Shown: positions 1 to 64,000 of the stretch, in pieces
How positions within the stretch are numbered: position 1 is the stretch's first letter
How the letters are laid out: each line of letters opens with the position of its first letter
Source: Candidatus Saccharimonadota bacterium
Lineage (GTDB): Bacteria; Patescibacteriota; Saccharimonadia; Saccharimonadales; Saccharimonadaceae
Length of the DNA: 64,000 nucleotides
Direction: 5' to 3'
Assembly (NCBI GenBank): GCA_027492735.1
Contig: JAPUEE010000005.1
Span: 1-64,000 of the forward strand
Made by a program: the position numbers and the translations under genes
The notes under the pieces: generated by a model
The model's input: the letters and a program-made list of their open reading frames with translations, nothing else
Database searches by the model: none
Told to the model about the DNA's origin: nothing

Positions 1-783
1 GATCAGCCTGTAATAGATCGCGATTTGCTAGAGTATGCGCAAAAGAATTTCGTAGAATTTAAATTCGTACCGAGCGAGATCAGTGATTTGCCAGAACGTG
101 TCGAACTCGAATTATTTATGGATGGCATACCGATGATGTCAGTACAACAAACGGCTCTGCTCGGCTGGGGTCGCGTATTTAAACGAGGGTTTGATATCAT
201 CGTGAGTCTCATCGCACTCATTATTCTGTCTCCGCTATTCCTGATCGTTGCCATCATCAACAAAATGGTGCTTGGCAAAGTATTTTTCCACCAAACACGA
301 ATCACTCGCGGCAATCAGCCATTCGAACTGTATAAATTTCAAACGGTTATCAATGATTATAATGGTCTCACTCCCGAAGAAGGCTTTCGCAAGATGGGTC
401 GACCCGAGCTTATCAAACCATACCGCGACGGTGGTGACCAATTACCTAATGACCCACGATACGGTGCTTGGGGAAACTTCGCTAGGAAGACCTCACTCGA
501 TGAATTACCTCAGCTATTTAACGTCCTTATAGGTGATATTAGTCTCGTTGGACCGCGTGCACTCATCCCCCAGGAAATCAACGCTTACGAGAAAAAGCAC
601 GCTATTCTCAACGTTAAATCGGGTATTACTGGGCTGGCTCAGGTGTCTGGGCGACGCGACCTACCGTGGGAACAGCGCCGAAAATTAGATGTCTATTACG
701 TACAAAACTGGTCATTTCCGCTCGATATTCAAATCTTGTTCAAGACCGTGTGGCAGGTGATCGCTGATCGCGGCAGTAAATAA
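1..783 (+). CDS. Polyprenyl-phosphate sugar-1-phosphate transferase (WcaJ/WbaP-like), 5' end missing
   Basis: The frame is open from base 1, so the N-terminus lies outside the window and about 260 C-terminal residues are present. The family moves a sugar-1-phosphate from a nucleotide sugar to undecaprenyl phosphate at the inner membrane face, which starts surface-glycan synthesis. Visible marks are KRGFDII followed by one long hydrophobic segment (fragment residues about 65-86), then RKTSLDELPQLFNV, GDISLVGPR and GITGLAQVSGR, all typical of the bacterial sugar transferase domain. It runs tail-to-tail into the O-antigen-ligase-like gene with a 44-bp overlap of 3' ends. Family is sure; the sugar is unknown. 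Confidence 0.92.
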   Translation, partial: DQPVIDRDLLEYAQKNFVEFKFVPSEISDLPERVELELFMDGIPMMSVQQTALLGWGRVFKRGFDIIVSLIALIILSPLFLIVAIINKMVLGKVFFHQTRITRGNQPFELYKFQTVINDYNGLTPEEGFRKMGRPELIKPYRDGGDQLPNDPRYGAWGNFARKTSLDELPQLFNVLIGDISLVGPRALIPQEINAYEKKHAILNVKSGITGLAQVSGRRDLPWEQRRKLDVYYVQNWSFPLDIQILFKTVWQVIADRGSK

Positions 784-2167
784 CCAAAAGAATCAATACT
801 AGATAGATATGGAGTGCGCTCGGATAGCCGCTAAAGAACATCCATTGCACCATAAAAGCTACAGCGATGCCCCAAACCCATTTTTGTTTTCTCGTTATAT
901 ATATAATGCCACCCAGAAGTGCCACAAATAACACTAGACCAATGGTACCTCGCTCCAATAGGACCTCGGCATATTCATTTTGCACAATTTCTCGGTAATT
1001 AGTGTGACCAGCAAACTCAGCCATAGCAACACCGGCACCCCCTAGACCAACACCGATCACCATTCGAAGAGGCGTTTCCTGCCATGCGCCCAGTGCGAGT
1101 CGTGATAGATTAACTCGAACATCTGTCGACTCAGCAACATAGCCATCATACGCTGGTTTCTCACTGTCTTGTTTCTGGGCAGAATGGGGATGATCAACCG
1201 CATCATATATAGACTCTGGCACGTCCGCACTGCCCGCCTGCCGCACATCAATCAATCCGAGTGATAACTGGTTCAGGCTCTTTGCCACTGCTTCACCGAA
1301 GGTTTGGTCATATTTGCCATTCATTACTGCAGCCGTTCCTTGCAGCGCCAAAGCTACCACGCCGCCCACCATAATAGTAGCAACACTCATCATAATACGC
1401 TTCGGTTGACGATGATGAACGACCATCAGCACCACTACGCCCGCCAAAAACGCGAATAGTGCACCTCGACTCAGCGTCAGGACGAGTACGACAGTCAAGA
1501 AACCGAGTGCAGAGAGCACTCGCAGGTCTCGTCCTTTTTTCATTAATACATGGATGAGAATTAGCATGGGTGCCAGTAGCATACTGCCAAAGAACTGCGG
1601 CTCAATCGCAAATACGTTAGGACGCACAAAGCCAAATTGATCAGCTACACACCCAGCACAAAGCAGCGCATCTTGTCTCGACAGCCAGACGCCCAAGATT
1701 ACTTGCAAAATCGCGAGACAGCCCATGATCACTGCCGTGACGATATATAGTTTTGCAAGTACCGGTAACAGCGTCTTTACCCTCGCCACCGACGCCAAAC
1801 AGGCGATAAAGACTAGCGCTAGCATTCCGCTAATGCCGAATGTCAATAAGCCGCGGAGTACGTTAGGCGTCCAGAACAAACTAATACCTTGCCACACGAC
1901 AAACACAATCACCAACCATACCGCCGGCTGTCGCACCAGTTCTGATCGCCCGCGCCAGATACGAGGCAGTCCAACGAGCGACAACATCAGTGCATATACG
2001 AGTGGTACGGTAATTTTAAAATACATCGTATCACCAGATCCGAAATCGAGGCGCGGATAGTAGGAAAACCACACTGCAATCGGCGCCAGCAATAGCAGCT
2101 TGTCAAATAAATCTGTTTTTAGGCCAGTGAGGCCCAACCAGTTGCCTATATTACGTCGTCGATTCAT
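740..2167 (-). CDS. O-antigen ligase / polymerase-like membrane protein
   Basis: A 475-residue polytopic membrane protein with about ten to twelve hydrophobic helices and a long polar loop (about residues 290-355), the layout of the Wzy/WaaL (O-antigen ligase) superfamily. The segment around TLSRGALFAFLAGVVVL matches the conserved S-R-G region of the family. Such proteins polymerise or ligate lipid-linked glycans outside the membrane. Its start overlaps the end of the upstream GT4 gene by 17 bp, so the two are probably co-transcribed and translationally coupled. Ligase and polymerase cannot be told apart from sequence. Confidence 0.8.
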   Translation of the reverse strand: MNRRRNIGNWLGLTGLKTDLFDKLLLLAPIAVWFSYYPRLDFGSGDTMYFKITVPLVYALMLSLVGLPRIWRGRSELVRQPAVWLVIVFVVWQGISLFWTPNVLRGLLTFGISGMLALVFIACLASVARVKTLLPVLAKLYIVTAVIMGCLAILQVILGVWLSRQDALLCAGCVADQFGFVRPNVFAIEPQFFGSMLLAPMLILIHVLMKKGRDLRVLSALGFLTVVLVLTLSRGALFAFLAGVVVLMVVHHRQPKRIMMSVATIMVGGVVALALQGTAAVMNGKYDQTFGEAVAKSLNQLSLGLIDVRQAGSADVPESIYDAVDHPHSAQKQDSEKPAYDGYVAESTDVRVNLSRLALGAWQETPLRMVIGVGLGGAGVAMAEFAGHTNYREIVQNEYAEVLLERGTIGLVLFVALLGGIIYITRKQKWVWGIAVAFMVQWMFFSGYPSALHIYLVLILLVIYCRDQRSPATRS

Positions 2168-3317
2168 TGCTCGCCTTTTTTACCAGGTCGTACAGTTGTT
2201 TTCTAAAATTATCTTCTGAGAATTTTTGGACCGAACGACTTACTGACGATGCATCAAACGACATTGTTTCGATCCGATTAATTGCTCTGGCCACACTATC
2301 GATTGTCTGCTCGTCAAAAAATACGCCATTTTTACCTTCTTCTACAAAATCGAGCGAGCCGCCTTTACGTAATGCTACGACTGGCGTACCAGCGGCGAGA
2401 GCTTCTACAGGAACAATACCGAACGGCTCTAAACTTGGAAAAAGAAAGGCTTTGGCGCTCGCAAAATGTTCGACTATCTCGCTCACTCCGTTATAACGGG
2501 GCAAGAATCGAATGTTCTCGTGTCCGTGGGCTTGCTCGACTAGCTGCGCATGCTCCGGACCATCACCAACCACCAATAGTTGCTTGTTCAGTTTAATACA
2601 AGCCCCAATAGCCAGATCGACTCGTTTCCAGCTAACCTGTCGTCCGGAAATAATAAATCCTTGGCGCTTTACGTCGGATACTGTTTTTTTGATACGCTTC
2701 ACTACGTCGACAGCCACTCCTGGCCATATCACGGTAGAATCACGACCATAAAACTTTTTAATTTCACCGGCCACATAACTCGAATTAGCAACAAAGTAAT
2801 CTGGGCGTTGCGCTGCACGATAATCACTTTTACGAAGCGGTCGCACCAACAGCTTCAACGCTAAACGAACAGCGGGGTTGAGGATCTTGCCAAATCCTGG
2901 ATTATCCATATATTGATCATAGAGTGACCAATAATACTGTGTTGGGGCATGACAATAGCAAATATGGGTTGCTCTGCCATATTTGCCAACTGTTTTGACC
3001 GATTTTGCCTCGGCGCCAGTTACCGAAATGACCACGTCGTATTCCGACAAATCTAATCGATTAAAATACCACTGGCGCAAAAACGGCGTAAATCGACGTA
3101 TCGATTGCGGCAGCCAATTTAACCAACCGGTCCGAACATCGCAATCGTCAAACCATGTGGCGCGTTTTGGTCGATACTGAGACGTATAAATAGGGGCCTC
3201 GGGAAACATCTCGTGTACTGCCAAAATAACCTTTTCGCCGCCACCAATTTCGGTTAGCCAGTCACATACGATTGCAATACGTTGTGCGGCCATGTCGTTA
3301 ACTACCTTTTTTGCCAT
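2151..3317 (-). CDS. Family 4 glycosyltransferase
   Basis: 388 residues with a GT-B fold. The C-terminal half carries the GT4 donor-binding motif (EPFGIVPVE, then GTPVVALRKGGSLDFV), and the N-terminus has the acceptor-side start IAIVCDWLTEIGGGEKVI. It probably adds a sugar to a lipid-linked intermediate at the cytoplasmic membrane face. The ATG at 3317 is supported by a -10 box TATAAT at 3324-3329, six bases upstream, so the mRNA is probably leaderless. It leads a two-gene unit with the O-antigen-ligase-like gene. Confidence 0.9.
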   Translation of the reverse strand: MAKKVVNDMAAQRIAIVCDWLTEIGGGEKVILAVHEMFPEAPIYTSQYRPKRATWFDDCDVRTGWLNWLPQSIRRFTPFLRQWYFNRLDLSEYDVVISVTGAEAKSVKTVGKYGRATHICYCHAPTQYYWSLYDQYMDNPGFGKILNPAVRLALKLLVRPLRKSDYRAAQRPDYFVANSSYVAGEIKKFYGRDSTVIWPGVAVDVVKRIKKTVSDVKRQGFIISGRQVSWKRVDLAIGACIKLNKQLLVVGDGPEHAQLVEQAHGHENIRFLPRYNGVSEIVEHFASAKAFLFPSLEPFGIVPVEALAAGTPVVALRKGGSLDFVEEGKNGVFFDEQTIDSVARAINRIETMSFDASSVSRSVQKFSEDNFRKQLYDLVKKASNESTT

Positions 3318-3460
3318 AGGCCTATTATACTACGTCCGTTGATACGAAACGTTGGTAGACTTCATCAAAAATACAATTGTTCACGTTTACTTATCACCTA
3401 AAATACCTTATAATAACCTAGTTGTTACAATGAATTAAGTAGAATGATGGAGGCAATTTT

Positions 3461-4591
3461 ATGGCTCAGCAGAAGAAAAAAATAGCGTCAGAGAAGCCAA
3501 TTATTATTGTAGGAGCGGGTTTGTCTGGGGCGACACTTGCTCGTAAATACGCAGAAAAAGGTGAACGGGTGATCGTCGTAGACAAACGAGATCATATCGG
3601 TGGTAATACTTACGATTTTATCAATGAGCACGGCGTGCTCATGGCAAAATACGGTGCTCACATCTACCATGACTCGGATGATGAGACATGGGAATTTGTC
3701 AGTCGATTTACCGAATGGCTACCGTATGAACACCGCGTCCGAAGCTACGTCGAAGGAAAACTCGTACCCGTACCGACAAATATTGATACCTACAACGAAG
3801 TCCTCGGTGAAAACTGGACTGACGGCAAGAAGCTCCAAGAGTGGGTTGAGTCACAACATCCAGAAATCACTGAGCCAAAAAACTCTGAGGAGTCAGCACT
3901 CAAACGAATCGGTAGTAATGTAATCTATGAAAAGATGTTCAAAAACTACACGAAAAAACAGTGGGATAAATATCCAGCCGAACTCGACGCTTCAGTCATG
4001 GAGCGCATTCCGGTTCGCTACGACCACAACGACCGTTATTTTGGTGACAAATACGAAGGTATTCCAAAGCATGGCTACACCGTTTTAGTACGCAACATGC
4101 TCGACCATGAGAATATTCAGGTTATCTTGGGCCGTGATTACCACGATATGACACTCGACAAGCCAAAATTGCTATTCTACACCGGTAAAATTGACACTTA
4201 CTTTGGTGAAAAATTTGGAAAACTCGAATATCGCTCGATCGAATTTGAGCACGAAACTCTCAAAGAAGAAAGTTTCCAAGAACTTCCTGTCATCAATTAT
4301 CCGAGCGAAGAATTTCCTTATACACGTATTATCGAGCACAAGAAGTTCTATAACCAGGACCTGCCCGTCACAACAATTACCCGAGAATATTCGATCGCTG
4401 GAGGTGAGCCATACTATCCAGTACCGAACCAAGAGAATCGCGATCTTTATGATAAATATCGCCAAGAGGCCGAAAAACTCGAGGAAAAGGGTATCTATTT
4501 CATCGGTCGCTTAGCCTCATACAAGTATTTCAATATGAACCAGGCCGTCCGTGCTGCTCTAGACCTCTATTATCGTCTAGAAGGAAAATAG
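3461..4591 (+). CDS. glf: UDP-galactopyranose mutase
   Basis: 376 residues, the normal length for bacterial Glf. The N-terminus shows the FAD-binding fold (IIVGAGLSGATLARKYAEKG, then VVDKRDHIGGNTYDF), and later parts show YTKKQW, RYFGDKYEGIPKHGYT, TITREYS and the C-terminal FIGRLASYKYFNMNQAV. The enzyme interconverts UDP-galactopyranose and UDP-galactofuranose in the cytoplasm, so galactofuranose is likely a component of the surface glycan made here. ATG is preceded by the ribosome site TGGAGG. A strong hairpin terminator follows. Confidence 0.96.
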   Translation: MAQQKKKIASEKPIIIVGAGLSGATLARKYAEKGERVIVVDKRDHIGGNTYDFINEHGVLMAKYGAHIYHDSDDETWEFVSRFTEWLPYEHRVRSYVEGKLVPVPTNIDTYNEVLGENWTDGKKLQEWVESQHPEITEPKNSEESALKRIGSNVIYEKMFKNYTKKQWDKYPAELDASVMERIPVRYDHNDRYFGDKYEGIPKHGYTVLVRNMLDHENIQVILGRDYHDMTLDKPKLLFYTGKIDTYFGEKFGKLEYRSIEFEHETLKEESFQELPVINYPSEEFPYTRIIEHKKFYNQDLPVTTITREYSIAGGEPYYPVPNQENRDLYDKYRQEAEKLEEKGIYFIGRLASYKYFNMNQAVRAALDLYYRLEGK

Positions 4592-4613
4592 GATCCGCAG
4601 TTAATTAAATCAA

Positions 4614-4645
4614 ATAAAGCGACAGTCTCCTGTCGCTTTATTTTT
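4614..4645 (+). terminator. Rho-independent terminator after glf
   Basis: A 12-bp stem (4614-4625 with 4630-4641; core AAAGCGACAG / CTGTCGCTTT) has a TCTC loop and is followed by a T run at 4641-4645. It lies between convergent genes and could also work for the minus-strand GT2 gene, since the stem is preceded by A-rich sequence. Confidence 0.88.
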
Positions 4646-4659
4646 ATACACTATTCTCT

Positions 4660-6840
4660 CTAGTAGCTGTCGACTATTTCGTCTTGTAAGGTTTCGATTT
4701 TCCTGATTTGTCTATTACGTGTTGGATCAGCGTAATATATTTTCTTTATTACTCGCTTGATAACTGATGGTACATTCTGTCCAAAGAACAACGTTTTCTT
4801 GATTGTCCTCTGAATAGTTGCATCGAGTGCTTCGACTTCGTTTTTGTGATCGCGTAGAAATGCCTGTGCCCTTTGTCGAGCTTTTGATCGATCCTTGCTG
4901 TGTAGATTATTGAAAGCAAACGAATTGTATCGGCAGAATCTCTCCCAGAACAAGTCTTTGTGGGCATCATACAAATTATTCTTTTGCAGATAGTTATAGA
5001 GATTCTCTGCTACTTCTTGGTAATCTGCAGCTATACCAGTTTTCTTGAATGATTGTGACATTACCGATGCGCTATGGCGGCGATAATTGTAGAGTCTCTC
5101 ATTTAGGAATGAGATACTTCCGCAATTCACCATATATACATCATTAAAGTATGCATCCTCATAAATAACCCCTTCTGGAAAACGAATATTACCTTTATCG
5201 ATAATGTCGCGTTTGTAAATCTTATTCCACAGTGAAGCATCTGAATTAATGATGATCCAGTCATTCAATTTGTGTTTGTTGACCATTTTGAGACGCAGAT
5301 AGCGCTCGACATCACGCTTTAGACTTTCATCGAGATTATCGTAGATGACTTTGGTAGCGCATTCCACAATATCTGACTTGCTATACTGCATCGTAGCCAA
5401 CATCCTCTCACACATCTTCTCATCATAAAAGTCATCACTATCACACCACATAATATAGGGAGCGGTAGCATGCTTGAGGCCGGTGTTGCGGGCGGTAGCA
5501 ATACCTTTTTTCGTATTTTTTACGATCTTGATTCGCTTGTCCTTCTTTGCAAACGTTGCCAAAATTTCTGTTGATTTGTCGGTTGATTTGTCATCAACGC
5601 AAACTATTTCAATTTCTCGCAATGTTTGAGCCGTTAGCGATTCTAGGCACTGTTTTAGGTACTTTTCGGCATTATACACAGGTATAATCACACTGATAGC
5701 AGGACTTTGTTTCTCCATTGTATTTACACGCTCTCGTTTCGGACCCGGTGTCTCTTTGCGCTGAGTTAATTCCGCCTGAAGTCGCTTTATCTCCCTGGAA
5801 CGATGAGCTGGGGGAACGAGTCGATAGGCCATACCTGCAGCTCGACGGGTATAATGTTTCGCCCTTACCATCGAGAAATACAGCTCTGGACTACGAAGTA
5901 GTACGCTGTACATTTTTTTGATCTTTGCAGTTTCGAACAGACTAGCATCTAGTTTTACGCCATCAAAACGACCTTGTAGCTTCTTGGCGAAATCCCTCGC
6001 AGGCTGGCCATCCATGTGCACTAAAAAGTTGTAGAGTGATACAAACTCACGCTCACGGATCAACGGCAGCAGCTCTTCGCGACCATGCTGCTTTAGGTAG
6101 TTTTCGATCGATTCAAACTCGCCAAACAGTATTGGCGCTTTTGTTGCAATATTATTCATAGACGAAGCCATATTGTCTTGCCTATAATACAAATAGGCTT
6201 TGTCGGTAAATATTACCCTGTCAGCCATTGACCAAACTTTGTAGGAGAATCCCGTATCCTGATACGATGCTCCCGGAGTTGGCGAAAACGTAATGTTATT
6301 TTTCTCAATAAAGTCGCGGCGATAAATCGCAGCCCAAATCGATGGGATCTTGTAAAAGATACCACGTTCACTACGAGGAGTAATGACTTTGCCTATGTTT
6401 TTCTCATCGACCAGGTTCGTCTTGACTGCTTTGTTCGTGCTAGTCCAGTACCAGAGTGCATTGCCCTTGGCTACCTGAGCACTATTTTTACTAGCTAATT
6501 TATATAGATCCTCGAACATTTCATGTTTGATAAAATCATCCGATTCGACAATGCCGATGAACTCGCCTGTAGCCTTTTTCAGCCCCTGATTCATCGAATC
6601 GCCGTAACCCGAATTCTTTTTATCTACGATTACGAATCGATCGTCATCTTTGGCATATTTCTTTATAATGTCGAGAGAATTATCTGTAGATCCGTCATTG
6701 ATACATATAATCTCAATCTCACCAAGTGTCTGTTCCTTTATGCTCGACAAACATTCATCTAGATATTCCGAGACATTATAAATCGGAACCAGAATTGATA
6801 TTTTTGCACCACCCTTCACGCCCTTCACTCTCTTATTCAT
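4660..6840 (-). CDS. Two-domain family 2 glycosyltransferase
   Basis: 726 residues with two complete GT-A/GT2 domains in tandem. Domain 1 starts near residue 14 (ISILVPIYNVSEYL, INDGSTDNS, ESDDF). Domain 2 starts near residue 379 (ISVIIPVYNAEKYL, VDDKSTDKS, CDSDDF). A basic linker rich in K/R/E separates them. Both domains keep the metal-binding DxD, so both may be active, as in bifunctional glycan polymerases. The start is supported by a TATTAT -10 box at 6849-6854, eight bases upstream. Domain 2 contains one arm of a perfect 112-bp inverted repeat shared with the divergent neighbour. Donor and acceptor are unknown. Confidence 0.9.
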   Translation of the reverse strand: MNKRVKGVKGGAKISILVPIYNVSEYLDECLSSIKEQTLGEIEIICINDGSTDNSLDIIKKYAKDDDRFVIVDKKNSGYGDSMNQGLKKATGEFIGIVESDDFIKHEMFEDLYKLASKNSAQVAKGNALWYWTSTNKAVKTNLVDEKNIGKVITPRSERGIFYKIPSIWAAIYRRDFIEKNNITFSPTPGASYQDTGFSYKVWSMADRVIFTDKAYLYYRQDNMASSMNNIATKAPILFGEFESIENYLKQHGREELLPLIREREFVSLYNFLVHMDGQPARDFAKKLQGRFDGVKLDASLFETAKIKKMYSVLLRSPELYFSMVRAKHYTRRAAGMAYRLVPPAHRSREIKRLQAELTQRKETPGPKRERVNTMEKQSPAISVIIPVYNAEKYLKQCLESLTAQTLREIEIVCVDDKSTDKSTEILATFAKKDKRIKIVKNTKKGIATARNTGLKHATAPYIMWCDSDDFYDEKMCERMLATMQYSKSDIVECATKVIYDNLDESLKRDVERYLRLKMVNKHKLNDWIIINSDASLWNKIYKRDIIDKGNIRFPEGVIYEDAYFNDVYMVNCGSISFLNERLYNYRRHSASVMSQSFKKTGIAADYQEVAENLYNYLQKNNLYDAHKDLFWERFCRYNSFAFNNLHSKDRSKARQRAQAFLRDHKNEVEALDATIQRTIKKTLFFGQNVPSVIKRVIKKIYYADPTRNRQIRKIETLQDEIVDSY
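5390..5501 (-). repeat. 112-bp inverted repeat, arm 1 (inside the two-domain GT2 gene)
   Basis: The reverse complement of 5390-5501 is identical base for base to 7132-7243; the match breaks at both ends. It encodes the segment ARNTGLKHATAPYIMWCDSD and onward, the DxD region of the second GT2 domain, in the same codon phase as arm 2. Confidence 0.97.
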
Positions 6841-6920
6841 ACCCGTCTATAATAACACATTTACGCTTGCGTTGAGATACTGTTACGGTCTTTCTTTTGA
6901 CATCGTGTATAATTGTAGCA

Positions 6921-7928
6921 ATGAAGAAACCAGATGTTAGTATTATTATCCCTTGCTATAACAGAGAGCGATTCATTGCCGACTGTATTAATAGCCTCTC
7001 GAAACAATCTCTCGAGACAATAGAGATCATATTCGTTGATGATGGATCGACCGACAAATCGCTCTCTATCGTAAAAGGCCTGCACAAAAAAGATCCTCGT
7101 ATCCGTATCGTTGGTCAGCCGAATCTTGGCGTTGCTACCGCCCGCAACACCGGCCTCAAGCATGCTACCGCTCCCTATATTATGTGGTGTGATAGTGATG
7201 ACTTTTATGATGAGAAGATGTGTGAGAGGATGTTGGCTACGATAAAACGAGAAAAAGTCGACATTGTCGCCTGTGGTATGAAACTCGTCTATACCGATAA
7301 TTCAAATCAAAAGGATATCGAAGACTACGTCAAACTAAAATTCGACGGTAAACAAAAACTCGATTTCCATCACATATTGCAAACTGACGTTTCACTTCCT
7401 ACGAAAATATTTAAAAAGTCGCTTATCGATAAATATGCCATGTCTTTCCCTGATGGACTTCATTTTGAGGATGCCTTTTTCTGCGATCAGTATTTCTCTA
7501 TGGCAAATTCCATTTATTACCTAAATGAAAAGCTCTACAATTATGTGAGGCACGAAGATTCCATCATGTCAAAATCATTCAAAAAAGAGCCTATTTCTCT
7601 AGACTATATCAAAATTATTCCGAGAACGCTCGCATTCCTAAAAGAACATAGTGCTTTCGAAAAGAATATCGATTTTTTCTGGCATAGATTCATCCAATAC
7701 TACGCATTTACCTACGACAATGCCGCAAAAAGCAAGCAAGGCTACGTACAGAAATGGGCGCTAGCGTTTATAAAAGACCATTCCGTAGAATTTGAACCAG
7801 CCAGTGAACATATAAAACACGACCTTATTGCCCTCATTCATCGACGAAAAACGTGGAAATCCCGTCTTTATTCTAACGCTATCGTCCGATATACCTGGGA
7901 GAAATTAAAACCCCTAGTTCGTAGATAA
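6921..7928 (+). CDS. Family 2 glycosyltransferase
   Basis: 335 residues from the ATG at 6921, with a single GT2 domain: VSIIIPCYNRERFI, FVDDGSTDKS and the DxD in WCDSDDF, then a C-terminal helical region. The upstream in-frame start at 6897 is unlikely because TATAAT at 6908-6913 forms a -10 box seven bases before the ATG at 6921. It is divergent from the two-domain GT2 gene and resembles its second domain throughout, with a 112-bp stretch identical at the DNA level. The two look like paralogues that exchanged sequence recently. Confidence 0.9.
   Translation: MKKPDVSIIIPCYNRERFIADCINSLSKQSLETIEIIFVDDGSTDKSLSIVKGLHKKDPRIRIVGQPNLGVATARNTGLKHATAPYIMWCDSDDFYDEKMCERMLATIKREKVDIVACGMKLVYTDNSNQKDIEDYVKLKFDGKQKLDFHHILQTDVSLPTKIFKKSLIDKYAMSFPDGLHFEDAFFCDQYFSMANSIYYLNEKLYNYVRHEDSIMSKSFKKEPISLDYIKIIPRTLAFLKEHSAFEKNIDFFWHRFIQYYAFTYDNAAKSKQGYVQKWALAFIKDHSVEFEPASEHIKHDLIALIHRRKTWKSRLYSNAIVRYTWEKLKPLVRR
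7132..7243 (+). repeat. 112-bp inverted repeat, arm 2 (inside the single-domain GT2 gene)
   Basis: Perfect reverse complement of 5390-5501. The arms enclose about 1.6 kb that holds both 5' gene ends and both promoters, so recombination between the arms would invert that segment and keep both reading frames. Confidence 0.97.
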
Positions 7929-8040
7929 AAAAAACTGTATACATTTCACTATTTTTCGCTTTTTTTAATTGACTAGTACATAACAGTTATGCTATAATGT
8001 ATGTATTGGTATATTGTTTAAAAAATTAAAAGGTCTAACT

Positions 8041-8589
8041 ATGCGCATTCAACAGAAAAAATCACCAAAAAAAGCTCTCTTAATTGCCGGTATCACTGTT
8101 CTAGTCCTCGGTGGGGGCGTTTACGCCTACTACGCTACTCGTCCGTCAGACGATAAACATTCGACCGAGACTGCCAATAATGATAATCCAAAAACAAATG
8201 ATGAGGGAACGGATAAAACAGATGATAAAACTACACCGACTAGCCCCGGAGAAGACGGAAAAGATACCCCTAAACAATATGAAGGCGATAATCCAAATAC
8301 CGATAAATCTCTGATTGGTATTATTAACTATAAATCCGTTGTTGATGGTAATTTGACACTACGTGTCACTATTGATCAGTCTCTCACATCTGGAACATGT
8401 AGTCTAAAATTAACTTCAGCTGGAAAAACGGTAACGAGAAGTGCCCCCGTTATCACAAATCCGTCGTCATCAACCTGCGAAGGCTTCTCCGTACCCGTTT
8501 CTGAGCTCTCTAGTGGACAGTGGACCATCGAAATAACCGTAACGAGCGGAAATCGAACCGGTACCTTCAAAGACAAGGTGACTATTTAA
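8041..8589 (+). CDS. Membrane-anchored protein with Ig-like C-terminal domain, function unknown
   Basis: 182 residues from ATG 8041, chosen because AAAAGG lies just upstream; a TTG start at 8014 is possible but less likely. It has a lysine-rich N-terminus, one transmembrane helix (about residues 12-31), then a low-complexity D/T/K/N/P linker of about 60 residues. The globular C-terminal domain of about 95 residues is beta-rich with two cysteines (GTCSLKL and SSTCEGF) that could form a disulfide. This suggests a cell-surface protein on a flexible stalk. TATAAT at 7992-7997 is a likely promoter. It is probably co-transcribed with the next secreted protein, 10 bp downstream. Confidence 0.65.
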   Translation: MRIQQKKSPKKALLIAGITVLVLGGGVYAYYATRPSDDKHSTETANNDNPKTNDEGTDKTDDKTTPTSPGEDGKDTPKQYEGDNPNTDKSLIGIINYKSVVDGNLTLRVTIDQSLTSGTCSLKLTSAGKTVTRSAPVITNPSSSTCEGFSVPVSELSSGQWTIEITVTSGNRTGTFKDKVTI

Positions 8590-8599
8590 GGGAATAGTA

Positions 8600-10144
8600 A
8601 TGATATTACAGATCAGACGTAATAATACACCAAAGTCTATCGTCGCGACTGCATTTGTCGTTATTGGATTGGCCTTTGGCGTCTGGTCGTATCTACAGCT
8701 CCAACGTCCTGTCGATGCTGCAGATCTACGCAACTTTGACCCGAGTAATATCATGTCTGATTCCGTGATGAGCAACAAAAACAGCATGACCGAAGCCCAA
8801 ATCCAGGCATTCCTAGAGAGTAAAAACCCCTGTAATAATACGAATATTAGTAAGGCTAGCGTATACCACAAAGTTAAAGATGGTAGATTTGTCTGTATGT
8901 ACGAGGACACATTCGACGGTGAAACCGCTGCACATATCATCTGGCAAGCCGGACAAGACTACAGTATCAACCCTCAGGTAATCATCGTTCTACTGCAAAA
9001 AGAGCAAGGTCTCATTACCGATACGTGGCCAAACAGTATTCAGTATCGTTCGGCTACAGGGTATGGATGCCCCGACACAGCAGCCTGCGACGCTCAATAC
9101 TACGGCCTGAAGAACCAGATCCGGCAAGCCGCAAACCTCTTTCGCAATGTCCTGAATGGCGGCTGGACTAACTATCCTGTCGGCAATAACTATGTGCAGT
9201 ATAACCCAAATACTGCATGTGGTGGAACTACTATTAATATCAAAAATCGCGCCACCTCGGCTCTCTACCGCTACACGCCGTATCAGCCAAATCAGTCAGC
9301 GCTCAACGCAGGGTATGGCGCGGGCGACAGCTGTGGTGCCTACGGCAACAGAAATTTCTGGCTATATTTCACCGATTGGTTTGGTCTAACGACGGATATT
9401 ATATGGTCCCCCATGAAATATCCTCGCTTGATGACGGTAGTAAACGGTACTCTAAAAATAAACCCTGCCACCTCAGAATTGGATAGTAATTGGCTAGAAC
9501 CAGGGTCTGACTTGTATCTCACATCCGGTACCAACATTGTCTTTGGCGGAGAAATGATGAACTGCCTGAGAACACAGCACGACACAGTCAACAACATAAA
9601 CCGCTGCGTACTGATGCCCCGTTTGAAAGAATATGAACCAGTGTTCGAGAATATTCTTGAAAAAGATAGAGCATATGTCATCATTCAGGAAACGTGTAAA
9701 TATGAATTTGTCTACCAAAAGTCATCGTGCGAAGATGCAGATCTATATTATGGTCGCATAGTTGAGGCCGTCGCCAAAACGAATGTTCTAGGAATCGATT
9801 ATCTCGTCACAAAATATGATTATGATAACAAAGAAGGCAAGACCGGTATCAGGCTCGACAGGACAACCCCCTACGGACAACCCGGTCAAGATATTCCCGA
9901 AGGTGTTTTTGTCGACCCCACCGAAACCGACAAGAGTCGAGTGGTAATTCAGTATACTTGCAAAATATGGGCATCAACAGCACAACCTGATTGTAATGTA
10001 GAGAGACCACTAAACTCCAAAGATTCTCTAGAAATAGCTAAAAAAATAAAGAAGAATGGTGTTGTTTACTATGTAACCAAACATGACTGGGAAAATAATT
10101 CCGGTAAATATATGTTGCGAGCAGATCGAACAGCCTACAGATAA
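8600..10144 (+). CDS. Secreted protein with a conserved actinobacterial-type domain, possibly cell-wall active
   Basis: 514 residues with an N-terminal signal or anchor helix (about residues 13-31). The next 250 residues carry the pattern FDPSNIMSD ... MTEAQIQAFLESK ... PQVIIVLLQKEQGLI ... RSATGYGCPD ... YTPYQPN ... GDSCGAYGNRNFW. I recognise this arrangement from secreted proteins of Actinobacteria, where it often precedes cell-wall repeats; the E in LQKEQGLI recalls lysozyme/transglycosylase-like folds. The C-terminal 250 residues contain two related blocks (ENILEKDRAYVIIQETCKYE and KSRVVIQYTCKIW with following VTKxDxxNxxGKxxxRxDRT). Enzymatic function is unproven. Confidence 0.6.
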   Translation: MILQIRRNNTPKSIVATAFVVIGLAFGVWSYLQLQRPVDAADLRNFDPSNIMSDSVMSNKNSMTEAQIQAFLESKNPCNNTNISKASVYHKVKDGRFVCMYEDTFDGETAAHIIWQAGQDYSINPQVIIVLLQKEQGLITDTWPNSIQYRSATGYGCPDTAACDAQYYGLKNQIRQAANLFRNVLNGGWTNYPVGNNYVQYNPNTACGGTTINIKNRATSALYRYTPYQPNQSALNAGYGAGDSCGAYGNRNFWLYFTDWFGLTTDIIWSPMKYPRLMTVVNGTLKINPATSELDSNWLEPGSDLYLTSGTNIVFGGEMMNCLRTQHDTVNNINRCVLMPRLKEYEPVFENILEKDRAYVIIQETCKYEFVYQKSSCEDADLYYGRIVEAVAKTNVLGIDYLVTKYDYDNKEGKTGIRLDRTTPYGQPGQDIPEGVFVDPTETDKSRVVIQYTCKIWASTAQPDCNVERPLNSKDSLEIAKKIKKNGVVYYVTKHDWENNSGKYMLRADRTAYR

Positions 10145-10147
10145 TCG

Positions 10148-11638
10148 CTAGGCCAATCTCTTCTTTATTTCCGCAGTTTTCAATAAAGACAAAGATGCTA
10201 GCACTATCATGGTTGGCAATAGTGGCAAGAAATATCTCGCAGACACCTCGACGAGAAGCTGCGCCAAGAATACACCAATGACAAACAACATCATAGCGTG
10301 AATAATACTGGCTTTTTTACTATTAGTGTTCAGGAATTTATGGGTAAACAATAGATTGAGAAATACTAGCAAAGCCATAAATAGCGTTAGTATCCCTCCC
10401 ATATATTTGGAGGGCCAAAAGTTACTTATACTATCCACATTGTAGGCACTGTTAGATTGCTCTCCGGCCATAATAATACTCTTATTGAACAGGAGTACAG
10501 CATTTTGTTTTACAGTCCTCTCTTTCCACCTATCAATACCTCTGCTTTTATATTCCGCCTGAGCCTTGTCTACAGATTTTACTTCCTTGAAAATTTCACT
10601 TTTTTGATCGTTATCGGCCTGGCTCCATCTACCTAGAGAATCGTAGTTAGATCCCACAAAAATATTCCAGCCGCCACTATTCGCTATGCTCGTTTCAAAT
10701 CCAGTTGATTTGGTAAGAATATAGTCATGAAGCTTGTTAACTGCAAAATACGGCACCAGCATTACTAGAACACCGGCTAATGCAACCCATAATCGTATTC
10801 GTCTGGACAATAGTTGATGGGCTATCACCAAAATAATTGCTATTATATAGACAGCCATAATTGGACGAAGGGTATTGGTAACCGAAATAGCAGCCCCCAA
10901 GGCGAGACTAAGCAACAGGAATTTACCCACGTCTTTACGATTTTTAATGAGGAGATAGGACAAAAGAAAACATAAAATAATCAGCGAATTAACTGCAACA
11001 ACTGGTAGAGACAGTCCACAAAACAGTATATTAAATGGACTCAGAGACCACAGTATAGCTCCCCCTATCGCCACGCGCTTGTCGCCAGCTATTCTCTTGA
11101 GCAGAGCATAAATCAGAAAACCACCGAGTGCATCGAATAGTATATTGAGAGCCAGAACAGCAAAGTATCCGCCGCCAAACACCTCCATAGCTATACTGAG
11201 AAGTTTTGTATAGACGAATAGAAATGGATGAATAGCGTAGTACTCATCGGTGTTCAATCCGCCCTTGTCGATAGTAGGATCCGAGACTAGCTGCCCTCCG
11301 TTTTCCGCCATGGCAACAGCCGTACTATAAAAAGTTTGAGGATCGCTCACTGGCTTATACTCATAAAATAGGAACGAAAGCCTGAGCAGCAGCCCTATCA
11401 GTATTGCGAGAAGTAATACTATATTAAGAATCTTTGTATTATTATATATAAATTTTATTATTGTTTTTATACGAGATCTAAACAGATAGCCCACTGCAGC
11501 AATCATAAATAATGCTAGAGCAAAATATTTATCAAACTTTATCCCCACTATGGTATTAGCAAATATAAAATATATGGTAATAAGAAAATAAGCATACACA
11601 AGGAGCTTTAGGCTCGACCTCTTTATCTTATCTTGCAT
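10148..11638 (-). CDS. GT39/GT-C type membrane glycosyltransferase
   Basis: 496 residues with about eleven predicted transmembrane helices. An acidic motif follows the first helices (EYKPVSDPQTFYSTAVAMA), as in the dolichyl-phosphate-mannose mannosyltransferase/ArnT-like superfamily, where an Asp in the first extracytoplasmic loop is catalytic. Such enzymes use polyprenyl-phosphate sugars outside the membrane and fit with the DPM-like GT2 genes nearby. The start is fixed by TATAAT at 11645-11650, six bases upstream of the ATG. The DNA is AT-richer than the replication genes. Confidence 0.75.
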   Translation of the reverse strand: MQDKIKRSSLKLLVYAYFLITIYFIFANTIVGIKFDKYFALALFMIAAVGYLFRSRIKTIIKFIYNNTKILNIVLLLAILIGLLLRLSFLFYEYKPVSDPQTFYSTAVAMAENGGQLVSDPTIDKGGLNTDEYYAIHPFLFVYTKLLSIAMEVFGGGYFAVLALNILFDALGGFLIYALLKRIAGDKRVAIGGAILWSLSPFNILFCGLSLPVVAVNSLIILCFLLSYLLIKNRKDVGKFLLLSLALGAAISVTNTLRPIMAVYIIAIILVIAHQLLSRRIRLWVALAGVLVMLVPYFAVNKLHDYILTKSTGFETSIANSGGWNIFVGSNYDSLGRWSQADNDQKSEIFKEVKSVDKAQAEYKSRGIDRWKERTVKQNAVLLFNKSIIMAGEQSNSAYNVDSISNFWPSKYMGGILTLFMALLVFLNLLFTHKFLNTNSKKASIIHAMMLFVIGVFLAQLLVEVSARYFLPLLPTMIVLASLSLLKTAEIKKRLA

Positions 11639-11673
11639 AGCTTGATTATATCATGCTACAATACCCGTAAGCT
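11639..11673. promoter_or_regulatory. Compact divergent promoter pair
   Basis: Only 35 bases separate two divergent start codons, and both -10 boxes fit inside. TATAAT (11645-11650, minus strand) is six bases from the minus-strand ATG. TACAAT (11657-11662, plus strand) is eleven bases from the plus-strand ATG. Any -35 elements must lie inside the opposing coding regions. Confidence 0.7.
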
Positions 11674-12915
11674 ATGCTATCTCTACAAAAAATACTATAT
11701 GCTATCCAGAAAAACAGATTTCAGATTTTAATCGCCTTTTTATTTTTATTATCATATCTGATTTGTATATTCTATTTTAGAAACTTTATTTCTGGTGATT
11801 TATCTGTCTGGGTAACAAAGTGGTACTCGTGGATCAAAGACCATGGATTCTCGGGAATAGCGTCCGTTTACGACAATACAAATATTAATTACCCCTCTAC
11901 ATATCCTTTTCTTTTATGGATTGTTTCTTTGTTCCATATCGGCAATGATATTTTAGCTATCAAATTAGTAAGTGTAATCTTTGATATATTATCCGCCGTT
12001 GTAGTTTATTTAATTATTAAAAAATTCCGACCAAATTCTAGTTTCTTGCCGGTTCTCGGTGGCGGCCTGTATCTATTTATACCGACAGTATTATTTAATT
12101 CTGGCCTATGGGGTCAGTGCGACTCAATCTATTCGTTCTTCGTACTTGCATCGCTATTGGCCATATATAAAAAGAAGCTCTTCGCAGCATGGATATTCAT
12201 TGGATTCTCTCTCAGTTTCAAGTTGATGGGGCTCTACTTTATACCCGTGCTAGTCTATCACTACGTAAAGAACTTCAAGAAATACTCTGTGGCGGAAAAA
12301 CTATCACCAGCGTTGACCGTTTTGCCACTATTATTAATGTCCATCCCCGGAGCTCTTGCGGGGCTAAGCTTCTCAGATTCGGTGATTATGAAATATATGG
12401 AACGCACTGATCTATCTACGGGAAATCTAGTAGTTGGCAATTTTGGTAGCTTTCTCCAATTTATTCCAAATATTGGTGATTTCAAGATTCCAGCAGTTAT
12501 TTTGACTGCCATATCGGTGCTACTTGTGGGATCATTGTGTCTGTTTTTCGTCAAAAAGAAACACCAAAACGAAGTTGATCTGCTGATTATCCCCATACTA
12601 TTGCCGCTACTATGCTATTTCTTTATGCCGCTAACGCATGAGAGGTATGACTATGCGGTAGTATTGATCTCATTTGTAATTGCTTTTATTTCTCTCAAAA
12701 AAGAGTATGTGGCCATATTTATTACACTGGCTCTCTATGATGTATGGATATATTCATATTATCTGAGACTATTTACAGAATCGCCCTACCCAGAAACTGA
12801 TGGCCGAGTCTTTGCCCTGGTTATCTTTGCCGTCATTCTGTATATGGTCTCGAAGATCGTTGGTTACATCGATATCAAGAAATTAAAAATTGACTCTCCT
12901 ATCTCTGTAAATTAG
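11674..12915 (+). CDS. Gpi18-like GT-C mannosyltransferase family membrane protein
   Basis: 413 residues with about ten transmembrane helices. The first extracytoplasmic loop has ISGDLSVWVTKWYSWI and later NINYPSTYPFLLW. The motif GLWGQCDSIYS is typical of Gpi18/DUF2029-type GT-C transferases, as is THERYDYAVV near the C-terminus. Known relatives transfer mannose or arabinose from polyprenyl phosphate donors outside the membrane. It lies directly upstream of a polyprenyl-phosphate glycosyltransferase that could supply the donor. Sugar specificity is unknown. Confidence 0.75.
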   Translation: MLSLQKILYAIQKNRFQILIAFLFLLSYLICIFYFRNFISGDLSVWVTKWYSWIKDHGFSGIASVYDNTNINYPSTYPFLLWIVSLFHIGNDILAIKLVSVIFDILSAVVVYLIIKKFRPNSSFLPVLGGGLYLFIPTVLFNSGLWGQCDSIYSFFVLASLLAIYKKKLFAAWIFIGFSLSFKLMGLYFIPVLVYHYVKNFKKYSVAEKLSPALTVLPLLLMSIPGALAGLSFSDSVIMKYMERTDLSTGNLVVGNFGSFLQFIPNIGDFKIPAVILTAISVLLVGSLCLFFVKKKHQNEVDLLIIPILLPLLCYFFMPLTHERYDYAVVLISFVIAFISLKKEYVAIFITLALYDVWIYSYYLRLFTESPYPETDGRVFALVIFAVILYMVSKIVGYIDIKKLKIDSPISVN

Positions 12916-12933
12916 CTATGTTATAATATGTAC

Positions 12934-13875
12934 ATGCCTGAGACCCTATACTTGGTTGTCCCCTGCTACAATGAAGAGGATGTACTAAAAGAGACAGCAA
13001 AACGACTTTTATCGAAGGTGAAATCCCTTGCTAGTAAAAAAGTCATATCTTCAAAAAGTCGCATTATATTTGTAGATGATGGATCAGAAGACGCGACTTG
13101 GCAGATAATCGAAACGCTACACAAAAAAGATACTACATACGGTGGTATAAAGTTATCAAAAAACAGAGGGCATCAGAATGCACTCCTGGCTGGACTCATG
13201 ATGGTCAAAGATAGTTCAGATATCGTTATATCTATGGATGCAGATTTACAAGACGATATAAATGCTATCGATGCTATGATCAGCGAATATAAGAATGGGT
13301 CAGAGGTTGTGTATGGGGTTAGGAGCAGTCGCAAAAAGGACTCTTTCTTCAAGCGAAATACTGCTCTATTCTTTTATAGGATTATGCGAAAACTAGGCGT
13401 TGACAGTGTCTACAACCACGCCGATTATCGCCTCATGTCAGCCAGAGCTTTGGCTGAACTGGGAAAATTCACAGAGGTTAATCTATTTTTACGCGGTCTA
13501 GTGCCCCTGCTCGGGTTCAAGTCAACAGTTGTCGAATACGAGAGAAGCGAGCGCTTCGCAGGTGAGTCAAAATACCCTTTGCGAAAAATGATTAATTTCG
13601 CAATAGATGGTATTACTAGTTTCTCTATCAAACCCATTCGCCTCGTATCATCGGCTGGAATTGCAGTTTCAATAATAAGTGTATTTATCCTGCTCTACTC
13701 TCTGGTTCAACACCTGCTGGGAAACACCGTTAGCGGATGGACGTTTACTATATTTTCTATTTGGCTACTGGGTGGAGTACAGATGATATCAATGGGAATA
13801 ATTGGCGAATATATAGGCAAGATATATTCCGAATCAAAGGCTCGGCCGCGGTTTATCATCGAAAAACAACTTTAG
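12934..13875 (+). CDS. Polyprenyl-phosphate glycosyltransferase (DPM1/GtrB-like GT2)
   Basis: 313 residues from ATG 12934; TATAAT at 12922-12927 is six bases upstream, which argues against the ATG at 12928. It has an N-terminal GT2 domain (LYLVVPCYNEEDVL, FVDDGSEDATW, SMDADLQDD) and two C-terminal transmembrane helices ending in GIIGEYIGKIYSESKARPRF, the classic GtrB/ArnC/dolichol-phosphate-mannose synthase layout. It transfers a sugar from a nucleotide sugar to polyprenyl phosphate, making the donor used by GT-C enzymes such as its two upstream neighbours. Confidence 0.92.
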   Translation: MPETLYLVVPCYNEEDVLKETAKRLLSKVKSLASKKVISSKSRIIFVDDGSEDATWQIIETLHKKDTTYGGIKLSKNRGHQNALLAGLMMVKDSSDIVISMDADLQDDINAIDAMISEYKNGSEVVYGVRSSRKKDSFFKRNTALFFYRIMRKLGVDSVYNHADYRLMSARALAELGKFTEVNLFLRGLVPLLGFKSTVVEYERSERFAGESKYPLRKMINFAIDGITSFSIKPIRLVSSAGIAVSIISVFILLYSLVQHLLGNTVSGWTFTIFSIWLLGGVQMISMGIIGEYIGKIYSESKARPRFIIEKQL

Positions 13876-13885
13876 TAATTCTACT

Positions 13886-14749
13886 TTATTTGTATGGAAA
13901 GGCTCCGATTATGCCTCTTTGGATTTTTCGGAGATTAATTACTTTTGTATAATCATGCTCCAATTCTCGGAGATAGTCGTCATCCAATATTCTCGCAATA
14001 TCAGCTTTTTTATACTGTTTGTCTATAGACGAATAATAATCCCTGAATTTATATTCTCCGCCCACAACTAAATCGCTAAACTGTATGTGGATATTAGGGA
14101 TTCCGAAACTATCAGCAAAAATCAATCCGTGGAGTGACGATGATAGTATTAGTTTACATTCCGTAATTTGCCTTGCCACCTCTTGCGGCCTATCTAGCGG
14201 ATCTATCACAATAAATCTATCGTCATTCCGCATCTTGGACACCACCTCGTGACTTACATCTACATAATGAGCTACTACACCGATCTTGTTGGATTTATTA
14301 TTAGATTTTTGGTAAACAATATTAGCGAGCAATCCTGGATCGCCTAGAGGAATGTGCGGTTTGTCGATTCGGCTTCTCGTCTCCTCGCCTCTGACCACAT
14401 AGTAATCTAGGCCGCTCGCACGCTCCTTTGTTTCGTCCTTTTTGGGCGGTACTATAAATCCACTTCCCCAGACCTTTATTGATGTATTGTTTGATTCTAT
14501 AGCCGTTTCAAGGATAGAGCCTGCTCCTATGATTTCACACTCGGTAATTGGCGTCCATTCTGTCCTGTAGCCAAAAATGCTTAAAATTATTTCCGGTGTG
14601 ATCTCATCTCCAAAATTCCCCTTGGCGTTTTCGTGTCGCCAATACCAAAGTTTTAGCGGTTGTTTGCGATTGTTTATAGACCGCCTCAACAATGATTGCC
14701 GTAGTCCCAGGACAAATAGCAATCTATTTCTTATGATTCTTTTTATCAT
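13886..14749 (-). CDS. Polysaccharide pyruvyl transferase family protein
   Basis: 287 residues of the CsaB/WcaK superfamily. Marks are NFGDEITPEIIL near residue 45, GAGSIL, IPLGDPGLLANI and the C-terminal SSSLHGLIFADSFGIP. Family members add pyruvate from phosphoenolpyruvate as a ketal to surface sugars, giving negative charge; some members are sugar transferases. The ATG overlaps the stop of the Wzt-like gene by four bases (ATGA), so the three genes Wzm, Wzt and this one form a coupled operon. Confidence 0.85.
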   Translation of the reverse strand: MIKRIIRNRLLFVLGLRQSLLRRSINNRKQPLKLWYWRHENAKGNFGDEITPEIILSIFGYRTEWTPITECEIIGAGSILETAIESNNTSIKVWGSGFIVPPKKDETKERASGLDYYVVRGEETRSRIDKPHIPLGDPGLLANIVYQKSNNKSNKIGVVAHYVDVSHEVVSKMRNDDRFIVIDPLDRPQEVARQITECKLILSSSLHGLIFADSFGIPNIHIQFSDLVVGGEYKFRDYYSSIDKQYKKADIARILDDDYLRELEHDYTKVINLRKIQRGIIGAFPYK

Positions 14750-15909
14750 TTATACTCAAACTTTTCTTGGGGTTTCCAATAAATATCGCTTGGGTACGTT
14801 CCCTTATTCACTATTTCAAAGCTAGTGGCTTTATTGAATATAGCATACTCCTTGGATCTATCTCTGGATTTTATGCCAACTTGAACATCAAAAATTCCAT
14901 TAGGAAAGATATTTTCTATCTCAATGACTAGATTACTGATGGTCTTGAGATCTATTTTGTGAGGAATTTTTTCATCACTGGTCCAGCGATACACAATCTC
15001 GCCGTTATCTCGATTTATCAAAAAAGTAATGACGGGGTCAGATATTTCTTTCATTGCTTTTAGGCTAATTTCAAATTTGATGCCCTTGTCGGTTTTTTTA
15101 GAGGTGGCAGTGATCTCTGCATAATCAGATTTATTGTCTTCGCTAACTATTTTTTCAGTTTGATTATTATTTAACTCTCGATAGATTTTTGCAATATCTA
15201 CCGGATCGCCTATTTCTAGTTTATGTTTCTTGTCAACCAAAATTGCCTTGTTGCAGAACTGCTGAACCGAGTCCATAGAGTGAGTCACTAGTATAACGGT
15301 CTTTTTCTCCCTCTTTAGGTGGGCAAAATATTGAAAACATTTTCGCTGGAATGCCTCGTCTCCGACCGCCAGGACCTCGTCGAGAACCAAGATGCTGCCC
15401 TCGGCTTTTATGGCAATAGAAAACGCCAGGCGGACTTGCATGCCGCTAGAATAGTTCTTGAGCTTTTGATCCATGAACTCTTCGAGTTCGGCAAACTCAA
15501 CAATTTCATCGTACATTGCCGAAACTTCTTCGTGCGAAAAGCCGAGTAGTGCACCATTCAGGTAAATATTTTCGCGTCCTGTCAGTTCAGGATTAAAACC
15601 TACACCTAATTCGATGAACGGTACAAGTTTACCGTTAACAATAATTTTTCCAGAGTCAGGTACATATATCTGAGATATGAGCTTTAGCAGTGTCGACTTG
15701 CCCGAACCGTTTCGGCCAACGATACCAAAAAAGTCACCTTCTTCGACCTTGAAACTAATATTTTTGAGAACGTGCTGTTCGGTGTAGCCTTTTACTCCTC
15801 GAACACGATTGATAAATGCCTGTTTGATACCGCTCGCTTGCTCTGTGGGCAAACGAAAGCTTTTGTTAACATTCCTGACTTCGAGAGCTATTTTTTTATC
15901 AGATGCCAT
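14746..15909 (-). CDS. Wzt-type ABC exporter ATPase for surface polysaccharide
   Basis: 387 residues. The N-terminal ABC domain shows Walker A GRNGSGKST, signature YSSGMQVRLAF, and Walker B SILVLDEVLAVGDEAFQRKC with its switch TVILVTHS. After about residue 240 follows a Wzt-like C-terminal beta domain of about 140 residues that in relatives binds the glycan to be exported (substrate recognition). It powers export of a lipid-linked glycan with the adjacent permease, whose stop is two bases upstream of its start. Confidence 0.93.
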   Translation of the reverse strand: MASDKKIALEVRNVNKSFRLPTEQASGIKQAFINRVRGVKGYTEQHVLKNISFKVEEGDFFGIVGRNGSGKSTLLKLISQIYVPDSGKIIVNGKLVPFIELGVGFNPELTGRENIYLNGALLGFSHEEVSAMYDEIVEFAELEEFMDQKLKNYSSGMQVRLAFSIAIKAEGSILVLDEVLAVGDEAFQRKCFQYFAHLKREKKTVILVTHSMDSVQQFCNKAILVDKKHKLEIGDPVDIAKIYRELNNNQTEKIVSEDNKSDYAEITATSKKTDKGIKFEISLKAMKEISDPVITFLINRDNGEIVYRWTSDEKIPHKIDLKTISNLVIEIENIFPNGIFDVQVGIKSRDRSKEYAIFNKATSFEIVNKGTYPSDIYWKPQEKFEYK

Positions 15910-15911
15910 AA

Positions 15912-16748
15912 CTACATGATCTCCGCAAATTTCTTAGAATTTCGTGAAAAATATACCGCTCCAACTATCACAATTAGCACCGTCAGCAGAATCGGTATGG
16001 CGGCTAGCCATATGTTATTCACCGTGCTCCAGGTGGTCGGAACAGTCGTAGGAGATATGAGATTATGTCGCACGTCCTGGATGGTCTGAGCAACTGGATT
16101 GAGCATAATAATCTTTTGTGCCTCCATGCCAAATATATGTATTTTTGCTACTAGGGCAAGCGGATAGATAATTGGCATAGAGTAGAATAAGATCTGCAGC
16201 ACCACCTCCCATATATGCCCGATATCGCGAAACTTGACATAGAGTGTCGAGAGAAAGAGGGCTAAACCAAACGCTAGGAAAAATAGTTGAATAATATTTA
16301 GCGGCACGATAAATATCAGGTTAGTAAAGTTTGCATGAGTTGTGTGCATTGTTACCGATGCAAAAATGATCACTACGATTAGATTAATAACGAGTGATAT
16401 GAGAGAGCTCATCATTGCTGAGAGAATGATGATGTATTTTGGGAAATTAATTTTCCTCAAAATATCGCCACGTCCAACAATCGATCCCATACCGACACTC
16501 GTCGCCTCAGTAAAGAAACTCCAGAGTGAAATACCCAGTAATAATACTAGAGGATATTGCGATGTGCCGTCTGTAAATTTTAAGAATTTCACAAACACCA
16601 TGTACATTACCGCGAAAAGCAGCAATGGCTTTAGAACCGACCACAAAACTCCTAGAAACGATCCTTGGTAACGTAGTTTAAAGTCGGTCTTTACCAACTC
16701 ATACAAAAGCACACGATTCTTCTTGTCTAACAGTCCACTTTTTACCAT
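15912..16748 (-). CDS. Wzm/TagG-type ABC exporter permease for surface polysaccharide
   Basis: 278 residues with six hydrophobic segments and the ABC-2 permease pattern: amphipathic N-terminus (LLYELVKTDFKLRYQGSFLG), then FTEATSVGMGSIVGRGDILRKINFP and RDIGHIWEVVLQILFYSMPIIY. It forms the membrane channel with the Wzt-like ATPase. TATAAT at 16760-16765 lies eleven bases before the ATG. Confidence 0.93.
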   Translation of the reverse strand: MVKSGLLDKKNRVLLYELVKTDFKLRYQGSFLGVLWSVLKPLLLFAVMYMVFVKFLKFTDGTSQYPLVLLLGISLWSFFTEATSVGMGSIVGRGDILRKINFPKYIIILSAMMSSLISLVINLIVVIIFASVTMHTTHANFTNLIFIVPLNIIQLFFLAFGLALFLSTLYVKFRDIGHIWEVVLQILFYSMPIIYPLALVAKIHIFGMEAQKIIMLNPVAQTIQDVRHNLISPTTVPTTWSTVNNIWLAAIPILLTVLIVIVGAVYFSRNSKKFAEIM

Positions 16749-16789
16749 ACTTACTCTTAATTATACCACGATGATGGTATACTCATACT
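16749..16789. promoter_or_regulatory. Divergent promoter pair between permease and GT2 genes
   Basis: This 41-base gap holds a minus-strand TATAAT (16760-16765) and a plus-strand TATACT (16778-16783). The latter is exactly six bases before the plus-strand ATG at 16790. No ribosome-binding site is evident for either gene, so both transcripts are predicted to be leaderless or nearly so. Confidence 0.65.
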
Positions 16790-17821
16790 ATGAATAAACC
16801 GCTCGTTAGCGTCATTATCCCAGTTTGGAATACTGGAGCTTCCGTATGCAACATGACCGACGCTATCCTGGGCCAATCGTTCAGGGATTTTGAGCTCATT
16901 CTGATTGACGATGGATCAACAGATAGTACATTGTCGGTTCTCCGAAAAATAGAGAAGGTCGATTCACGAGTTAGGGTTTTTACAAAACCAAACGGCGGAC
17001 CATCGAGTGCACGAAACCTAGGGCTAGAAAAAGCAGGTGGAAAATACATCCAATTCTATGATGCCGATGACGGCATAACGCCACATTCTCTCGAAATTTG
17101 TATCGATGCCGTGCTGGCCAGCAAAAGCGATATTGTCGTCTCTGGCTGGCAAATTTACACCGTTCGAAACAATAAAATACATAATAAACACACACCATAT
17201 GTTTTGCGAGATGAAACAGTATCAAATAACCTCGAAGCCTATGTTTTACGCTCGCTAGGTACCAATGGTATGCTCTATAATTTATGGAATAAGCTCTTTC
17301 GAGCTGATATTATTCGGGAGCATCATCTACGATTTCGCGAAGATCTCAGTTTCGGTGAAGATCTCGTCTTTGCACTTCATTATTTCTCGCACATATCACG
17401 CCTCCAGGTTATCTCTGATGTAACCTATCATTACCAGGAGAGTAGTGCTGGGACATTTGGAAAATCAGCACTAAATACAACATTCCGCCAGATCAATTCA
17501 GAGGAGCTCGCTGTATTCGCGAGTAGCAACAAAACTCCAGAGATTAATGATTTGTTTCATTGGATTGAGTGGAGATGGTTATTGTCATATTGGCTCCTCG
17601 TCGCTCGTAGTCGTAGGTCATATCGCCAGAAAATTGTGAGTTTGAAAAAAAACTTGGGTGGTGAGTATGTAGTGGCTAAAACCACCCGGTTTATAGGGAT
17701 AAAAAAAGTCCTGATGGAGCGTAGCGCCGCCATATTACGATACCTGCCGCACCTTACGTTATGGATTATGTCGTTAGCGGTGACATTAAAACATTTTCGG
17801 ACCTGGGCAAAATCCTTATGA
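16790..17821 (+). CDS. Family 2 glycosyltransferase
   Basis: 343 residues with an N-terminal GT-A domain: VSVIIPVWNTGASV, LIDDGSTDST, then FTKPNGGPSSARNLGL and the DxD in QFYDADDGI. The C-terminal third is basic and ends with a hydrophobic patch (YLPHLTLWIMSLAVTL) that may bind the membrane. It belongs to the surface-glycan locus. Substrates are unknown. Confidence 0.9.
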   Translation: MNKPLVSVIIPVWNTGASVCNMTDAILGQSFRDFELILIDDGSTDSTLSVLRKIEKVDSRVRVFTKPNGGPSSARNLGLEKAGGKYIQFYDADDGITPHSLEICIDAVLASKSDIVVSGWQIYTVRNNKIHNKHTPYVLRDETVSNNLEAYVLRSLGTNGMLYNLWNKLFRADIIREHHLRFREDLSFGEDLVFALHYFSHISRLQVISDVTYHYQESSAGTFGKSALNTTFRQINSEELAVFASSNKTPEINDLFHWIEWRWLLSYWLLVARSRRSYRQKIVSLKKNLGGEYVVAKTTRFIGIKKVLMERSAAILRYLPHLTLWIMSLAVTLKHFRTWAKSL

Positions 17822-17854
17822 TGTCGCCAGAGACTATAGTGATATAATGTTGTC

Positions 17855-18871
17855 ATGAAAAAGCTTATTACTATTATTATTCCCGCCTATAACGAGGAGA
17901 AGTCCCTGCCGTTCATGTTCAAACGTCTAGCGAACCTAGTAGCAAATAACAGGGACTATAGCTTTGAGTTTCTCTTTGTAAACGATGGCAGTCGCGACCA
18001 AACGCTGTCGATCCTGCAAAAAGCATCTTCTACCGATCCGCAGATCTCCTATCTCAATTTTTCGCGAAACTTTGGCAAGGAAATTGCCGTTGCCGCAGGA
18101 CTTGATCACGCCAGCGGTGATGCAGTTGTCATTATGGATGCCGACGGTCAAGAGCCGCCCGAACTCATCCCTGAGATGATCAAATGGTGGGAAAAGGGCT
18201 ACGATGATGTCTATGCCAGGCGTAACCACCGAGCCGAAGGTTTTGTGAAGAAATTCTTTTCTAAACTGTATTACCGAACCCTACAAAAGATGACTCGAGT
18301 AGAAATACAGCTCGATACTGGTGATTTTCGCCTATTTTCGCGTCGCTGTGTCGAAGCCCTAAAACAAATCCGAGAAGCTTCGCGTCAAAACAAGGCTCTA
18401 TTTAGTTGGGTGGGCTACAAAAAGAAAGAGATTACATTTGATCAAGAAGAGCGATCGGCAGGTCAGACTAAATGGAAATATGGCATCTTGTCACCGGGCA
18501 ACTCGCTCGTTAATCTAGCTATTGACGGCTTTACCTCATTTACCACCATACCTCTGCGGTTTGTAACGTTACTAGGCTTGATCATATCTGGGGCAGCCTC
18601 TATTTATATCGTCATTATATTGATACAGGCCGCGCTAGGTTTGCCGCGTACCGGTGGATTTAATACACTGATTATTATCGTGTTATTTCTGGGCGGTGTG
18701 CAGCTCATTAGTCTCGGAATTATTGGCGAGTATATCGGCCGAATCTTTATTGAGACCAAAAATCGACCGCTCTATTTGATCGAAGAATTTCACAAAGGCG
18801 ACGTAACCGTAACAAAGGAATCTAATGGTCGACGACCATCAAACCCAGAGTACAAAACCCATCGTCGGTAA
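17855..18871 (+). CDS. Polyprenyl-phosphate glycosyltransferase (GtrB-like GT2)
   Basis: 338 residues: a GT2 domain (ITIIIPAYNEEKSL, FVNDGSRDQT, IMDADGQEPP), two transmembrane helices and the terminal IIGEYIGRIFIETKNRP motif. It is a paralogue of the gene at 12934-13875. It overlaps the following gtrA-like gene by 47 bp; GtrB with GtrA is a known pair in which GtrB loads a sugar onto the polyprenyl carrier and GtrA is thought to flip it. TATAAT at 17843-17848 lies six bases upstream of the ATG. Confidence 0.92.
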   Translation: MKKLITIIIPAYNEEKSLPFMFKRLANLVANNRDYSFEFLFVNDGSRDQTLSILQKASSTDPQISYLNFSRNFGKEIAVAAGLDHASGDAVVIMDADGQEPPELIPEMIKWWEKGYDDVYARRNHRAEGFVKKFFSKLYYRTLQKMTRVEIQLDTGDFRLFSRRCVEALKQIREASRQNKALFSWVGYKKKEITFDQEERSAGQTKWKYGILSPGNSLVNLAIDGFTSFTTIPLRFVTLLGLIISGAASIYIVIILIQAALGLPRTGGFNTLIIIVLFLGGVQLISLGIIGEYIGRIFIETKNRPLYLIEEFHKGDVTVTKESNGRRPSNPEYKTHRR

Positions 18872-19271
18872 AAAACCGCTAAAATTTGCTATTATTGGCG
18901 TAGCAAATACCGGATTGGATTTTTTGATCATGAATATCCTAGTGTTACTAGGAATAAATGCAATAGTTGCTAATACTATATCGACAGGGCTCGCAATGAC
19001 GTTCAGTTTCTTCATGAACAAAAAGTGGACATTTGACTCAAAATCAAAGAGTTATGTTCGTGAAATTGTCCTATTCTTCATCTTTACCTTGTTTGGGTTA
19101 TGGGTGATTCAAAACGGTATTATATGGCTACTAGTACACTACGCGCCACACTTCGGGTTGGGCGACGCACTATTTCTCAATATAGCAAAACTCATAGCGA
19201 GCCCAGTTTCGCTAACCTGGAATTATCTCACGTATGACCGATTTGTGTTTACTACCAAAAAGAATTCTTAG
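18825..19271 (+). CDS. GtrA family membrane protein (putative polyprenyl-phosphate-sugar flippase)
   Basis: 148 residues with four predicted helices and the GtrA pattern: KFAIIGVANTGLDFL at the start, FFMNKKWTFDS in the middle loop and WNYLTYDRFVF at the end. It probably moves polyprenyl-linked sugars across the membrane. Its first 47 bases lie inside the GtrB-like gene, and its stop overlaps the stop of khpB by four bases. Confidence 0.88.
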   Translation: MVDDHQTQSTKPIVGKKPLKFAIIGVANTGLDFLIMNILVLLGINAIVANTISTGLAMTFSFFMNKKWTFDSKSKSYVREIVLFFIFTLFGLWVIQNGIIWLLVHYAPHFGLGDALFLNIAKLIASPVSLTWNYLTYDRFVFTTKKNS

Positions 19272-19732
19272 TCGGCTTTTTTACTGAGAACGATATGACG
19301 ATCGCGACCTTCGCCTTCAGACTCGGTCGACAGTTGCGAATAGTCAGCTAGCACCTTGTGTACGACGCGCCGCTCAGCTGGGTTCATAGGACGTAGATGC
19401 ATCATTTCACCGCTCTCTAGCACCTCTTTGGCCCATTTTTCAGCCTGTTCGGCAATTCGATCATTGTGACGACGCTTGTAATCAGCGATATCGACATTGA
19501 CACGAGTTAGTTCAGCTTCCTTTTGAATGAGTGTTGATCGAACGAGGAACTGGAGACTACGCAGTGTGTCGCCATTTTTTCCAATGAGCAAATTACTGAG
19601 ATAGGTATTCGGTACATTAATCTCGATAACGTCCTCGTCGGCCGTAGCATAGACATCGACATTGATACCAAAAAACGACAGGGTGTCCTCAACATATTTT
19701 TTAGCAAACAGTATTGATTCTTCTCTATTCAT
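19268..19732 (-). CDS. khpB: KH/R3H RNA-binding protein KhpB (Jag)
   Basis: 154 residues. A KH domain in the middle carries the GKNGDTLRSLQFLV signature, followed by an R3H domain (PMNPAERRVVHKVLADY, GRDRHIVL). The N-terminal Jag domain is short. KhpB binds RNA and influences cell division and envelope growth in Gram-positives. It sits directly downstream of yidC, the usual order rpmH-rnpA-yidC-jag. A ribosome site (GGAGG) precedes the ATG. Confidence 0.93.
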   Translation of the reverse strand: MNREESILFAKKYVEDTLSFFGINVDVYATADEDVIEINVPNTYLSNLLIGKNGDTLRSLQFLVRSTLIQKEAELTRVNVDIADYKRRHNDRIAEQAEKWAKEVLESGEMMHLRPMNPAERRVVHKVLADYSQLSTESEGEGRDRHIVLSKKAD

Positions 19733-19743
19733 AGGGATCCTCC

Positions 19744-20706
19744 TTATTTCGCTTTTATTCGCCTCACCACCGTTGTACCACCGGAAGGCTCCGGGGTATC
19801 GGTGAGGGATTTTTTGTTTTTGGAGGGTTTGACTTTTACAATTTCCGCTTCGCGGACTTTTTTGGTCGTCTTTTTAGGGCTAGGCTCGTTAGCTAGTTTC
19901 ATCATTTCTTCGTCGTCTTTTTTCAGGACTACACCCTGTTGGATAACTGCAACTAGTGAGGTTGTAGCATAATACAACATTACTGCAGCAGGTAATGCCA
20001 AGCCTACCATAAATGTCATCACTGGAAATAGATAGATCATTTTCCCGGTTGTAGCTGCGGTCATCTCGGCCTGGTCAACTTCTTTGCCAGCTGCGGCATC
20101 ACGAAACATCTCGCGTAGTTTCTTTTTTTCGCTGGCCTGAGGCATAACCTGCTTGCTCTGCCAGAACTGCAAACCGGCAGCTAGAATCGCGATAACGAGA
20201 GCCGGAGCATAGTTGCCAGCAGTTTTTGTTAGATCAATCAATCCAAATAAATGTGTTGATCCGCCGGCTAGTAGCTCTGGGATTCTACCAAATCCATCGA
20301 GGAATGGATAAATAAAGGTATCAGGTGATGTATGATTAACGGCATTATATTGAGCCCCGGCAAAAAGTTGCACCACACGGAAAATTGCGAAAAAGATCGG
20401 AAGTTGAATTATGAGTACCAGTATCGAACTAAACGGCTTGATCCCACGCTCCCTATAGAGCTCCATCATCATCTGGCTTTCGAGCATGCGATTGCCTTTG
20501 GTCTTTTTCTTTATCTGTTTCAACTCAGGCTGAATTGCCCGCATTAATTTAGTTTGATGAAGCTGTTTTTTCACCAGCGGCCATAGCGCTAATCGTACGA
20601 GGATGGTCATAATAATGATAGCTACACCAAAATCAGCGACGAAATTATAAATTAGTGCCAGCAGGTTGAAAATAGGCTGCGTTAACAAACGATCAAAGAT
20701 ACTCAT
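19744..20706 (-). CDS. yidC: Membrane protein insertase YidC/Oxa1
   Basis: 320 residues from the ATG at 20706; TATGAT at 20714-20719 is seven bases upstream, so the alternative start at 20718 would lie inside the promoter. It shows the YidC/Oxa1 core of about five helices: FGVAIIIMTILVRLALWPL, the cytoplasmic hairpin with KQLHQTKLMRAIQPELKQI, then LPIFFAIFRVVQL and YLFPVMTFMVGLALPAAVMLY. The C-terminal tail is basic and can contact the ribosome. It inserts membrane proteins with or without SecYEG. Confidence 0.95.
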   Translation of the reverse strand: MSIFDRLLTQPIFNLLALIYNFVADFGVAIIIMTILVRLALWPLVKKQLHQTKLMRAIQPELKQIKKKTKGNRMLESQMMMELYRERGIKPFSSILVLIIQLPIFFAIFRVVQLFAGAQYNAVNHTSPDTFIYPFLDGFGRIPELLAGGSTHLFGLIDLTKTAGNYAPALVIAILAAGLQFWQSKQVMPQASEKKKLREMFRDAAAGKEVDQAEMTAATTGKMIYLFPVMTFMVGLALPAAVMLYYATTSLVAVIQQGVVLKKDDEEMMKLANEPSPKKTTKKVREAEIVKVKPSKNKKSLTDTPEPSGGTTVVRRIKAK

Positions 20707-20743
20707 AGTAACTATCATACCATCTACAGCGATAAAAGACTAG

Positions 20744-21103
20744 TTATTCGTGAATCTTAGTGGACTTTAATCCAGCACTTTTCAGTAGTGGCAATAATTC
20801 AATCATCAATTCGTCGTGCGATATATGTAATACTTCGCCAGAATAAACACTGATAACCGCATCGATCGCCGGTGCGTCAGTGAGCAACGGCCTAGCTATT
20901 TCGTAAATCCGACGTCGGATTCGATTGCGCTTTACTGCACTTTTAAACACCTTTTTACTGATAACTACCGCTAGTCGCGGATATCGGCGGCGTTTATTCT
21001 CGGTCCACTTTATAGCCAAATGTCTATTGCGCTCACTCTGTCCGTGCTGAAAAACATATTTGAGACTATTGTGTCCGTGAAAGCGGAACTTTTGAGAAAT
21101 CAT
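20744..21103 (-). CDS. rnpA: Ribonuclease P protein component
   Basis: 119 residues with the RnpA marks FRFHGHNSLKYVFQHG, LAVVISKKVFKSAVKRNRIRRRIYEI and a very basic core. With the RNase P RNA it matures tRNA 5' ends. The promoter TATACT at 21111-21116 is seven bases before the ATG, and a terminator separates it from rpmH, so it is transcribed on its own. Confidence 0.93.
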   Translation of the reverse strand: MISQKFRFHGHNSLKYVFQHGQSERNRHLAIKWTENKRRRYPRLAVVISKKVFKSAVKRNRIRRRIYEIARPLLTDAPAIDAVISVYSGEVLHISHDELMIELLPLLKSAGLKSTKIHE

Positions 21104-21122
21104 ACTATATAGTATATACGAT

Positions 21123-21154
21123 AAAAAAATCGCCCGGAACTTTCCGGGGCGATT
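21123..21154 (-). terminator. Terminator between rpmH and rnpA
   Basis: On the minus strand a GC-rich stem (AATCGCC-CGGAA with TTCCGGGCGATT, one bulged base) is followed by seven T. It sits right after the rpmH stop codon and before the rnpA promoter, so rpmH and rnpA are not one simple operon here. Confidence 0.85.
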
Positions 21155-21163
21155 CTAGCTGAC

Positions 21164-21301
21164 CTAGATGGCTACTTTGGCACGCTGCTTGATGCGGCGA
21201 CGCTTTAGAACAATTTGGCCAGATCGAGTTGACATGCGTGCGCGAAAGCCGTGAACACGGGCTCGGCGACGAGTCTTTGGTTGATGGGTTCTCTTTGGCA
21301 T
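21164..21301 (-). CDS. rpmH: 50S ribosomal protein L34
   Basis: A 45-residue basic protein: [20 protein letters not shown], then [20 protein letters not shown] and AKVAI. This is the universal L34 pattern (KRTxQPxxRRRxRxHGFRARMxTxxGRxVLxxRRxKGR). It is at the classic position upstream of dnaA and divergent from it. Confidence 0.97.
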
Positions 21302-21552
21302 AACTAGAGTATTGTATCAGATAAGAGTGCTTTTATCAACCTTCATACATAAACCTCTTCGTTTATGGAATTTTATCATATAACTTTTCCACAGATATTT
21401 AATTGTTATCCACTGTTTTACAGAGGAAGCGCATTGGCTGTGGAAAATTATAGCTCTGTTCATAATAGTTGTTTAACTTTTGCCACAGTTTGTCTAGGGT
21501 TGTGGAAAACTATTCACATCTGGTATATTAGTTGGCAGGAAAGGTGTTGTTC
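21302..21552. other. oriC, left part: DnaA-box cluster upstream of dnaA
   Basis: About 250 bases with no gene. DnaA boxes or near-boxes are TTTTCCACA at 21385-21393, TTATCCACT at 21406-21414, TGTGGAAAA (reverse) at 21439-21447 and TGTGGAAAA (reverse) at 21501-21509, in an AT-rich setting. The location rpmH-dnaA is the standard bacterial origin. TATATTA near 21523 may be the dnaA -10 box, so DnaA could repress its own gene. Confidence 0.85.
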
Positions 21553-22905
21553 GTGGAGAGTGATCAGAATAAAATTTGGGAGATAGTACTAAGCGAGGCA
21601 GAATTATCTATGCCTCACGCTACATTCGCAACATGGTTTAAACCAACGTCACTATTAGGCGTAGACGGCCAACATATTCGTATACTAGTTAATAATTTTT
21701 TCGCAAAGAACCAATTCGAGAAAAAATTCGACGCTCAAATAAAGAAAGTTTTGATGGAAAATGGATTCTCTGATCCAACTGTCGAATACATTATAAAGGA
21801 CAAAAAAGTTGGTCGCAGTGAGGCTATTATGCCGATTGGCAACCCAGTTAGCCCAGTTAGTAGCGAAACCAGCTCTGGACATCGTAAAACAGGTCTCAAC
21901 CCCCGTTATCGATTTGATAATTTCATCGTTGGCACCTGCAATGATCTCGCCCATGCAGCTGCCCATGCAGCTGCTAGTATGCCTGGTCAAAAATATAATC
22001 CGATTTTCATCTATGGTGGCTCAGGCCTCGGTAAAACTCACCTCATCCAGGCAATTGGCAATGAGATTATCGCAGCCCATCCCGAAAAACGCGTGTTGTA
22101 TGTTCCAACTGAAACATTTGTTAATGAATTTATCGATCATGTTCGATATAAAAAGAATCGAGACTTTTCAAAAAAATATCGCGAGGTTGACGTCTTGATT
22201 GTTGACGACATCCAGTTTATTGCAGGTAAAAAATCTAATCAAGAAGAGTTTTTTAATACATTTAACGCCCTCCATCAAACTGATCGTCAGGTGGTGATTA
22301 GCGCCGACCGACCCCCATCTGAAATACCTGATTTAGCGGATCGTTTACGTAGTCGATTTCAGATGGGTATGGCAATTGATGTTGGTTTACCGGATTTTGA
22401 AACCCGCTGTGCTATTTTAAAAACCAAGGCTACCCTGGCTAATAGTAATTTACCGGATGCCACTATTAGTTTTTTGGCCGACGCAGTACGAACCAATATT
22501 CGCGAGCTAGAGGGGGCCCTCAATCAAGTATTAGCCTACTGCGAAATGCGTGGCGAGGAACCGACAGTAGAACTAGCTGAAGGTCTGCTCGGCAATATCA
22601 AATCTTCACGCCCTAAACATATCACTGCTCGCCAGGTGGTTGATAAAACCGCAAGTTACTTTGACCTGAAAGTTGATGAGATGCGCAGCCCAGCTAGGGA
22701 TCGCCACATTGCCGAGCCGAGACAAATGGCTATGTATTTGCTGCGTAGTGAGCTAAAAATGAGTTTTCCTAAAATTGCCCACGAATTAGGACGTAAAGAT
22801 CACACCACCGCAATACACTCGGTTGAAAAAATCGAGCGAGAGATAAAACTAAACACTCGCGTTCGCCAGCAGATATCAGATCTTCGAGAGGCATTGTATG
22901 CTTGA
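21553..22905 (+). CDS. dnaA: Chromosomal replication initiator DnaA
   Basis: 450 residues from the GTG at 21553, chosen because AGGAAAGG ends eight bases upstream; TTG 21532 would lie before that site. Domain I starts NKIWEIVLSEAELSM. The AAA+ core has Walker A GGSGLGKTHL and Walker B VLIVDDIQFI. Domain IV carries the DnaA signature region (PRQMAMYLLRSELKMSFPKI, then GRKDHTTAIHSVEKI). It binds the boxes on both sides of the gene and opens the origin. It ends with TGA, evidence for the standard stop code. Confidence 0.98.
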   Translation: MESDQNKIWEIVLSEAELSMPHATFATWFKPTSLLGVDGQHIRILVNNFFAKNQFEKKFDAQIKKVLMENGFSDPTVEYIIKDKKVGRSEAIMPIGNPVSPVSSETSSGHRKTGLNPRYRFDNFIVGTCNDLAHAAAHAAASMPGQKYNPIFIYGGSGLGKTHLIQAIGNEIIAAHPEKRVLYVPTETFVNEFIDHVRYKKNRDFSKKYREVDVLIVDDIQFIAGKKSNQEEFFNTFNALHQTDRQVVISADRPPSEIPDLADRLRSRFQMGMAIDVGLPDFETRCAILKTKATLANSNLPDATISFLADAVRTNIRELEGALNQVLAYCEMRGEEPTVELAEGLLGNIKSSRPKHITARQVVDKTASYFDLKVDEMRSPARDRHIAEPRQMAMYLLRSELKMSFPKIAHELGRKDHTTAIHSVEKIEREIKLNTRVRQQISDLREALYA

Positions 22906-23145
22906 TACCCTGTGTAAAAATTGTGGTTTAATTGTAAATACTTTTGTTAAAAACTGCCAAAAACTATCCACGATTACCGACCAACAAAATATATCCCCCA
23001 CCCTTTTGTGGACAACGTTCGAAAAATACCAGTTTTTTCACAAAACTATCCACATAGTAAAAACGTATTTTCTATCTGAAATAGCAATCTTATCCACATT
23101 ACCCACAGGGCCTATTACTACTACTAACTATAAGAAAGGAACATT
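22906..23145. other. oriC, right part: DnaA-box cluster between dnaA and dnaN
   Basis: A 240-base gap with a perfect DnaA box TTATCCACA at 23090-23098, CTATCCACA at 23046-23054, CTATCCACG near 22964-22972 and TTGTGGACAA (reverse) near 23006-23015, among A/T tracts that could serve as the unwinding element. An 83-codon frame crossing it (22898-23149) looks like chance. AAAGGA before dnaN is a ribosome site. Confidence 0.85.
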
Positions 23146-24237
23146 ATGAAAGTATCAGTAACCCAAGAAAATCTAAGTAAAGCGCTCGGTATCGTTAGTC
23201 GAACAGCAAGTAGTCGAACTACATTGCCAATATTGAATAATATATTTATAAAGGCCGAAGCCGGTGAATTAACATTATCGGCTACTAATTTAGAAACAGC
23301 TACAACTCAGAAAATTCCAGCTAGCACAAAAACCAACGGTGTTACGACAGTTCCGGCTCGATTAATTACAGAGTTTGTCTCAAACTTACCGAAAGTAAAC
23401 ATCGATATCGATCTTGTTGATGGTAAGATGAAGATAGCAGCCGGTGGATACAAATCGGTAATCAACACTACTCCAGCCGACGACTTCCCAGCTCTACCCG
23501 AACTAACTAGCAAAACAACACTGACTATACCAACTGATGATCTAAAGAAGGCTATAGCTAGTACTTCGTTAGTAGCCAGTTCTGATGCAACAAGACCAAT
23601 TTTAACAGGTGTCTACCTACACTCATTAGAGGGTAATCTTTATATGGCAGCTACCGACGGCTATCGATTGGCTGAAAAAAATATTATGCCAGTTGATACT
23701 GAGATTAGCGCTATTGTGCCCGCCTCTACGCTAAATGATGTTTCTAGGGTTCTTGGTGATGATGTGAAAGAGGTGATTATTGGCGTGGGTGAGGATCAAG
23801 TTGAGTTTGCTGTTGGTCAAACTATTATTAACTCTCGTCTCATAGATGGAAACTTTATTAATTACCGACAACTTATTCCGACCAGTACTGAAACCGAGGC
23901 GGTACTTGATCGATCTGAATTACTTAGAATTACCAAAATATCAGAGTTGTTTGCGCGTGAGAGTGCAGGATCTATTACTTTGAATATTAATTCAGCCAAA
24001 TCTACCCTAAGTGTTCATTCGATCGCCTCGGAGCTTGGTGAGAATGATGCAGAAACTGAGGCTGAAACAAAGGGTGATGGCGCAATTACTCTAAACTCTA
24101 AATATTTACTCGATGCCCTAAATCAGATCGATAATGATACTGTGAAGATACAATTTAACGGTAAACTGGCGCCAATTTTGATTACTGCCGATAAAAGCGT
24201 GGATTATAAACACATCATTATGCCGGTTAAGTCATAG
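23146..24237 (+). CDS. dnaN: DNA polymerase III beta subunit (sliding clamp)
   Basis: 363 residues with the three-domain clamp pattern: MKVSVTQENLSKALGIVSRT, LPILNNIFIKAE, SSDATRPILTGVYLH, ATDGYRLAEKN and the terminal LAPILITADKSVDYKHIIMP with a shortened MPVKS end. It forms the processivity ring for the replicase. It is preceded by AAAGGAAC. It lies downstream of dnaA as usual, but recF does not follow it. Confidence 0.96.
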   Translation: MKVSVTQENLSKALGIVSRTASSRTTLPILNNIFIKAEAGELTLSATNLETATTQKIPASTKTNGVTTVPARLITEFVSNLPKVNIDIDLVDGKMKIAAGGYKSVINTTPADDFPALPELTSKTTLTIPTDDLKKAIASTSLVASSDATRPILTGVYLHSLEGNLYMAATDGYRLAEKNIMPVDTEISAIVPASTLNDVSRVLGDDVKEVIIGVGEDQVEFAVGQTIINSRLIDGNFINYRQLIPTSTETEAVLDRSELLRITKISELFARESAGSITLNINSAKSTLSVHSIASELGENDAETEAETKGDGAITLNSKYLLDALNQIDNDTVKIQFNGKLAPILITADKSVDYKHIIMPVKS

Positions 24238-24249
24238 TATAATATAGTT

Positions 24250-25260
24250 ATGGCAATCCAACGTCTCGTCGAACCCACCCTGCCGGAGGATGATAATGGT
24301 AGTGAAGAATCGCAAATCGAAGTAACTCTACGACCTCAGAATTTTTCGGAATACGTTGGGCAAGAGCGTCTCAAGAGGAATTTAAAGCTAGCAATTGAAG
24401 CCGCCAAGAAACGTGGTGAACCAATTGACCACGTATTACTTTATGGTCCACCAGGACTCGGCAAGACCACGATGGCAGGCGTAATTTCTAATGAAATGGG
24501 GGTTGGACTGCGTATTACTGCTGGTCCAGCGATCGAACGAGCCGGTGATTTGGCGTCAATATTAACCAATCTCCAAGATGGCGATATTTTATTTATTGAT
24601 GAGATTCATCGCCTCGGTCGAGCGGTTGAAGAGATTTTATATTCTGCCATGGAGGATTTCAAGCTTGATATTGTCATCGGTAAAGGTCCTGCTGCTCGTT
24701 CGGTGCGGCTAGACTTACCGAAATTTACAGTTATCGGTGCGACAACTAGAACTGGTTCACTAGCAGCTCCGCTCCGCGATCGTTTCGGGCATATGTATCG
24801 ACTGGAGTTTTACGAGCCGACCGATATTGAAAAAATTATTACACGAAGCGCTCAGATTTTACATACGGAAATTGCTCCAGCTGCTGCAAAGGCACTCTCG
24901 GAACGTAGTCGACAAACCCCACGTATTGCTAATCGCCTATTGAAACGCGTACGGGATTTTGCAGACGTTAATGGTGATGGCATTATTGATGAACCGCTAA
25001 CCGATTCCGCATTGCGGATGCTGGAGATTGATGCATTAGGTCTCGACCCAGCCGATAGGCAGATGCTCGTCGCAATCAGCGATAACTACGGTGACAATCC
25101 TGTTGGACTCACCACTATTGCGGCACTCACTGGCGACGAAGCCACTACTATCGAAGACTTTTATGAACCCTATCTACTGCAGATTGGATTTATCGAGCGT
25201 ACTCCGCGCGGTCGCCGTGTAACACCAAAAGCTATGCGCCACTTGGAAAAGAACCCCTAA
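24250..25260 (+). CDS. ruvB: Holliday junction branch migration helicase RuvB
   Basis: 336 residues. [19 protein letters not shown] is the RuvB start, [12 protein letters not shown] is Walker [15 protein letters not shown] is Walker B, then [19 protein letters not shown] (sensor/arginine finger) and the winged-helix tail ([19 protein letters not shown]). It drives branch migration with RuvA, which is not in the window. TATAAT at 24238-24243 lies six bases before the ATG, so it has its own leaderless promoter, overlapping the dnaN stop region. Confidence 0.97.
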
Positions 25261-25296
25261 AATGCTATAATTAGTATATAACCGCAAGGAGGGACT

Positions 25297-26331
25297 ATGG
25301 CCAAGAAAGACAATAAAACTATGGCTGCAAAATCGACAGATGACGCTGGTAAAGCAGCTGCTCTCGGTTTAGCAGTCGATCAAATTACAAAACAATTTGG
25401 TGATGGATCAATCATGAAACTCGGTGACGCCTATAAAATTGAGGTCGAAACCGTTCCTTCGGGCACTCTCAGTTTGGATTTAGCTCTCGGCGGTGGCTAT
25501 CCAAAAGGCCGTGTTATTGAGATTTACGGACCTGAATCAAGTGGTAAAACTACTCTCACCCTTCACGCTATAGCCGAAGTACAAAAACAGGGCGGCACCG
25601 CAGCGTTTATCGACGCTGAGCATGCTCTCGATCCAGCCTACGCCAAACGTCTCGGGGTTGATACTACTAATTTGCTCGTTTCTCAACCAGACAACGGCGA
25701 GCAGGCTCTAGAGATTGTTGAGACACTGGTTCGCTCTAACGCTGTTGATTTAATCGTACTCGACTCCGTGGCGGCGTTGGTGCCCCAGGCTGAGATTGAT
25801 GGTGATATGGGTGATTCTCTGCCGGGTCTCCAGGCTCGTCTCATGAGTCAAGCTCTCCGTAAGTTGACTGGTATTATCAATAAATCAAAAGCTACCGTAG
25901 TATTTATTAACCAGATTCGTATGAAGATTGGCGTCATGTTTGGTAACCCGGAAACCACTACTGGCGGTAACGCGCTGAAGTTTTACGCATCGCAACGCGT
26001 CGATATTCGCCGCATTGGTCAACTGAAGGCTGGCGAGGACATTATCGGTAACCGTGTTCGAGTCAAAGTGGTTAAAAACAAGATTGCCCCACCCTTCCGT
26101 CAGGCTGAATTCGATATCATGTATAACGAAGGCATTTCAACTACAGGCGACGTGCTAGATTTAGCAGCTGCTAACGATATTGTCGCAAAAGCAGGCGCGT
26201 TCTATAAGTATAACGATGAAACCATTGGTCAAGGTCGCGAGGCTGCCAAACAATATCTCAAAGATAATCCAAAGGTTTTAGCGGAAATTGATAAAAAAGT
26301 TCGCGAAAAACTGAAGAGCTCCGAGGAGTAA
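25297..26331 (+). CDS. recA: Recombinase RecA
   Basis: 344 residues with the full RecA core: Walker [29 protein letters not shown] (Walker B and following), [18 protein letters not shown] (loop L2 region), and a basic-acidic C-terminus ending KLKSSEE. It pairs homologous DNA in repair. CAAGGAGGGAC is a strong ribosome site, and TATAAT near 25265 gives a short leader, unlike the leaderless neighbours. No SOS box was recognised. Confidence 0.98.
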
Positions 26332-26334
26332 TAT

Positions 26335-26730
26335 ATGTCGGGGTCTGGTAACGCTACCCCGGATGAGAGTCCAAGTAATATTAGAAACTTGGATGCCGCA
26401 CGGCAACGCCGTAGAAATAGCATGGGCAAGACAGCCACTAATTCTAACCGGCAGCGAAGGTTTAACGCAAAGGTTACCAGACTATTTCCTGAGGAGGAGC
26501 CTGATTTTTCTGAAGAGGAACTAATGGAGCTGGAAGACGCATTTACTGCTCTAGATTCAGTTTCGGGGCATCGTTATAATGCAATTAAAAATTGGCTTGC
26601 GGAGTTAGGTGAGGCATATGGTGACCGCACCGAACGCACTGCCACCGTTCGCATTGCTGATTTTATAAAATCCAACCCACACGCTAGTTTGTCGGATATT
26701 CGAGCGATTATCTTTGAGCCACCCTTTTAA
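26335..26730 (+). CDS. Unknown acidic/helical protein between recA and recX
   Basis: 131 residues that I do not recognise. The N-terminus is disordered and basic (NLDAARQRRRNSMGK). A strongly acidic stretch follows (FPEEEPDFSEEELMELED), then a helical C-terminal domain (HRYNAIKNWLAELGEAYGDR ... ATVRIADFIKSNPHASLSDI). It starts 3 bp after the recA stop and ends 18 bp before recX, so the three genes are probably co-transcribed. A role in tuning RecA is suggested only by context. Confidence 0.6.
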   Translation: MSGSGNATPDESPSNIRNLDAARQRRRNSMGKTATNSNRQRRFNAKVTRLFPEEEPDFSEEELMELEDAFTALDSVSGHRYNAIKNWLAELGEAYGDRTERTATVRIADFIKSNPHASLSDIRAIIFEPPF

Positions 26731-26748
26731 TACTATGATGAGATGCTA

Positions 26749-27357
26749 ATGAATATCACTAAAATATCCCCCGCTGTCAAAACCGAAGGCCGCTACAATG
26801 TATTTGTTGACAACGAGTTTTCTTTCAGTTTGGATGAAGTACAACTAGTGAAATTGGGTTTAAAAAAAGGTGACGAAATCGACGAGACTCAGTTGTATGA
26901 TCTAAAAAATGAATCCAATTTCGGCAAACAGTATATTCGAGCTATCGATCTCATCAGTCGACGACTTCGGAGTGAACGAGAGATACGTGACTATGCATGG
27001 CGGAAACAATGGACCAAGGATAATACCGATCGTGTCATTGGTCGATTGCAGGAGCGTGGTTATTTGAACGATGAAAAGTTCGCTGAAAGCTTTGTTAGGT
27101 CGCGAGCCAACACGCGCAATTTTTCGGCAAGACGGATGAAAGTTGAGTTACAGAAAAAAGGCATAAAGCCTGAAATTATTGCTAAAACTATGGCCATCTC
27201 GGATGATTATGATGAGATGGCGGCGCTGAATACATTAATTACAAAAAGACGCAATAAGTATGATGATGAGCGCAAATTTATCGCCTATCTTGCTCGCCAA
27301 GGCTTTAGTTATGACGATATCAAGTCTGCACTAGCAGAGCACGATACTGCAAACTAG
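26749..27357 (+). CDS. recX: Regulatory protein RecX
   Basis: 202 residues from ATG 26749 (ATG 26743 is possible). It contains three-helix RecX repeats: DLISRRLRSEREIRDYAWRK, GRLQERGYLNDEKFAESFVR and RMKVELQKKGIKPEIIAKT, ending FIAYLARQGFSYDDIKSAL. RecX binds RecA filaments and usually limits RecA activity. It overlaps the stop of the PRC-barrel gene tail-to-tail by four bases. Confidence 0.92.
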   Translation: MNITKISPAVKTEGRYNVFVDNEFSFSLDEVQLVKLGLKKGDEIDETQLYDLKNESNFGKQYIRAIDLISRRLRSEREIRDYAWRKQWTKDNTDRVIGRLQERGYLNDEKFAESFVRSRANTRNFSARRMKVELQKKGIKPEIIAKTMAISDDYDEMAALNTLITKRRNKYDDERKFIAYLARQGFSYDDIKSALAEHDTAN

Positions 27358-27947
27358 TCTTGCTCGCTATTTTCGGATATTGGTTTTGGCTTTCGAAAAG
27401 GATTCTCGAAAGGAACAGTATTTTCGGTAATTTGAGCAACTCGGCCCGCAACACCCTCTTTTACGGTCGGTATTTTCACCACTATTTTGTTGTTATCAAC
27501 TTCGATTATCTGATCGCGAGAAATAGTTAAATGAGCGACACTCAGGCTTTTTGCTAGAGAAGGTTTTAGATAGAGCTGTTGGATCTGCAGGTCGTCTGGC
27601 GTTATGATATAACTCTCAACCTTTCCTAATTTTCGTTTTTGTTCGTCAACCACCAGTATACCGGGTAATTCAAATCGGTAATTAACAATCTCATTTAATC
27701 GCACCATACCCTCGGGCGACATGATGTTATCGGAGCTATCAACAATCGCCCCCATGTCACCAAATTCGCGGATATCTTCGGCAAATAATACGGCAGGACT
27801 AAAATCTACCATGGGGCCGCTAACGTAAAAAGCTACAATTTTTAGATTATTCGGATTAATAATTGGTGAATCAATTTTAGCTAACGGTTGACCGGTCTGT
27901 AGGCTCATGACGGGTTGATTTAGCATCCGTTCTATCGTTATCAACAT
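27354..27947 (-). CDS. PRC-barrel domain protein
   Basis: 197 residues from the ATG at 27947, which is six bases after TACAAT (27954-27959); the longer frame up to 28019 has no support. Two PRC-barrel-like beta domains are visible, one beginning IERMLNQPVMSLQTGQPLAK and one around RFELPGILVVDEQKRKLGKV. PRC-barrels bind protein or RNA partners (RimM, photosynthetic reaction centre H). Function here is unknown. The C-terminal tail is charged and proline-containing. Confidence 0.78.
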   Translation of the reverse strand: MLITIERMLNQPVMSLQTGQPLAKIDSPIINPNNLKIVAFYVSGPMVDFSPAVLFAEDIREFGDMGAIVDSSDNIMSPEGMVRLNEIVNYRFELPGILVVDEQKRKLGKVESYIITPDDLQIQQLYLKPSLAKSLSVAHLTISRDQIIEVDNNKIVVKIPTVKEGVAGRVAQITENTVPFENPFRKPKPISENSEQD

Positions 27948-27976
27948 AAGCATATTGTACCATCTCTTATGATAAA

Positions 27977-28444
27977 ATGGAACTTGTGATAATCCCAGAC
28001 GATATATCGATGCGTACATTAGGAATGAAGATTGGCGCTGCTCTCCGGGGCGGTGAAACTTTTGAATTGATCGGCGATGTGGGGGCCGGTAAGACCACTT
28101 TTGTTAAGGGGTTAGCTGTTGGCCTCGAGATTGACGATGATGTTCAGAGTCCGAGCTTTACGATCAATCGACGTTACAAGGGCCGCAATGGGCTGATGTT
28201 GAATCATTACGATTTCTATCGACTGAATGACGCTGGCATTATGGGTATGGAGGTCGCAGAGAGCTTGTCTGATCCGAGCAGTGTTACTGTTATTGAATGG
28301 GGGCAAAGTGTAAACGATGTTTTGCCGAGCGATCGAATTGCGATTACAATACACTATCTACCAGACGAAGGTCGTAGAGTTGAGATACAAATGCCAAAAT
28401 CACTTGGTTATCTATGGAGTAGTCGGGGTGTGGCGCAGTGGTAG
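27977..28444 (+). CDS. tsaE: tRNA t6A-modification ATPase TsaE
   Basis: 155 residues: RTLGMKIGAALRGGETFELI, P-loop GDVGAGKTTFVKGLA, SPSFTINRRYKGR, HYDFYRL and VIEWGQ, all family marks. TsaE works with TsaB and TsaD in threonylcarbamoyl-adenosine synthesis on ANN-decoding tRNAs; tsaD is at 49769. The start is uncertain (ATG 27977 or GTG 27986). The last seven codons lie inside the tRNA-Pro gene on the same strand, and the tsaE stop codon TAG is in the tRNA D-loop. Confidence 0.93.
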   Translation: MELVIIPDDISMRTLGMKIGAALRGGETFELIGDVGAGKTTFVKGLAVGLEIDDDVQSPSFTINRRYKGRNGLMLNHYDFYRLNDAGIMGMEVAESLSDPSSVTVIEWGQSVNDVLPSDRIAITIHYLPDEGRRVEIQMPKSLGYLWSSRGVAQW

Positions 28445-28498
28445 CGCGCACGGCTGGGGGCCGTGAGGTCGCTGGTTCAATCCCAGTCACCCCGACCA
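28424..28498 (+). tRNA. tRNA-Pro(GGG)
   Basis: All four arms pair. The acceptor CGGGGTG / CACCCCG, D arm GCGC / GCGC, anticodon stem CACGG / CCGTG with loop CTGGGGG (anticodon GGG), and T arm with TTCAATC are present. The CCA end is encoded at 28496-28498. The first 21 bases overlap the 3' end of tsaE. Confidence 0.96.
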
Positions 28499-28531
28499 AG
28501 AGAATTTATTGAAAATAACTTAACTATAGTT

Positions 28532-28621
28532 TGGCGGAGAGGATGGGATTCGAACCCACGGTACGGTTGCCCGCACACACGCTTTCCAAGCGTGCTCCTT
28601 CAACCACTCGGACACCTCTCC
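28532..28621 (-). tRNA. tRNA-Ser(GGA)
   Basis: Class II tRNA with a long variable arm. Acceptor GGAGAGG / CCTCTCC, anticodon stem CACGC / GCGTG with loop TTGGAAA (anticodon GGA), variable arm TGCGGGCAACCGTACC, T loop TTCGAAT. CCA is encoded at 28532-28534. It faces tRNA-Pro tail-to-tail across 33 bases. Confidence 0.96.
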
Positions 28622-28663
28622 ATACTCCCAAATAGTGTAGCAAAAAAAGGAACTGGTTGCCAC

Positions 28664-29971
28664 CTAGCTCGCCAGAGTATAGAGATTCTGAGCAGCCTTA
28701 CCTTCGGCGATGATTTCGCCGTGATAACCAATAGCTTTTTCAACAGGAGAAAAAGCGCCATCGCCCCAAACAAATTTCTTTACCAGATTCATAATTTTTT
28801 TATTAGTGCCAGATTTCTTTTCCTGATAGCTGATTGAAGCACGTTTTTCTCTGTACTCTGCGGCGGATATTTTTTCTAATTCGGCTTTTTTTCTAGCGAG
28901 ATATTCCGAGGAGCGATCATTGCCGGGGGTACTATAGCAAACGCCACATTTCGGATTGCATGGGTCATAGGTTGTAGTCTCGCCGCAACAAGGACATTTG
29001 CCGGTGACTCTCTTATTAAACATTGAGTTATAGGCTTCATTGGTAGATTGTGCGATGTTTTCGCCCGGTGTAGTGGCGCAATAGCCAGAAAAGTCTACAC
29101 CACTAGCGCGAGCTTCGCCGCCAGCCATAGAGTTGCTAGAGACTGATTCACCACGGCTGCTTTTGTCGAGAGCTGCTGCGTAATTATAGCGAGCCTCTTC
29201 TAACTTCTCTCGCAGCTCTTCTCCTTCGTAGGACCATTTCAGACGAGCAACCTCTGCCATATGGTCGTGGAGACGATCGGGGTGTTCCAGGGCGATATCA
29301 AGCGCCTTTTTGTGATTGAGTCCTTCCCTGCCGTAACTATGGTTGATTCCGGTTTGACGGAGCATTTCTTCGTCGTAGCCGTCAATTAAATTGTCAACTA
29401 AATTCTGTTCACCATCCAGAAAGGTGTGAAAGGTGGCCAGGATTTGTTCCGAGTCGTAATCATCGGGAATTTTTCGGCCAATAACTCGAGCTGAGGCTCG
29501 AAGGGCTGCTTTGTTGCCGCCGTCGAGTGAAATATAGCGACAATCTAAATGGCCGTTATTGTTGTGCCAGGCGCGAACCATGATAGTTGCTTTTTCGGTG
29601 TTGTAACCACCGATGTTGACGGCACCCGATAGCACGACGTCTGGCGTTGGTGAGTAAACGATCATTTGTGCACCCTCGGGTAGCGCAGTGGCTGCGACAA
29701 TTTCCTCTGATTCTATATGGCGACGATAAGCCTCGACGGTCCATTGCGGATTTTGTTTTGCCATCTCGAGAGCTGCGAACTCAGCCTCGCGAGAAATTGT
29801 CAGCAAATCCTTGCCGTCAATAGAGGATTCAGTATATAGTTTGCCGCCACTATTATTGAATGTAATGGGATGATCCATTGGTGCGCGCAGACGCTCTGCT
29901 ACATCGGTCATCTCCTCATACTCAGCAGCGGTAAACTCCCCTGTGTTTTTCTGTTCTAAAACGCCGTTCAA
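28664..29971 (-). CDS. Unknown zinc-ribbon protein under a cobalamin riboswitch
   Basis: 435 residues, not recognised. The N-terminal 250 residues look globular (alpha/beta; PQWTVEAYRRHIESEEIVAA, VNIGGYNTEKATIMVRAWHN). A CPCCGETTTYDPCNPKCGVC segment near residue 345 gives a CxxC...CxxC zinc ribbon, followed by a basic helical tail (EYLARKKAELEKISAAEYRE). The TTG at 29971 is preceded by AGGAG with proper spacing and is the likely start. A cobalamin-riboswitch aptamer lies just upstream (30002-30082), so expression probably falls when B12 is present. It is next to the ribonucleotide reductase operon, which has the same type of control. Confidence 0.7.
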   Translation of the reverse strand: MNGVLEQKNTGEFTAAEYEEMTDVAERLRAPMDHPITFNNSGGKLYTESSIDGKDLLTISREAEFAALEMAKQNPQWTVEAYRRHIESEEIVAATALPEGAQMIVYSPTPDVVLSGAVNIGGYNTEKATIMVRAWHNNNGHLDCRYISLDGGNKAALRASARVIGRKIPDDYDSEQILATFHTFLDGEQNLVDNLIDGYDEEMLRQTGINHSYGREGLNHKKALDIALEHPDRLHDHMAEVARLKWSYEGEELREKLEEARYNYAAALDKSSRGESVSSNSMAGGEARASGVDFSGYCATTPGENIAQSTNEAYNSMFNKRVTGKCPCCGETTTYDPCNPKCGVCYSTPGNDRSSEYLARKKAELEKISAAEYREKRASISYQEKKSGTNKKIMNLVKKFVWGDGAFSPVEKAIGYHGEIIAEGKAAQNLYTLAS

Positions 29972-30001
29972 TACTTTCTCCTGCTCGGGATTAATTATGG
30001 C

Positions 30002-30082
30002 GATCTTGACTGACCGGACTTCTATTTTATTAGTTTACCGTTGCGGCACAGCTCGTGAATTTCACACGATTCCGTCAAAATC
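30002..30082 (-). promoter_or_regulatory. Cobalamin riboswitch aptamer (short form) before the zinc-ribbon gene
   Basis: On the minus strand P1 pairs GATTTTGAC (30082-30074) with GTCAAGATC (30010-30002). Between them are GACGGAA, a perfect TCGTG..CACGA hairpin, the conserved core GCTGTGCCGCAACGGTAA, a small CTA..TAG hairpin and the B12-box AGTCCGGTCAGTC. The core matches the cobalamin family pattern (RCTGYNCCGCAACNGTAA). The ribosome site of the next gene (29979-29983) is about 19 bases downstream, which suggests translational control. Confidence 0.85.
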
Positions 30083-30181
30083 TCTTTACCTACATATTAT
30101 TTTAACACACTATATATAGCGTCTTCAAGTGTAGTTTTTACAATATATGCATTAGCTATTTGGATACATAACCCCAAAGAT

Positions 30182-30212
30182 ACAGTAAAAGCGGCCGAAG
30201 CCGCACTACTGT
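30182..30212 (-). terminator. Hairpin after the ribonucleotide reductase operon
   Basis: Minus-strand stem ACAGTA..GCGGC / GCCGC..TACTGT closed by a TTCG tetraloop, about 20 bases after the stop of the 67-residue gene. The T run behind it is weak (TATCTTT), so the terminator role is likely but not certain. Confidence 0.6.
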
Positions 30213-30232
30213 TTTATATCGTGTTTCTATCC

Positions 30233-30436
30233 CTATTGGCATCCGTCGCACATAAATGCATCAGCCGGATCGGTGATTGCACCACCGTCAACAACGGGAG
30301 TTTTCGCCCGTAGATTGCCCTGGTATTCGGCAATCTTTTTAGTAATTTCGGTTAGTTTATCTCCGAAATCTGGAGCCTGGTTGTCGTAGTTCTCAGCTTC
30401 TTTTAAAAGGGCCTGAATGTATGGATCTTTGCTCAT
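30233..30436 (-). CDS. 67-residue protein with CxxC tail, candidate detached redox tail of ribonucleotide reductase
   Basis: This small protein has a helical N-terminus (PYIQALLKEAENYD, DKLTEITKKIAEYQGNLR), a glycine/aspartate-rich flexible part and the end DPADAFMCDGCQ (Cys63 and Cys66). Such a terminal CxxCQ matches the C-terminal tail that many NrdA proteins use to re-reduce their active site. The NrdA encoded two genes upstream lacks any cysteine in its tail. The gene follows nrdB after 8 bp with its own GGAGG site. I infer that it supplies the missing tail in trans, possibly by docking on NrdA; this is not a known assignment that I can cite. Confidence 0.7.
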   Translation of the reverse strand: MSKDPYIQALLKEAENYDNQAPDFGDKLTEITKKIAEYQGNLRAKTPVVDGGAITDPADAFMCDGCQ

Positions 30437-30444
30437 TTTTCCTC

Positions 30445-31446
30445 CTATTTAGTACTGTTTACTTCGTAACTAGTGTTGGTGCTCTCAAAAAAGTTGACGA
30501 GCTCTAGTGTGTCGTTGGCTGCAGCCATCCATTTTGCAGGATTAGCAACGTTGTATTCTGGTTCGAAACCGAGTTCCTGTAAACGACGATCGGTCATGTG
30601 CATAACGTACTGGTTGACATAGTCAGCATTGAGGCCGAGAATACCGTTTGGCAACATGTCTTCATTGTAGGCCTTTTCAAGCTCGACAGCCTGGAGAATC
30701 AAGGCGCGGATTTCGTCGGCAAATTCCTGAGTTTGCAGTTCTGGGTTTTCGTCGAGGATCGTCAACAGTAAGTTGATGCCGAATGTTAGGTGAAGGTTCT
30801 CGTCACGAGTAATCCAGTCAAGGAGTGAGCCAACGTTGCGCAGTAGGTTGCGCTGGCGGAAACTCATGCCAACCATAAAGCCGCTATAGAACCAAATGCC
30901 TTCGAGAACGATGTTATAGGCCACCAAGCTACGTACAAATTGCTTTTTACCTTCCAGTGTATAAATATCGAGATGCGGATCAAGCATAACTTCGAGATGT
31001 TTGTTCTGGAAGTCGGCCTTGTCGGCGAGTGACTTTTTGCCGAATCCAGCTGCATAAATATCTTTGCGATCAAATGGAAAGGTTTCGATAATGTATTCAA
31101 ACGTCATGAAATGGTTGGCTTCTTCCCACATCTGTTTCGATAGGTAGATTTGGGCCTCGGCGGCGTTAACGTACGGGTAAATACCGAAAGCCAAGCTTTT
31201 GTTGATGAGTAACTCGTTCGGATTGAGATAGCTAATGACGGTTTTTAGCGCGTGTTTTTCCTCGTCGCTCAGTTTGTCGAAATCCGCTAGGTCTTGTCCA
31301 AGCTGAATTTCATTTGGGAACCACGTGTTGGCGACGGCTTGATTGTAGAGATCGTATGCCCATTGGTAGCGAACTGGATGGAGTGACAATCCATCACGCA
31401 AGCCTGATCCCAAAATGCCGTTTTTAGGGTGTTGATAGTCTGACAT
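30445..31446 (-). CDS. nrdB: Ribonucleotide reductase small subunit, class Ic-like
   Basis: 333 residues. The metal ligands can be placed as Glu78 (NPNELL), Glu109 and His112 (EANH), Glu182 (LEGIWFY), Glu216 and His219 (DENLH). The position of the radical tyrosine (four after His112) is Phe116, and the first ligand is Glu instead of Asp. Both features match the Chlamydia-type class Ic subunit, which uses a Mn/Fe centre in place of a tyrosyl radical. It makes the oxidising equivalent for NrdA in dNTP synthesis. GGAGGAATATT precedes the ATG; nrdA is 29 bp upstream. Confidence 0.95.
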   Translation of the reverse strand: MSDYQHPKNGILGSGLRDGLSLHPVRYQWAYDLYNQAVANTWFPNEIQLGQDLADFDKLSDEEKHALKTVISYLNPNELLINKSLAFGIYPYVNAAEAQIYLSKQMWEEANHFMTFEYIIETFPFDRKDIYAAGFGKKSLADKADFQNKHLEVMLDPHLDIYTLEGKKQFVRSLVAYNIVLEGIWFYSGFMVGMSFRQRNLLRNVGSLLDWITRDENLHLTFGINLLLTILDENPELQTQEFADEIRALILQAVELEKAYNEDMLPNGILGLNADYVNQYVMHMTDRRLQELGFEPEYNVANPAKWMAAANDTLELVNFFESTNTSYEVNSTK

Positions 31447-31475
31447 AATATTCCTCCTGTTTAATTAATTATGAA

Positions 31476-33887
31476 CTAAGCTCTTTTGGCAAAACCAAAT
31501 CCGCGAGTGGCGCCGCCGGTTCTGATCTTTTTCTCTGCGATTTTTTCTACTGACACAGTGGTCTGTTCTGATTGATGACGTGGTTTGACGTGTAGATAAT
31601 AGGTAGTTTTGAGACCGCGTTTCCACGCTTCCATGTAAATCTTTTCATATTCATCGATATCACGACTTTCGAGGTACATGTTGCGGCTGATCGCCTGATC
31701 AACCCATTTCTGTGCACGTCCAGCTACCTCAATAAAGGCATACGGACTCAATTGGAAGCTCGTTTTATAGACTGCTTTGATGCTGTCGGGAATCCCTTCG
31801 ATACCCTGGATGTCGCCCTGGCTAGCAAAGATTTCCTCTTTGAGATCCTCCCATACATCGAGACGTTTGAGTTCGCGTACCAAGTTTGGATTTACTGCGA
31901 GAAACTTACCGGTCAGTGTATTTCGACTAAAGATTTGGGCAAATTGTGGGTCGATACCCGGGGTGGTGCCAGCAACCAACCCGATATTTGCCGTTGGCGC
32001 GATGGCCATCAATGTGGCGTTTCGCATACCTTTTTTCGCCTTGGTGCGGAGCTTGTCCCAGTCGAGGCGAGCCTTTCGGCTGATGTTAACTTTGACGTTA
32101 CGGTCGGCAGCGAGTGCGTCGACGGTATCGATTGGCAGTAGACCCTTATTCCAGCCACTACCTTTGAAATTCGGGTAACTGCCCCGCTCTGCGGCAAGAT
32201 CTGCAGACTCATCAATGGCGTGGTAGCTAATGAATTCCATTAGCTGATCCATTAGGTCATACGACTCTTCACTCTCGTAGCTATAGCCGAACTGCTCTAG
32301 GACATCAGTAAAGCCCATAACACCGAGCCCCACAGCGCGATTGTCTAGGTTGGATTTCATGGCTTCAGGTACGGGTACTTTGGTGATATCGCAAAGATTG
32401 TCGAGATGTCGAATGGCGGTTTTGGCGGTGTGTGCCAACTGATCCCAGTCTATAGCTAGGGTGTTGCCTGTTTGAATAATGTGGCCGGCAAGATTGATTG
32501 ACGCGAGGTTACACACGGCGGTGTTGTCTTTGTCCTGCGGTAGAGTGATTTCTGTGCAAAGATTTGAGCAGTGGATTGTGCCAGTATTATTATTCAATGC
32601 ACGAGTATTGATCGTGTCTTTCCAGGTGAGCCATGGATGGCTGGTCGCCTGGAGTGTGATGAGGATCTGGCGGAACTGCTCTCTGGCAGAAATCTTTTTG
32701 AAAGTACGGAGTTCGCCCGCTTCGGCTTTTGCTACCATTTTTTGATACATGCTCGAGAACTTGCTGCCGTAGAGTTCTGTCAGCTCTGGACACTCGGCTG
32801 GATCAAATAGGTACCAGTCCTGGTCTTTTTCGACTCGTTTCATAAACTCGTCACTAATATAGACAGCAGTATTCATGATGCGGGTGCGCATATAGGGATC
32901 ACCCGAGTTTTGTTTCAGGTCGAGGAATTCTGGAAAGTTCAAGTGCCAGTTCTCCATGTACATGGCAGCAGCTCCCATTTTGAGGCCTTTGCGGCTGACA
33001 GCAAAGATAGCGGTGTCGATCATCTTCATAAATGGAATCGGGCCGGTACTTTCGGTGTTGGTGGTTTTGACCGGGCTGCCGCTGGCGCGGAGTTTACTCA
33101 TGGTCATACCAATGCCACCTGTTCCCTTTGCAATCCACATCGCATCACGAACGCCCTTGGCAATTGATTCCATGTCGTCTTGGACCTCTAATAGGAAGCA
33201 GTTACTGAGCTGCGGGAAGGCGCCACCAGCGTTAACGCGCGTTGAACTGCCGGGCAGATATTTGAGCTGGCTCATTGGTTCGTAAAATGTGAGGGCGGCT
33301 GTCGTTGGATCGTCTTCATTTAGTGCGAGTCCCATAGCGATACGCATATGGGTAAACTGCGGAGTTTCGAGGTGGTTCGCGGTATCGCTCTGGAGGCGGA
33401 GGCTGTGTCGACCGCGGTTGGTCATCACACCGATATAGTTGAGCAAATCATCACGAGTTGGATCAAGCGCCTCGGCGAGTCGTTTCAGATCAAAACGTCC
33501 ATCGGTCATGCGCTTGTCTAATAGCCCGAGTTTTCCGGCTTTCGCGATGAATTGCGGGAACTTTTTAACATGAAGTTTTTTAAGATCCGCAGCATTGTCA
33601 TAATCGCCAAGTACACTTTTATAAATATTCTTTAACAGGAGACGGGCGGCGATCTTGTCGTAATCCGGATCATCCTTTACGTTTTGTAGAGCTGTCTGAA
33701 TGACCGCTTCGTCGAGTTGTTGGCTCGTAATGCCATCAAATAATGTCAGCTGGAGCTGGGTAGCTACCTCGACAACTTTGCTAATTTGGTCCGGTAGGCC
33801 TTCGCTGGCTTTCATAAGTGCCAAATTGATCTTGTTTGCGTCGAATGGCTCGCGTGTGCCATCGCGCTTGACTACAGTTATATTCAT
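31476..33887 (-). CDS. nrdA: Ribonucleoside-diphosphate reductase large subunit
   Basis: 803 residues. An N-terminal ATP-cone (residues 1-95; TVVKRDGTREPFDANKINLA) senses ATP/dATP. The catalytic barrel has the active-site pair Cys230 (SNCFLLE) and Cys459 (AVCNLASINL), the radical cysteine Cys444 in SNLCTEI with Asn442 and Glu446, and the tyrosine pair in KTTYYLHVK. The chain ends GGATRGFGFAKRA with no cysteine, so the usual C-terminal CxxC or CxxxxC shuttle is missing. It reduces NDPs to dNDPs with NrdB. A cobalamin riboswitch precedes the gene, and AAGGAGG is its ribosome site. Confidence 0.97.
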   Translation of the reverse strand: MNITVVKRDGTREPFDANKINLALMKASEGLPDQISKVVEVATQLQLTLFDGITSQQLDEAVIQTALQNVKDDPDYDKIAARLLLKNIYKSVLGDYDNAADLKKLHVKKFPQFIAKAGKLGLLDKRMTDGRFDLKRLAEALDPTRDDLLNYIGVMTNRGRHSLRLQSDTANHLETPQFTHMRIAMGLALNEDDPTTAALTFYEPMSQLKYLPGSSTRVNAGGAFPQLSNCFLLEVQDDMESIAKGVRDAMWIAKGTGGIGMTMSKLRASGSPVKTTNTESTGPIPFMKMIDTAIFAVSRKGLKMGAAAMYMENWHLNFPEFLDLKQNSGDPYMRTRIMNTAVYISDEFMKRVEKDQDWYLFDPAECPELTELYGSKFSSMYQKMVAKAEAGELRTFKKISAREQFRQILITLQATSHPWLTWKDTINTRALNNNTGTIHCSNLCTEITLPQDKDNTAVCNLASINLAGHIIQTGNTLAIDWDQLAHTAKTAIRHLDNLCDITKVPVPEAMKSNLDNRAVGLGVMGFTDVLEQFGYSYESEESYDLMDQLMEFISYHAIDESADLAAERGSYPNFKGSGWNKGLLPIDTVDALAADRNVKVNISRKARLDWDKLRTKAKKGMRNATLMAIAPTANIGLVAGTTPGIDPQFAQIFSRNTLTGKFLAVNPNLVRELKRLDVWEDLKEEIFASQGDIQGIEGIPDSIKAVYKTSFQLSPYAFIEVAGRAQKWVDQAISRNMYLESRDIDEYEKIYMEAWKRGLKTTYYLHVKPRHQSEQTTVSVEKIAEKKIRTGGATRGFGFAKRA

Positions 33888-33978
33888 TACCCTCCTTTTT
33901 AACGAATCATGTTTGGTTTGGGGAAACCGCCTCGAGGCGGATAGGAGTTATGCTATATGCCAATTCCTTGCTCGAGAA
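33888..33978 (-). promoter_or_regulatory. Expression platform between riboswitch and nrdA
   Basis: Going towards nrdA, CTCCT (33947-33943) is followed by the perfect palindrome CCGCCTCGAGGCGG (33940-33927) and then the ribosome site AAGGAGG (33897-33891). CTCCT could pair with AGGAG and hide the ribosome site, while the palindrome folds on its own. This suggests translational control; a transcription terminator is less likely because only three T follow the palindrome. Confidence 0.5.
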
Positions 33979-34094
33979 AGTAGATATAGGCAGTCCGGCT
34001 CATCATGTGACATGAATTACGGTTGCGGCACAGCCATGGATTTGCACCATGTTTCCCTTTTCGAAAAGCTGAGATCTGAACCTCAGTATCTACT
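33979..34094 (-). promoter_or_regulatory. Cobalamin riboswitch aptamer before nrdA
   Basis: On the minus strand P1 pairs AGTAGATA (34094-34087) with TATCTACT (33986-33979). The aptamer contains a CTGAGG..CTCAG hairpin, AAAAGGGAAACATGG, GGTGCAAATCC, the core GCTGTGCCGCAACCGTAA and the B12-box AGCCGGACTGCC. These match the conserved cobalamin-riboswitch elements in the right order. In known bacteria such a switch turns off B12-independent ribonucleotide reductase when coenzyme B12 is available. Confidence 0.93.
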
Positions 34095-34251
34095 GGCACT
34101 TGATTGGATACCCCCATATCTAGCGCTTGCTTATGATTATATCACGCTACCTATACCTAGTGTCAACACTATTAACGTAGTAATTATTACACACAAGACG
34201 CCACTGTCGTTATTGTAAAAAGTATGATTTTAATTTATAATAAGATTAGTT

Positions 34252-35109
34252 ATGACCACCACGAGCGAGAACTCTCTTTTTGCTATTCCGACGCGCCAAT
34301 CGGATAGTAAGGTTTTCTATGCAACCATGATTAGCAACGCCTCGCCAGTTATCGATCTACGCGGCATCGAAAAGCATTTTGGCTACGGCGATACGCAGAC
34401 TGTGGCGTTAGCAGGCTTGGATTTGGTTATTGAGCGAGGGGAGTTCGTTGCTATCATGGGGCCGAGCGGCTGTGGTAAGACGACCCTTTTGAATATTATC
34501 GGGTTGCTCGATCAACCAACTGGCGGTGAATACCGGCTAAATAGTAGAAATGCAGCCAAATTACCCTCTGGGCGCAAGGCTAAAATCAGAAATCGCGAAA
34601 TCGGATTTATTTTTCAGAATTTTAATTTAATTCCTAAATTAACAGTCATTGATAATGTCGCCCTACCACTTACCTATTCGAGAGGCTTGAATTACAAACA
34701 CCAGGAAAAAGCGAGTAAGATTTTGACCGCCCTCGGGCTTCATAGTCGCGAATACTATATGCCTTACCAGCTCAGTGGAGGTCAGATGCAACGAGTTGCT
34801 ATTGCCAGGGCTCTCGCCAATGAGCCGTCAATTATCCTAGCCGATGAGCCGACGGGTAATTTGGATAGTAAAAACTCAGAAATTATCATGGATGAGCTGA
34901 CGAGAATTCACCGCGAGGGGAATACGATTTTGATGGTGACGCATAACCCCGAGCTACTATCATATGCTAGTCGAGTGATTCATATGAAAGACGGACAAAT
35001 AGATCGAGATATTGAACTGGTCGATAACAAGGCGTATGCGACGACCTCAAAATTCAAATCCAGGCGCAAAGAATCACGTAAACGAAATTGGATCAGGAGG
35101 CGGAAATGA
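34252..35109 (+). CDS. ABC transporter ATP-binding protein (MacB/LolD type)
   Basis: 285 residues. Walker A GPSGCGKTTLLNIIG, LolD-type Q-loop NREIGFIFQNFNLIPKLTV, signature YQLSGGQMQRVAIARAL, Walker B SIILADEPTGNLD, H-switch MVTHN. The basic C-terminal tail is unusual in length (KFKSRRKESRKRNWIRRRK). The family powers MacB-like transporters that extrude peptides or lipoproteins or act as mechanotransmitters. TATAAT at 34236-34241 precedes the ATG by ten bases; a start at 34330 would also fit the family. It overlaps the permease by four bases. Confidence 0.92.
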   Translation: MTTTSENSLFAIPTRQSDSKVFYATMISNASPVIDLRGIEKHFGYGDTQTVALAGLDLVIERGEFVAIMGPSGCGKTTLLNIIGLLDQPTGGEYRLNSRNAAKLPSGRKAKIRNREIGFIFQNFNLIPKLTVIDNVALPLTYSRGLNYKHQEKASKILTALGLHSREYYMPYQLSGGQMQRVAIARALANEPSIILADEPTGNLDSKNSEIIMDELTRIHREGNTILMVTHNPELLSYASRVIHMKDGQIDRDIELVDNKAYATTSKFKSRRKESRKRNWIRRRK

Positions 35110-36323
35110 CACTCTTTGTTGGCTTTACCCTGGCTAATCGCAGCTTGCGTGCTCACCGTGCGAGAACTATCTTGACTATTCTCGGTGTAGTGATCGGGGT
35201 ATTTATTGTGTCTATCGTGCTCATTACTAGTGCGGGATTGCATCGTAGTATTGATGATCAGACGAATAAACTGCATTCAGATTTGGTTGTCGTGCGTTCG
35301 GCTGGCGACAGCACTACTGGCATGGAGGCCTTTTCCCCTCTCAGAGTAGCGAATGCTACCACGTTAACTGCCCTGGATCTCGAAAAGGTTACCAAAGTAG
35401 CTGGCGATGGCAATGTGGCGCCAATGATGTTCCTGGGCGGATCAGTCGGTAGTGGACAAGATAAATTTGATAATATTACCACAGTGGCTACTAATGAGAG
35501 CCTTCCTGACATTTTAGGGATAAAACTACAGTCTGGGAACTGGTTTTCAAATAAAGAGTCTAAACGAGCTTGGGTGGTTCTAGGGAGCAAACTAGCATCG
35601 GGTCTACTCGATACTAATCAAGCCATGGGTCAGTATGTGACCATCAAGGGCCAGACGTTTACGGTGATTGGTATTCTGGAGAGTGCCAACCAGCCGATTT
35701 CTCTGGCTGGTGTTGATGTCGACAAGGCAGCCTTTATTTCTATGGATAACGGCATACAATTTACGGGCGGTACGAGGCAGATCGGACAGATCGTGGTAAA
35801 GGCAAAATCGGGCAAATCCGAAGCTATGGAGCGGTCAATTACTGCCACGCTAAAGGTCACTCATAGTGACGACGGTGAGTTTGCTGTGCGCCGGTCGAGC
35901 GAGGTGGCTGGCTCTATGGCTGGCTGGCTCACGACAATTACGACGGTTGCGCTCATATTTGCGAGTATTTCCCTCTTGGTTGGCGGCATTGGTATTATGA
36001 ATATTATGCTGGTTAGTGTTACCGAGCGTATTCGTGAGATTGGCATCAGAAAAGCAGTTGGCGCCACCAAACGACAGATTTTAGAGCAGTTTCTATTAGA
36101 GGCTCTCATCATGACATTTACGGGCGGTATCGTAGGCCTGCTGCTAGCGTATGGTGCTAGCTATCTCATTAATCTACAATTTTCTCTACCGATGGTGTTT
36201 TCGTGGTGGATTTTCGCTGTCGGACTCGGCGTTCCTGTGATAGTCGGATTGCTGTTTGGTCTGTGGCCGGCGATTCGTGCTGCTCGCCAAGACCCAATCG
36301 TAGCATTGCGCCAATATCACTAG
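35106..36323 (+). CDS. ABC transporter permease (MacB/FtsX type)
   Basis: 405 residues from the ATG at 35106 (ATGA overlap with the ATPase; AGGAGGCGGAA upstream). An N-terminal helix (LRAHRARTILTILGVVIGVFIVSIV) is followed by a large extracytoplasmic MacB-type periplasmic-core domain and three C-terminal helices with the FtsX signature (LVGGIGIMNIMLVSVTERIR, EIGIRKAVGATKRQI). It pairs with the ATPase. No membrane-fusion gene is adjacent. Confidence 0.92.
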   Translation: MTLFVGFTLANRSLRAHRARTILTILGVVIGVFIVSIVLITSAGLHRSIDDQTNKLHSDLVVVRSAGDSTTGMEAFSPLRVANATTLTALDLEKVTKVAGDGNVAPMMFLGGSVGSGQDKFDNITTVATNESLPDILGIKLQSGNWFSNKESKRAWVVLGSKLASGLLDTNQAMGQYVTIKGQTFTVIGILESANQPISLAGVDVDKAAFISMDNGIQFTGGTRQIGQIVVKAKSGKSEAMERSITATLKVTHSDDGEFAVRRSSEVAGSMAGWLTTITTVALIFASISLLVGGIGIMNIMLVSVTERIREIGIRKAVGATKRQILEQFLLEALIMTFTGGIVGLLLAYGASYLINLQFSLPMVFSWWIFAVGLGVPVIVGLLFGLWPAIRAARQDPIVALRQYH

Positions 36324-36351
36324 AAGTTTACACGTAGTATAATAGATTGAC

Positions 36352-37296
36352 ATGAAAGATCAACGGTTAGTTGTAGTACACTCCCCTAGCTCAACAGCCT
36401 CAAAACGATACGATCGTATCGTTCGGCCAGCACTCCTAAGAATTGACACTAATTTGAGGGAAATTGTATTAGATAATGTTCCTTATTTTACTGCTCGGAC
36501 AACTATTAGCGATGAGCTCCGAGACGGTGACATTGTGGTGGCAGCTGGTGGCGATGGGCTCGTTAACGTGGTGTTAGATGCCGCTCTAGCGTCCGATTGT
36601 GCTGTTTCGTGCGCAGTGATACCTCTGGGCAATTTCAATGATTTTAGTCGAGCGGTCAATGGCGGCGTGCGCGATCCGAGCAAGATACTCGATAGTCGCA
36701 TAGTTGATTTTCACCCTCTCGATCTGAGTGTTAATGGTCGTCACGAGCTGTACGGTATGCAGTATATTACGTTTGGGGCCAGTGCCAAATTAACAGATTG
36801 GCTAAACACACCCGAAACCCGGCAACTACGGCGCAGATTGCGTGGTAATAGCGTCTTGTTCGGTACTATTTGTGTTTTACATTACAATAAAATATTTAAT
36901 AGTCTTGGTGATATGAAATCAATCATGCCGAGTTTCGATAGGAATGAAAAGACCTATAGCGAAAACAATATCGGCTTTATGCTGGGTGGTATAGGTGCTT
37001 ATTTCCAACCCGAACCAGGTAACTTGCATCTGCTCGACAGGCAGTTCTGGTTCCACCACGCCACACTCACTGGAAAGGCTGCGCGCGACGTACCCTATCT
37101 CACCAGCTGGTTTGGGCGTCACGTGCCGGGCAGTATGACGACGAGAGAATCTCTCCGGTTCAAACAACCCGCTAACCTGATAGCTCAGGTTGCCGGTGAC
37201 AAACTACTATTTGAGAATGTCCACGAAATTGCTTGCCACCGCAGCGAGAAGCCACTACGGCTCTATGTGCCGAACGCTAAAGATCTACTACGTTAG
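36352..37296 (+). CDS. Diacylglycerol/sphingosine kinase-like lipid kinase
   Basis: 314 residues with the DAGK catalytic pattern: LVVVHSPSSTASKRYDRIV at the start, GDIVVAAGGDGLVNVVLDA (nucleotide loop GGDG) and CAVIPLGNFNDFSRAV (variant of the P-x-G-T-x-N-D motif). Relatives phosphorylate diacylglycerol, prenols or sphingoid bases. TATAAT eight bases before the ATG suggests a leaderless mRNA. The exact lipid is unknown. The stop overlaps that of the isomerase gene. Confidence 0.78.
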   Translation: MKDQRLVVVHSPSSTASKRYDRIVRPALLRIDTNLREIVLDNVPYFTARTTISDELRDGDIVVAAGGDGLVNVVLDAALASDCAVSCAVIPLGNFNDFSRAVNGGVRDPSKILDSRIVDFHPLDLSVNGRHELYGMQYITFGASAKLTDWLNTPETRQLRRRLRGNSVLFGTICVLHYNKIFNSLGDMKSIMPSFDRNEKTYSENNIGFMLGGIGAYFQPEPGNLHLLDRQFWFHHATLTGKAARDVPYLTSWFGRHVPGSMTTRESLRFKQPANLIAQVAGDKLLFENVHEIACHRSEKPLRLYVPNAKDLLR

Positions 37297-38330
37297 CCCA
37301 GTTCTTTTTTGAGCTCCTCGACCAGAGCGACTGGTGTTGGGTTTACGCCGTTGAGGATACCGAGATAGATCGATACGAAATCACCGAGGATAAAGCCGTA
37401 TATCATCTGCGCTAGCATGGAGTCGCCTTTTAATTGAACCTCACTAGCCGCTGGTCGCTTGCCACTGAGTAGTTGATTAGTTAGCTCAAAACGGCGCTCA
37501 ATGCGTGGATGATCGAATGATGATCGCAGATCAATAACAGCAAATGGCTTTTCGACCGGATGGCTAGACCAGCCAATAAATTCGTTGTGGCTGAATTCTG
37601 GTAGTTCGTTCCACCAGGCGGTATTTTTAGCATTTTCATTAAAGCTAATTTTCCACTTGAACGCCACTGGTGCAAATAGCGAAGAGGCGTAGATTATCGG
37701 TGTTTTTCCTGCGCACTTTAGGGCGAGCTGCTTGGCTGGATTTTCGATAGTTTCAACCGAGGCAACAGATTGACTGATAACACTTGCTACGATTTCACCG
37801 AGACCGTTAATTTCATCACATAAACATTTGGCTACGCCATAGTGCTCGAGGAATCTAGAAATAGCTTTGAGCTGAGCAATAGCACTATAGCGTGGTTGAG
37901 GGACTTTCATTAATTGGATAAATGGTAGATTGCGTTCGCGAGCAATATCAATTAATTTACCGCCACTTGCCATGACGACGACGGTAGCACCACGCTCCTC
38001 CGCAAACTCTAGGCAAGAGATGGTTTCTTCGGTGTTTCCACTAAAACTACTCGCGATCACTAGGGTGTTTTCATCCACCCAGCGCGGCAATGTATAGCCG
38101 CTCACTACTGAAAAAGGAATTTCTAGATCGAGCCAATTAGCGGCCAATTTGCCGGGTTGAGCACTGCCGCCCATACCGGCTAGGACGATTTTGAGCGGGC
38201 TAAAATCGCCACTGTCGGGCTGCTCCAATTTTGCGTCCCATGCTAGCTGAGCTGCTGAATCGGCAATAGTATCCAGGGCACCCTGTGGGTCTCTTTCTGC
38301 TATTACATTCAAATCATCCAAAATTTCCAT
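37293..38330 (-). CDS. Bifunctional phosphoglucose/phosphomannose isomerase
   Basis: 345 residues with tandem SIS folds: IVLAGMGGSAQPGKLAANWL, VVSGYTLPRWVDENTLVIAS, SFSGNTEETISC and GATVVVMASGGKL, and the C-terminal PGI/PMI signature region (FNENAKNTAWWNELPEFSHN). It interconverts glucose-6-P, fructose-6-P and mannose-6-P in the cytoplasm, which can feed GDP-mannose synthesis together with the phosphomannomutase-like gene at 43923. A TCCTCC-complement site lies before the ATG. Confidence 0.9.
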   Translation of the reverse strand: MEILDDLNVIAERDPQGALDTIADSAAQLAWDAKLEQPDSGDFSPLKIVLAGMGGSAQPGKLAANWLDLEIPFSVVSGYTLPRWVDENTLVIASSFSGNTEETISCLEFAEERGATVVVMASGGKLIDIARERNLPFIQLMKVPQPRYSAIAQLKAISRFLEHYGVAKCLCDEINGLGEIVASVISQSVASVETIENPAKQLALKCAGKTPIIYASSLFAPVAFKWKISFNENAKNTAWWNELPEFSHNEFIGWSSHPVEKPFAVIDLRSSFDHPRIERRFELTNQLLSGKRPAASEVQLKGDSMLAQMIYGFILGDFVSIYLGILNGVNPTPVALVEELKKELG

Positions 38331-38396
38331 TATTCCTCCTTTACACCATAAAAACGCTTGTGATATAATTATATCAGATTACAGAAAGGGTGGAAA

Positions 38397-38933
38397 ATGG
38401 ACGATAATAGTAAAAGCAGTGTAGATGACGATGAACTAAATCAGATGATTGCTAATCTAAAGAGCAAACAACCTGATGCCCCAGCACCGTCTATGCCGCC
38501 AACTCCGGCGGGCCCTATCCCAGTGATTCCTCCTGTTTCGAACGACGATGTAGCGACCGATGTGCAACCTGCTGAAGCTGCGAGTCCGGTCCCGGTGGAA
38601 GCCCTCGCTCCTCCAGCTCCTGCGCCAATCCCGGATCCAGCGCCGTTGCCTGTTGCGCCAGAACCTGTCGCTCAACCTACTCAGTCAGCACCTACCAACC
38701 CAAATCTCGACAGTATCAAACAGGATGCTATCGCCGAATTACGACCTCTCGTTGATAAATTAAACTTATCTCCAGAAGATAGATTTAATACCATTCTGCT
38801 CATTATTCGTTCAACTGACGATGCATCACTACTGCCGGCTGTCCATGCGGCTGCAAAACAAATTCCTGACGATGGTCGTCGAGCCCAAGCGTTGCTCGAT
38901 GTCATCAAAGAGATCGATTTCTTTAAACAGTAG
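38397..38933 (+). CDS. Unknown protein with proline/alanine-rich linker
   Basis: 178 residues. The acidic N-terminus (DDDELNQMIANLKSKQPD) is followed by about 75 residues of Pro/Ala/Val-rich linker and a helical C-terminal domain of about 75 residues (LDSIKQDAIAELRPLVDKLN ... LLDVIKEIDFFKQ). No catalytic motif is visible; it resembles a cytoplasmic scaffold or adaptor. TATAAT lies upstream with a short leader and GGTGGA site. It overlaps the coiled-coil gene tail-to-tail by 11 bp. Confidence 0.65.
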   Translation: MDDNSKSSVDDDELNQMIANLKSKQPDAPAPSMPPTPAGPIPVIPPVSNDDVATDVQPAEAASPVPVEALAPPAPAPIPDPAPLPVAPEPVAQPTQSAPTNPNLDSIKQDAIAELRPLVDKLNLSPEDRFNTILLIIRSTDDASLLPAVHAAAKQIPDDGRRAQALLDVIKEIDFFKQ

Positions 38934-40107
38934 TTGGCGAATGTTCAACTTCGTTGTTGGTAGATACATCTTGCGCCGATACAATGGCGTCAATGTCGTT
39001 GCGCATAGCCGTCCGTAGACTAGATAACTCTGCTACTAGTCGAGTTTTAGCAGCATCTATTTGGAAACTATTTGTAGCCGGCATAGGTTCTCCGCTCGGT
39101 AGGACGATCGATTTTGTTCGGCCGGAATCCAGGGTCTCTAATTGCTCGATTACAAATGTTATATCGCTCAGCTTTTTATAAATAGGATATATTTCTTCGC
39201 CCGTATGCGCTAATGCATGAGCTACTTTGGCTGAATCGTCGCGGTATCCAGCTTCCGTCAATATACTACACAGGGTATATATACCATCTCCCCAGCCCTT
39301 AGCTTCACCTTCCTTGAAGGCTTCGTCGACTTGCCTTTGAGACTCCGCTCGTAGATCTGAAACTGTTCGATTTAAACCTTTGATCTGCCTATCTTTTCCC
39401 CTGGCGATTGATTCTGTAGCTTTTGTTTTTTCTTTGGCGCCAGATAAACTCGATTGTAGAAAATCGACTCGTCGTTCTGCCGCCTCGCGTGCAGCTGTTT
39501 CTTTGGCGAGCTGTTGACGCAATTCTTCTAACTCGGCTTGCATTTCGGCTTCGCGCGGTGAATGCTCCAGGTCGTCGATTCGTGCGCGGAGTGCGGCATT
39601 TTCAGTCGATAGTTGTTCGTTTTCATCTGATAGCGGGCCAATCATCTCATCGGCTTCTTCGTGGTACCTGGTTTCAGCCGCCAATCTTTCTGCGGCAGCG
39701 GCTAGCTGCCCCATAGTATTCATGAGCAATACCTTATGCGGATCGACTGCTAATTCTGGATGATCTGGCAAGATCTCATCCTCTGGTAGTTTGATGCCAA
39801 CGATGGCGAACATATCATTATAAATTGGTAAAATCTCACCAGCTACAACCATGGCTCGAACCACCTCTTTTGCACGATTGAAATGGCCATTATGATCCCA
39901 TTTATCGCTCCCGTGGTTACCGAATATTGCCTTGGTGGCTACCCTATTGAATCTTTGGGCGCCTCCTACCGAATATCTGACATCGGAGGTTCTGGTGATT
40001 TCATCTATCAACCCCATAATAGCGTCGTATTCACGATTAGTAACCCCTTCTATACCAGAGGCATTTTCTAGGGGTTCGGTCGGTGTTGGATTGGATATGT
40101 TAGACAC
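38923..40107 (-). CDS. Coiled-coil protein with conserved N-terminal domain, function unknown
   Basis: 394 residues from the GTG at 40107. This start is chosen because a strong promoter (TTGACT, 17 bases, TATAAT at 40117-40122) lies nine bases upstream and overlaps the in-frame ATG at 40128. An N-terminal domain of about 120 residues (REYDAIMGLIDEITRTSDVR, VVRAMVVAGEILPIYNDMFA) is followed by a long coiled coil (about residues 140-260, rich in E/A/L/R) and a C-terminal helical domain. It may be a structural or DNA-organising protein. Not recognised. Confidence 0.6.
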   Translation of the reverse strand: MSNISNPTPTEPLENASGIEGVTNREYDAIMGLIDEITRTSDVRYSVGGAQRFNRVATKAIFGNHGSDKWDHNGHFNRAKEVVRAMVVAGEILPIYNDMFAIVGIKLPEDEILPDHPELAVDPHKVLLMNTMGQLAAAAERLAAETRYHEEADEMIGPLSDENEQLSTENAALRARIDDLEHSPREAEMQAELEELRQQLAKETAAREAAERRVDFLQSSLSGAKEKTKATESIARGKDRQIKGLNRTVSDLRAESQRQVDEAFKEGEAKGWGDGIYTLCSILTEAGYRDDSAKVAHALAHTGEEIYPIYKKLSDITFVIEQLETLDSGRTKSIVLPSGEPMPATNSFQIDAAKTRLVAELSSLRTAMRNDIDAIVSAQDVSTNNEVEHSPTTV

Positions 40108-40116
40108 TATATTTTT

Positions 40117-40145
40117 ATTATAGAACATATGTATAAAAAAGTCAA
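40117..40145 (-). promoter_or_regulatory. Sigma-70-type promoter for the coiled-coil gene
   Basis: Minus strand: TTGACT (40145-40140), spacer of 17 bases, TATAAT (40122-40117). It decides the GTG start, nine bases downstream. The gap 40146-40275 beyond it holds an 8-bp hairpin (GAGAATGA / TCATTCTC, 40197-40218) behind the GC-rich gene and nothing that looks coding. Confidence 0.8.
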
Positions 40146-40275
40146 TATAACGGCGTACTATGACGATCAGTGGTAAACGACTAGAATGAATAGCTAGAGA
40201 ATGACCGCACTCATTCTCCCCTCTCTGATAGACGGATGTGTCAAAGAACAAGTGCGGTTGTTGTGGTGGCGTGGG

Positions 40276-40923
40276 TCAGCTGTTTTGCTTCACAAGGAGG
40301 CGCTGCAGGTCGCCGATGCGGCTCTGCAGCTGGCTGAGGCCTGCGATGATCTCGTCGAGGATGGCCTCCGGGTCGGTGTCTTCGGGTGTTGCCTCGACCT
40401 CGACTGTCTCTGTGGCCGGAACGTCAACCTTGAGCTTCTTGGTCTTCGCCGACTTCGAGTGCTTCTCGGCGTCGATCGCCGCGAGGCGCCAGCCGATGAC
40501 ACTTTCGTCACACCCGGGTACGACCCAGGTGGTGTATTGGCTGCCCGAGCGCACCGTGCGGAGGAACCCCTCCGTCTTGAGCTGTTCGAGCATGGTGTCG
40601 ACCGCCCAGTGTGAGAAGGTCCACTTGCGACCATCGTTCTGGTTGTCGATGAAAATGAAGCCGCTCTCAACTCCGGCGGCGATGCCGCCGTTGGGCTGTC
40701 CGAAGTCCAAGATGCCGCTCGTCTCAGCCTCCTTGCTCAGAAACTCGCGCAGAGCCCGGAGAACCTTGACCCGCAGCTCACCTTTCACCGGGTACTTGTA
40801 CAGTACCGGGTTGTAGGCCAGCTTGACCCGCCCATTGGGCAGGACACGGTCTTTTGGCCTCACTTTGCCGCCACTAATCCTGTTTCCCATATCATAACCT
40901 TCCACTAGGAATTTGTTAGGCAT
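40276..40923 (-). CDS. GC-rich unknown protein, possibly transferred
   Basis: 215 residues, not recognised. The N-terminal half has a possible winged-helix-like part (HWAVDTMLEQLKTEGFLRTV, then QYTTWVVPG). The C-terminal 70 residues have a lysine-rich linker, an acidic segment and a terminal amphipathic helix (EIIAGLSQLQSRIGDLQRLL). Base use is unlike the neighbours: 41 of 60 bases are G or C at 40441-40500, with GC-ending codons. The promoter in front of it is AT-rich and native-looking, with the ATG five bases after the -10 box. Confidence 0.65.
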   Translation of the reverse strand: MPNKFLVEGYDMGNRISGGKVRPKDRVLPNGRVKLAYNPVLYKYPVKGELRVKVLRALREFLSKEAETSGILDFGQPNGGIAAGVESGFIFIDNQNDGRKWTFSHWAVDTMLEQLKTEGFLRTVRSGSQYTTWVVPGCDESVIGWRLAAIDAEKHSKSAKTKKLKVDVPATETVEVEATPEDTDPEAILDEIIAGLSQLQSRIGDLQRLLVKQNS

Positions 40924-40928
40924 TGATA

Positions 40929-40957
40929 TTTATACTAAAAATAAATAGTTTTGTCAA
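40929..40957 (-). promoter_or_regulatory. Strong promoter of the GC-rich gene
   Basis: Minus strand: TTGACA (40957-40952), 17-base spacer, TATAAA (40934-40929), then five bases to the ATG. A consensus sigma-70 promoter with a predicted leaderless start. Confidence 0.85.
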
Positions 40958-40980
40958 TGTGCTGCCTTGCGACAACAACA

Positions 40981-41008
40981 AAAAAGCCCCCTAGAAATAG
41001 GAGGCTTC
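40981..41008 (-). terminator. Terminator after groEL
   Basis: Minus-strand stem AAGCCTCCTA / TAGGGGGCTT with a TTTC loop followed by six T, 24 bases after the groEL stop. Confidence 0.88.
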
Positions 41009-41031
41009 TATTGAGTTTGGGCCAAAAACTA

Positions 41032-42654
41032 CTACATCATACCCATGCCACCCATATCAGGGGCAGCGGGAGCTTTTGGTTCAGGGATTTCAACAACCAA
41101 GGCGCCCATAGTCATCGCGGTTGAGGCGATAGATACGGCATTTTGGATAGCTTCACGGGTAACGCGAGCCGGATCGACTACACCGGCGCTCTTCAGGTCA
41201 ACGAGGCCCTTATCGGGGTGATTGACATCGACACCCTGGCCGGCTTTGGCGTTCTGTACCTGGGCGAGGAGAGCCTCGGCGTTGAGCCCGGCGTTGATCA
41301 TCAACTGTTTGAACGGTGCCATCAGGGCGCTGCGTAGAATCTCGGCGCCAGCTTCATTGCCTTTGATACTGGCGGCGAGGGTAACTGGGGTGATGCCGCC
41401 ACCAGGTACAATACCGTCGAGCAATGCGGCCTTGACGGCAGCAACGGCGTCATCGACACGGTACTTCTTTTCCTCGATTTCGGTTTCGGTAGCACCACCG
41501 ACTTTGATAACAGCGACTTTGCCGCCGAGCGACGCTGCGCGTTTATCGAACTGTTCGCGGTCATAGTCGGATGGAGCAGCTTCAGCCTGAGCCTTGATCT
41601 GGGCAATACGCTCAGCGATGGCTTTTTTGTCGCCAGCGCCTTCGATAATAGTGGTCGAATCTTTGCCGACAATAACTTTGCGGGCAGTACCGACGACCTC
41701 GAGGCCGACATTTTCAAAGCTCAACCCTTGATCGTCGGTGATAACGGTCGCACCGGTCAGGGCGGCAATATCGGCGAGAACATCCTTGCGGCGATCCCCA
41801 AAACTCGGGGCTTTGACAGCCACGGTGTTAAAGACGCCCTTTAATCGGTTCAAAATCAGCACGCCGAGCGCCTCGCCTTCGACCTCGTCAGCGATCAGGA
41901 CGACATCTTTTTTACCCGCAGCCGCTAGTTTTTCGAGAATTGGCAGGAATTCCTGGACGGAACTAACTTTTTTATCGGTGATCACGACGGCTGGCTTGTT
42001 ATAGATGGCCTCCATGCGGGTGGTGTCGGTCGCCATATAGGCGCTGACGTAACCGCGATCAAAGGTAAAGCCTTCGACGACCTCGGCCTCCATAGCGAGA
42101 CCCTGGCCTTCTTCGACACTGACGACACCTTCGCTACCGATTTTAGCGATAACTTCGGCGATCAGTTTGCCGATTTCACTATCACCAGCGCTGATGGTGG
42201 CGACTTCGGCCACACGATCTTTTTTGTCCGTGATTGGCTCAGCGAGTTTGTTTAGTCCAGATAGAACTTCGGCGCCAGCCTTTTCTACCCCGCGGCGTAG
42301 TTCCATTGGATTGTGGCCAGCGGCGATCAGGCGATTGGCGTTTGCTAAAATTTCGTAGGTCAACACCGTGACGGTCGTCGTGCCGTCACCGGCTGCCTTG
42401 TTCATTTTCTTGGCGGCTTGTTTGATCAGTTCAGCGCCGACTTTCTCGCCGAGCGTTTCCTCGGTCTCCGGCAGATCAACTGCCTCGGCTACAGTCACAC
42501 CATCGTGGGTAACGCTCGGACCGCCGTAGGTTTTGCCGATAACCACGTTGCGGCCTTTTGGTCCCATGGTGACTTTGACTGCATCAGCTAATTTTTTTGC
42601 GCCAGCGAGAATCTTCTCGCGTGCCTCATCATCGTAAAAAACTTTCTTTGCCAT
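41032..42654 (-). CDS. groEL: Chaperonin GroEL (Hsp60)
   Basis: 540 residues. It begins AKKVFYDDEAREKILAGAKK and has the ATP site GPKGRNVVIG, AGDGTTTVTVL, the chaperonin signature region and GIVPGGGITPV. The end is the typical GGMGMM repeat. With GroES it folds proteins in the cytoplasm. It forms a two-gene operon with groES 23 bp upstream, under a CIRCE-like operator. Its GC content is also above that of the surrounding genes, but this is common for groEL. Confidence 0.98.
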   Translation of the reverse strand: MAKKVFYDDEAREKILAGAKKLADAVKVTMGPKGRNVVIGKTYGGPSVTHDGVTVAEAVDLPETEETLGEKVGAELIKQAAKKMNKAAGDGTTTVTVLTYEILANANRLIAAGHNPMELRRGVEKAGAEVLSGLNKLAEPITDKKDRVAEVATISAGDSEIGKLIAEVIAKIGSEGVVSVEEGQGLAMEAEVVEGFTFDRGYVSAYMATDTTRMEAIYNKPAVVITDKKVSSVQEFLPILEKLAAAGKKDVVLIADEVEGEALGVLILNRLKGVFNTVAVKAPSFGDRRKDVLADIAALTGATVITDDQGLSFENVGLEVVGTARKVIVGKDSTTIIEGAGDKKAIAERIAQIKAQAEAAPSDYDREQFDKRAASLGGKVAVIKVGGATETEIEEKKYRVDDAVAAVKAALLDGIVPGGGITPVTLAASIKGNEAGAEILRSALMAPFKQLMINAGLNAEALLAQVQNAKAGQGVDVNHPDKGLVDLKSAGVVDPARVTREAIQNAVSIASTAMTMGALVVEIPEPKAPAAPDMGGMGMM

Positions 42655-42677
42655 TATATTCTCCTCTTAATTCTATA

Positions 42678-42947
42678 TTATGCTACTACAGCTAGTACGT
42701 CTTCTTCTTTGACAATCATGTATTCGACGCCGTCAATTTTGGCTTCGGTGGTCGAGTAGCCACCGATAATAATGCGGTCGCCGACTTTGACTTCGCGGGC
42801 GTCTTTGCCGATAGCGACAACTTTTGCAACTTGGGATTTCTCTTTTGCATTATCTGGTAGATACAATCCAGCGGCGGTTTTAGCGGCCGTTTCTTCGCGT
42901 GTTGCAACAACGCGTGCACCGAGTGGTGATAGCGGAACTTTTGTCAT
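42678..42947 (-). CDS. groES: Co-chaperonin GroES (Hsp10)
   Basis: 89 residues with PLGARVVATREETAAKTAAG, LYLPDNAKEKSQVAKVVAIG and GDRIIIGGYSTTEAKIDGVE, the mobile-loop and core pattern of GroES. It caps GroEL. GGAGGATAT precedes the ATG. Confidence 0.97.
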   Translation of the reverse strand: MTKVPLSPLGARVVATREETAAKTAAGLYLPDNAKEKSQVAKVVAIGKDAREVKVGDRIIIGGYSTTEAKIDGVEYMIVKEEDVLAVVA

Positions 42948-43026
42948 ATATCCTCCATGTGATCATTAGTTTACCTCATAACCGATTCGCCAAATTGGCG
43001 ATGTGTCTCTATTGTAACGTAAAAAG

Positions 43027-43053
43027 TTGGCACTTGCAAGCCGAGAGTGCTAA
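43027..43053. promoter_or_regulatory. CIRCE operator (HrcA site) of groES-groEL
   Basis: TTGGCACTT, nine bases, GAGTGCTAA. It matches the CIRCE inverted repeat TTAGCACTC-N9-GAGTGCTAA with two differences in the left arm. It lies 80 bases upstream of groES. In known bacteria HrcA binds it and represses the operon until heat shock; hrcA is not in the window. Confidence 0.9.
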
Positions 43054-43089
43054 TATGTCGTGGCCGAAGCATGAGCGCTACATCTAGCG

Positions 43090-43121
43090 CCCATATTGAC
43101 AAATGTTGTTCAATATGTGGG
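43090..43121. repeat. Inverted repeat upstream of the second GC-rich gene
   Basis: CCCATATTGA (43090-43099) and TCAATATGTGGG (43110-43121) form a stem with one bulge around a ten-base loop. It lies between the CIRCE site and the plus-strand gene starting at 43205 and could be an operator or an mRNA leader hairpin. Confidence 0.5.
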
Positions 43122-43204
43122 GGATTGAAAATATAACGTTAATATTATAAGATTATCGGCATCCGTTGCAACAATGCGACGGTGTGAGTGGGAAGGGGTC
43201 ATGG

Positions 43205-43630
43205 ATGACCTCACTGAAGAATGATGGATTGTGGCGAGTCGTCGGGGGCCCCTCGGGGTGCCCGCTGGCGAACAACCCGCAGGCGGTGGCGCGCGGGCTG
43301 GAGCTTCGGCTCCAGGCTGACGGCGAATTCGTCCTCGAGCGCTACAGCGAGGGTTCGACAGTTCGAGTGGCCGGCAGTTTCGAGGGTGGTGCCATTGTCA
43401 CCTGGCGTCACAGCAGGCTGATCCTGCTGAACGTTCAGGTCGAGGAGGCTTGCGCTTCCTCGCTCGGCGCGCGTGAGCGTCGCAGTTGTGGCGTCTCATT
43501 CGTGCAGATCGAGCTGGCTGAGAACGGCAAGATCGAGTCCCGGCCGATGCAGTTCGACGACTACTTCGTCACCGACGAAGTAAGGTCGAAGACCATTCCG
43601 GTACTCGTCGAGGCCTTGGCCATGGGCTAG
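43205..43630 (+). CDS. GC-rich unknown small protein, possibly transferred
   Basis: 141 residues from ATG 43205, preceded by GGAAGGGG at six bases. Not recognised. It looks like a compact beta-rich fold (ELRLQADGEFVLERYSEGST, VRVAGSFEGGAIVTWRHSRL) with an acidic C-terminal part; three cysteines but no CxxC. GC is very high (40 of 60 bases at 43441-43500), like the gene at 40276. Both flank groESL and may share an origin. A hairpin-packed region follows it. Confidence 0.6.
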   Translation: MTSLKNDGLWRVVGGPSGCPLANNPQAVARGLELRLQADGEFVLERYSEGSTVRVAGSFEGGAIVTWRHSRLILLNVQVEEACASSLGARERRSCGVSFVQIELAENGKIESRPMQFDDYFVTDEVRSKTIPVLVEALAMG

Positions 43631-43915
43631 CACCCACCACAGGCTTGTATCAGCCTGAATCTCTCAGAGATACATCGACGTATCTATCGAGAATTCGAAT
43701 GACCGCCGACCCGGCGATAAAGAGGGTACCCCGACTGACTGCTGAGACCTCGTCTCAGAAAAAGGTCGAAGCCGATCGTGAATGAGATGCATCCACGCAC
43801 GATCGAAGGAGCTCTGGCTCCTACCTATCATCCTGCAACACTAGTTGTGCAGCAACGAGCAATGTTGCTCGTCGTCTCAATGATATGGTAGGGGTCGGAG
43901 CTCGATCCCTAGGAA
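43631..43915 (+). ncRNA. Hairpin-rich region, candidate structured RNA
   Basis: About 285 bases without a gene but with many stems. CAGGCT/AGCCTG at 43640-43657. AGATAC/GTATCT at 43668-43685. CGCCG/CGGCG at 43704-43716. CTGAGAC/GTCTCAG at 43742-43758. CGATCGTG/CACGATCG at 43773-43805. AGGAGC/GCTCCT at 43807-43822. A 12-bp stem with one bulge (43820-43831 with 43880-43892) encloses a CTGCA/TGCAG hairpin and ACGAGCA/TGCTCGT at 43855-43872. The last two outer stems compete for a few bases. It does not match tmRNA, RNase P RNA, 6S or SRP RNA motifs that I know. Strand is assumed from the preceding gene. Confidence 0.5.
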
Positions 43916-43922
43916 TTTATTT

Positions 43923-44684
43923 TTATTTAGAAACGCCCAATATGCCGCGCAGCGCAAACAGCGTATCTTGCCATTTTTTAACAGCGATAGTGTCGATACC
44001 CATCTGGACAACCGGATAATCATTACCACCAGGTTGCACCATATCGCCAAAGTACAAGATGTCTTCTTTGGTGACGTTTAATTGCTCCATTAGTCCAGTC
44101 ATGCCGAATACTTTGTTGGTGCCGGGCCGGCAGACATTGATTGTTGTGGTACCACCGATTTCGAATTCAAACTGCGGCGCGAGCTCCTGAGCGATGGCGA
44201 CAATGCTCTTTCGTTTTTCCATGTCGGGATCCCAGGCGTATTTGTCCTCGGGCGTAGCAGCCTGGCCGAGGGCTGAAAAGGCCACCAGACTGATACGGTT
44301 CTCGATGATCTCGCCAGCTGGATTGTCGTACCAGTTGCCGGTCTGTTTGCTGGCGGTTTCGAGCGCTGCGGTCATCTGCTCGACCTCTTCGTCAGTCAGG
44401 GGGTGAGAATACACCAGCTCCCAGTCATTTTTGGCGACGTCAAAGCGATAATATTGGGTGCCTTGGGCGACCATTAAATGGAAATTCGCGAGGCGTTCCG
44501 GCGTTCCCGCCTCTCCCATTGGTTTAACTAACTGGTGTAGAAATTGATCAAATTTTTGCCCAGAAATGGCACATACTTGGAAATAATCCATACATTCGGC
44601 CAAGGTTTCAGCCATGTCAGGTGTCATCGGCGTTTTTGCCACATTCAAGGTTTCGTCGATATCAAATGCCAAAACTTTTTTCAT
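43923..44684 (-). CDS. HAD-superfamily phosphomannomutase-like hydrolase
   Basis: 253 residues from the ATG at 44684, supported by GAGGAGGAC; the longer frame to 44852 runs into the divergent gene. HAD motif I is VLAFDIDETLNVAK (DxDxT), and the IIB-type cap contains EIGGTTTINVCRPGTNK. The motif IV region ILYFGDMVQPGGNDYPV closely resembles the FGDKTMPGGND motif of eukaryotic-type phosphomannomutase. It may convert mannose-6-P to mannose-1-P or be a sugar phosphatase. The isomerase at 37293 would supply mannose-6-P. Confidence 0.75.
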   Translation of the reverse strand: MKKVLAFDIDETLNVAKTPMTPDMAETLAECMDYFQVCAISGQKFDQFLHQLVKPMGEAGTPERLANFHLMVAQGTQYYRFDVAKNDWELVYSHPLTDEEVEQMTAALETASKQTGNWYDNPAGEIIENRISLVAFSALGQAATPEDKYAWDPDMEKRKSIVAIAQELAPQFEFEIGGTTTINVCRPGTNKVFGMTGLMEQLNVTKEDILYFGDMVQPGGNDYPVVQMGIDTIAVKKWQDTLFALRGILGVSK

Positions 44685-44738
44685 TGTCCTCCTCGTTAAT
44701 GCCTCCATTCTATCATATGTGCTAGAATGTTCTCCGAC

Positions 44739-45587
44739 ATGATAAACCAACGAGTCCTCATTTCTGGCGCTGATTATTTTGCTCTCGATGCACCGATTAA
44801 CCCCTATTATGATGATAAACCAGTTAATGTGGACCAGGCGAAATCTGACCACGCGAAAATTGTCAGGGCATTCGAGCAGGCTGGTATAGAGGTGGTCAAG
44901 GTTTCATCGCCACGGGATTCCCAGGACAGTGTCTATACTGCTAACTGGGCGCTCGTACGCGGCCAAAAGGCCGTAATCTCCAGACTGCCTGAGGCTCGGA
45001 AAGCCGAAGAGGCGTATGCAGCCAAAACCCTCAGAGATTTAGATATCGAAGTTATTACCGTGCCAGAGAACTGGCATTTTTCAGGTCAAGGCGATGCGTT
45101 GCCCTGCGGCCAGTTCTTGCTGGCCGGTCAGGGCTATCGTTCCGATCCGCGAGCACAAGCCTTTGCGGCTGAGGCGCTCGGCTATGAACTAGTGCAACTA
45201 CAAACCATACCTCAGGTAGACGCTAATGGACAACCACAGATCAACGCCGCCAGCGGTTGGCCGGATAGCTTTTTCTATGATATTGATCTCGCCATGGCAA
45301 TCATTCGCGAGGATCTGATCGCCTATTGCCCTGAGGCCTTTGATGAGGCTTCGCGCGCCAAAATCGCCGAAATGCCCATGGAAAAAATTGTTGTGAGTTA
45401 CGACGAAGCAGTAGAGGGTTTTGCCTGTAATCTAGTCTCAACCGGTGAAACGGTTATCATGAGCGACCGTGCACCCAAATTGAAGGACGAGTTGGAGCAA
45501 CGAGGTCTGACAGTTATGACTCCCGAAGTTAAAGAATTAATCAGAGGCGGTGGATTTATCCGCTGCGTATCGTTAACGCTCGGTTAA
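44739..45587 (+). CDS. Amidinotransferase / dimethylarginine dimethylaminohydrolase-fold protein
   Basis: 282 residues from ATG 44739; TAGAAT at 44723-44728 overlaps the ATG at 44727, so the later ATG is preferred. The fold marks are NQRVLISGADYFALDAPINP, VYTANWALVRGQKAVISR, HFSGQGDALPCGQFLLAGQG and the C-terminal catalytic region GGGFIRCVSLTL with the nucleophilic cysteine. The usual E-G-G-D motif reads SGQGDAL and the usual H-x-D region reads FFYDIDLAM, so the substrate may differ from arginine derivatives. It is a lone gene overlapping murE tail-to-tail by 15 bp. Confidence 0.8.
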   Translation: MINQRVLISGADYFALDAPINPYYDDKPVNVDQAKSDHAKIVRAFEQAGIEVVKVSSPRDSQDSVYTANWALVRGQKAVISRLPEARKAEEAYAAKTLRDLDIEVITVPENWHFSGQGDALPCGQFLLAGQGYRSDPRAQAFAAEALGYELVQLQTIPQVDANGQPQINAASGWPDSFFYDIDLAMAIIREDLIAYCPEAFDEASRAKIAEMPMEKIVVSYDEAVEGFACNLVSTGETVIMSDRAPKLKDELEQRGLTVMTPEVKELIRGGGFIRCVSLTLG

Positions 45588-46871
45588 TTTCTCTAGTAGC
45601 GCTCGTGCCGTATCGCTCTCATTCCATGGGTGAGTGCCATCGGCTCGTTCGATGGTCTTTTCATGACCTTTGCCGAGGAGCATGACAACGTCGTCTTTTG
45701 AGATCGCTTGTTTGAACGCGAATTCGATAGCCTCGGTGCGATCGTGAACTTTGAATAGGTTCTTGTCTAATTGCTTCCCTGCTCGCTCGACACCTTCGGC
45801 GATGTGCGACAAGATTTCATTGCCGTCAATATCGCGATCGTCTTCTTCGGTTAAAACGACGATGTCACCGTATTTTCCAGCGATTTCACCCTGAGCGGCG
45901 CGCTTGTTCTCGTCGCGGCGTCCGGCTGAGCCGAATAGGACGATTAGTTTGCCTTTAGTGGAGGCCCGGAAATCACTGAGTAATTTCTCGAAACTATCTG
46001 GGGTATGGGCAAAGTCAACGACAACTTCAAAATCCTGGCCAGCGTCAATGCGATTCATGCGCCCCTCGACGGACCGGAGGGCTGCGATACCGCGCTCGAT
46101 CTGTTCAGTTGTCAGTTCATAGACGATACCCACCGCTACTGCTGCGAGTGAGTTGTAGACATTAAAAGCACCTGGAATCGATGACCTAATGTGTAATTTA
46201 TTTTGGCCGACCTTGACATAGTACTCGACCCCGGATGGTGATAATTTAATTTGTCTAGCCTGGAGGTCGCCATTGTCGATGCCGTAGGTGATCGGATGTT
46301 CGATGTCACCTGCAAATAGTTCTGCCGAAGGATCATCAGCGTTGATAATGCCGATATGCTGGCCTTTGTGGGTATGCTGGGTATTTTTGAATAATAACCT
46401 CTTTGCTGTCACGTAGTTTTTGAAAGTTTTATGGTAATCGAGATGCTCGTGAGTGACGTTCGTCATCACCGCGACGTCAATTGGGATGCCAAAGGTGCGA
46501 TATTGCGCCAGAGCGTGCGACGTTACCTCGAGGACCAGATATTCAGCACCGGCGTCGCGCATCTCGGCGATGCGGTGGTTCAATGCACCAGCACTAACGG
46601 TTGTCATGTGTTCGATCTGTGGTTTCAGATCATCGTTGATACCATAGGCAACGGTCGTCATCAGACCAACCTTCTTGCCGGCCTCTTTTAATAGTGAATG
46701 GATCATAAAACTAGTGGTCGTCTTGCCATTGGTGCCGGTAACGGCGATAACTTTCATGCCAGAGGCAGGATAATCGTATTTGCTCGCGGCGCGGAAGGCT
46801 TTGGCGCGGTGGTACGGCACCACCATTGTATTAAACCCGGGGATTTTGCGAATGAGTTTCTTTGCAGTCAT
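45573..46871 (-). CDS. Short MurE-like Mur ligase
   Basis: 432 residues. The central ATPase domain has VTGTNGKTTTSFMIHSLLKE, then GLMTTVAYGIND, VLEVTSHALAQYRT, NVTHEHLDYHKTF, SIPGAFNVYNSLAAVAVGI and DFAHTPDSFEKLL, all Mur ligase marks closest to MurE. The N-terminal UDP-binding domain is almost absent (only about 40 residues before the P-loop), and the amino-acid specificity site reads EEDDRDIDGNEI in place of the DNPR motif of diaminopimelate-adding enzymes. It probably adds an amino acid to a peptidoglycan precursor or related molecule. Confidence 0.82.
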   Translation of the reverse strand: MTAKKLIRKIPGFNTMVVPYHRAKAFRAASKYDYPASGMKVIAVTGTNGKTTTSFMIHSLLKEAGKKVGLMTTVAYGINDDLKPQIEHMTTVSAGALNHRIAEMRDAGAEYLVLEVTSHALAQYRTFGIPIDVAVMTNVTHEHLDYHKTFKNYVTAKRLLFKNTQHTHKGQHIGIINADDPSAELFAGDIEHPITYGIDNGDLQARQIKLSPSGVEYYVKVGQNKLHIRSSIPGAFNVYNSLAAVAVGIVYELTTEQIERGIAALRSVEGRMNRIDAGQDFEVVVDFAHTPDSFEKLLSDFRASTKGKLIVLFGSAGRRDENKRAAQGEIAGKYGDIVVLTEEDDRDIDGNEILSHIAEGVERAGKQLDKNLFKVHDRTEAIEFAFKQAISKDDVVMLLGKGHEKTIERADGTHPWNESDTARALLEKLTER

Positions 46872-46906
46872 ATCGCGCCCTATTGTATAACAAACCAGCG
46901 CGAAAA

Positions 46907-47956
46907 TCAGTAGAGATCGCGATAATTAGTGCGACTCGCTATTGCTCGCCAGAGGCGCTCTATGGATAGCCATACCCGATAGGCTCGTGGTTTCAATATT
47001 TGATCGTAGGCTCCAACGTGTTCGATAATAGGCGCCCCAAAACTCAATTTAAAGGTTGCGAGACTAGCTAGTCGGTGTGACGGATTAGCTATTTGATGTG
47101 CTGGCGGCGTACCGCCTAGGTCGTAACGATGGATACCTTTTTGTTGTAAATAACGCATCGTTTCCCACTGTAGTAGGTGTGAAAAATGAGCTTTGGCATC
47201 ACGTCTAGAGCCGCCATCTTTGTAGAGTGCGGTATCGCCAACGTAACAGACGAATAGACCGGCGATAGGTCGTTCGCCGTCTGGTGTCCAGGCAAAAAAG
47301 AATCTTCCCTGTCCGTGGTTTGTGTATTCTCGCCAAAAATTCTCGTAGTAGGCCTTTGATCGAACTTTGAGTCCAGCTCGGGCGGCGGTTTCGCGGTAGA
47401 GATTCCATAGTAGGTCGACGTTCTTTGGCGAAAAAGCCCCCTCGGATATTTTTAGTTGCTCCCTGCGTCCGCCACGAATCGAGCGCCTGGCGCGCTGCTT
47501 AAAACTGTCCCATAGCTTTTCTTCGTCTTGATCTAGATCTATAATGACCGTATTGACTACTGAACCCTGAATATCTCCCACCTTCTTTATATCGTCACGG
47601 AGAACTTTCAGCTTGCTCGTGAGGATGGGCGGCTCCATTTTTATGGCGATAACGTCTTTTAGTTGCTGACGGTTGATGCTGCTGATCTCGCTCCACTGCT
47701 TTGGGTCGATGACACTCGGCCCGCGAGGAATATAGACGACACGACCCAGGCCGGGTAAAGTGCGAATGAGAGCGAGTGCATAGACTGCCCCAGATTTAGT
47801 GCTATATACCCAATATTCGGGTTTCCATCCCTGTTTTTGTTTGATTGTGGCGAATGATGTTGTTTGATATGGCTCAGCGCCATACGGATTATGGCTGAGT
47901 AGGTCGTCCCACTGTTTGATCTCTGTAGCCGTAGCTAGTCTGAGTGGTTTATTCAC
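46907..47956 (-). CDS. FemXAB-family peptidyltransferase (1 of 3)
   Basis: 349 residues with the double GNAT fold of Fem enzymes: WDDLLSHNPYGAEPYQTTSF, GRVVYIPRGPSVIDPKQW, FKQRARRSIRGGRREQLKI, then YENFWREY, RPIAGLFVCYVGDTALYKDG and GIHRYDLGGTPP. The family uses aminoacyl-tRNA to add amino acids to lipid II stem peptides (interpeptide bridges). Two more copies lie at 50780-52851. The serine tRNAs nearby are notable because some Fem proteins use Ser-tRNA, but the amino acid is unknown. Confidence 0.88.
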   Translation of the reverse strand: MNKPLRLATATEIKQWDDLLSHNPYGAEPYQTTSFATIKQKQGWKPEYWVYSTKSGAVYALALIRTLPGLGRVVYIPRGPSVIDPKQWSEISSINRQQLKDVIAIKMEPPILTSKLKVLRDDIKKVGDIQGSVVNTVIIDLDQDEEKLWDSFKQRARRSIRGGRREQLKISEGAFSPKNVDLLWNLYRETAARAGLKVRSKAYYENFWREYTNHGQGRFFFAWTPDGERPIAGLFVCYVGDTALYKDGGSRRDAKAHFSHLLQWETMRYLQQKGIHRYDLGGTPPAHQIANPSHRLASLATFKLSFGAPIIEHVGAYDQILKPRAYRVWLSIERLWRAIASRTNYRDLY

Positions 47957-48004
47957 CTGACTATTCTATCTCAAAGTCGTGCAATATGGTATCATAATCG
48001 CACT

Positions 48005-48733
48005 ATGGCACACCAAAACCTACGACATCTGGCACTGATTCTTGACGGTAATCGCCGCTGGGGCAAACAACGTGGTATTGCGATGAGCGTAGACTTCTAT
48101 GTCTCTAGTGGACTATTGGGCCTCGATATAACGCGAGCTGCCTTTGATCGCGATATAGAAGATCTGACGATTTGGATTGGCAGTCTATCGAATCTCACCG
48201 ATCGGTCAGCGCTCGAAATTAGAGCTCTCAATAAGGCCTACCAAACATTTTTCTCTGACGAGGCCAACTTGGCGTTTTTGCGCGAGCGCCAGATTCGGGT
48301 CGACTGCTTTGGGCGTTGGCGTGACTTGCTAAAACCTGCAACGATCGCCACTATCGAGTCTGTTTTACAGACTACTGCCGGATATAATTCTGGTAAACGT
48401 ATGACTGTTCTGATTGGCTATGATGGAACCGATGAACGCGGCGAAGCGTTACGGCATATCATAGAGTCAGATGTGAAACCGAGTGGTGAAACGAGCCGAG
48501 ACTATGCGGATTTATTGCGCCAACACTCGTGGACCGGTCATTTACCGGATGTTGATTTGATTATTCGTACCGGTTGCGGTGATGATCCGCATAACAGTGC
48601 CGGCTTTCTGTCATTACTCGTCGATCATTCACAGTATGCGTTTCTCGATACGTTGTGGCCAGATTTTACACCAGAATTACTCAACCAGGTTATCGACAAT
48701 TTTGCTGGGCGCGAGAGACGCCTCGGTAAATAA
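48005..48733 (+). CDS. Divergent cis-prenyltransferase (UppS-like)
   Basis: 242 residues. The start LRHLALILDGNRRWGKQRG matches the undecaprenyl diphosphate synthase motif with the catalytic Asp, and DVDLIIRTG matches the later substrate motif. The region that normally reads RTSGExRxSNFLLWQ is changed to RTGCGDDPHNSAGFLSLLVD, so an arginine used for pyrophosphate binding appears missing. It may be a functional polyprenyl synthase with altered chain length or a paralogue. CATAAT at 47993-47998 is six bases upstream of the ATG. Confidence 0.75.
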   Translation: MAHQNLRHLALILDGNRRWGKQRGIAMSVDFYVSSGLLGLDITRAAFDRDIEDLTIWIGSLSNLTDRSALEIRALNKAYQTFFSDEANLAFLRERQIRVDCFGRWRDLLKPATIATIESVLQTTAGYNSGKRMTVLIGYDGTDERGEALRHIIESDVKPSGETSRDYADLLRQHSWTGHLPDVDLIIRTGCGDDPHNSAGFLSLLVDHSQYAFLDTLWPDFTPELLNQVIDNFAGRERRLGK

Positions 48734-48946
48734 ATGACCTACAAAACCAAACGGCTCCTCGCGATTATTTCGAGCCTTGTTTTTGTCTATAGTGAGTCAC
48801 GTCTCGCGGGATCAGGTGAATTTTTGTGGTTTACGATCGAACAAGATTGGCAAAGAACAACTTTCGTCATCGCCCATATTGTCGCCGTCTTTACTGCTAT
48901 TGGATTCGCCATTTACTACAATTCCAAAGATGTAGCACAGAAATGA
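48734..48946 (+). CDS. Small two-helix membrane protein, unknown
   Basis: 70 residues with the ATG immediately after the TAA of the UppS-like gene, so it is probably coupled to it. Two hydrophobic segments (LLAIISSLVFVYS and FVIAHIVAVFTAIGFAIYY) flank a polar loop. No family is recognised. It could be a partner of the prenyltransferase at the membrane. Confidence 0.5.
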   Translation: MTYKTKRLLAIISSLVFVYSESRLAGSGEFLWFTIEQDWQRTTFVIAHIVAVFTAIGFAIYYNSKDVAQK

Positions 48947-48978
48947 AAGACAGAGTACTGGGTCAGCGCGAAAATCAT

Positions 48979-49007
48979 TGACAATTACTATATTTATATG
49001 ATATAAT
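48979..49007 (+). promoter_or_regulatory. Consensus promoter for the kinase-like gene
   Basis: TTGACA (48979-48984), 17 bases, TATAAT (49002-49007), then AAAAGG and ATG. It is the best match to the sigma-70 consensus in the window. Confidence 0.9.
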
Positions 49008-49013
49008 AAAAGG

Positions 49014-49700
49014 ATGAGCATTTCTACGAAAAACACCTTTGTACCACATGAGGATCTGAGTTCTCAGGTTGATTTGGATGTGGAGCTCGGAGTTATTTCG
49101 AAAATGCGATCTGGTCGGTCAGTTAATAATCTACTCAATGAAGCCCGGGCTCTGCGCGTATGGGAAAAACTGCTCGGCGAGTTTAACATCGCCGCCCCGG
49201 CTATCGCCGGGACGACATCGCCGCGTCTAGTATCTGTAGATACCGACACTCGTACACTCAATATGACATTTTGTCCTGGAGTAACCATCGGTCGAGCCAC
49301 TATCGGAGACCATAGTTTTAGACACGAAAGTCTTCCTCGCAACGAAGTTCGTGAGGATATCACTTTTCGCGTCGGCGCCTTGGCTGGTTTGAAATCAGTA
49401 GAAGGTCTCGTTCACGGCGACTATCGACAACGCCATTTATTATACGATCCACTCGTAGTGCAATCTGACTCTAACCGTCCGCGACTATCAGTTATCGACG
49501 TAGAGTCGAGCAAGCTAGCGGCATCTGATGAGGTTGCAGAGGAAGATGCAAAGCTACACAGATGGTTAATGCTCGCAGTGCCTACACGTCAGAAAGATTC
49601 CACCCGAGAAGCTTATTTGGATGGTTTTAGTACTGGCCGTTCCCATGCTCCAGGCACAATAGCTGACATTGTTCGTGAGGCCCGCAGAGAGATCAACTAG
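49014..49700 (+). CDS. Bud32/phosphotransferase-like kinase fold protein
   Basis: 228 residues. NEARALRVWEKLLGEFNIAA followed by a hydrophobic strand LNMTFCPGVTI resembles the N-lobe helix C and hinge of Bud32/RIO kinases. VHGDYRQRHLLYD resembles the catalytic HGDxxxxN/H loop, and LSVIDVESSKLA the metal-binding DxE/DFG region. No clear glycine-rich loop is visible. It ends 68 bp before tsaD, whose archaeal counterpart Kae1 works with or is fused to Bud32. It could be a t6A-associated ATPase or an unrelated small-molecule kinase. Confidence 0.55.
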   Translation: MSISTKNTFVPHEDLSSQVDLDVELGVISKMRSGRSVNNLLNEARALRVWEKLLGEFNIAAPAIAGTTSPRLVSVDTDTRTLNMTFCPGVTIGRATIGDHSFRHESLPRNEVREDITFRVGALAGLKSVEGLVHGDYRQRHLLYDPLVVQSDSNRPRLSVIDVESSKLAASDEVAEEDAKLHRWLMLAVPTRQKDSTREAYLDGFSTGRSHAPGTIADIVREARREIN

Positions 49701-49745
49701 CGGTACGTTTCACCTCTCAGGCTAAAAAATGCTACAATACTCGGT

Positions 49746-49772
49746 ATGAGTAATGATTTGGAGACAACGTGA
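49746..49772 (+). CDS. Possible 8-codon leader peptide before tsaD
   Basis: ATG AGT AAT GAT TTG GAG ACA ACG TGA (MSNDLETT). It starts seven bases after TACAAT (49733-49738), as the leaderless genes do, and its TGA overlaps the GTG start of tsaD. The GGAG inside it is a ribosome site for tsaD. Translation is inferred. Confidence 0.35.
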   Translation: MSNDLETT

Positions 49773-50818
49773 AAATCCTCGGTATCGAGAGTAGTTGTGA
49801 TGAAACTGCTGCAGCTGTAGTCGAAGATGGTCGTCGACTCATTTCTAATGTGGTCAATTCCCAGATCGATATCCATGCGGTCTATGGCGGTGTAGTTCCT
49901 GAGGTGGCCGCGCGGTCGCATCTCGAGGTTGTTTTGCCGGTAATCGACAAAGCCGTAACGGAAGCCGGCGGCTGGGATGAAATTGACGCAATTGCTGCAA
50001 CGACGATGCCAGGCCTCGTCGGCTCTCTCTTGATTGGGTCGCTGTCGGCGCGGATGTTGGCACTCGCCAAACAAAAGCCCTTTTACCCTATTCATCACGT
50101 CGAGGCGCACGTCTACGCCAACTTTTTGTTGAACGAGGCACCCGCTTTCCCTATGCTTGCGCTCATTGTGAGCGGCGGTCATAGCCAGATCGTCCTATTC
50201 AAAGATCACGGTAATTACGAACTAATTGGCCAAACTGCCGATGATGCTGTTGGCGAAGCCTTTGACAAAGTAGCCAAGATTCTCGGCCTACCCTATCCTG
50301 GTGGCCCATCGATTGCCAAGGCCGCTGAACAGGGCGACCCATATCGATTCACGTTCCCCAAGGCCAAGATGGCTGGCAAATACGATTTTTCATTCTCTGG
50401 GCTCAAGACAGCCGTTCTGCGACGTGTTCAGTCCCAAGTGGGTGTCGATCACACTTTTCCATCAAACGCGCTCTCAGAGCGTCTAGACGAGTCTACGCGC
50501 AATGATTTTGCCGCTAGCTTCCAGCAAATAGCCATTGAGACCTTGGTTGACAAAGTACTACTTGCCTACGAAGAGTTTCACCCTAACTCTGTAGTGATCG
50601 CCGGTGGCGTCGCTGCTAACCAGGAGCTACGTCGCATCTTGGCAGAGCGGTTGCCGATCGCTATCAACTATGCTCCGATGAATCTCTGTACCGATAACGC
50701 TGCGATGATAGCTACCCTCGGGTACTACGTGGCGCAGAAACAGCCGGCTACTGATCCACGCCAAGTCGAAGTCCTGCCGTCAATTTCTATGACGAAGACG
50801 GCGTGGAATATTGATTAG
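49769..50818 (+). CDS. tsaD: tRNA N6-threonylcarbamoyladenosine transferase TsaD
   Basis: 349 residues with an ASKHA fold: ILGIESSCDETAAAVV, GGVVPEVAARSHLE, metal ligands His110 and His114 (HHVEAHVYANF), SGGHSQIVLFKDHGNYELIG, DDAVGEAFDKVAKIL and GGVAANQELRRIL. It transfers the threonylcarbamoyl group to A37 of ANN-decoding tRNAs, with TsaE (27977) and TsaB. GTG start with GGAG at six bases. Its 3' end overlaps the convergent Fem gene by 39 bp. Confidence 0.97.
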   Translation: MKILGIESSCDETAAAVVEDGRRLISNVVNSQIDIHAVYGGVVPEVAARSHLEVVLPVIDKAVTEAGGWDEIDAIAATTMPGLVGSLLIGSLSARMLALAKQKPFYPIHHVEAHVYANFLLNEAPAFPMLALIVSGGHSQIVLFKDHGNYELIGQTADDAVGEAFDKVAKILGLPYPGGPSIAKAAEQGDPYRFTFPKAKMAGKYDFSFSGLKTAVLRRVQSQVGVDHTFPSNALSERLDESTRNDFAASFQQIAIETLVDKVLLAYEEFHPNSVVIAGGVAANQELRRILAERLPIAINYAPMNLCTDNAAMIATLGYYVAQKQPATDPRQVEVLPSISMTKTAWNID

Positions 50819-51865
50819 CTTCTTCGCAACCCTTTTGCCTTTTTGGACGATCTTTTTACTGTGATAACGAGCAGGTCGCAATACTTTCTCGAATCCGCCG
50901 ACGTATTCTTCGACCACTCCACCAAAACCGCTTTTGAACTCTAGGAGGTGATTGTTTTGGAATCGGCCTTCTATCCAGAAAAAGTTCACTCGTGTCGTAG
51001 CTGTTCCGAGATACTTTGTCATCATATAATCTTGGAGCCACGCTCGCCCGTTTAGGTGGCGATAGCGACGATCCATACCGCTGAGATACGAGGAGATTTC
51101 GTGACCGTGGTGAATAAAGATAGCACCCGCTATCGGTGTGTGGTCATCGCTGGTGCGTGCTACCACGAATTGTATGTCATCACCAAAAGCATCATACATC
51201 AGTTGATAATAGGTTAACTCTCGACCCGAAACCCCGTTACGCTCATCCGAGTCGTCGATCAAACCAACCAGAATCGACAGCTCACTACGTTTTAGTGTGG
51301 TCATTTCGACGTGACCTTCGGTTTGGCGTAGCCGCGCGCGCAGGGTTTTGCGGTAACTAGCACGCAACTGGTCGACGGTTTCGATTCCTGATAGATCTTT
51401 GACAAAGGCCCAACGCCCCGCTTTCATCTGATAATTGGTTGTTTCGCCCTGATAGGTAAAGCCCGCTGCGCTGAACTGCTGTTTTAGATCAGATCGATCC
51501 CAACTGTCGAGTACGGCACCTTTATTGTCTCTGATGGACAGCAGAATTCGAGGGAATAGTTCGATTTTAACAAAACCTTTTTCCCGTGAAAAGTCAATCA
51601 ATTGATCCAAAAAATAGCGAACGAGCTCGAGGTTATCCCAATCAATCAACGGTCCGTACGGCATCCAAAACTCATCATTACGACCCAGCAATATGCCGCC
51701 CCCAATGATCGTTTTACCCTGTTTGATTCCTACGATATAACTCTGATAGCCCATTTTGGCTCGCTTGTTCATGCGCTGGACACCCTGTAGAAATTGGCTG
51801 TCAGGATGAGCACGCTCAAACGTATCCCACTCTTTGCCATCTAGTTCAGCAAAGGTCCAATTCAC
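50780..51865 (-). CDS. FemXAB-family peptidyltransferase (2 of 3)
   Basis: 361 residues with the Fem fold: WTFAELDGKEWDTFERAHPD, GGGILLGRNDEFWMPYGPLI, LRASYRKTLRARLRQTEGHV, then IAGAIFIHHGHEISSYLSGM and FKSGFGGVVEEYVGG. The C-terminal tail is strongly basic (KKIVQKGKRVAKKLINIPRR). It overlaps the upstream Fem paralogue by four bases (ATGA), so both are made from one transcript. It is probably a peptidoglycan branch-adding enzyme acting on lipid II at the membrane. Confidence 0.88.
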   Translation of the reverse strand: MNWTFAELDGKEWDTFERAHPDSQFLQGVQRMNKRAKMGYQSYIVGIKQGKTIIGGGILLGRNDEFWMPYGPLIDWDNLELVRYFLDQLIDFSREKGFVKIELFPRILLSIRDNKGAVLDSWDRSDLKQQFSAAGFTYQGETTNYQMKAGRWAFVKDLSGIETVDQLRASYRKTLRARLRQTEGHVEMTTLKRSELSILVGLIDDSDERNGVSGRELTYYQLMYDAFGDDIQFVVARTSDDHTPIAGAIFIHHGHEISSYLSGMDRRYRHLNGRAWLQDYMMTKYLGTATTRVNFFWIEGRFQNNHLLEFKSGFGGVVEEYVGGFEKVLRPARYHSKKIVQKGKRVAKKLINIPRRLRHRN

Positions 51866-52851
51866 GACCTACCTCGAATCTTGCCTAGGGTTCTGGCGCC
51901 CCATTTTGCGAGCGGCAATGCCTTTTCCCATAGATAATACAGTGATGATAGCGGATAGTCCCAGGTGCCAACTAGTTCATTTTCATGACTAGCGAAATTA
52001 CGTTTAAACGTACTAATACCGTCATTTAGTAATCCGTTAAAGTCATACTCGCGTACGCCTTCCCTCTTCATCTCTGTAATACAATGCCATTTTAGGGCAA
52101 AGTTAGCACGTAACTTCGTCCCCTCTTCGTCAATACCACCGTATAGTTCGAACGCTACCGCTGGCGTCACAGCGAGCCAGGTCATGGCAATTGGCTCACC
52201 TGTTTCATTCCAGACGGCAATGAGGCGCGAAGCGGGACCTAGTTTAGCGGCAATATCACGGTAGTATTGGTCACTATGGAGTTTAAACCCAGCACGCTCT
52301 GCGGTGTGGTGGTAGAGCTGGAGGCATTTATCGATATCGGAGGGCGTGGTTGCCTCGCGAATCTCATGGACATTTTCGGTAGATTTTCGGATATCATAAC
52401 GACGTTTTCTCGGGATATCGGCTAATAATTCCTCTTCGGTTTTCGTTAGATCTAACAGTAGTGTATGCGACAGTAATATATGGTTCGAGCTACGACGCCA
52501 GCCTTTCGGAAACGTTGTCCGATCGGTCTGCTCCAAATGTGGCTCGATGGTTACTACCATAGCTCGCAAGGACGTACGGGCATACTCAGCTATCTCTGTT
52601 AATAACTCGTCCATATCTTTCCCTATGACTGGCCCACGTGGTATATAGGCGATAGCCTTCCCTACCCCTGGAACTGGTCGCGTCAGAATTTGTGCGCCAC
52701 CGATGACACCCTTCTGTTCCACGATTACTCGATGGACGTGCCAATTATGGAGTGATTTCAGTTCGCCCCACCCCCAGAGTTGCAATGGATGCCCTCCGTG
52801 ACTAGTGACAAACTCATCCCATTCGACGTTGTTCGTTATTTCCTTTATCAC
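51862..52851 (-). CDS. FemXAB-family peptidyltransferase (3 of 3)
   Basis: 329 residues: EWDEFVTSHGGHPLQLWGWG, GKAIAYIPRGPVIGKDMD, DIPRKRRYDIRKSTENVHEI, PIAMTWLAVTPAVAFELYGG and REYDFNGLLNDG. It leads the two-gene Fem operon. TAAAAT ten bases before the ATG is a likely -10 box. The three Fem copies suggest a multi-residue bridge or separate targets. Confidence 0.88.
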   Translation of the reverse strand: MIKEITNNVEWDEFVTSHGGHPLQLWGWGELKSLHNWHVHRVIVEQKGVIGGAQILTRPVPGVGKAIAYIPRGPVIGKDMDELLTEIAEYARTSLRAMVVTIEPHLEQTDRTTFPKGWRRSSNHILLSHTLLLDLTKTEEELLADIPRKRRYDIRKSTENVHEIREATTPSDIDKCLQLYHHTAERAGFKLHSDQYYRDIAAKLGPASRLIAVWNETGEPIAMTWLAVTPAVAFELYGGIDEEGTKLRANFALKWHCITEMKREGVREYDFNGLLNDGISTFKRNFASHENELVGTWDYPLSSLYYLWEKALPLAKWGARTLGKIRGRS

Positions 52852-52956
52852 ATCTTATATTTTACCACCGATATGCTAAAATAGTACTAGAATTTGTTTG
52901 CGCACCAGCAAATACTTCACGTGAAAAGTCAATTAGTGATCAGCGGAGTACCAGTA

Positions 52957-55524
52957 ATGAAATTACCAAAAGCCTATGAACCATCAGAGTACGAACCAGG
53001 GATTTATGCACTCTGGGAAACGAGCGGCTCTTTCGCGCCTTCGGGGCAGGGTGAGCCATATTCAATTGTTATGCCACCACCGAATGCCAACGGTAATCTG
53101 CATGTTGGCCATGGCTACATGATTCCACTCCAGGATATTTTGACTCGTTATCATCGAATGTTGGGCCGAGATACGGTATGGATTCCTGGCGCCGATCACG
53201 CTGGCTTTGAAACCTGGGTAGTGTTCGAGCGCAGTTTAGAGGCAAAGGGCCAGTCCCGGTTTGATTTTTCACGTGACGAACTGTACCAAATGACGTGGGA
53301 TTTTGTCCATGACTATCGGGGTAGCATGGAGCTCCAGCTACGGGCGCTCGGGGCTTCATGTGACTGGGGTTCTATGGTATTCACCCTCGACGATAAAGTC
53401 GTAAAGACAGTCTATGATACGTTCAAGAAGCTCTGGGATGATAAACTAATCTACAGAGGTGAGCGCATTGTTAACTATTGTACAAAACATCAGACATCAT
53501 TCGCCGATATCGAGGTGATATTCAGGGAAGACAAATCGCATCTCTGGCATATTGCTTATCCGCTAGCCGATGGGGTAGGGGAGATCATCGTGGCGACTAC
53601 TCGTCCCGAGACGATGCTCGGTGATACCGCGGTAGCAGTTCACCCAGATGATCCAAAATACGGTGACCTGGTTGGTAAAATGATTATATTGCCGCTCTCT
53701 GACAGGAAAATTCCGATCGTAGCCGACGAAGCAGTCGAGCTAGGATTTGGTACCGGTGCCGTCAAGGTCACGCCAGCCCATGATCCGCTTGATTTTGAGA
53801 TTGGACAACGTCATAATCTCGAAGTGATATCAGTGATTGGTTACGATGGCCTGATAACTGATAATGCATCGGAGGCGTATCGAGGCCTGACTGCAGACGA
53901 GGCACGTAAAAAAGTCGTCGCTGATCTCGAGGAACTTGGTTTGATTCGCCAGATTGAAAAATACACACATCAGGTTCCGCATTGTTACAAGTGTGAATCG
54001 GTTATTCAGCCGCTCGTTATGAAACAGTGGTTTATGGATGTCCAACCCTTGGCGCAACGTGCCAAACGGGCGATTGAACAGGGTGACGTCACATTCACTC
54101 CCGCTCAAAAGGGCGAAGAGCTGGTCCGCTATTACGATGAACTACGTGACTGGAACCTGAGCCGTCAGATTCCGTGGGGTATTCCGATTCCAGCGTTCCA
54201 AAATGTCGATGATCCCGATGATTGGATTTTTGACACTCGAGTCGATCAGACTGAAATCGAGATTAACGGTCAGACGTATAAACGCGATGAAGACACTTTT
54301 GACACGTGGTTCAGCTCTGGTCAATGGCCGTTTATCACGACCGACTATCTATCGGGTGGCGATTTAGCGCGCTTTTACCCGAATGCCGTCATGGAGACAG
54401 GCTTTGATATCTTACGACCGTGGGTATCGCGTATGATTATGCTCGGTCTCTATGTCACCGACCAGGTGCCGTTCCGTGACGTCTATTTGCACGGCTTGAT
54501 TCTCGATGAGCACGGTCAAAAAATGAGCAAGAGCAAAGGTAATGTGGTCAATCCGCTCGAGATCGTTAATAGTTTTGGTTCGGACGCGTTACGGTTAGGT
54601 ATTGTTATGAATCGTTCAGCGGGGCAGAGCCAAGCCTTTTCGCCCGCTACGGTGGTTGCGGGACGAAACTTCTGCAATAAACTATGGAACATTGCTCGCT
54701 TTATCGAGAGCAAAGCTGCGGAGGCCATCCTGAACCCGAGTAGAGTGAATGCTGCTACGCCAGAGACTATCGCTGAGCATTGGGTGATAGGTCGACTCGA
54801 AGCGGCGAAACAACAGCTCGACGATCATCTGGCGCATTATCGTTTTGCCGAGGCGGCTGATACCGTCTATCACGCTATTTGGGATGATGTGGCTGACTGG
54901 TTTATCGAGGCGAGTAAACAGGAGTTCACGCCAGAATTCCTAGTCCATGTATTAGATATTGTACTACGCCTAGCGCATCCATTTGCACCGTTTACGACGG
55001 AAACTATTTGGACCACCCTCCATGATGACGATTCGTTGCTCATCGGCCAGGCCTGGCCTACCGATTTTGCACATGACCCTGGCGCGGCTGCAGAGTTCGA
55101 TCAGATCAAGGATCTTGTGGGAGAGGTACGCTTTATCGTGGCGCAGCTTCCGGCTGGAAAATACGAGCTAACCTACAGAGAAGGTGATCGGCTTGTGACC
55201 GATAATGTCGAGGTAATGAAAGTACTGGCAAATCTCAGCTCTATTACCTCAGTCTCAGAGGGCAAGGGCTTGCGCATCCCATCCTCGGAACACACGTTGT
55301 GGCTCAACATTAGCGAGGAAATGCTGTATGAACACCAGACGCAGCTCGAGAAGCGACTCGTTGAAACGAGACAGGAAATCAGTAATCTCGAAGGTCGGTT
55401 ATCGAACCAAAACTATATCGACAGAGCGCCAGCTCATTTAGTAGAAGAGAGTCGCCAGGCACTCACCACCAAAAAAGAGCTCGAACGACGTTTGTCGAAC
55501 GAGCTCACGAACATGGCTGGATAA
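52957..55524 (+). CDS. valS: Valyl-tRNA synthetase
   Basis: 855 residues from ATG 52957, chosen because it begins at KLPKAYEPSEYEPGIYALWE like other ValRS and has GGAG upstream. The HIGH site is PPPNANGNLHVGHGY, and GADHAGFETWVVFER is ValRS-specific. An editing domain follows (ATTRPETMLGDTAVAVHPDD), then KMSKSKGNVVNP, the anticodon domain and the C-terminal coiled coil (EKRLVETRQEISNLEGRLSN) that is typical of ValRS. It charges tRNA-Val. The leader is about 70 bases after TAAAAT and shows no T-box. Confidence 0.96.
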   Translation: MKLPKAYEPSEYEPGIYALWETSGSFAPSGQGEPYSIVMPPPNANGNLHVGHGYMIPLQDILTRYHRMLGRDTVWIPGADHAGFETWVVFERSLEAKGQSRFDFSRDELYQMTWDFVHDYRGSMELQLRALGASCDWGSMVFTLDDKVVKTVYDTFKKLWDDKLIYRGERIVNYCTKHQTSFADIEVIFREDKSHLWHIAYPLADGVGEIIVATTRPETMLGDTAVAVHPDDPKYGDLVGKMIILPLSDRKIPIVADEAVELGFGTGAVKVTPAHDPLDFEIGQRHNLEVISVIGYDGLITDNASEAYRGLTADEARKKVVADLEELGLIRQIEKYTHQVPHCYKCESVIQPLVMKQWFMDVQPLAQRAKRAIEQGDVTFTPAQKGEELVRYYDELRDWNLSRQIPWGIPIPAFQNVDDPDDWIFDTRVDQTEIEINGQTYKRDEDTFDTWFSSGQWPFITTDYLSGGDLARFYPNAVMETGFDILRPWVSRMIMLGLYVTDQVPFRDVYLHGLILDEHGQKMSKSKGNVVNPLEIVNSFGSDALRLGIVMNRSAGQSQAFSPATVVAGRNFCNKLWNIARFIESKAAEAILNPSRVNAATPETIAEHWVIGRLEAAKQQLDDHLAHYRFAEAADTVYHAIWDDVADWFIEASKQEFTPEFLVHVLDIVLRLAHPFAPFTTETIWTTLHDDDSLLIGQAWPTDFAHDPGAAAEFDQIKDLVGEVRFIVAQLPAGKYELTYREGDRLVTDNVEVMKVLANLSSITSVSEGKGLRIPSSEHTLWLNISEEMLYEHQTQLEKRLVETRQEISNLEGRLSNQNYIDRAPAHLVEESRQALTTKKELERRLSNELTNMAG

Positions 55525-55839
55525 TTAAGTTACGTAAACGTCCCAGTTACCACGTAATCCGTCGTCTTCGGCGAGTTTGTCACCATTATCGCTACGAACA
55601 GCGCGCAGTGAGCGTGGGTCTAGCAATATCCTGCTAGCTTGCAGATTGATATCGCTATGGGTATGGAGATCACCGACAACTTTGACCTTGAAATCAACAG
55701 GGGAAAAACCGTAGTTAGATCCTAATGCAGAACTATGGGTCGAGGCTAGCAATATGCCAGCGCCCAGAGACAGGCTCACAGCATTTCGGTATAGGCTGGC
55801 AAGTTTTTGTTTTATGGTGGATGTTTTATGTTTATTCAT
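55525..55839 (-). CDS. Small secreted protein, unknown
   Basis: 104 residues with a lysine-rich N-terminus, a hydrophobic signal segment (AVSLSLGAGILLASTHSSALG) and a soluble rest of about 65 residues (FSPVDFKVKVVGDLHTHSD, then RGNWDVYVT). No cysteine. Its stop is directly against the valS stop. It may be exported and cleaved after ALG. Confidence 0.5.
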   Translation of the reverse strand: MNKHKTSTIKQKLASLYRNAVSLSLGAGILLASTHSSALGSNYGFSPVDFKVKVVGDLHTHSDINLQASRILLDPRSLRAVRSDNGDKLAEDDGLRGNWDVYVT

Positions 55840-55898
55840 AACTGGAAACAGTCTAGCATAGTATTGCGCTTATGTCAAGTTTTAATTATAAAAACTAT

Positions 55899-56342
55899 TT
55901 AACTGTGGTGATACGGATGGTTGGTAGTGATGGCTTGGGCACGGTAGATCTGTTCGATTAGGATGAGACGCACTAACTGATGCGGAAACACCATGTCTGA
56001 TAATGAGATGACCTGGTCAGCTCTCTGCCGTAGTTCATTGTTCACTCCGTAGGCGCCACCGATAATGATAACGATATTTTGCTGGCTAGCCAGCAGGGTA
56101 GAGAAGCCAGGACTTGATAGGCGCTGACCTCGTTCGTCGAGCAGGATGACAAAATCGTTCGGACGGAGCTGATTAATGATACGCTCAGACTCGTCCTGGC
56201 GGGCCTCATCGTCGTTTTTAGCTGAATAGGGCAACAATACCCATCGGGTTTCAAACGGCGTTCTGAGACGCTTTTCGTAATCGTTGATAGCACTCGCAAG
56301 GTTCGGATCGTGCTTTTTGCCGATGGCGATGATAGTGATCAT
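55899..56342 (-). CDS. rlmH: 23S rRNA pseudouridine-1915 N3-methyltransferase RlmH
   Basis: 147 residues: MITIIAIGKKHDPNLASAIN, DYEKRLRTPFETRW, DFVILLDERGQRLSS, NIVIIIGGAYGVN (SAM site of the SPOUT fold) and ISLSDMVFPHQLVRLILIEQ, then IYRAQAITTNHPYHHS, the exact family ending. It modifies helix 69 of the ribosome. It starts directly after the HIT gene's stop. Confidence 0.97.
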   Translation of the reverse strand: MITIIAIGKKHDPNLASAINDYEKRLRTPFETRWVLLPYSAKNDDEARQDESERIINQLRPNDFVILLDERGQRLSSPGFSTLLASQQNIVIIIGGAYGVNNELRQRADQVISLSDMVFPHQLVRLILIEQIYRAQAITTNHPYHHS

Positions 56343-56738
56343 TTAGAACCGTAGTTTCGCAGCTAGTCTCGCGAGCTTTTCGTTATCTGGCTCGACAGTC
56401 ATATCGGGCACGGCTCGGTATTCACCTCTAGAAAACGGAAATACTTTGACATGAGCATGGTCAACGACGTCGAGGCCTTCGATCATGACACCCACGCGCT
56501 CTTTGTCGGGGAATACTTCGCGCAAACGACGGCCAACTTTGTGCACGGTTGCCATCAGCGCTTGGTAATCCTCGGACTCCATATCCCAGACAAATGGAGT
56601 CTGTTTCTTTGGTACTACTAATACTTGGCTGGGCTGAATCGGATAAATATCCATGAATGCCAGCGTGTGCTCATCCTCGTACACCTTGTGACAGGGGATT
56701 TCGCCGTTGATGATCTTGGTAAAAATTGAATCTTGCAT
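56343..56738 (-). CDS. HIT-family protein with altered third histidine
   Basis: 131 residues: DSIFTKIINGEIPCHKVYED, HTLAFMDIYPIQPSQVLVVP and the motif DHAHVKVFP. The HIT triad normally reads HxHxH; here the third histidine is lysine, while the middle (nucleophilic) one is kept. Family members hydrolyse dinucleotide phosphates or adenylates. The gene follows the tRNA-Ser(CGA) gene and overlaps none of it. Confidence 0.88.
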   Translation of the reverse strand: MQDSIFTKIINGEIPCHKVYEDEHTLAFMDIYPIQPSQVLVVPKKQTPFVWDMESEDYQALMATVHKVGRRLREVFPDKERVGVMIEGLDVVDHAHVKVFPFSRGEYRAVPDMTVEPDNEKLARLAAKLRF

Positions 56739-56757
56739 AATAATTCCTGATAATTTC

Positions 56758-56850
<93 letters not shown>

Positions 56851-56890
56851 ATGTGATATGTATTGTATCAGATGGCGGAGGCGAGGGCAA

Positions 56891-57400
56891 TTAGAGTTTG
56901 AGGCGCTTGCTGATAGCGTCAACAAAATCCTGATGAACTTCTTCCATTGGTAGAATAGCACCGAGGAAATCGACGATCTGTTCGCCTTGTTCTTCGTTTA
57001 TAAAGGTCGTTATAGGGAGGCCAAAACGCTTGACCGGAATCAACACCAATTGCCACAAGGCGCCATCATGTCGTACACCAAAGGCGCGAAATTCATCTAG
57101 TCCGTATCTGCGGCTGTCGACGATGAGGCCCTCCATCGATAATTCGTAATTGATCTCACGGGCAGGCTTGCCAGCTACAACAAACACTGCGATCAGGATA
57201 ACAGCCACGAGTATAGCGAGTGACCACTGGTCGAACCACATGGCAATGCCGGCGATCGCTATAGTAATGAGAACCGCTACAACGTACCATGACTTGCTGT
57301 GTTCATGCTGTATTGAATCAGAGGCGGTCCATTGGATCGTCTGAACTGGCGCAACGGGTGACGTTGCTGATTCTGCTTGCCCACCTTGATCTTTATCCAT
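56891..57400 (-). CDS. Membrane protein with two helices and a PH-like C-terminal domain
   Basis: 169 residues. A soluble N-terminus of about 38 residues is followed by two adjacent helices (WYVVAVLITIAIAGIAMWF, SLAILVAVILIAVFVVAG) and a cytoplasmic domain of about 85 residues (INYELSMEGLIVDSRRYGLD, LWQLVLIPVKRFGLPITTFI) that resembles bacterial PH-like domains. TATAAT at 57408-57413 is seven bases before the ATG. Function unknown. Confidence 0.7.
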   Translation of the reverse strand: MDKDQGGQAESATSPVAPVQTIQWTASDSIQHEHSKSWYVVAVLITIAIAGIAMWFDQWSLAILVAVILIAVFVVAGKPAREINYELSMEGLIVDSRRYGLDEFRAFGVRHDGALWQLVLIPVKRFGLPITTFINEEQGEQIVDFLGAILPMEEVHQDFVDAISKRLKL

Positions 57401-57474
57401 AAGCCCTATTATAACAATAATATTGAACGAGCGCTATTTTTTGCATGTCGATACACGCATTTCAATAATGTTTC

Positions 57475-57567
57475 TGGCGGAGGAGGGGAGATTCGAACTC
57501 CCGCGCCAACTTTCGCCGACCTAACGATTTAGCAAACCGTCCCCTTCAGCCACTTGGGTACTCCTCC
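57475..57567 (-). tRNA. tRNA-Ser(GCT)
   Basis: Class II tRNA. Acceptor GGAGGAG / CTCCTCC, anticodon loop TTGCTAA (anticodon GCT, reads AGC/AGT), long variable arm with GGTCGGCGAAAGTTGGC, T loop TTCGAAT. CCA is encoded at 57475-57477. Confidence 0.95.
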
Positions 57568-57617
57568 GTACCGAAATATTTTATCAGATTTGCGACAAAA
57601 ATGGTACAATATCTCGT

Positions 57618-57705
57618 GGAAGGATGTCCGAGTGGTTTAAGGAGCTGGTCTTGAAAACCAGTGTGCCGCAAGGTACCGAGGGTTCGAATCCCTCTCCTTC
57701 CGCCA
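57618..57705 (+). tRNA. tRNA-Ser(TGA)
   Basis: Class II tRNA. Acceptor GGAAGGA / TCCTTCC, anticodon stem CTGGT / ACCAG with loop CTTGAAA (anticodon TGA), variable arm TGTGCCGCAAGGTACC, T loop TTCGAAT, CCA encoded at 57703-57705. TACAAT at 57605-57610 is a -10 box seven bases before the first base, so almost no 5' leader is made. Confidence 0.97.
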
Positions 57706-57709
57706 AGTA

Positions 57710-57746
57710 ATTTTAAAAAAACCGCTCGAGAATGGGCGATTTTTTT
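57710..57746. terminator. Terminator after tRNA-Ser(TGA), possibly two-way
   Basis: An A run, imperfect stem CCGCTC / GGGCG and a seven-T run lie between the tRNA and the convergent comF. The stem is weak, but both flanking homopolymers are strong. Confidence 0.65.
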
Positions 57747-57768
57747 ATATGAGTAGACTGATAGCAGA

Positions 57769-58443
57769 TTATTGCTTTTGCCTGGCGACGATAGCTAGCC
57801 ATAGTTTCTTTACCCCGGCCTGACGTAATAATTCCGCAACGGTTTGGACAGTGGCACCGGTAGTGTAGATATCGTCGATGAGCAAAACCTGTTTCGGAGC
57901 CGATATGTTTTTTAGGTCAAAGGCGAGTCGTGCCTGTTTCAGGCGCTCAGCGTGATTGGCACTATGTTGCGCTCGGTTGCTCAGGCGTTTAATGATGGGT
58001 TGAACGGTCAGCTGGTGCTTCTTTGCTAGCTGTTCGGCTACGAGTTTCATATGATCGAACCCGCGTTCGCGAATATGTTTCGGAGATGACGGGACAAACA
58101 CAATAGTCATACCCTCGGGCATGTCATCAGGCAAAACAGATGACAGTAGGGTAGCTATGGTTTTTGCGCTACTACGGCGCGAGAAGTATTTAAAATTACC
58201 GACGAGCTGTTCTAGAACACCTGCTCGTTCCCCGACAACAAAGACGTTGTCAAAAGGTGTGTGTCGTCGACAGCGAGGGCACATAGCTCCATGGTTGTGA
58301 CGCGATATTCGGTCGAGGGGGTCTAGACATCGGATACAATACATCCATGAATGAGCCAAAATGTTATTATTACAACGATCACACAATGGTGAGCCCACGA
58401 CGCCGCAACCCTCGCATATATGGGGTGCGAACCAATCTATCAT
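57769..58443 (-). CDS. comF: ComF-family phosphoribosyltransferase-like competence protein
   Basis: 224 residues from the second ATG (58443), since TACAAT overlaps the first. N-terminal zinc-binding cysteines (CEGCGVVGSPLCDRC, then YCIRCLDP and MCPRCR) are followed by a PRTase domain with TIVFVPSSPKHIRERGFDHM, RLSNRAQHSANHAERL and VLLIDDIYTTGATVQTVAEL. ComF supports DNA uptake during natural transformation. Other com genes are not in the window. Confidence 0.92.
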   Translation of the reverse strand: MIDWFAPHICEGCGVVGSPLCDRCNNNILAHSWMYCIRCLDPLDRISRHNHGAMCPRCRRHTPFDNVFVVGERAGVLEQLVGNFKYFSRRSSAKTIATLLSSVLPDDMPEGMTIVFVPSSPKHIRERGFDHMKLVAEQLAKKHQLTVQPIIKRLSNRAQHSANHAERLKQARLAFDLKNISAPKQVLLIDDIYTTGATVQTVAELLRQAGVKKLWLAIVARQKQ

Positions 58444-58556
58444 ACTATCTATCATTGTAAATTTTACCTATTTATAGCCATAGAAACTTGCCTGTATTTG
58501 AAATATACAGTATAATTATCCCATAAGCGACCAGTTAATGCGAGAAGGAGGGAGAC

Positions 58557-59027
58557 ATGGCGCGGGACAAACAAGATGATTTATTGCTAGATGATGAGCT
58601 AGCTGCTGCTTTTCTAACAGAGGACGAACCAGAAATGGCTCCAACTGTAACGACCAGCACAACTACTACAACGACTACTACCGAGGAAGAATACGACGCA
58701 GTGCCAGGGCAATTGGCAGTTGATGTCTATGAAACCGAAGACCGTTTGGTCGTCAAAGCTCGCACTGCCGGCGTTAACAAGAGTGACCTCGACGTTAGCA
58801 TCGCTGATGGCGTACTCACTATTAGCGGTACATTGAGCAGTGGCGATGATACTGCAGCAACACAGTGGCACATTCAGGAATGTTATTGGGGCGAGTTTAG
58901 CCGTACCTTGGTTCTACCAACTGCCGTCAAAGAAGACGAGGTTGAGGCAGTACTAAAAGACGGTGTGCTCACCGTATCCTTTGGCAAGGTCAAACAAGAG
59001 CAAGCCAAAAAGATCCAGATTCAATAG
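58557..59027 (+). CDS. Hsp20/alpha-crystallin small heat shock protein
   Basis: 156 residues. An acidic N-terminus with a run of threonines is followed by the alpha-crystallin domain (GQLAVDVYETEDRLVVKART, DVSIADGVLTISGTL, CYWGEFSRTLVLPTAV, LKDGVLTVSFGK). The C-terminal I-x-I motif reads KKIQIQ. It holds unfolded proteins in the cytoplasm. GAAGGAGGGAG is its ribosome site. The very strong hairpin after it ends transcription. Confidence 0.93.
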   Translation: MARDKQDDLLLDDELAAAFLTEDEPEMAPTVTTSTTTTTTTTEEEYDAVPGQLAVDVYETEDRLVVKARTAGVNKSDLDVSIADGVLTISGTLSSGDDTAATQWHIQECYWGEFSRTLVLPTAVKEDEVEAVLKDGVLTVSFGKVKQEQAKKIQIQ

Positions 59028-59052
59028 TCTAGATCTATACTACATGATAATC

Positions 59053-59084
59053 AAAATGTCCCGGGGAATCCCCCGGGACATTTT
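59053..59084. terminator. Strong bidirectional terminator
   Basis: A perfect 14-bp stem AAAATGTCCCGGGG / CCCCGGGACATTTT with an AATC loop, between convergent hsp20 and the pilin operon. The A and T ends let it work on both strands. Confidence 0.93.
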
Positions 59085-59110
59085 AGTAAGTATCGAACTT
59101 TTCTTTTGCT

Positions 59111-59521
59111 TTAGATAGATCCAGTACCACCAGCACCAGCACCGACGATGCTGATAACCCAGTTGACTACAGCGTAGCCGAGGATGGCGACGATCAATCC
59201 GACAATAGCGTAGAGAATCGTATTCTTGGCATCTTTGACCTTTGTTGCATCGCCACCAGATATAACATAGCGAATACCACCCCAGATCAACATAATAACT
59301 GCTAATACACCAACGATAAATAGCATCAGGTTAATCACTCTAGGAACGATAGCTGCGCCACCATCGAATAACTCCGTTGGTTGGCCATCGCCACGGTAAT
59401 CTCCGTTGATAACATCCATCAACGATAGGGCAGAGGCGGTTAGTGGCGTCAATACCGCAGCCACAACGGCACTGCTTGCCGCCACGATTCCTTTTAGAGA
59501 TATACGATTAACTAGTACCAT
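59111..59521 (-). CDS. VirB2/TrbC-like pilin paralogue 1
   Basis: 136 residues from ATG 59521. A signal-peptide-like N-terminus (GIVAASSAVVAAVLTPLTASA) is followed by two hydrophobic helices, with the shared core AVIMLIWGGIRYVISGGDAT, then KVKDAKNTILYAIVGLIVAI and a glycine-rich end. This helix-loop-helix with a basic loop is typical of T4SS major-pilin (VirB2/TrbC) proteins. It is 14 bp downstream of paralogue 2. Confidence 0.82.
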   Translation of the reverse strand: MVLVNRISLKGIVAASSAVVAAVLTPLTASALSLMDVINGDYRGDGQPTELFDGGAAIVPRVINLMLFIVGVLAVIMLIWGGIRYVISGGDATKVKDAKNTILYAIVGLIVAILGYAVVNWVISIVGAGAGGTGSI

Positions 59522-59535
59522 AGACAATATTCCGT

Positions 59536-59961
59536 TTATGCGCCAACAGTGGTGAATACCCAGTTTACTAGCGCGTAGGCGATAATCGCAATCACCAAAC
59601 CGACGACAGCGTAGAGGATAGTATTTTTAGCATCTTTGACTTTGTCGCTGGCACCGTTCGAGATAGTATAGCGAATACCGCCCCAGATAATCATGATGAC
59701 ACAGAGGATACCAATAACGAAGAGCATGATGTTGATGATATCAGTTACCATACCACCTGAACCGACTAGTTTGGACTGCTGACCAGACCCTAGCGTACAG
59801 TCATCATTGATAGCGCCGCCAATTCCGTTTTTAGGATCGCAGTCAGCGTGAGCCGTGGTTGTTCCAACGATGGCAACGACACCTAGGCTGGCGACTAATC
59901 CAACGACAATACTAGGTACGAGCGCCGCAGCCGCGGAAATCTTTCGTAACATCTGTTTCAT
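59536..59961 (-). CDS. VirB2/TrbC-like pilin paralogue 2
   Basis: 141 residues from ATG 59961, preceded by AAGGAGAAA. A signal peptide (to AHA near residue 37) and a cysteine-containing mature start (DCDPKNGIGGAINDDC) come before the core VIMIIWGGIRYTISNGASDK, then VKDAKNTILYAVVGLVIAII. It leads the two-gene pilin unit with paralogue 1. Confidence 0.84.
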   Translation of the reverse strand: MKQMLRKISAAAALVPSIVVGLVASLGVVAIVGTTTAHADCDPKNGIGGAINDDCTLGSGQQSKLVGSGGMVTDIINIMLFVIGILCVIMIIWGGIRYTISNGASDKVKDAKNTILYAVVGLVIAIIAYALVNWVFTTVGA

Positions 59962-60152
59962 ATTTTCTCCTTCGCTTAATAGCAAAATTATACTAACATC
60001 ACTCATTATAGCAAACTTTCGACCAGCGTCAACACGCTAGAGCCTACTTTGTAATTTTACCAAACAAATATATTGACATAAAAGCAAAAGTGTGATAGTA
60101 TTGAACCATAATCGTAATGAAATGATAATTAATCGAAAGGAAATGTAAAGCT

Positions 60153-60815
60153 ATGAGCGTTAACCCAAATATCACTATAAAAACTGAACCTGTTCAGAGC
60201 GCAGATCTACCCAATGTATTAACCGCTCTAGATGCAGATGGCAGTAGGCAGCGCGCCCATGATGATACTATGGCTCAAAGGCAGCAGAATCATGATGATG
60301 CTGTGGCTCAAGCACAACGACAGCATGATGATCACATGCAGACATCACGCCAGCAACACGAAGCTACGCAGGCTGATGCTAACCGTCGTTCTGGTCTGAC
60401 CAAAAGGATTGTCACTACAGCGACAGCAGGAGTTTTAGGTGTGGGTGCATTTTTCGGAATAGCTCAACCGTTAATTAGCAGTGCGGTTAGGCCAGATCAA
60501 ACAGCCAATGTAGAGGCGTCTGCGCCAAAGATGGTTGATGTGATTATGTGGGTTGACCCAACTACTGGTAAAGCCACTATACAGAACCAAGCCTTGATCA
60601 CAACCGAGCTTACTGGATTCGGTATGGATATAACCAAAGTTAACGAATTATTAGATAGTATGACAAACCACCCTGGCCAGGATATTTCAGCTGACATACA
60701 AGTGCCTAATGGCATCAAGTTCAATTATAGAATTATCTACGGTGCCGATACCGATGGTGACGGACAGCCAGATGGTGTCCAGGAGCTAGGAGTAGAAACC
60801 TCCCCAAAAGCGTAG
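60153..60815 (+). CDS. Membrane protein with hendecad repeats, zero-frame product of a frameshift gene
   Basis: 220 residues. Residues 36-79 hold four 11-residue repeats starting at His36, His47, His58 and His69 (HDDxxxQxRQx), a right-handed coiled-coil pattern. A transmembrane helix (about 85-111) follows, then an outside domain ending with a calcium-binding-like DTDGDGQPDG loop (196-205). The frame ends TSPKA-stop at 60815. A -1 slippery site and hairpin at the end connect it to the next frame. The gene sits inside the pilin locus on the opposite strand. AGGAAATGT precedes the ATG. Family not recognised. Confidence 0.75.
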   Translation: MSVNPNITIKTEPVQSADLPNVLTALDADGSRQRAHDDTMAQRQQNHDDAVAQAQRQHDDHMQTSRQQHEATQADANRRSGLTKRIVTTATAGVLGVGAFFGIAQPLISSAVRPDQTANVEASAPKMVDVIMWVDPTTGKATIQNQALITTELTGFGMDITKVNELLDSMTNHPGQDISADIQVPNGIKFNYRIIYGADTDGDGQPDGVQELGVETSPKA

Positions 60816-60841
60816 ACGGCTCGTCCAATAGTGGCGAGTCG
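60803..60841 (+). promoter_or_regulatory. -1 programmed ribosomal frameshift signal
   Basis: Slippery heptamer C CCA AAA (60803-60809) in the zero frame, a 7-base spacer (60810-60816) that contains the zero-frame stop codon, then a hairpin. The hairpin is CGGCTCG (60817-60823) with CGAGTCG (60835-60841), a bulged T, and CCA/TGG closing the loop ATAG. Pairing includes one G-U. Order and spacing match canonical -1 signals. Confidence 0.8.
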
Positions 60842-61183
60842 GCAAACACAAACAGCAATGAAAGAGCGAAGGCTCGAACTATAGGCAAAGACCTCTTGAA
60901 AGCTATTGCCTCGATCACTGCTGATCCTCAATTAGTCAAAGCTGACGAAGATGGTTTACTTGATCTGCGATCAAAATTCGCGACCGGTGGTAAAAAAGCT
61001 GGACAGTTGGTCTGGGGTGATGCCGTAGTGCAGAAACTAGATCGGTCAAAAGGCGCATCAAAAGGCGAGGTTAATACGATATTTGTTACTAGCGAAGGCA
61101 AAGTTGTTACGGTTACGGATAGTAACGGCGACAATATCAGCGCCGTATATACCAGCCCATCGGGCACAGTAATCAATCTGTAA
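60809..61183 (+). CDS. -1 frame extension (C-terminal 124 residues) of the hendecad membrane protein
   Basis: After a -1 slip at C CCA AAA the frame continues SVDGSSNSGESANTNSNERA, then DLLKAIASITADPQLVKADE and QLVWGDAVVQKLDRSKGASK, and ends YTSPSGTVINL. The full fusion would be 343 residues. This frame has no convincing start of its own; a TTG at 60896 lacks a ribosome site. The extension is hydrophilic with a linker of Ser/Asn/Gly and a small beta-rich domain. A simple frameshift mutation is the alternative. Confidence 0.75.
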   Translation, partial: SVDGSSNSGESANTNSNERAKARTIGKDLLKAIASITADPQLVKADEDGLLDLRSKFATGGKKAGQLVWGDAVVQKLDRSKGASKGEVNTIFVTSEGKVVTVTDSNGDNISAVYTSPSGTVINL

Positions 61184-61189
61184 AGGTGA

Positions 61190-61654
61190 TTACTTACAAG
61201 TTTTACTCTTTGCGTCCCACGTATGCCCAGCGTCAGTACAAGCTTTGGCGCTGGTATAGCCGCTCGCGCCACCACCTAGACTACTAAAGACAAATTGGAC
61301 AATGGCGAATGCCACAATCGATACAACGAGCCCGACGACCGAATAAACAATCGTGTCACGGGCTTTTTTAGCTTTGTCGGCAGCGCCGGCAGAGAGAACA
61401 TAGCTAATACCGCCCCAGATAATCATAATAACGGCAATAATACCGACGACGAACAGGAGCACGTTGATGATCGTTTTCACAGTATCATATATCGTATCCG
61501 AGCTCGTGTTTGAGGTGTCTATCTGGCTGACGCCGCACATTGCTTCGCCGGCAGCGGTACCATCGCCACAACTAGCAGCATAGGCTGGTGCTGCGACGAT
61601 AGCTAATCCCACGGTTGCTATGGCGACGAGGCTGGTGATAATCATTTTTTTCAT
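61190..61654 (-). CDS. VirB2/TrbC-like pilin paralogue 3
   Basis: 154 residues from ATG 61654 (AGGAGGAAT upstream). A signal peptide (to AYA near residue 26) is followed by a mature part with three cysteines (ASCGDGTAAGEAMCG), the core AVIMIIWGGISYVLSAGAAD and KAKKARDTIVYSVVGLVVSI, and a C-terminal loop with two cysteines (ACTDAGHTWDAKSKTCK). This last cysteine-bounded extension is absent from the other paralogues and may be surface exposed. Confidence 0.82.
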   Translation of the reverse strand: MKKMIITSLVAIATVGLAIVAAPAYAASCGDGTAAGEAMCGVSQIDTSNTSSDTIYDTVKTIINVLLFVVGIIAVIMIIWGGISYVLSAGAADKAKKARDTIVYSVVGLVVSIVAFAIVQFVFSSLGGGASGYTSAKACTDAGHTWDAKSKTCK

Positions 61655-61663
61655 ATATTCCTC

Positions 61664-62065
61664 CTATAATTGACCGAGTACAAAATTGACAATAGCGGCG
61701 GCTGCCATGGATACAACGAGCCCAACAACAGAGTAGGTGATGGTCATTCTGGCTTTGGCGGTGGCATTGCTATCGCCGCGTGATGAGGTAAAGCGGATTG
61801 ATCCAATAATAATCATAATAACTGATAGTACACCGATACCAAACATCAACACGTTGAGGATATTTTTAATCCTCGTATCAAATGTACTACCAGATTTCTC
61901 GCTGACGAGCTGTTTGCAGACAGCCGAATCTTTATTGGTGGCACAAGGGCAGCCGGCAGCCGTTGGGTCTTTAGCGCAATCAACGGCGAACGCTGGGCTA
62001 GTCATGACGAGGGGCGCGCCGATCAGACCCACGAGCAAACCGATTGAAATGATGAACTTTTTCAT
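61664..62065 (-). CDS. VirB2/TrbC-like pilin paralogue 4
   Basis: 133 residues. A signal peptide (to AFA near residue 27), three cysteines in the mature start (DCAKDPTAAGCPCATNKDSA) and another at CKQLVSE are followed by the core VLSVIMIIIGSIRFTSSRGD and KARMTITYSVVGLVVSMAAA. Its ATG overlaps the previous stop by one base (TAATG), so translation is coupled. Confidence 0.82.
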   Translation of the reverse strand: MKKFIISIGLLVGLIGAPLVMTSPAFAVDCAKDPTAAGCPCATNKDSAVCKQLVSEKSGSTFDTRIKNILNVLMFGIGVLSVIMIIIGSIRFTSSRGDSNATAKARMTITYSVVGLVVSMAAAAIVNFVLGQL

Positions 62066-62334
62066 TAGACGTTCCCCATAACAAAACTCGTAATAGCAAA
62101 GGCCGATGCGGCCACTACCAGACCGGCAACAGCAAAGAGAATAGTCTTCATTGCCGTAGCGGCTTTGCCAGAGTCACCGTTAGCGGTGAGATACTGATAC
62201 CCAGAGAATACGATCATAATAACGGCTACAATGCCGATGATAAAATACGCTGTATTCAGGCCATTTTTTAGGAGCGCCTGGCCAGTGATTTTTGGAATAT
62301 TAGCGTCGATAGCTGCTAGTAGTGTTGCGATCAT
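62065..62334 (-). CDS. VirB2/TrbC-like pilin paralogue 5 (no signal peptide)
   Basis: 89 residues, the shortest copy. It keeps the two-helix core (FIIGIVAVIMIVFSGYQYLT, AMKTILFAVAGLVVAASAFA) with a charged loop, but lacks a cleavable signal and cysteines. TAATG overlaps on both sides couple it to paralogues 4 and 6. Confidence 0.78.
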   Translation of the reverse strand: MIATLLAAIDANIPKITGQALLKNGLNTAYFIIGIVAVIMIVFSGYQYLTANGDSGKAATAMKTILFAVAGLVVAASAFAITSFVMGNV

Positions 62335-62726
62335 TAGTTAAAGATTCCTCCTGGAACGAGCCAGTTTAGTAGAGCCCACATAGCAAAGTACATGACGAGG
62401 GCAATAAAGGCGTTACGAATGATCCCCATGGCCTTTTGAGACTGTTGTGGATTACCGCCAGCGGTAGTATACATGATAGAGCCGTAGATGACGCCACCGA
62501 TAACAGCGAGAGTGACACCGACAGCGAGCCAGTTTAGGACCTGGATGAGAACTACTGTGACTTTATCACCGCTACCAGTGCTACACCCCCAGTTAAAGAA
62601 CGTATCGACACCGCAATCACTATTAGCGGCGAAGGCAGCCTGCGTTTTTACTAGCGGTAAGGTAACAGCGGCAACGAGTGCCATACTAGCGCTAGTTTTT
62701 ACTGTTTTGCTTTTCATGGTCTTCAT
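62334..62726 (-). CDS. VirB2/TrbC-like pilin paralogue 6
   Basis: 130 residues. A signal peptide (to AFA near residue 33) and a two-cysteine mature start (NSDCGVDTFFNWGCST) are followed by VTLAVIGGVIYGSIMYTTAG and KAMGIIRNAFIALVMYFAMW. It heads the five-gene pilin unit (paralogues 6, 5, 4, 3 on this strand). TATAAT lies just upstream; the start at the first or second ATG is uncertain. Confidence 0.8.
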   Translation of the reverse strand: MKTMKSKTVKTSASMALVAAVTLPLVKTQAAFAANSDCGVDTFFNWGCSTGSGDKVTVVLIQVLNWLAVGVTLAVIGGVIYGSIMYTTAGGNPQQSQKAMGIIRNAFIALVMYFAMWALLNWLVPGGIFN

Positions 62727-62827
62727 ATAATTATATGATAACGTGATTATGGCTTTTATGCAACAGCTTTGTTATACTTGGTGGTAGCGAGTGGTGGGCA
62801 AATAGAGCCAATTCGCGCTATTTCATT

Positions 62828-63994
62828 ATGGCAGAACATAAAGTACCCCAAGACGTTGAAGCCGAAGACAAGCTGCTCGGTCCATTTTCTTTTCGCCAAT
62901 TTTTGTATTTACTGGTCGCTCTCGGCGCCGGTGCTCTGGCGTATTTCCTAGGCACTCTGGCTGTACCTCTGGCCTTAATACCGTCTCCAGTGGCGATCCT
63001 TTTTCTGGTGCTGGCTCTGCCGCTCCGAAAAGATCAGCCGATGGAAACGTATCTCGCAGCGATGATCCATTTCTATTTTTCACCGAATCGTCGTATATGG
63101 GATGCGGATGGCCAAGAGGCACTAATCGAGATTACTAATCCACGAACTGATGACGGTCCGCAAGTAAAAGACATTGGTGGCGCCGAGGCGGCACAGCGAC
63201 TGTCGTTCCTAGCCGAGGTATCGGATACGCAAGGCTGGTCAACCAGAGGCATATTAGGTGTTCCGTCTAATACTACTAATTTATCTGATGATTTTGCGAC
63301 TGCTGCTGTCGATGCTCCGGATATATTAGATGATGCTAGTGCACTGGGCCGTGATCTCGAGGATAAGCTAGCTTCGGCTGAGCAGCGTCGTCGTGCTGAG
63401 ATGATGGCAAAGATGACAAGCAACGCTCCTCTAACGCCGCAGCCGGCGCAAAGTTATGTTCACGAATATCAATCGCAGCCTCCTGCGGTGCCAGTCGGCC
63501 AGTCTCCAGTTGCACCTCAACCTGCACCAGTTCCCGAAGTCGACGAGGCAGCCCTCGCAGCGGCACTACGACAATCGAGCCAAGCCAGCCAGTTATCGTA
63601 TCGTCAGCCAACGGTTCAGCCGCCAAACACTATTGCACCAGTACCAACTCAGCCTGTGCAACCAGCACCTCAACCTGTAGTTGAATCCGCACCTGCTGTC
63701 CAGACGCCCGTCACGCCGGCCCCTCAAGCTACTGCACCACGAGCCACTACACCAATAGACACACCGGCTACTCCTGCTCCTGTTGAGACTAAACCAGAAC
63801 CAGAACTGACGCGTCCGATAGAACCTATATTGTCTGTGACAGACCAGCCAGAACCTGCTACAATAGAAGACGTTAGCGCAATCGAACCAACAACCAGTGT
63901 CTTTACACCGCCGCCTAGTCAAACAGCCGGCGAAACAGTGATTGATCACGAAGTCGATACTGGCGGAGATGAGATTGAGGTAAAATTACACTAA
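62828..63994 (+). CDS. PrgI-family T4SS protein with proline-rich tail
   Basis: 388 residues. The N-terminal 90 residues match PrgI: HKVPQDVEAEDKLLGPFSFR, two hydrophobic helices, LRKDQPMETYLAAMIHFYFS and RRIWDADGQEALI. PrgI-type proteins belong to Gram-positive type IV secretion systems and normally precede the VirB4 ATPase. After a middle domain of about 100 residues come about 190 residues very rich in Pro/Ala/Gln/Thr/Val. The gene diverges from the pilin operon; VirB4 would be expected right after the window end. Confidence 0.87.
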   Translation: MAEHKVPQDVEAEDKLLGPFSFRQFLYLLVALGAGALAYFLGTLAVPLALIPSPVAILFLVLALPLRKDQPMETYLAAMIHFYFSPNRRIWDADGQEALIEITNPRTDDGPQVKDIGGAEAAQRLSFLAEVSDTQGWSTRGILGVPSNTTNLSDDFATAAVDAPDILDDASALGRDLEDKLASAEQRRRAEMMAKMTSNAPLTPQPAQSYVHEYQSQPPAVPVGQSPVAPQPAPVPEVDEAALAAALRQSSQASQLSYRQPTVQPPNTIAPVPTQPVQPAPQPVVESAPAVQTPVTPAPQATAPRATTPIDTPATPAPVETKPEPELTRPIEPILSVTDQPEPATIEDVSAIEPTTSVFTPPPSQTAGETVIDHEVDTGGDEIEVKLH

Positions 63995-64000
63995 ATTTAT

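Follow-up and report, generated by a model that had tools for sequence, protein, structure and literature searches.

A gene lying within an array of VirB2-type pilin genes probably carries a working -1 programmed ribosomal frameshift of the dnaX type, by which a lineage-specific membrane protein would be made in a 220-residue and a 343-residue form. The gene is located in the window, the 64,000 nucleotides of DNA that were analysed (C5:1-64000), which are part of a draft genome of 816,744 bases in 26 contigs that is 97.6% complete. The frameshift is a well-supported prediction from the nucleotide sequence, and the elements that compose it are as follows.

60153 to 60815, (+) strand: zero-frame open reading frame of 220 residues, with its stop codon TAG at 60813-60815
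60781 to 60785, (+) strand: other copy of AGGAG, 17 nt ahead of the heptamer
60788 to 60792, (+) strand: Shine-Dalgarno-like AGGAG, with 10 nt between it and the heptamer
60803 to 60809, (+) strand: slippery heptamer C CCA AAA, in phase, with codons at 60804-60806 and 60807-60809
60809 to 61183, (+) strand: coding-like extension in the -1 frame, with 124 codons beyond the shift
60817 to 60841, (+) strand: hairpin with a bulged U, 7 nt after the heptamer (spacer 60810-60816)

The coordinates given in the preliminary description for the zero frame, heptamer, spacer, hairpin and -1 frame were right base for base. Translation showed that the -1 frame is open for 124 codons from 60809 to 61183, as had been claimed, and the lengths of the zero-frame and fused open reading frames agree with the proposed products, the fusion by a -1 shift giving 343 residues. 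The open stretch of the -1 frame extends from 60761 up to its stop codon at 61181-61183; it has no second lesion and overlaps the zero frame at 60761-60815 (18 codons). In a codon log-odds analysis trained on this contig, the zero-frame part scored +39 bits and the -1 part +26 bits. For the downstream region, the two remaining forward frames were at -53 and -91 bits. The -1 frame is clearly coding. By the same measure, the best point for a switch between the frames is 60798-60810.

The two frames could also represent separate genes, the downstream frame being translated on its own, either with TTG 60896 as its start or through re-initiation following the TAG. This TTG is the first ATG, GTG or TTG of the -1 frame from 60809, and it gives an open reading frame of 95 residues with a weak AGG 10 nt upstream. 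However, the -1 coding signal fits a switch ahead of any start codon, and the only good Shine-Dalgarno site lies 104 nt ahead of the TTG, making separate genes very improbable. The earlier statement that the -1 frame has no good start of its own was borne out, no usable one being present before TTG 60896. The tryptic peptide SVDGSSNSGESANTNSNER is encoded upstream of 60896, in a part of the -1 frame that precedes all of its start codons; the Glu-C peptide TSPKSVDGSSNSGE crosses the frame junction.

The heptamer is phased according to the X XXY YYZ rule, as first proposed, and the zero-frame TAG comes right after it. Signals of the dnaX type are recognized by an in-phase heptamer within the overlap of both frames and by a Shine-Dalgarno-like stimulator 6-17 nt upstream that is matched by the anti-Shine-Dalgarno sequence of the 16S rRNA, and both are found here. 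Shine-Dalgarno-like sites 6-17 nt upstream are known stimulators of -1 frameshifting (PMC4066793). The 3' end of the 16S rRNA of the same genome is GGATTACCTCCTTT, with CCTCC matching AGGAG, and pairing with AGGAG 60788-60792 is therefore possible. The AGGAG is not a start site, because no ATG, GTG or TTG is found downstream at initiation distance. The original argument that the alignment of three parts makes chance less likely holds, and the frameshift case is stronger than first thought because AGGAG 60788-60792, an upstream stimulator that matches the organism's own anti-Shine-Dalgarno sequence, is present as a fourth part.

The hairpin had been described as 7 bp plus 3 bp around a bulge after a 7-base spacer, and this was confirmed. 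The structure, CGGCUCG-U-CCA-AUAG-UGG-CGAGUCG, has 7 bp (one G.U) and 3 bp around the bulged U and folds at -14.6 kcal/mol, with z = -4.1 relative to dinucleotide shuffles of the 29-nt element; none of the 200 shuffles was as good. The hairpin criterion applied asks for a structure 4-10 nt after the heptamer with a G-C opening pair and at least 7.6 kcal/mol, and here the distance is 7 nt and the opening pair is C-G. The local hairpin is retained when an 85-nt context is folded, but the whole segment, with z = -0.7, is not unusually stable. Part of the AGGAG is able to pair with CUCC directly before the heptamer, which counts against the signal. An intrinsic terminator was ruled out, there being no T run 3' of the hairpin, and a search of the element for a known RNA gave no Rfam match. 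The tRNA genes show nothing special, with Pro UGG, GGG and CGG and Lys UUU and CUU all present. The arrangement of a heptamer with an upstream Shine-Dalgarno site and a downstream bulged hairpin is the layout of the dnaX cassette.

The base rate of such arrangements was determined on 371 kb of coding sequence, taken from this genome and its relatives, which contained 440 in-phase XXXYYYZ heptamers, a few of them runs of N. Under strict thresholds, set post hoc (AGGAG or GGAGG 8-14 nt upstream; a hairpin of -12 kcal/mol or lower at 5-9 nt), the Shine-Dalgarno site was present at 4/440 heptamers and the hairpin at 4/440, and only the site at 60803-60809 had both (1/440). Each strict feature occurred at 0.8-0.9% of random codon positions. 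By the looser criteria that Sharma et al. 2014 published, a Shine-Dalgarno site was found at 13% of random coding positions, a hairpin at 20% and both at about 3%. The expectation for an in-phase heptamer in an 18-codon overlap is about 6% (440/123,631 x 18), and that for an XXXAAAR heptamer about 1.5% (31/37,789 x 18). The joint chance of a heptamer with both stimulators ranges from about 0.2% with the loose criteria to a few in a million with the strict, post hoc thresholds. When the same peptide was recoded synonymously with the codon usage of the genome, a heptamer arose in 10%, a strict Shine-Dalgarno site in 5%, a loose one in 42%, and a hairpin of -14.6 kcal/mol or lower in 0.075% of the trials.

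Frame junctions were scanned in contigs C5, C4 and C13, which comprise 362 kb and 311 coding open reading frames. Only two junctions lead into a shifted frame that is coding and has no start nearby, the one at 60803-60809 and C13:80641. The latter was rejected as a frameshift on reading, since it consists of atpC followed by another gene with an apparently non-standard start. That gene (G000:C13, about 80641, minus strand) is coding-like, has no nearby ATG, GTG or TTG and comes close after AGGAGG; it may use a rare start codon. Because the 362 kb contain no other frameshift junction, the rates of indel errors and of pseudogenes, as judged from the assembly, are low. A sequencing or assembly error, in which case the true sequence would be one continuous frame, is conceivable in a draft of 26 contigs. 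The rarity of indel errors here speaks against it, however, as do the tracts, which are just four bases long, and the stimulators, which would have to be coincidence, and we regard such an error as improbable.

The genes and sites that surround the frameshift gene are the following.

59111 to 60006, (-) strand: two genes of the T4SS_pilin family (VirB2-like), oriented divergently from the frameshift gene
60073 to 60101, (+) strand: promoter-like site TTGACA-17-TAGTAT with an extended -10, a consensus match only
61190 to 62726, (-) strand: four further T4SS_pilin genes, downstream of the frameshift gene on the opposite strand
62828 to 63994, (+) strand: PrgI-family T4SS gene, with VirB4-like genes next to it, outside the window

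The promoter-like site is located upstream of the frameshift gene and is divergent from the pilin genes. A family search assigned six genes of the locus to T4SS_pilin (PF18895), beside PrgI and VirB4-like genes. Several T4SS_pilin genes beside PrgI and VirB4 characterize the VirB2 pilin arrays of Patescibacteria, and the locus is such an array. Arrays of this kind are known in Patescibacteria, sometimes with a non-pilin gene interrupting them, and the main text describing them makes no mention of frameshifting (PMC12102498). The interrupting gene here differs from those in having no named family. The initial suggestion that this uncultured bacterium belongs to the Saccharibacteria agrees with its T4SS and VirB2-array content.

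The set of genomes searched represents the genus by one genome. Neither half of the gene was found in about 290 genomes of the family, the fused protein was not found in 393 genomes of the order, in GTDB contigs or in IMG/VR, and the downstream half had no match among plasmids. The few matches at E values of about 1e-5 to 1e-2 were rejected as coiled-coil or membrane-segment noise upon reading of the matched open reading frames. In the genome closest by PrgI (G028, 76% identity) the pilin array is present, but no more than about 75 bp stand at the position of the frameshift gene, which from this comparison looks like a lineage-specific insert. The main weakness of the frameshift prediction is that the genomes searched contain no homologue to show conservation of the heptamer, the stem or either frame, on which proof of such signals usually relies. 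In many relatives (L044-L059), a poorly conserved gene for a membrane-anchored or lipoprotein-like protein of roughly 200-380 residues is found beside the pilins and upstream of PrgI; its length and layout are similar to those of the 343-residue fused form, and it is a possible positional counterpart of the fused gene. We do not interpret the frameshift gene as a divergent form of the membrane-anchored protein of roughly 300 residues that relatives have beside the pilins: length and topology are similar, but the position differs and no supporting alignment was found.

Because no relative searched carries either half, an indel within C4A4 is retained as a candidate. A recent one-base indel near this point would have split an ordinary gene of 343 residues, leaving a young pseudogene or the short form only, and the Shine-Dalgarno-like site and hairpin would be coincidental. 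Homopolymers are favoured by indels and C4A4 is composed of two adjoining tracts, the gene is lineage-specific and dispensable in relatives, and a Ser/Asn linker can tolerate change. Moreover, the authors of GeneTack warn that most orphan singletons of this type are overlaps, errors or indels and usually not recoding (PMC3711429). However, the -1 part is intact up to its own stop and coding-like, the 362 kb scanned hold no other frameshift-like junction, and the heptamer would coincide with both stimulators at the low chance calculated above, even by the loose criteria. A recent indel is thus unlikely, and a programmed -1 frameshift is the preferred explanation.

The putative signal resembles the cassette of E. 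coli dnaX in its upstream Shine-Dalgarno-like site, slippery heptamer and downstream bulged hairpin. It corresponds more exactly to the reversed dnaX form, where the longer product, tau, is the one made by frameshifting (PMC3711429, PMC5009743); in that form too, the zero-frame stop immediately follows the shift site and it is the shift that gives rise to the long product. In contrast to dnaX, the heptamer is CCCAAAA instead of AAAAAAG, the spacer is 7 nt with the hairpin slightly further off, and the candidate gene, known from sequence alone, encodes an orphan membrane protein instead of a polymerase subunit. A heptamer and a structural stimulator joining overlapping frames are also the basis of the -1 frameshifts in transposases of the IS3 and IS911 families. 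An insertion-sequence transposase was rejected for this gene, as neither half has a family match in Pfam, NCBIfam or PHROG and the flanking genes encode T4SS pilins.

As in spa13 of Shigella and yopN-tyeA of Yersinia, a share of the product of a gene in a secretion locus would be extended at its C-terminus through a switch of frame, although those are type III systems and in spa13 an extension of 112 aa is added by transcriptional slippage (PMC5009743). Slippage of RNA polymerase, or phase variation of the DNA tract, could join the frames here as well, such switches being frequent in surface and secretion genes. However, runs of four C and four A fall far below the length that slippage or phase variation usually requires, and neither process would need the Shine-Dalgarno site or the hairpin. 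The probability of such a switch is considered to be extremely small.

In the proposed programmed frameshift, the 16S rRNA of a ribosome positioned at CCA AAA would pair with the upstream AGGAG while the mRNA entrance of the ribosome meets the hairpin. The tRNA-Pro and tRNA-Lys would then slip back one base, from CCA AAA to CCC AAA, and a fraction of the ribosomes would bypass the TAG and continue for 124 codons. In an E. coli survey, C_CCA_AAG was the best of 64 heptamers and Y_YYA_AAR heptamers were noted as shift-prone (PMC4066793). Pausing of the dnaX type is best with the hairpin 11-12 nt from the first P-site base (PMC7282821). The hairpin here starts 13 nt after that base, one beyond this distance, which counts against the signal, and the efficiency of frameshifting is probably modest for this reason. 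The genome supplies no positive control because its dnaX has no clear frameshift cassette and its prfB (L075, G000:C11:29852-30886), a gene in which many bacteria use a +1 frameshift, is one continuous frame with no need of a shift.

The zero-frame protein has an N-terminal coiled coil followed by one predicted membrane segment with its peak at residues 86-104, and structure modelling suggests a small alpha/beta domain after the membrane segment. The models, made from single sequences, are of low confidence, with mean pLDDT values of 42 and 57, and fold searches with the upstream model gave no match at E <= 0.001. Positive residues before the membrane segment suggest, by the positive-inside rule, that the N-terminus is inside. 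The coiled coil is predicted to be cytoplasmic, and the 124-residue C-terminal part added by the frameshift is predicted to be extracytoplasmic, joined by a Ser/Asn-rich linker. The shift position is at a domain boundary, within this linker. The preliminary description of a surface-linked coiled-coil protein was correct as to the coiled coil, but this is N-terminal and on the predicted cytoplasmic side. The 220-residue form would accordingly have a cytoplasmic coiled coil, a membrane segment and a small outer domain, and the 343-residue form would carry an extra outer domain on a flexible linker.

The role of the gene is a matter of guesswork; the ratio of the two surface forms might be what is set in an accessory component of the VirB2-pilin T4SS array. 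That a functional -1 frameshift controls the balance between two surface forms of a lineage-specific T4SS/pilin component in an episymbiotic bacterium of the Saccharibacteria type is put forward tentatively, as an idea that is somewhat more doubtful than not. The mechanism, a dnaX-like -1 cassette, is already known, and the gene, locus and phylum would be new for it. A full-text literature search gave no paper joining Saccharibacteria, Patescibacteria or the candidate phyla radiation with ribosomal frameshifting, and the literature containing both programmed frameshifting and type IV secretion deals, to judge from titles and abstracts, with other subjects. If the prediction is true, the signal would have no precedent in the phylum within the literature searched and would be, to our knowledge, the first -1 recoding signal in a T4SS locus. 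We know of few chromosomal -1 frameshift genes in bacteria outside dnaX and insertion sequences. A very small genome would obtain two surface proteins from one gene through recoding, and would do so at machinery thought to contact the host. The example would further show that, in such genomes, an orphan gene whose annotation consists of two fragments can be intact.

The frameshift gene interrupts the VirB2-pilin array itself (59111-62726 and beyond, L060), after which come PrgI and a VirB4 encoded as two open reading frames (287 and 607 aa). The arrangement of the array is strongly variable among relatives, and in G020 PrgI and VirB4 themselves split it. In another relative, a long open frame near PrgI has an in-phase CCCAAAC heptamer (L048:9166), with several Shine-Dalgarno-like sites 10-13 nt upstream and a hairpin of -15.6 kcal/mol downstream.
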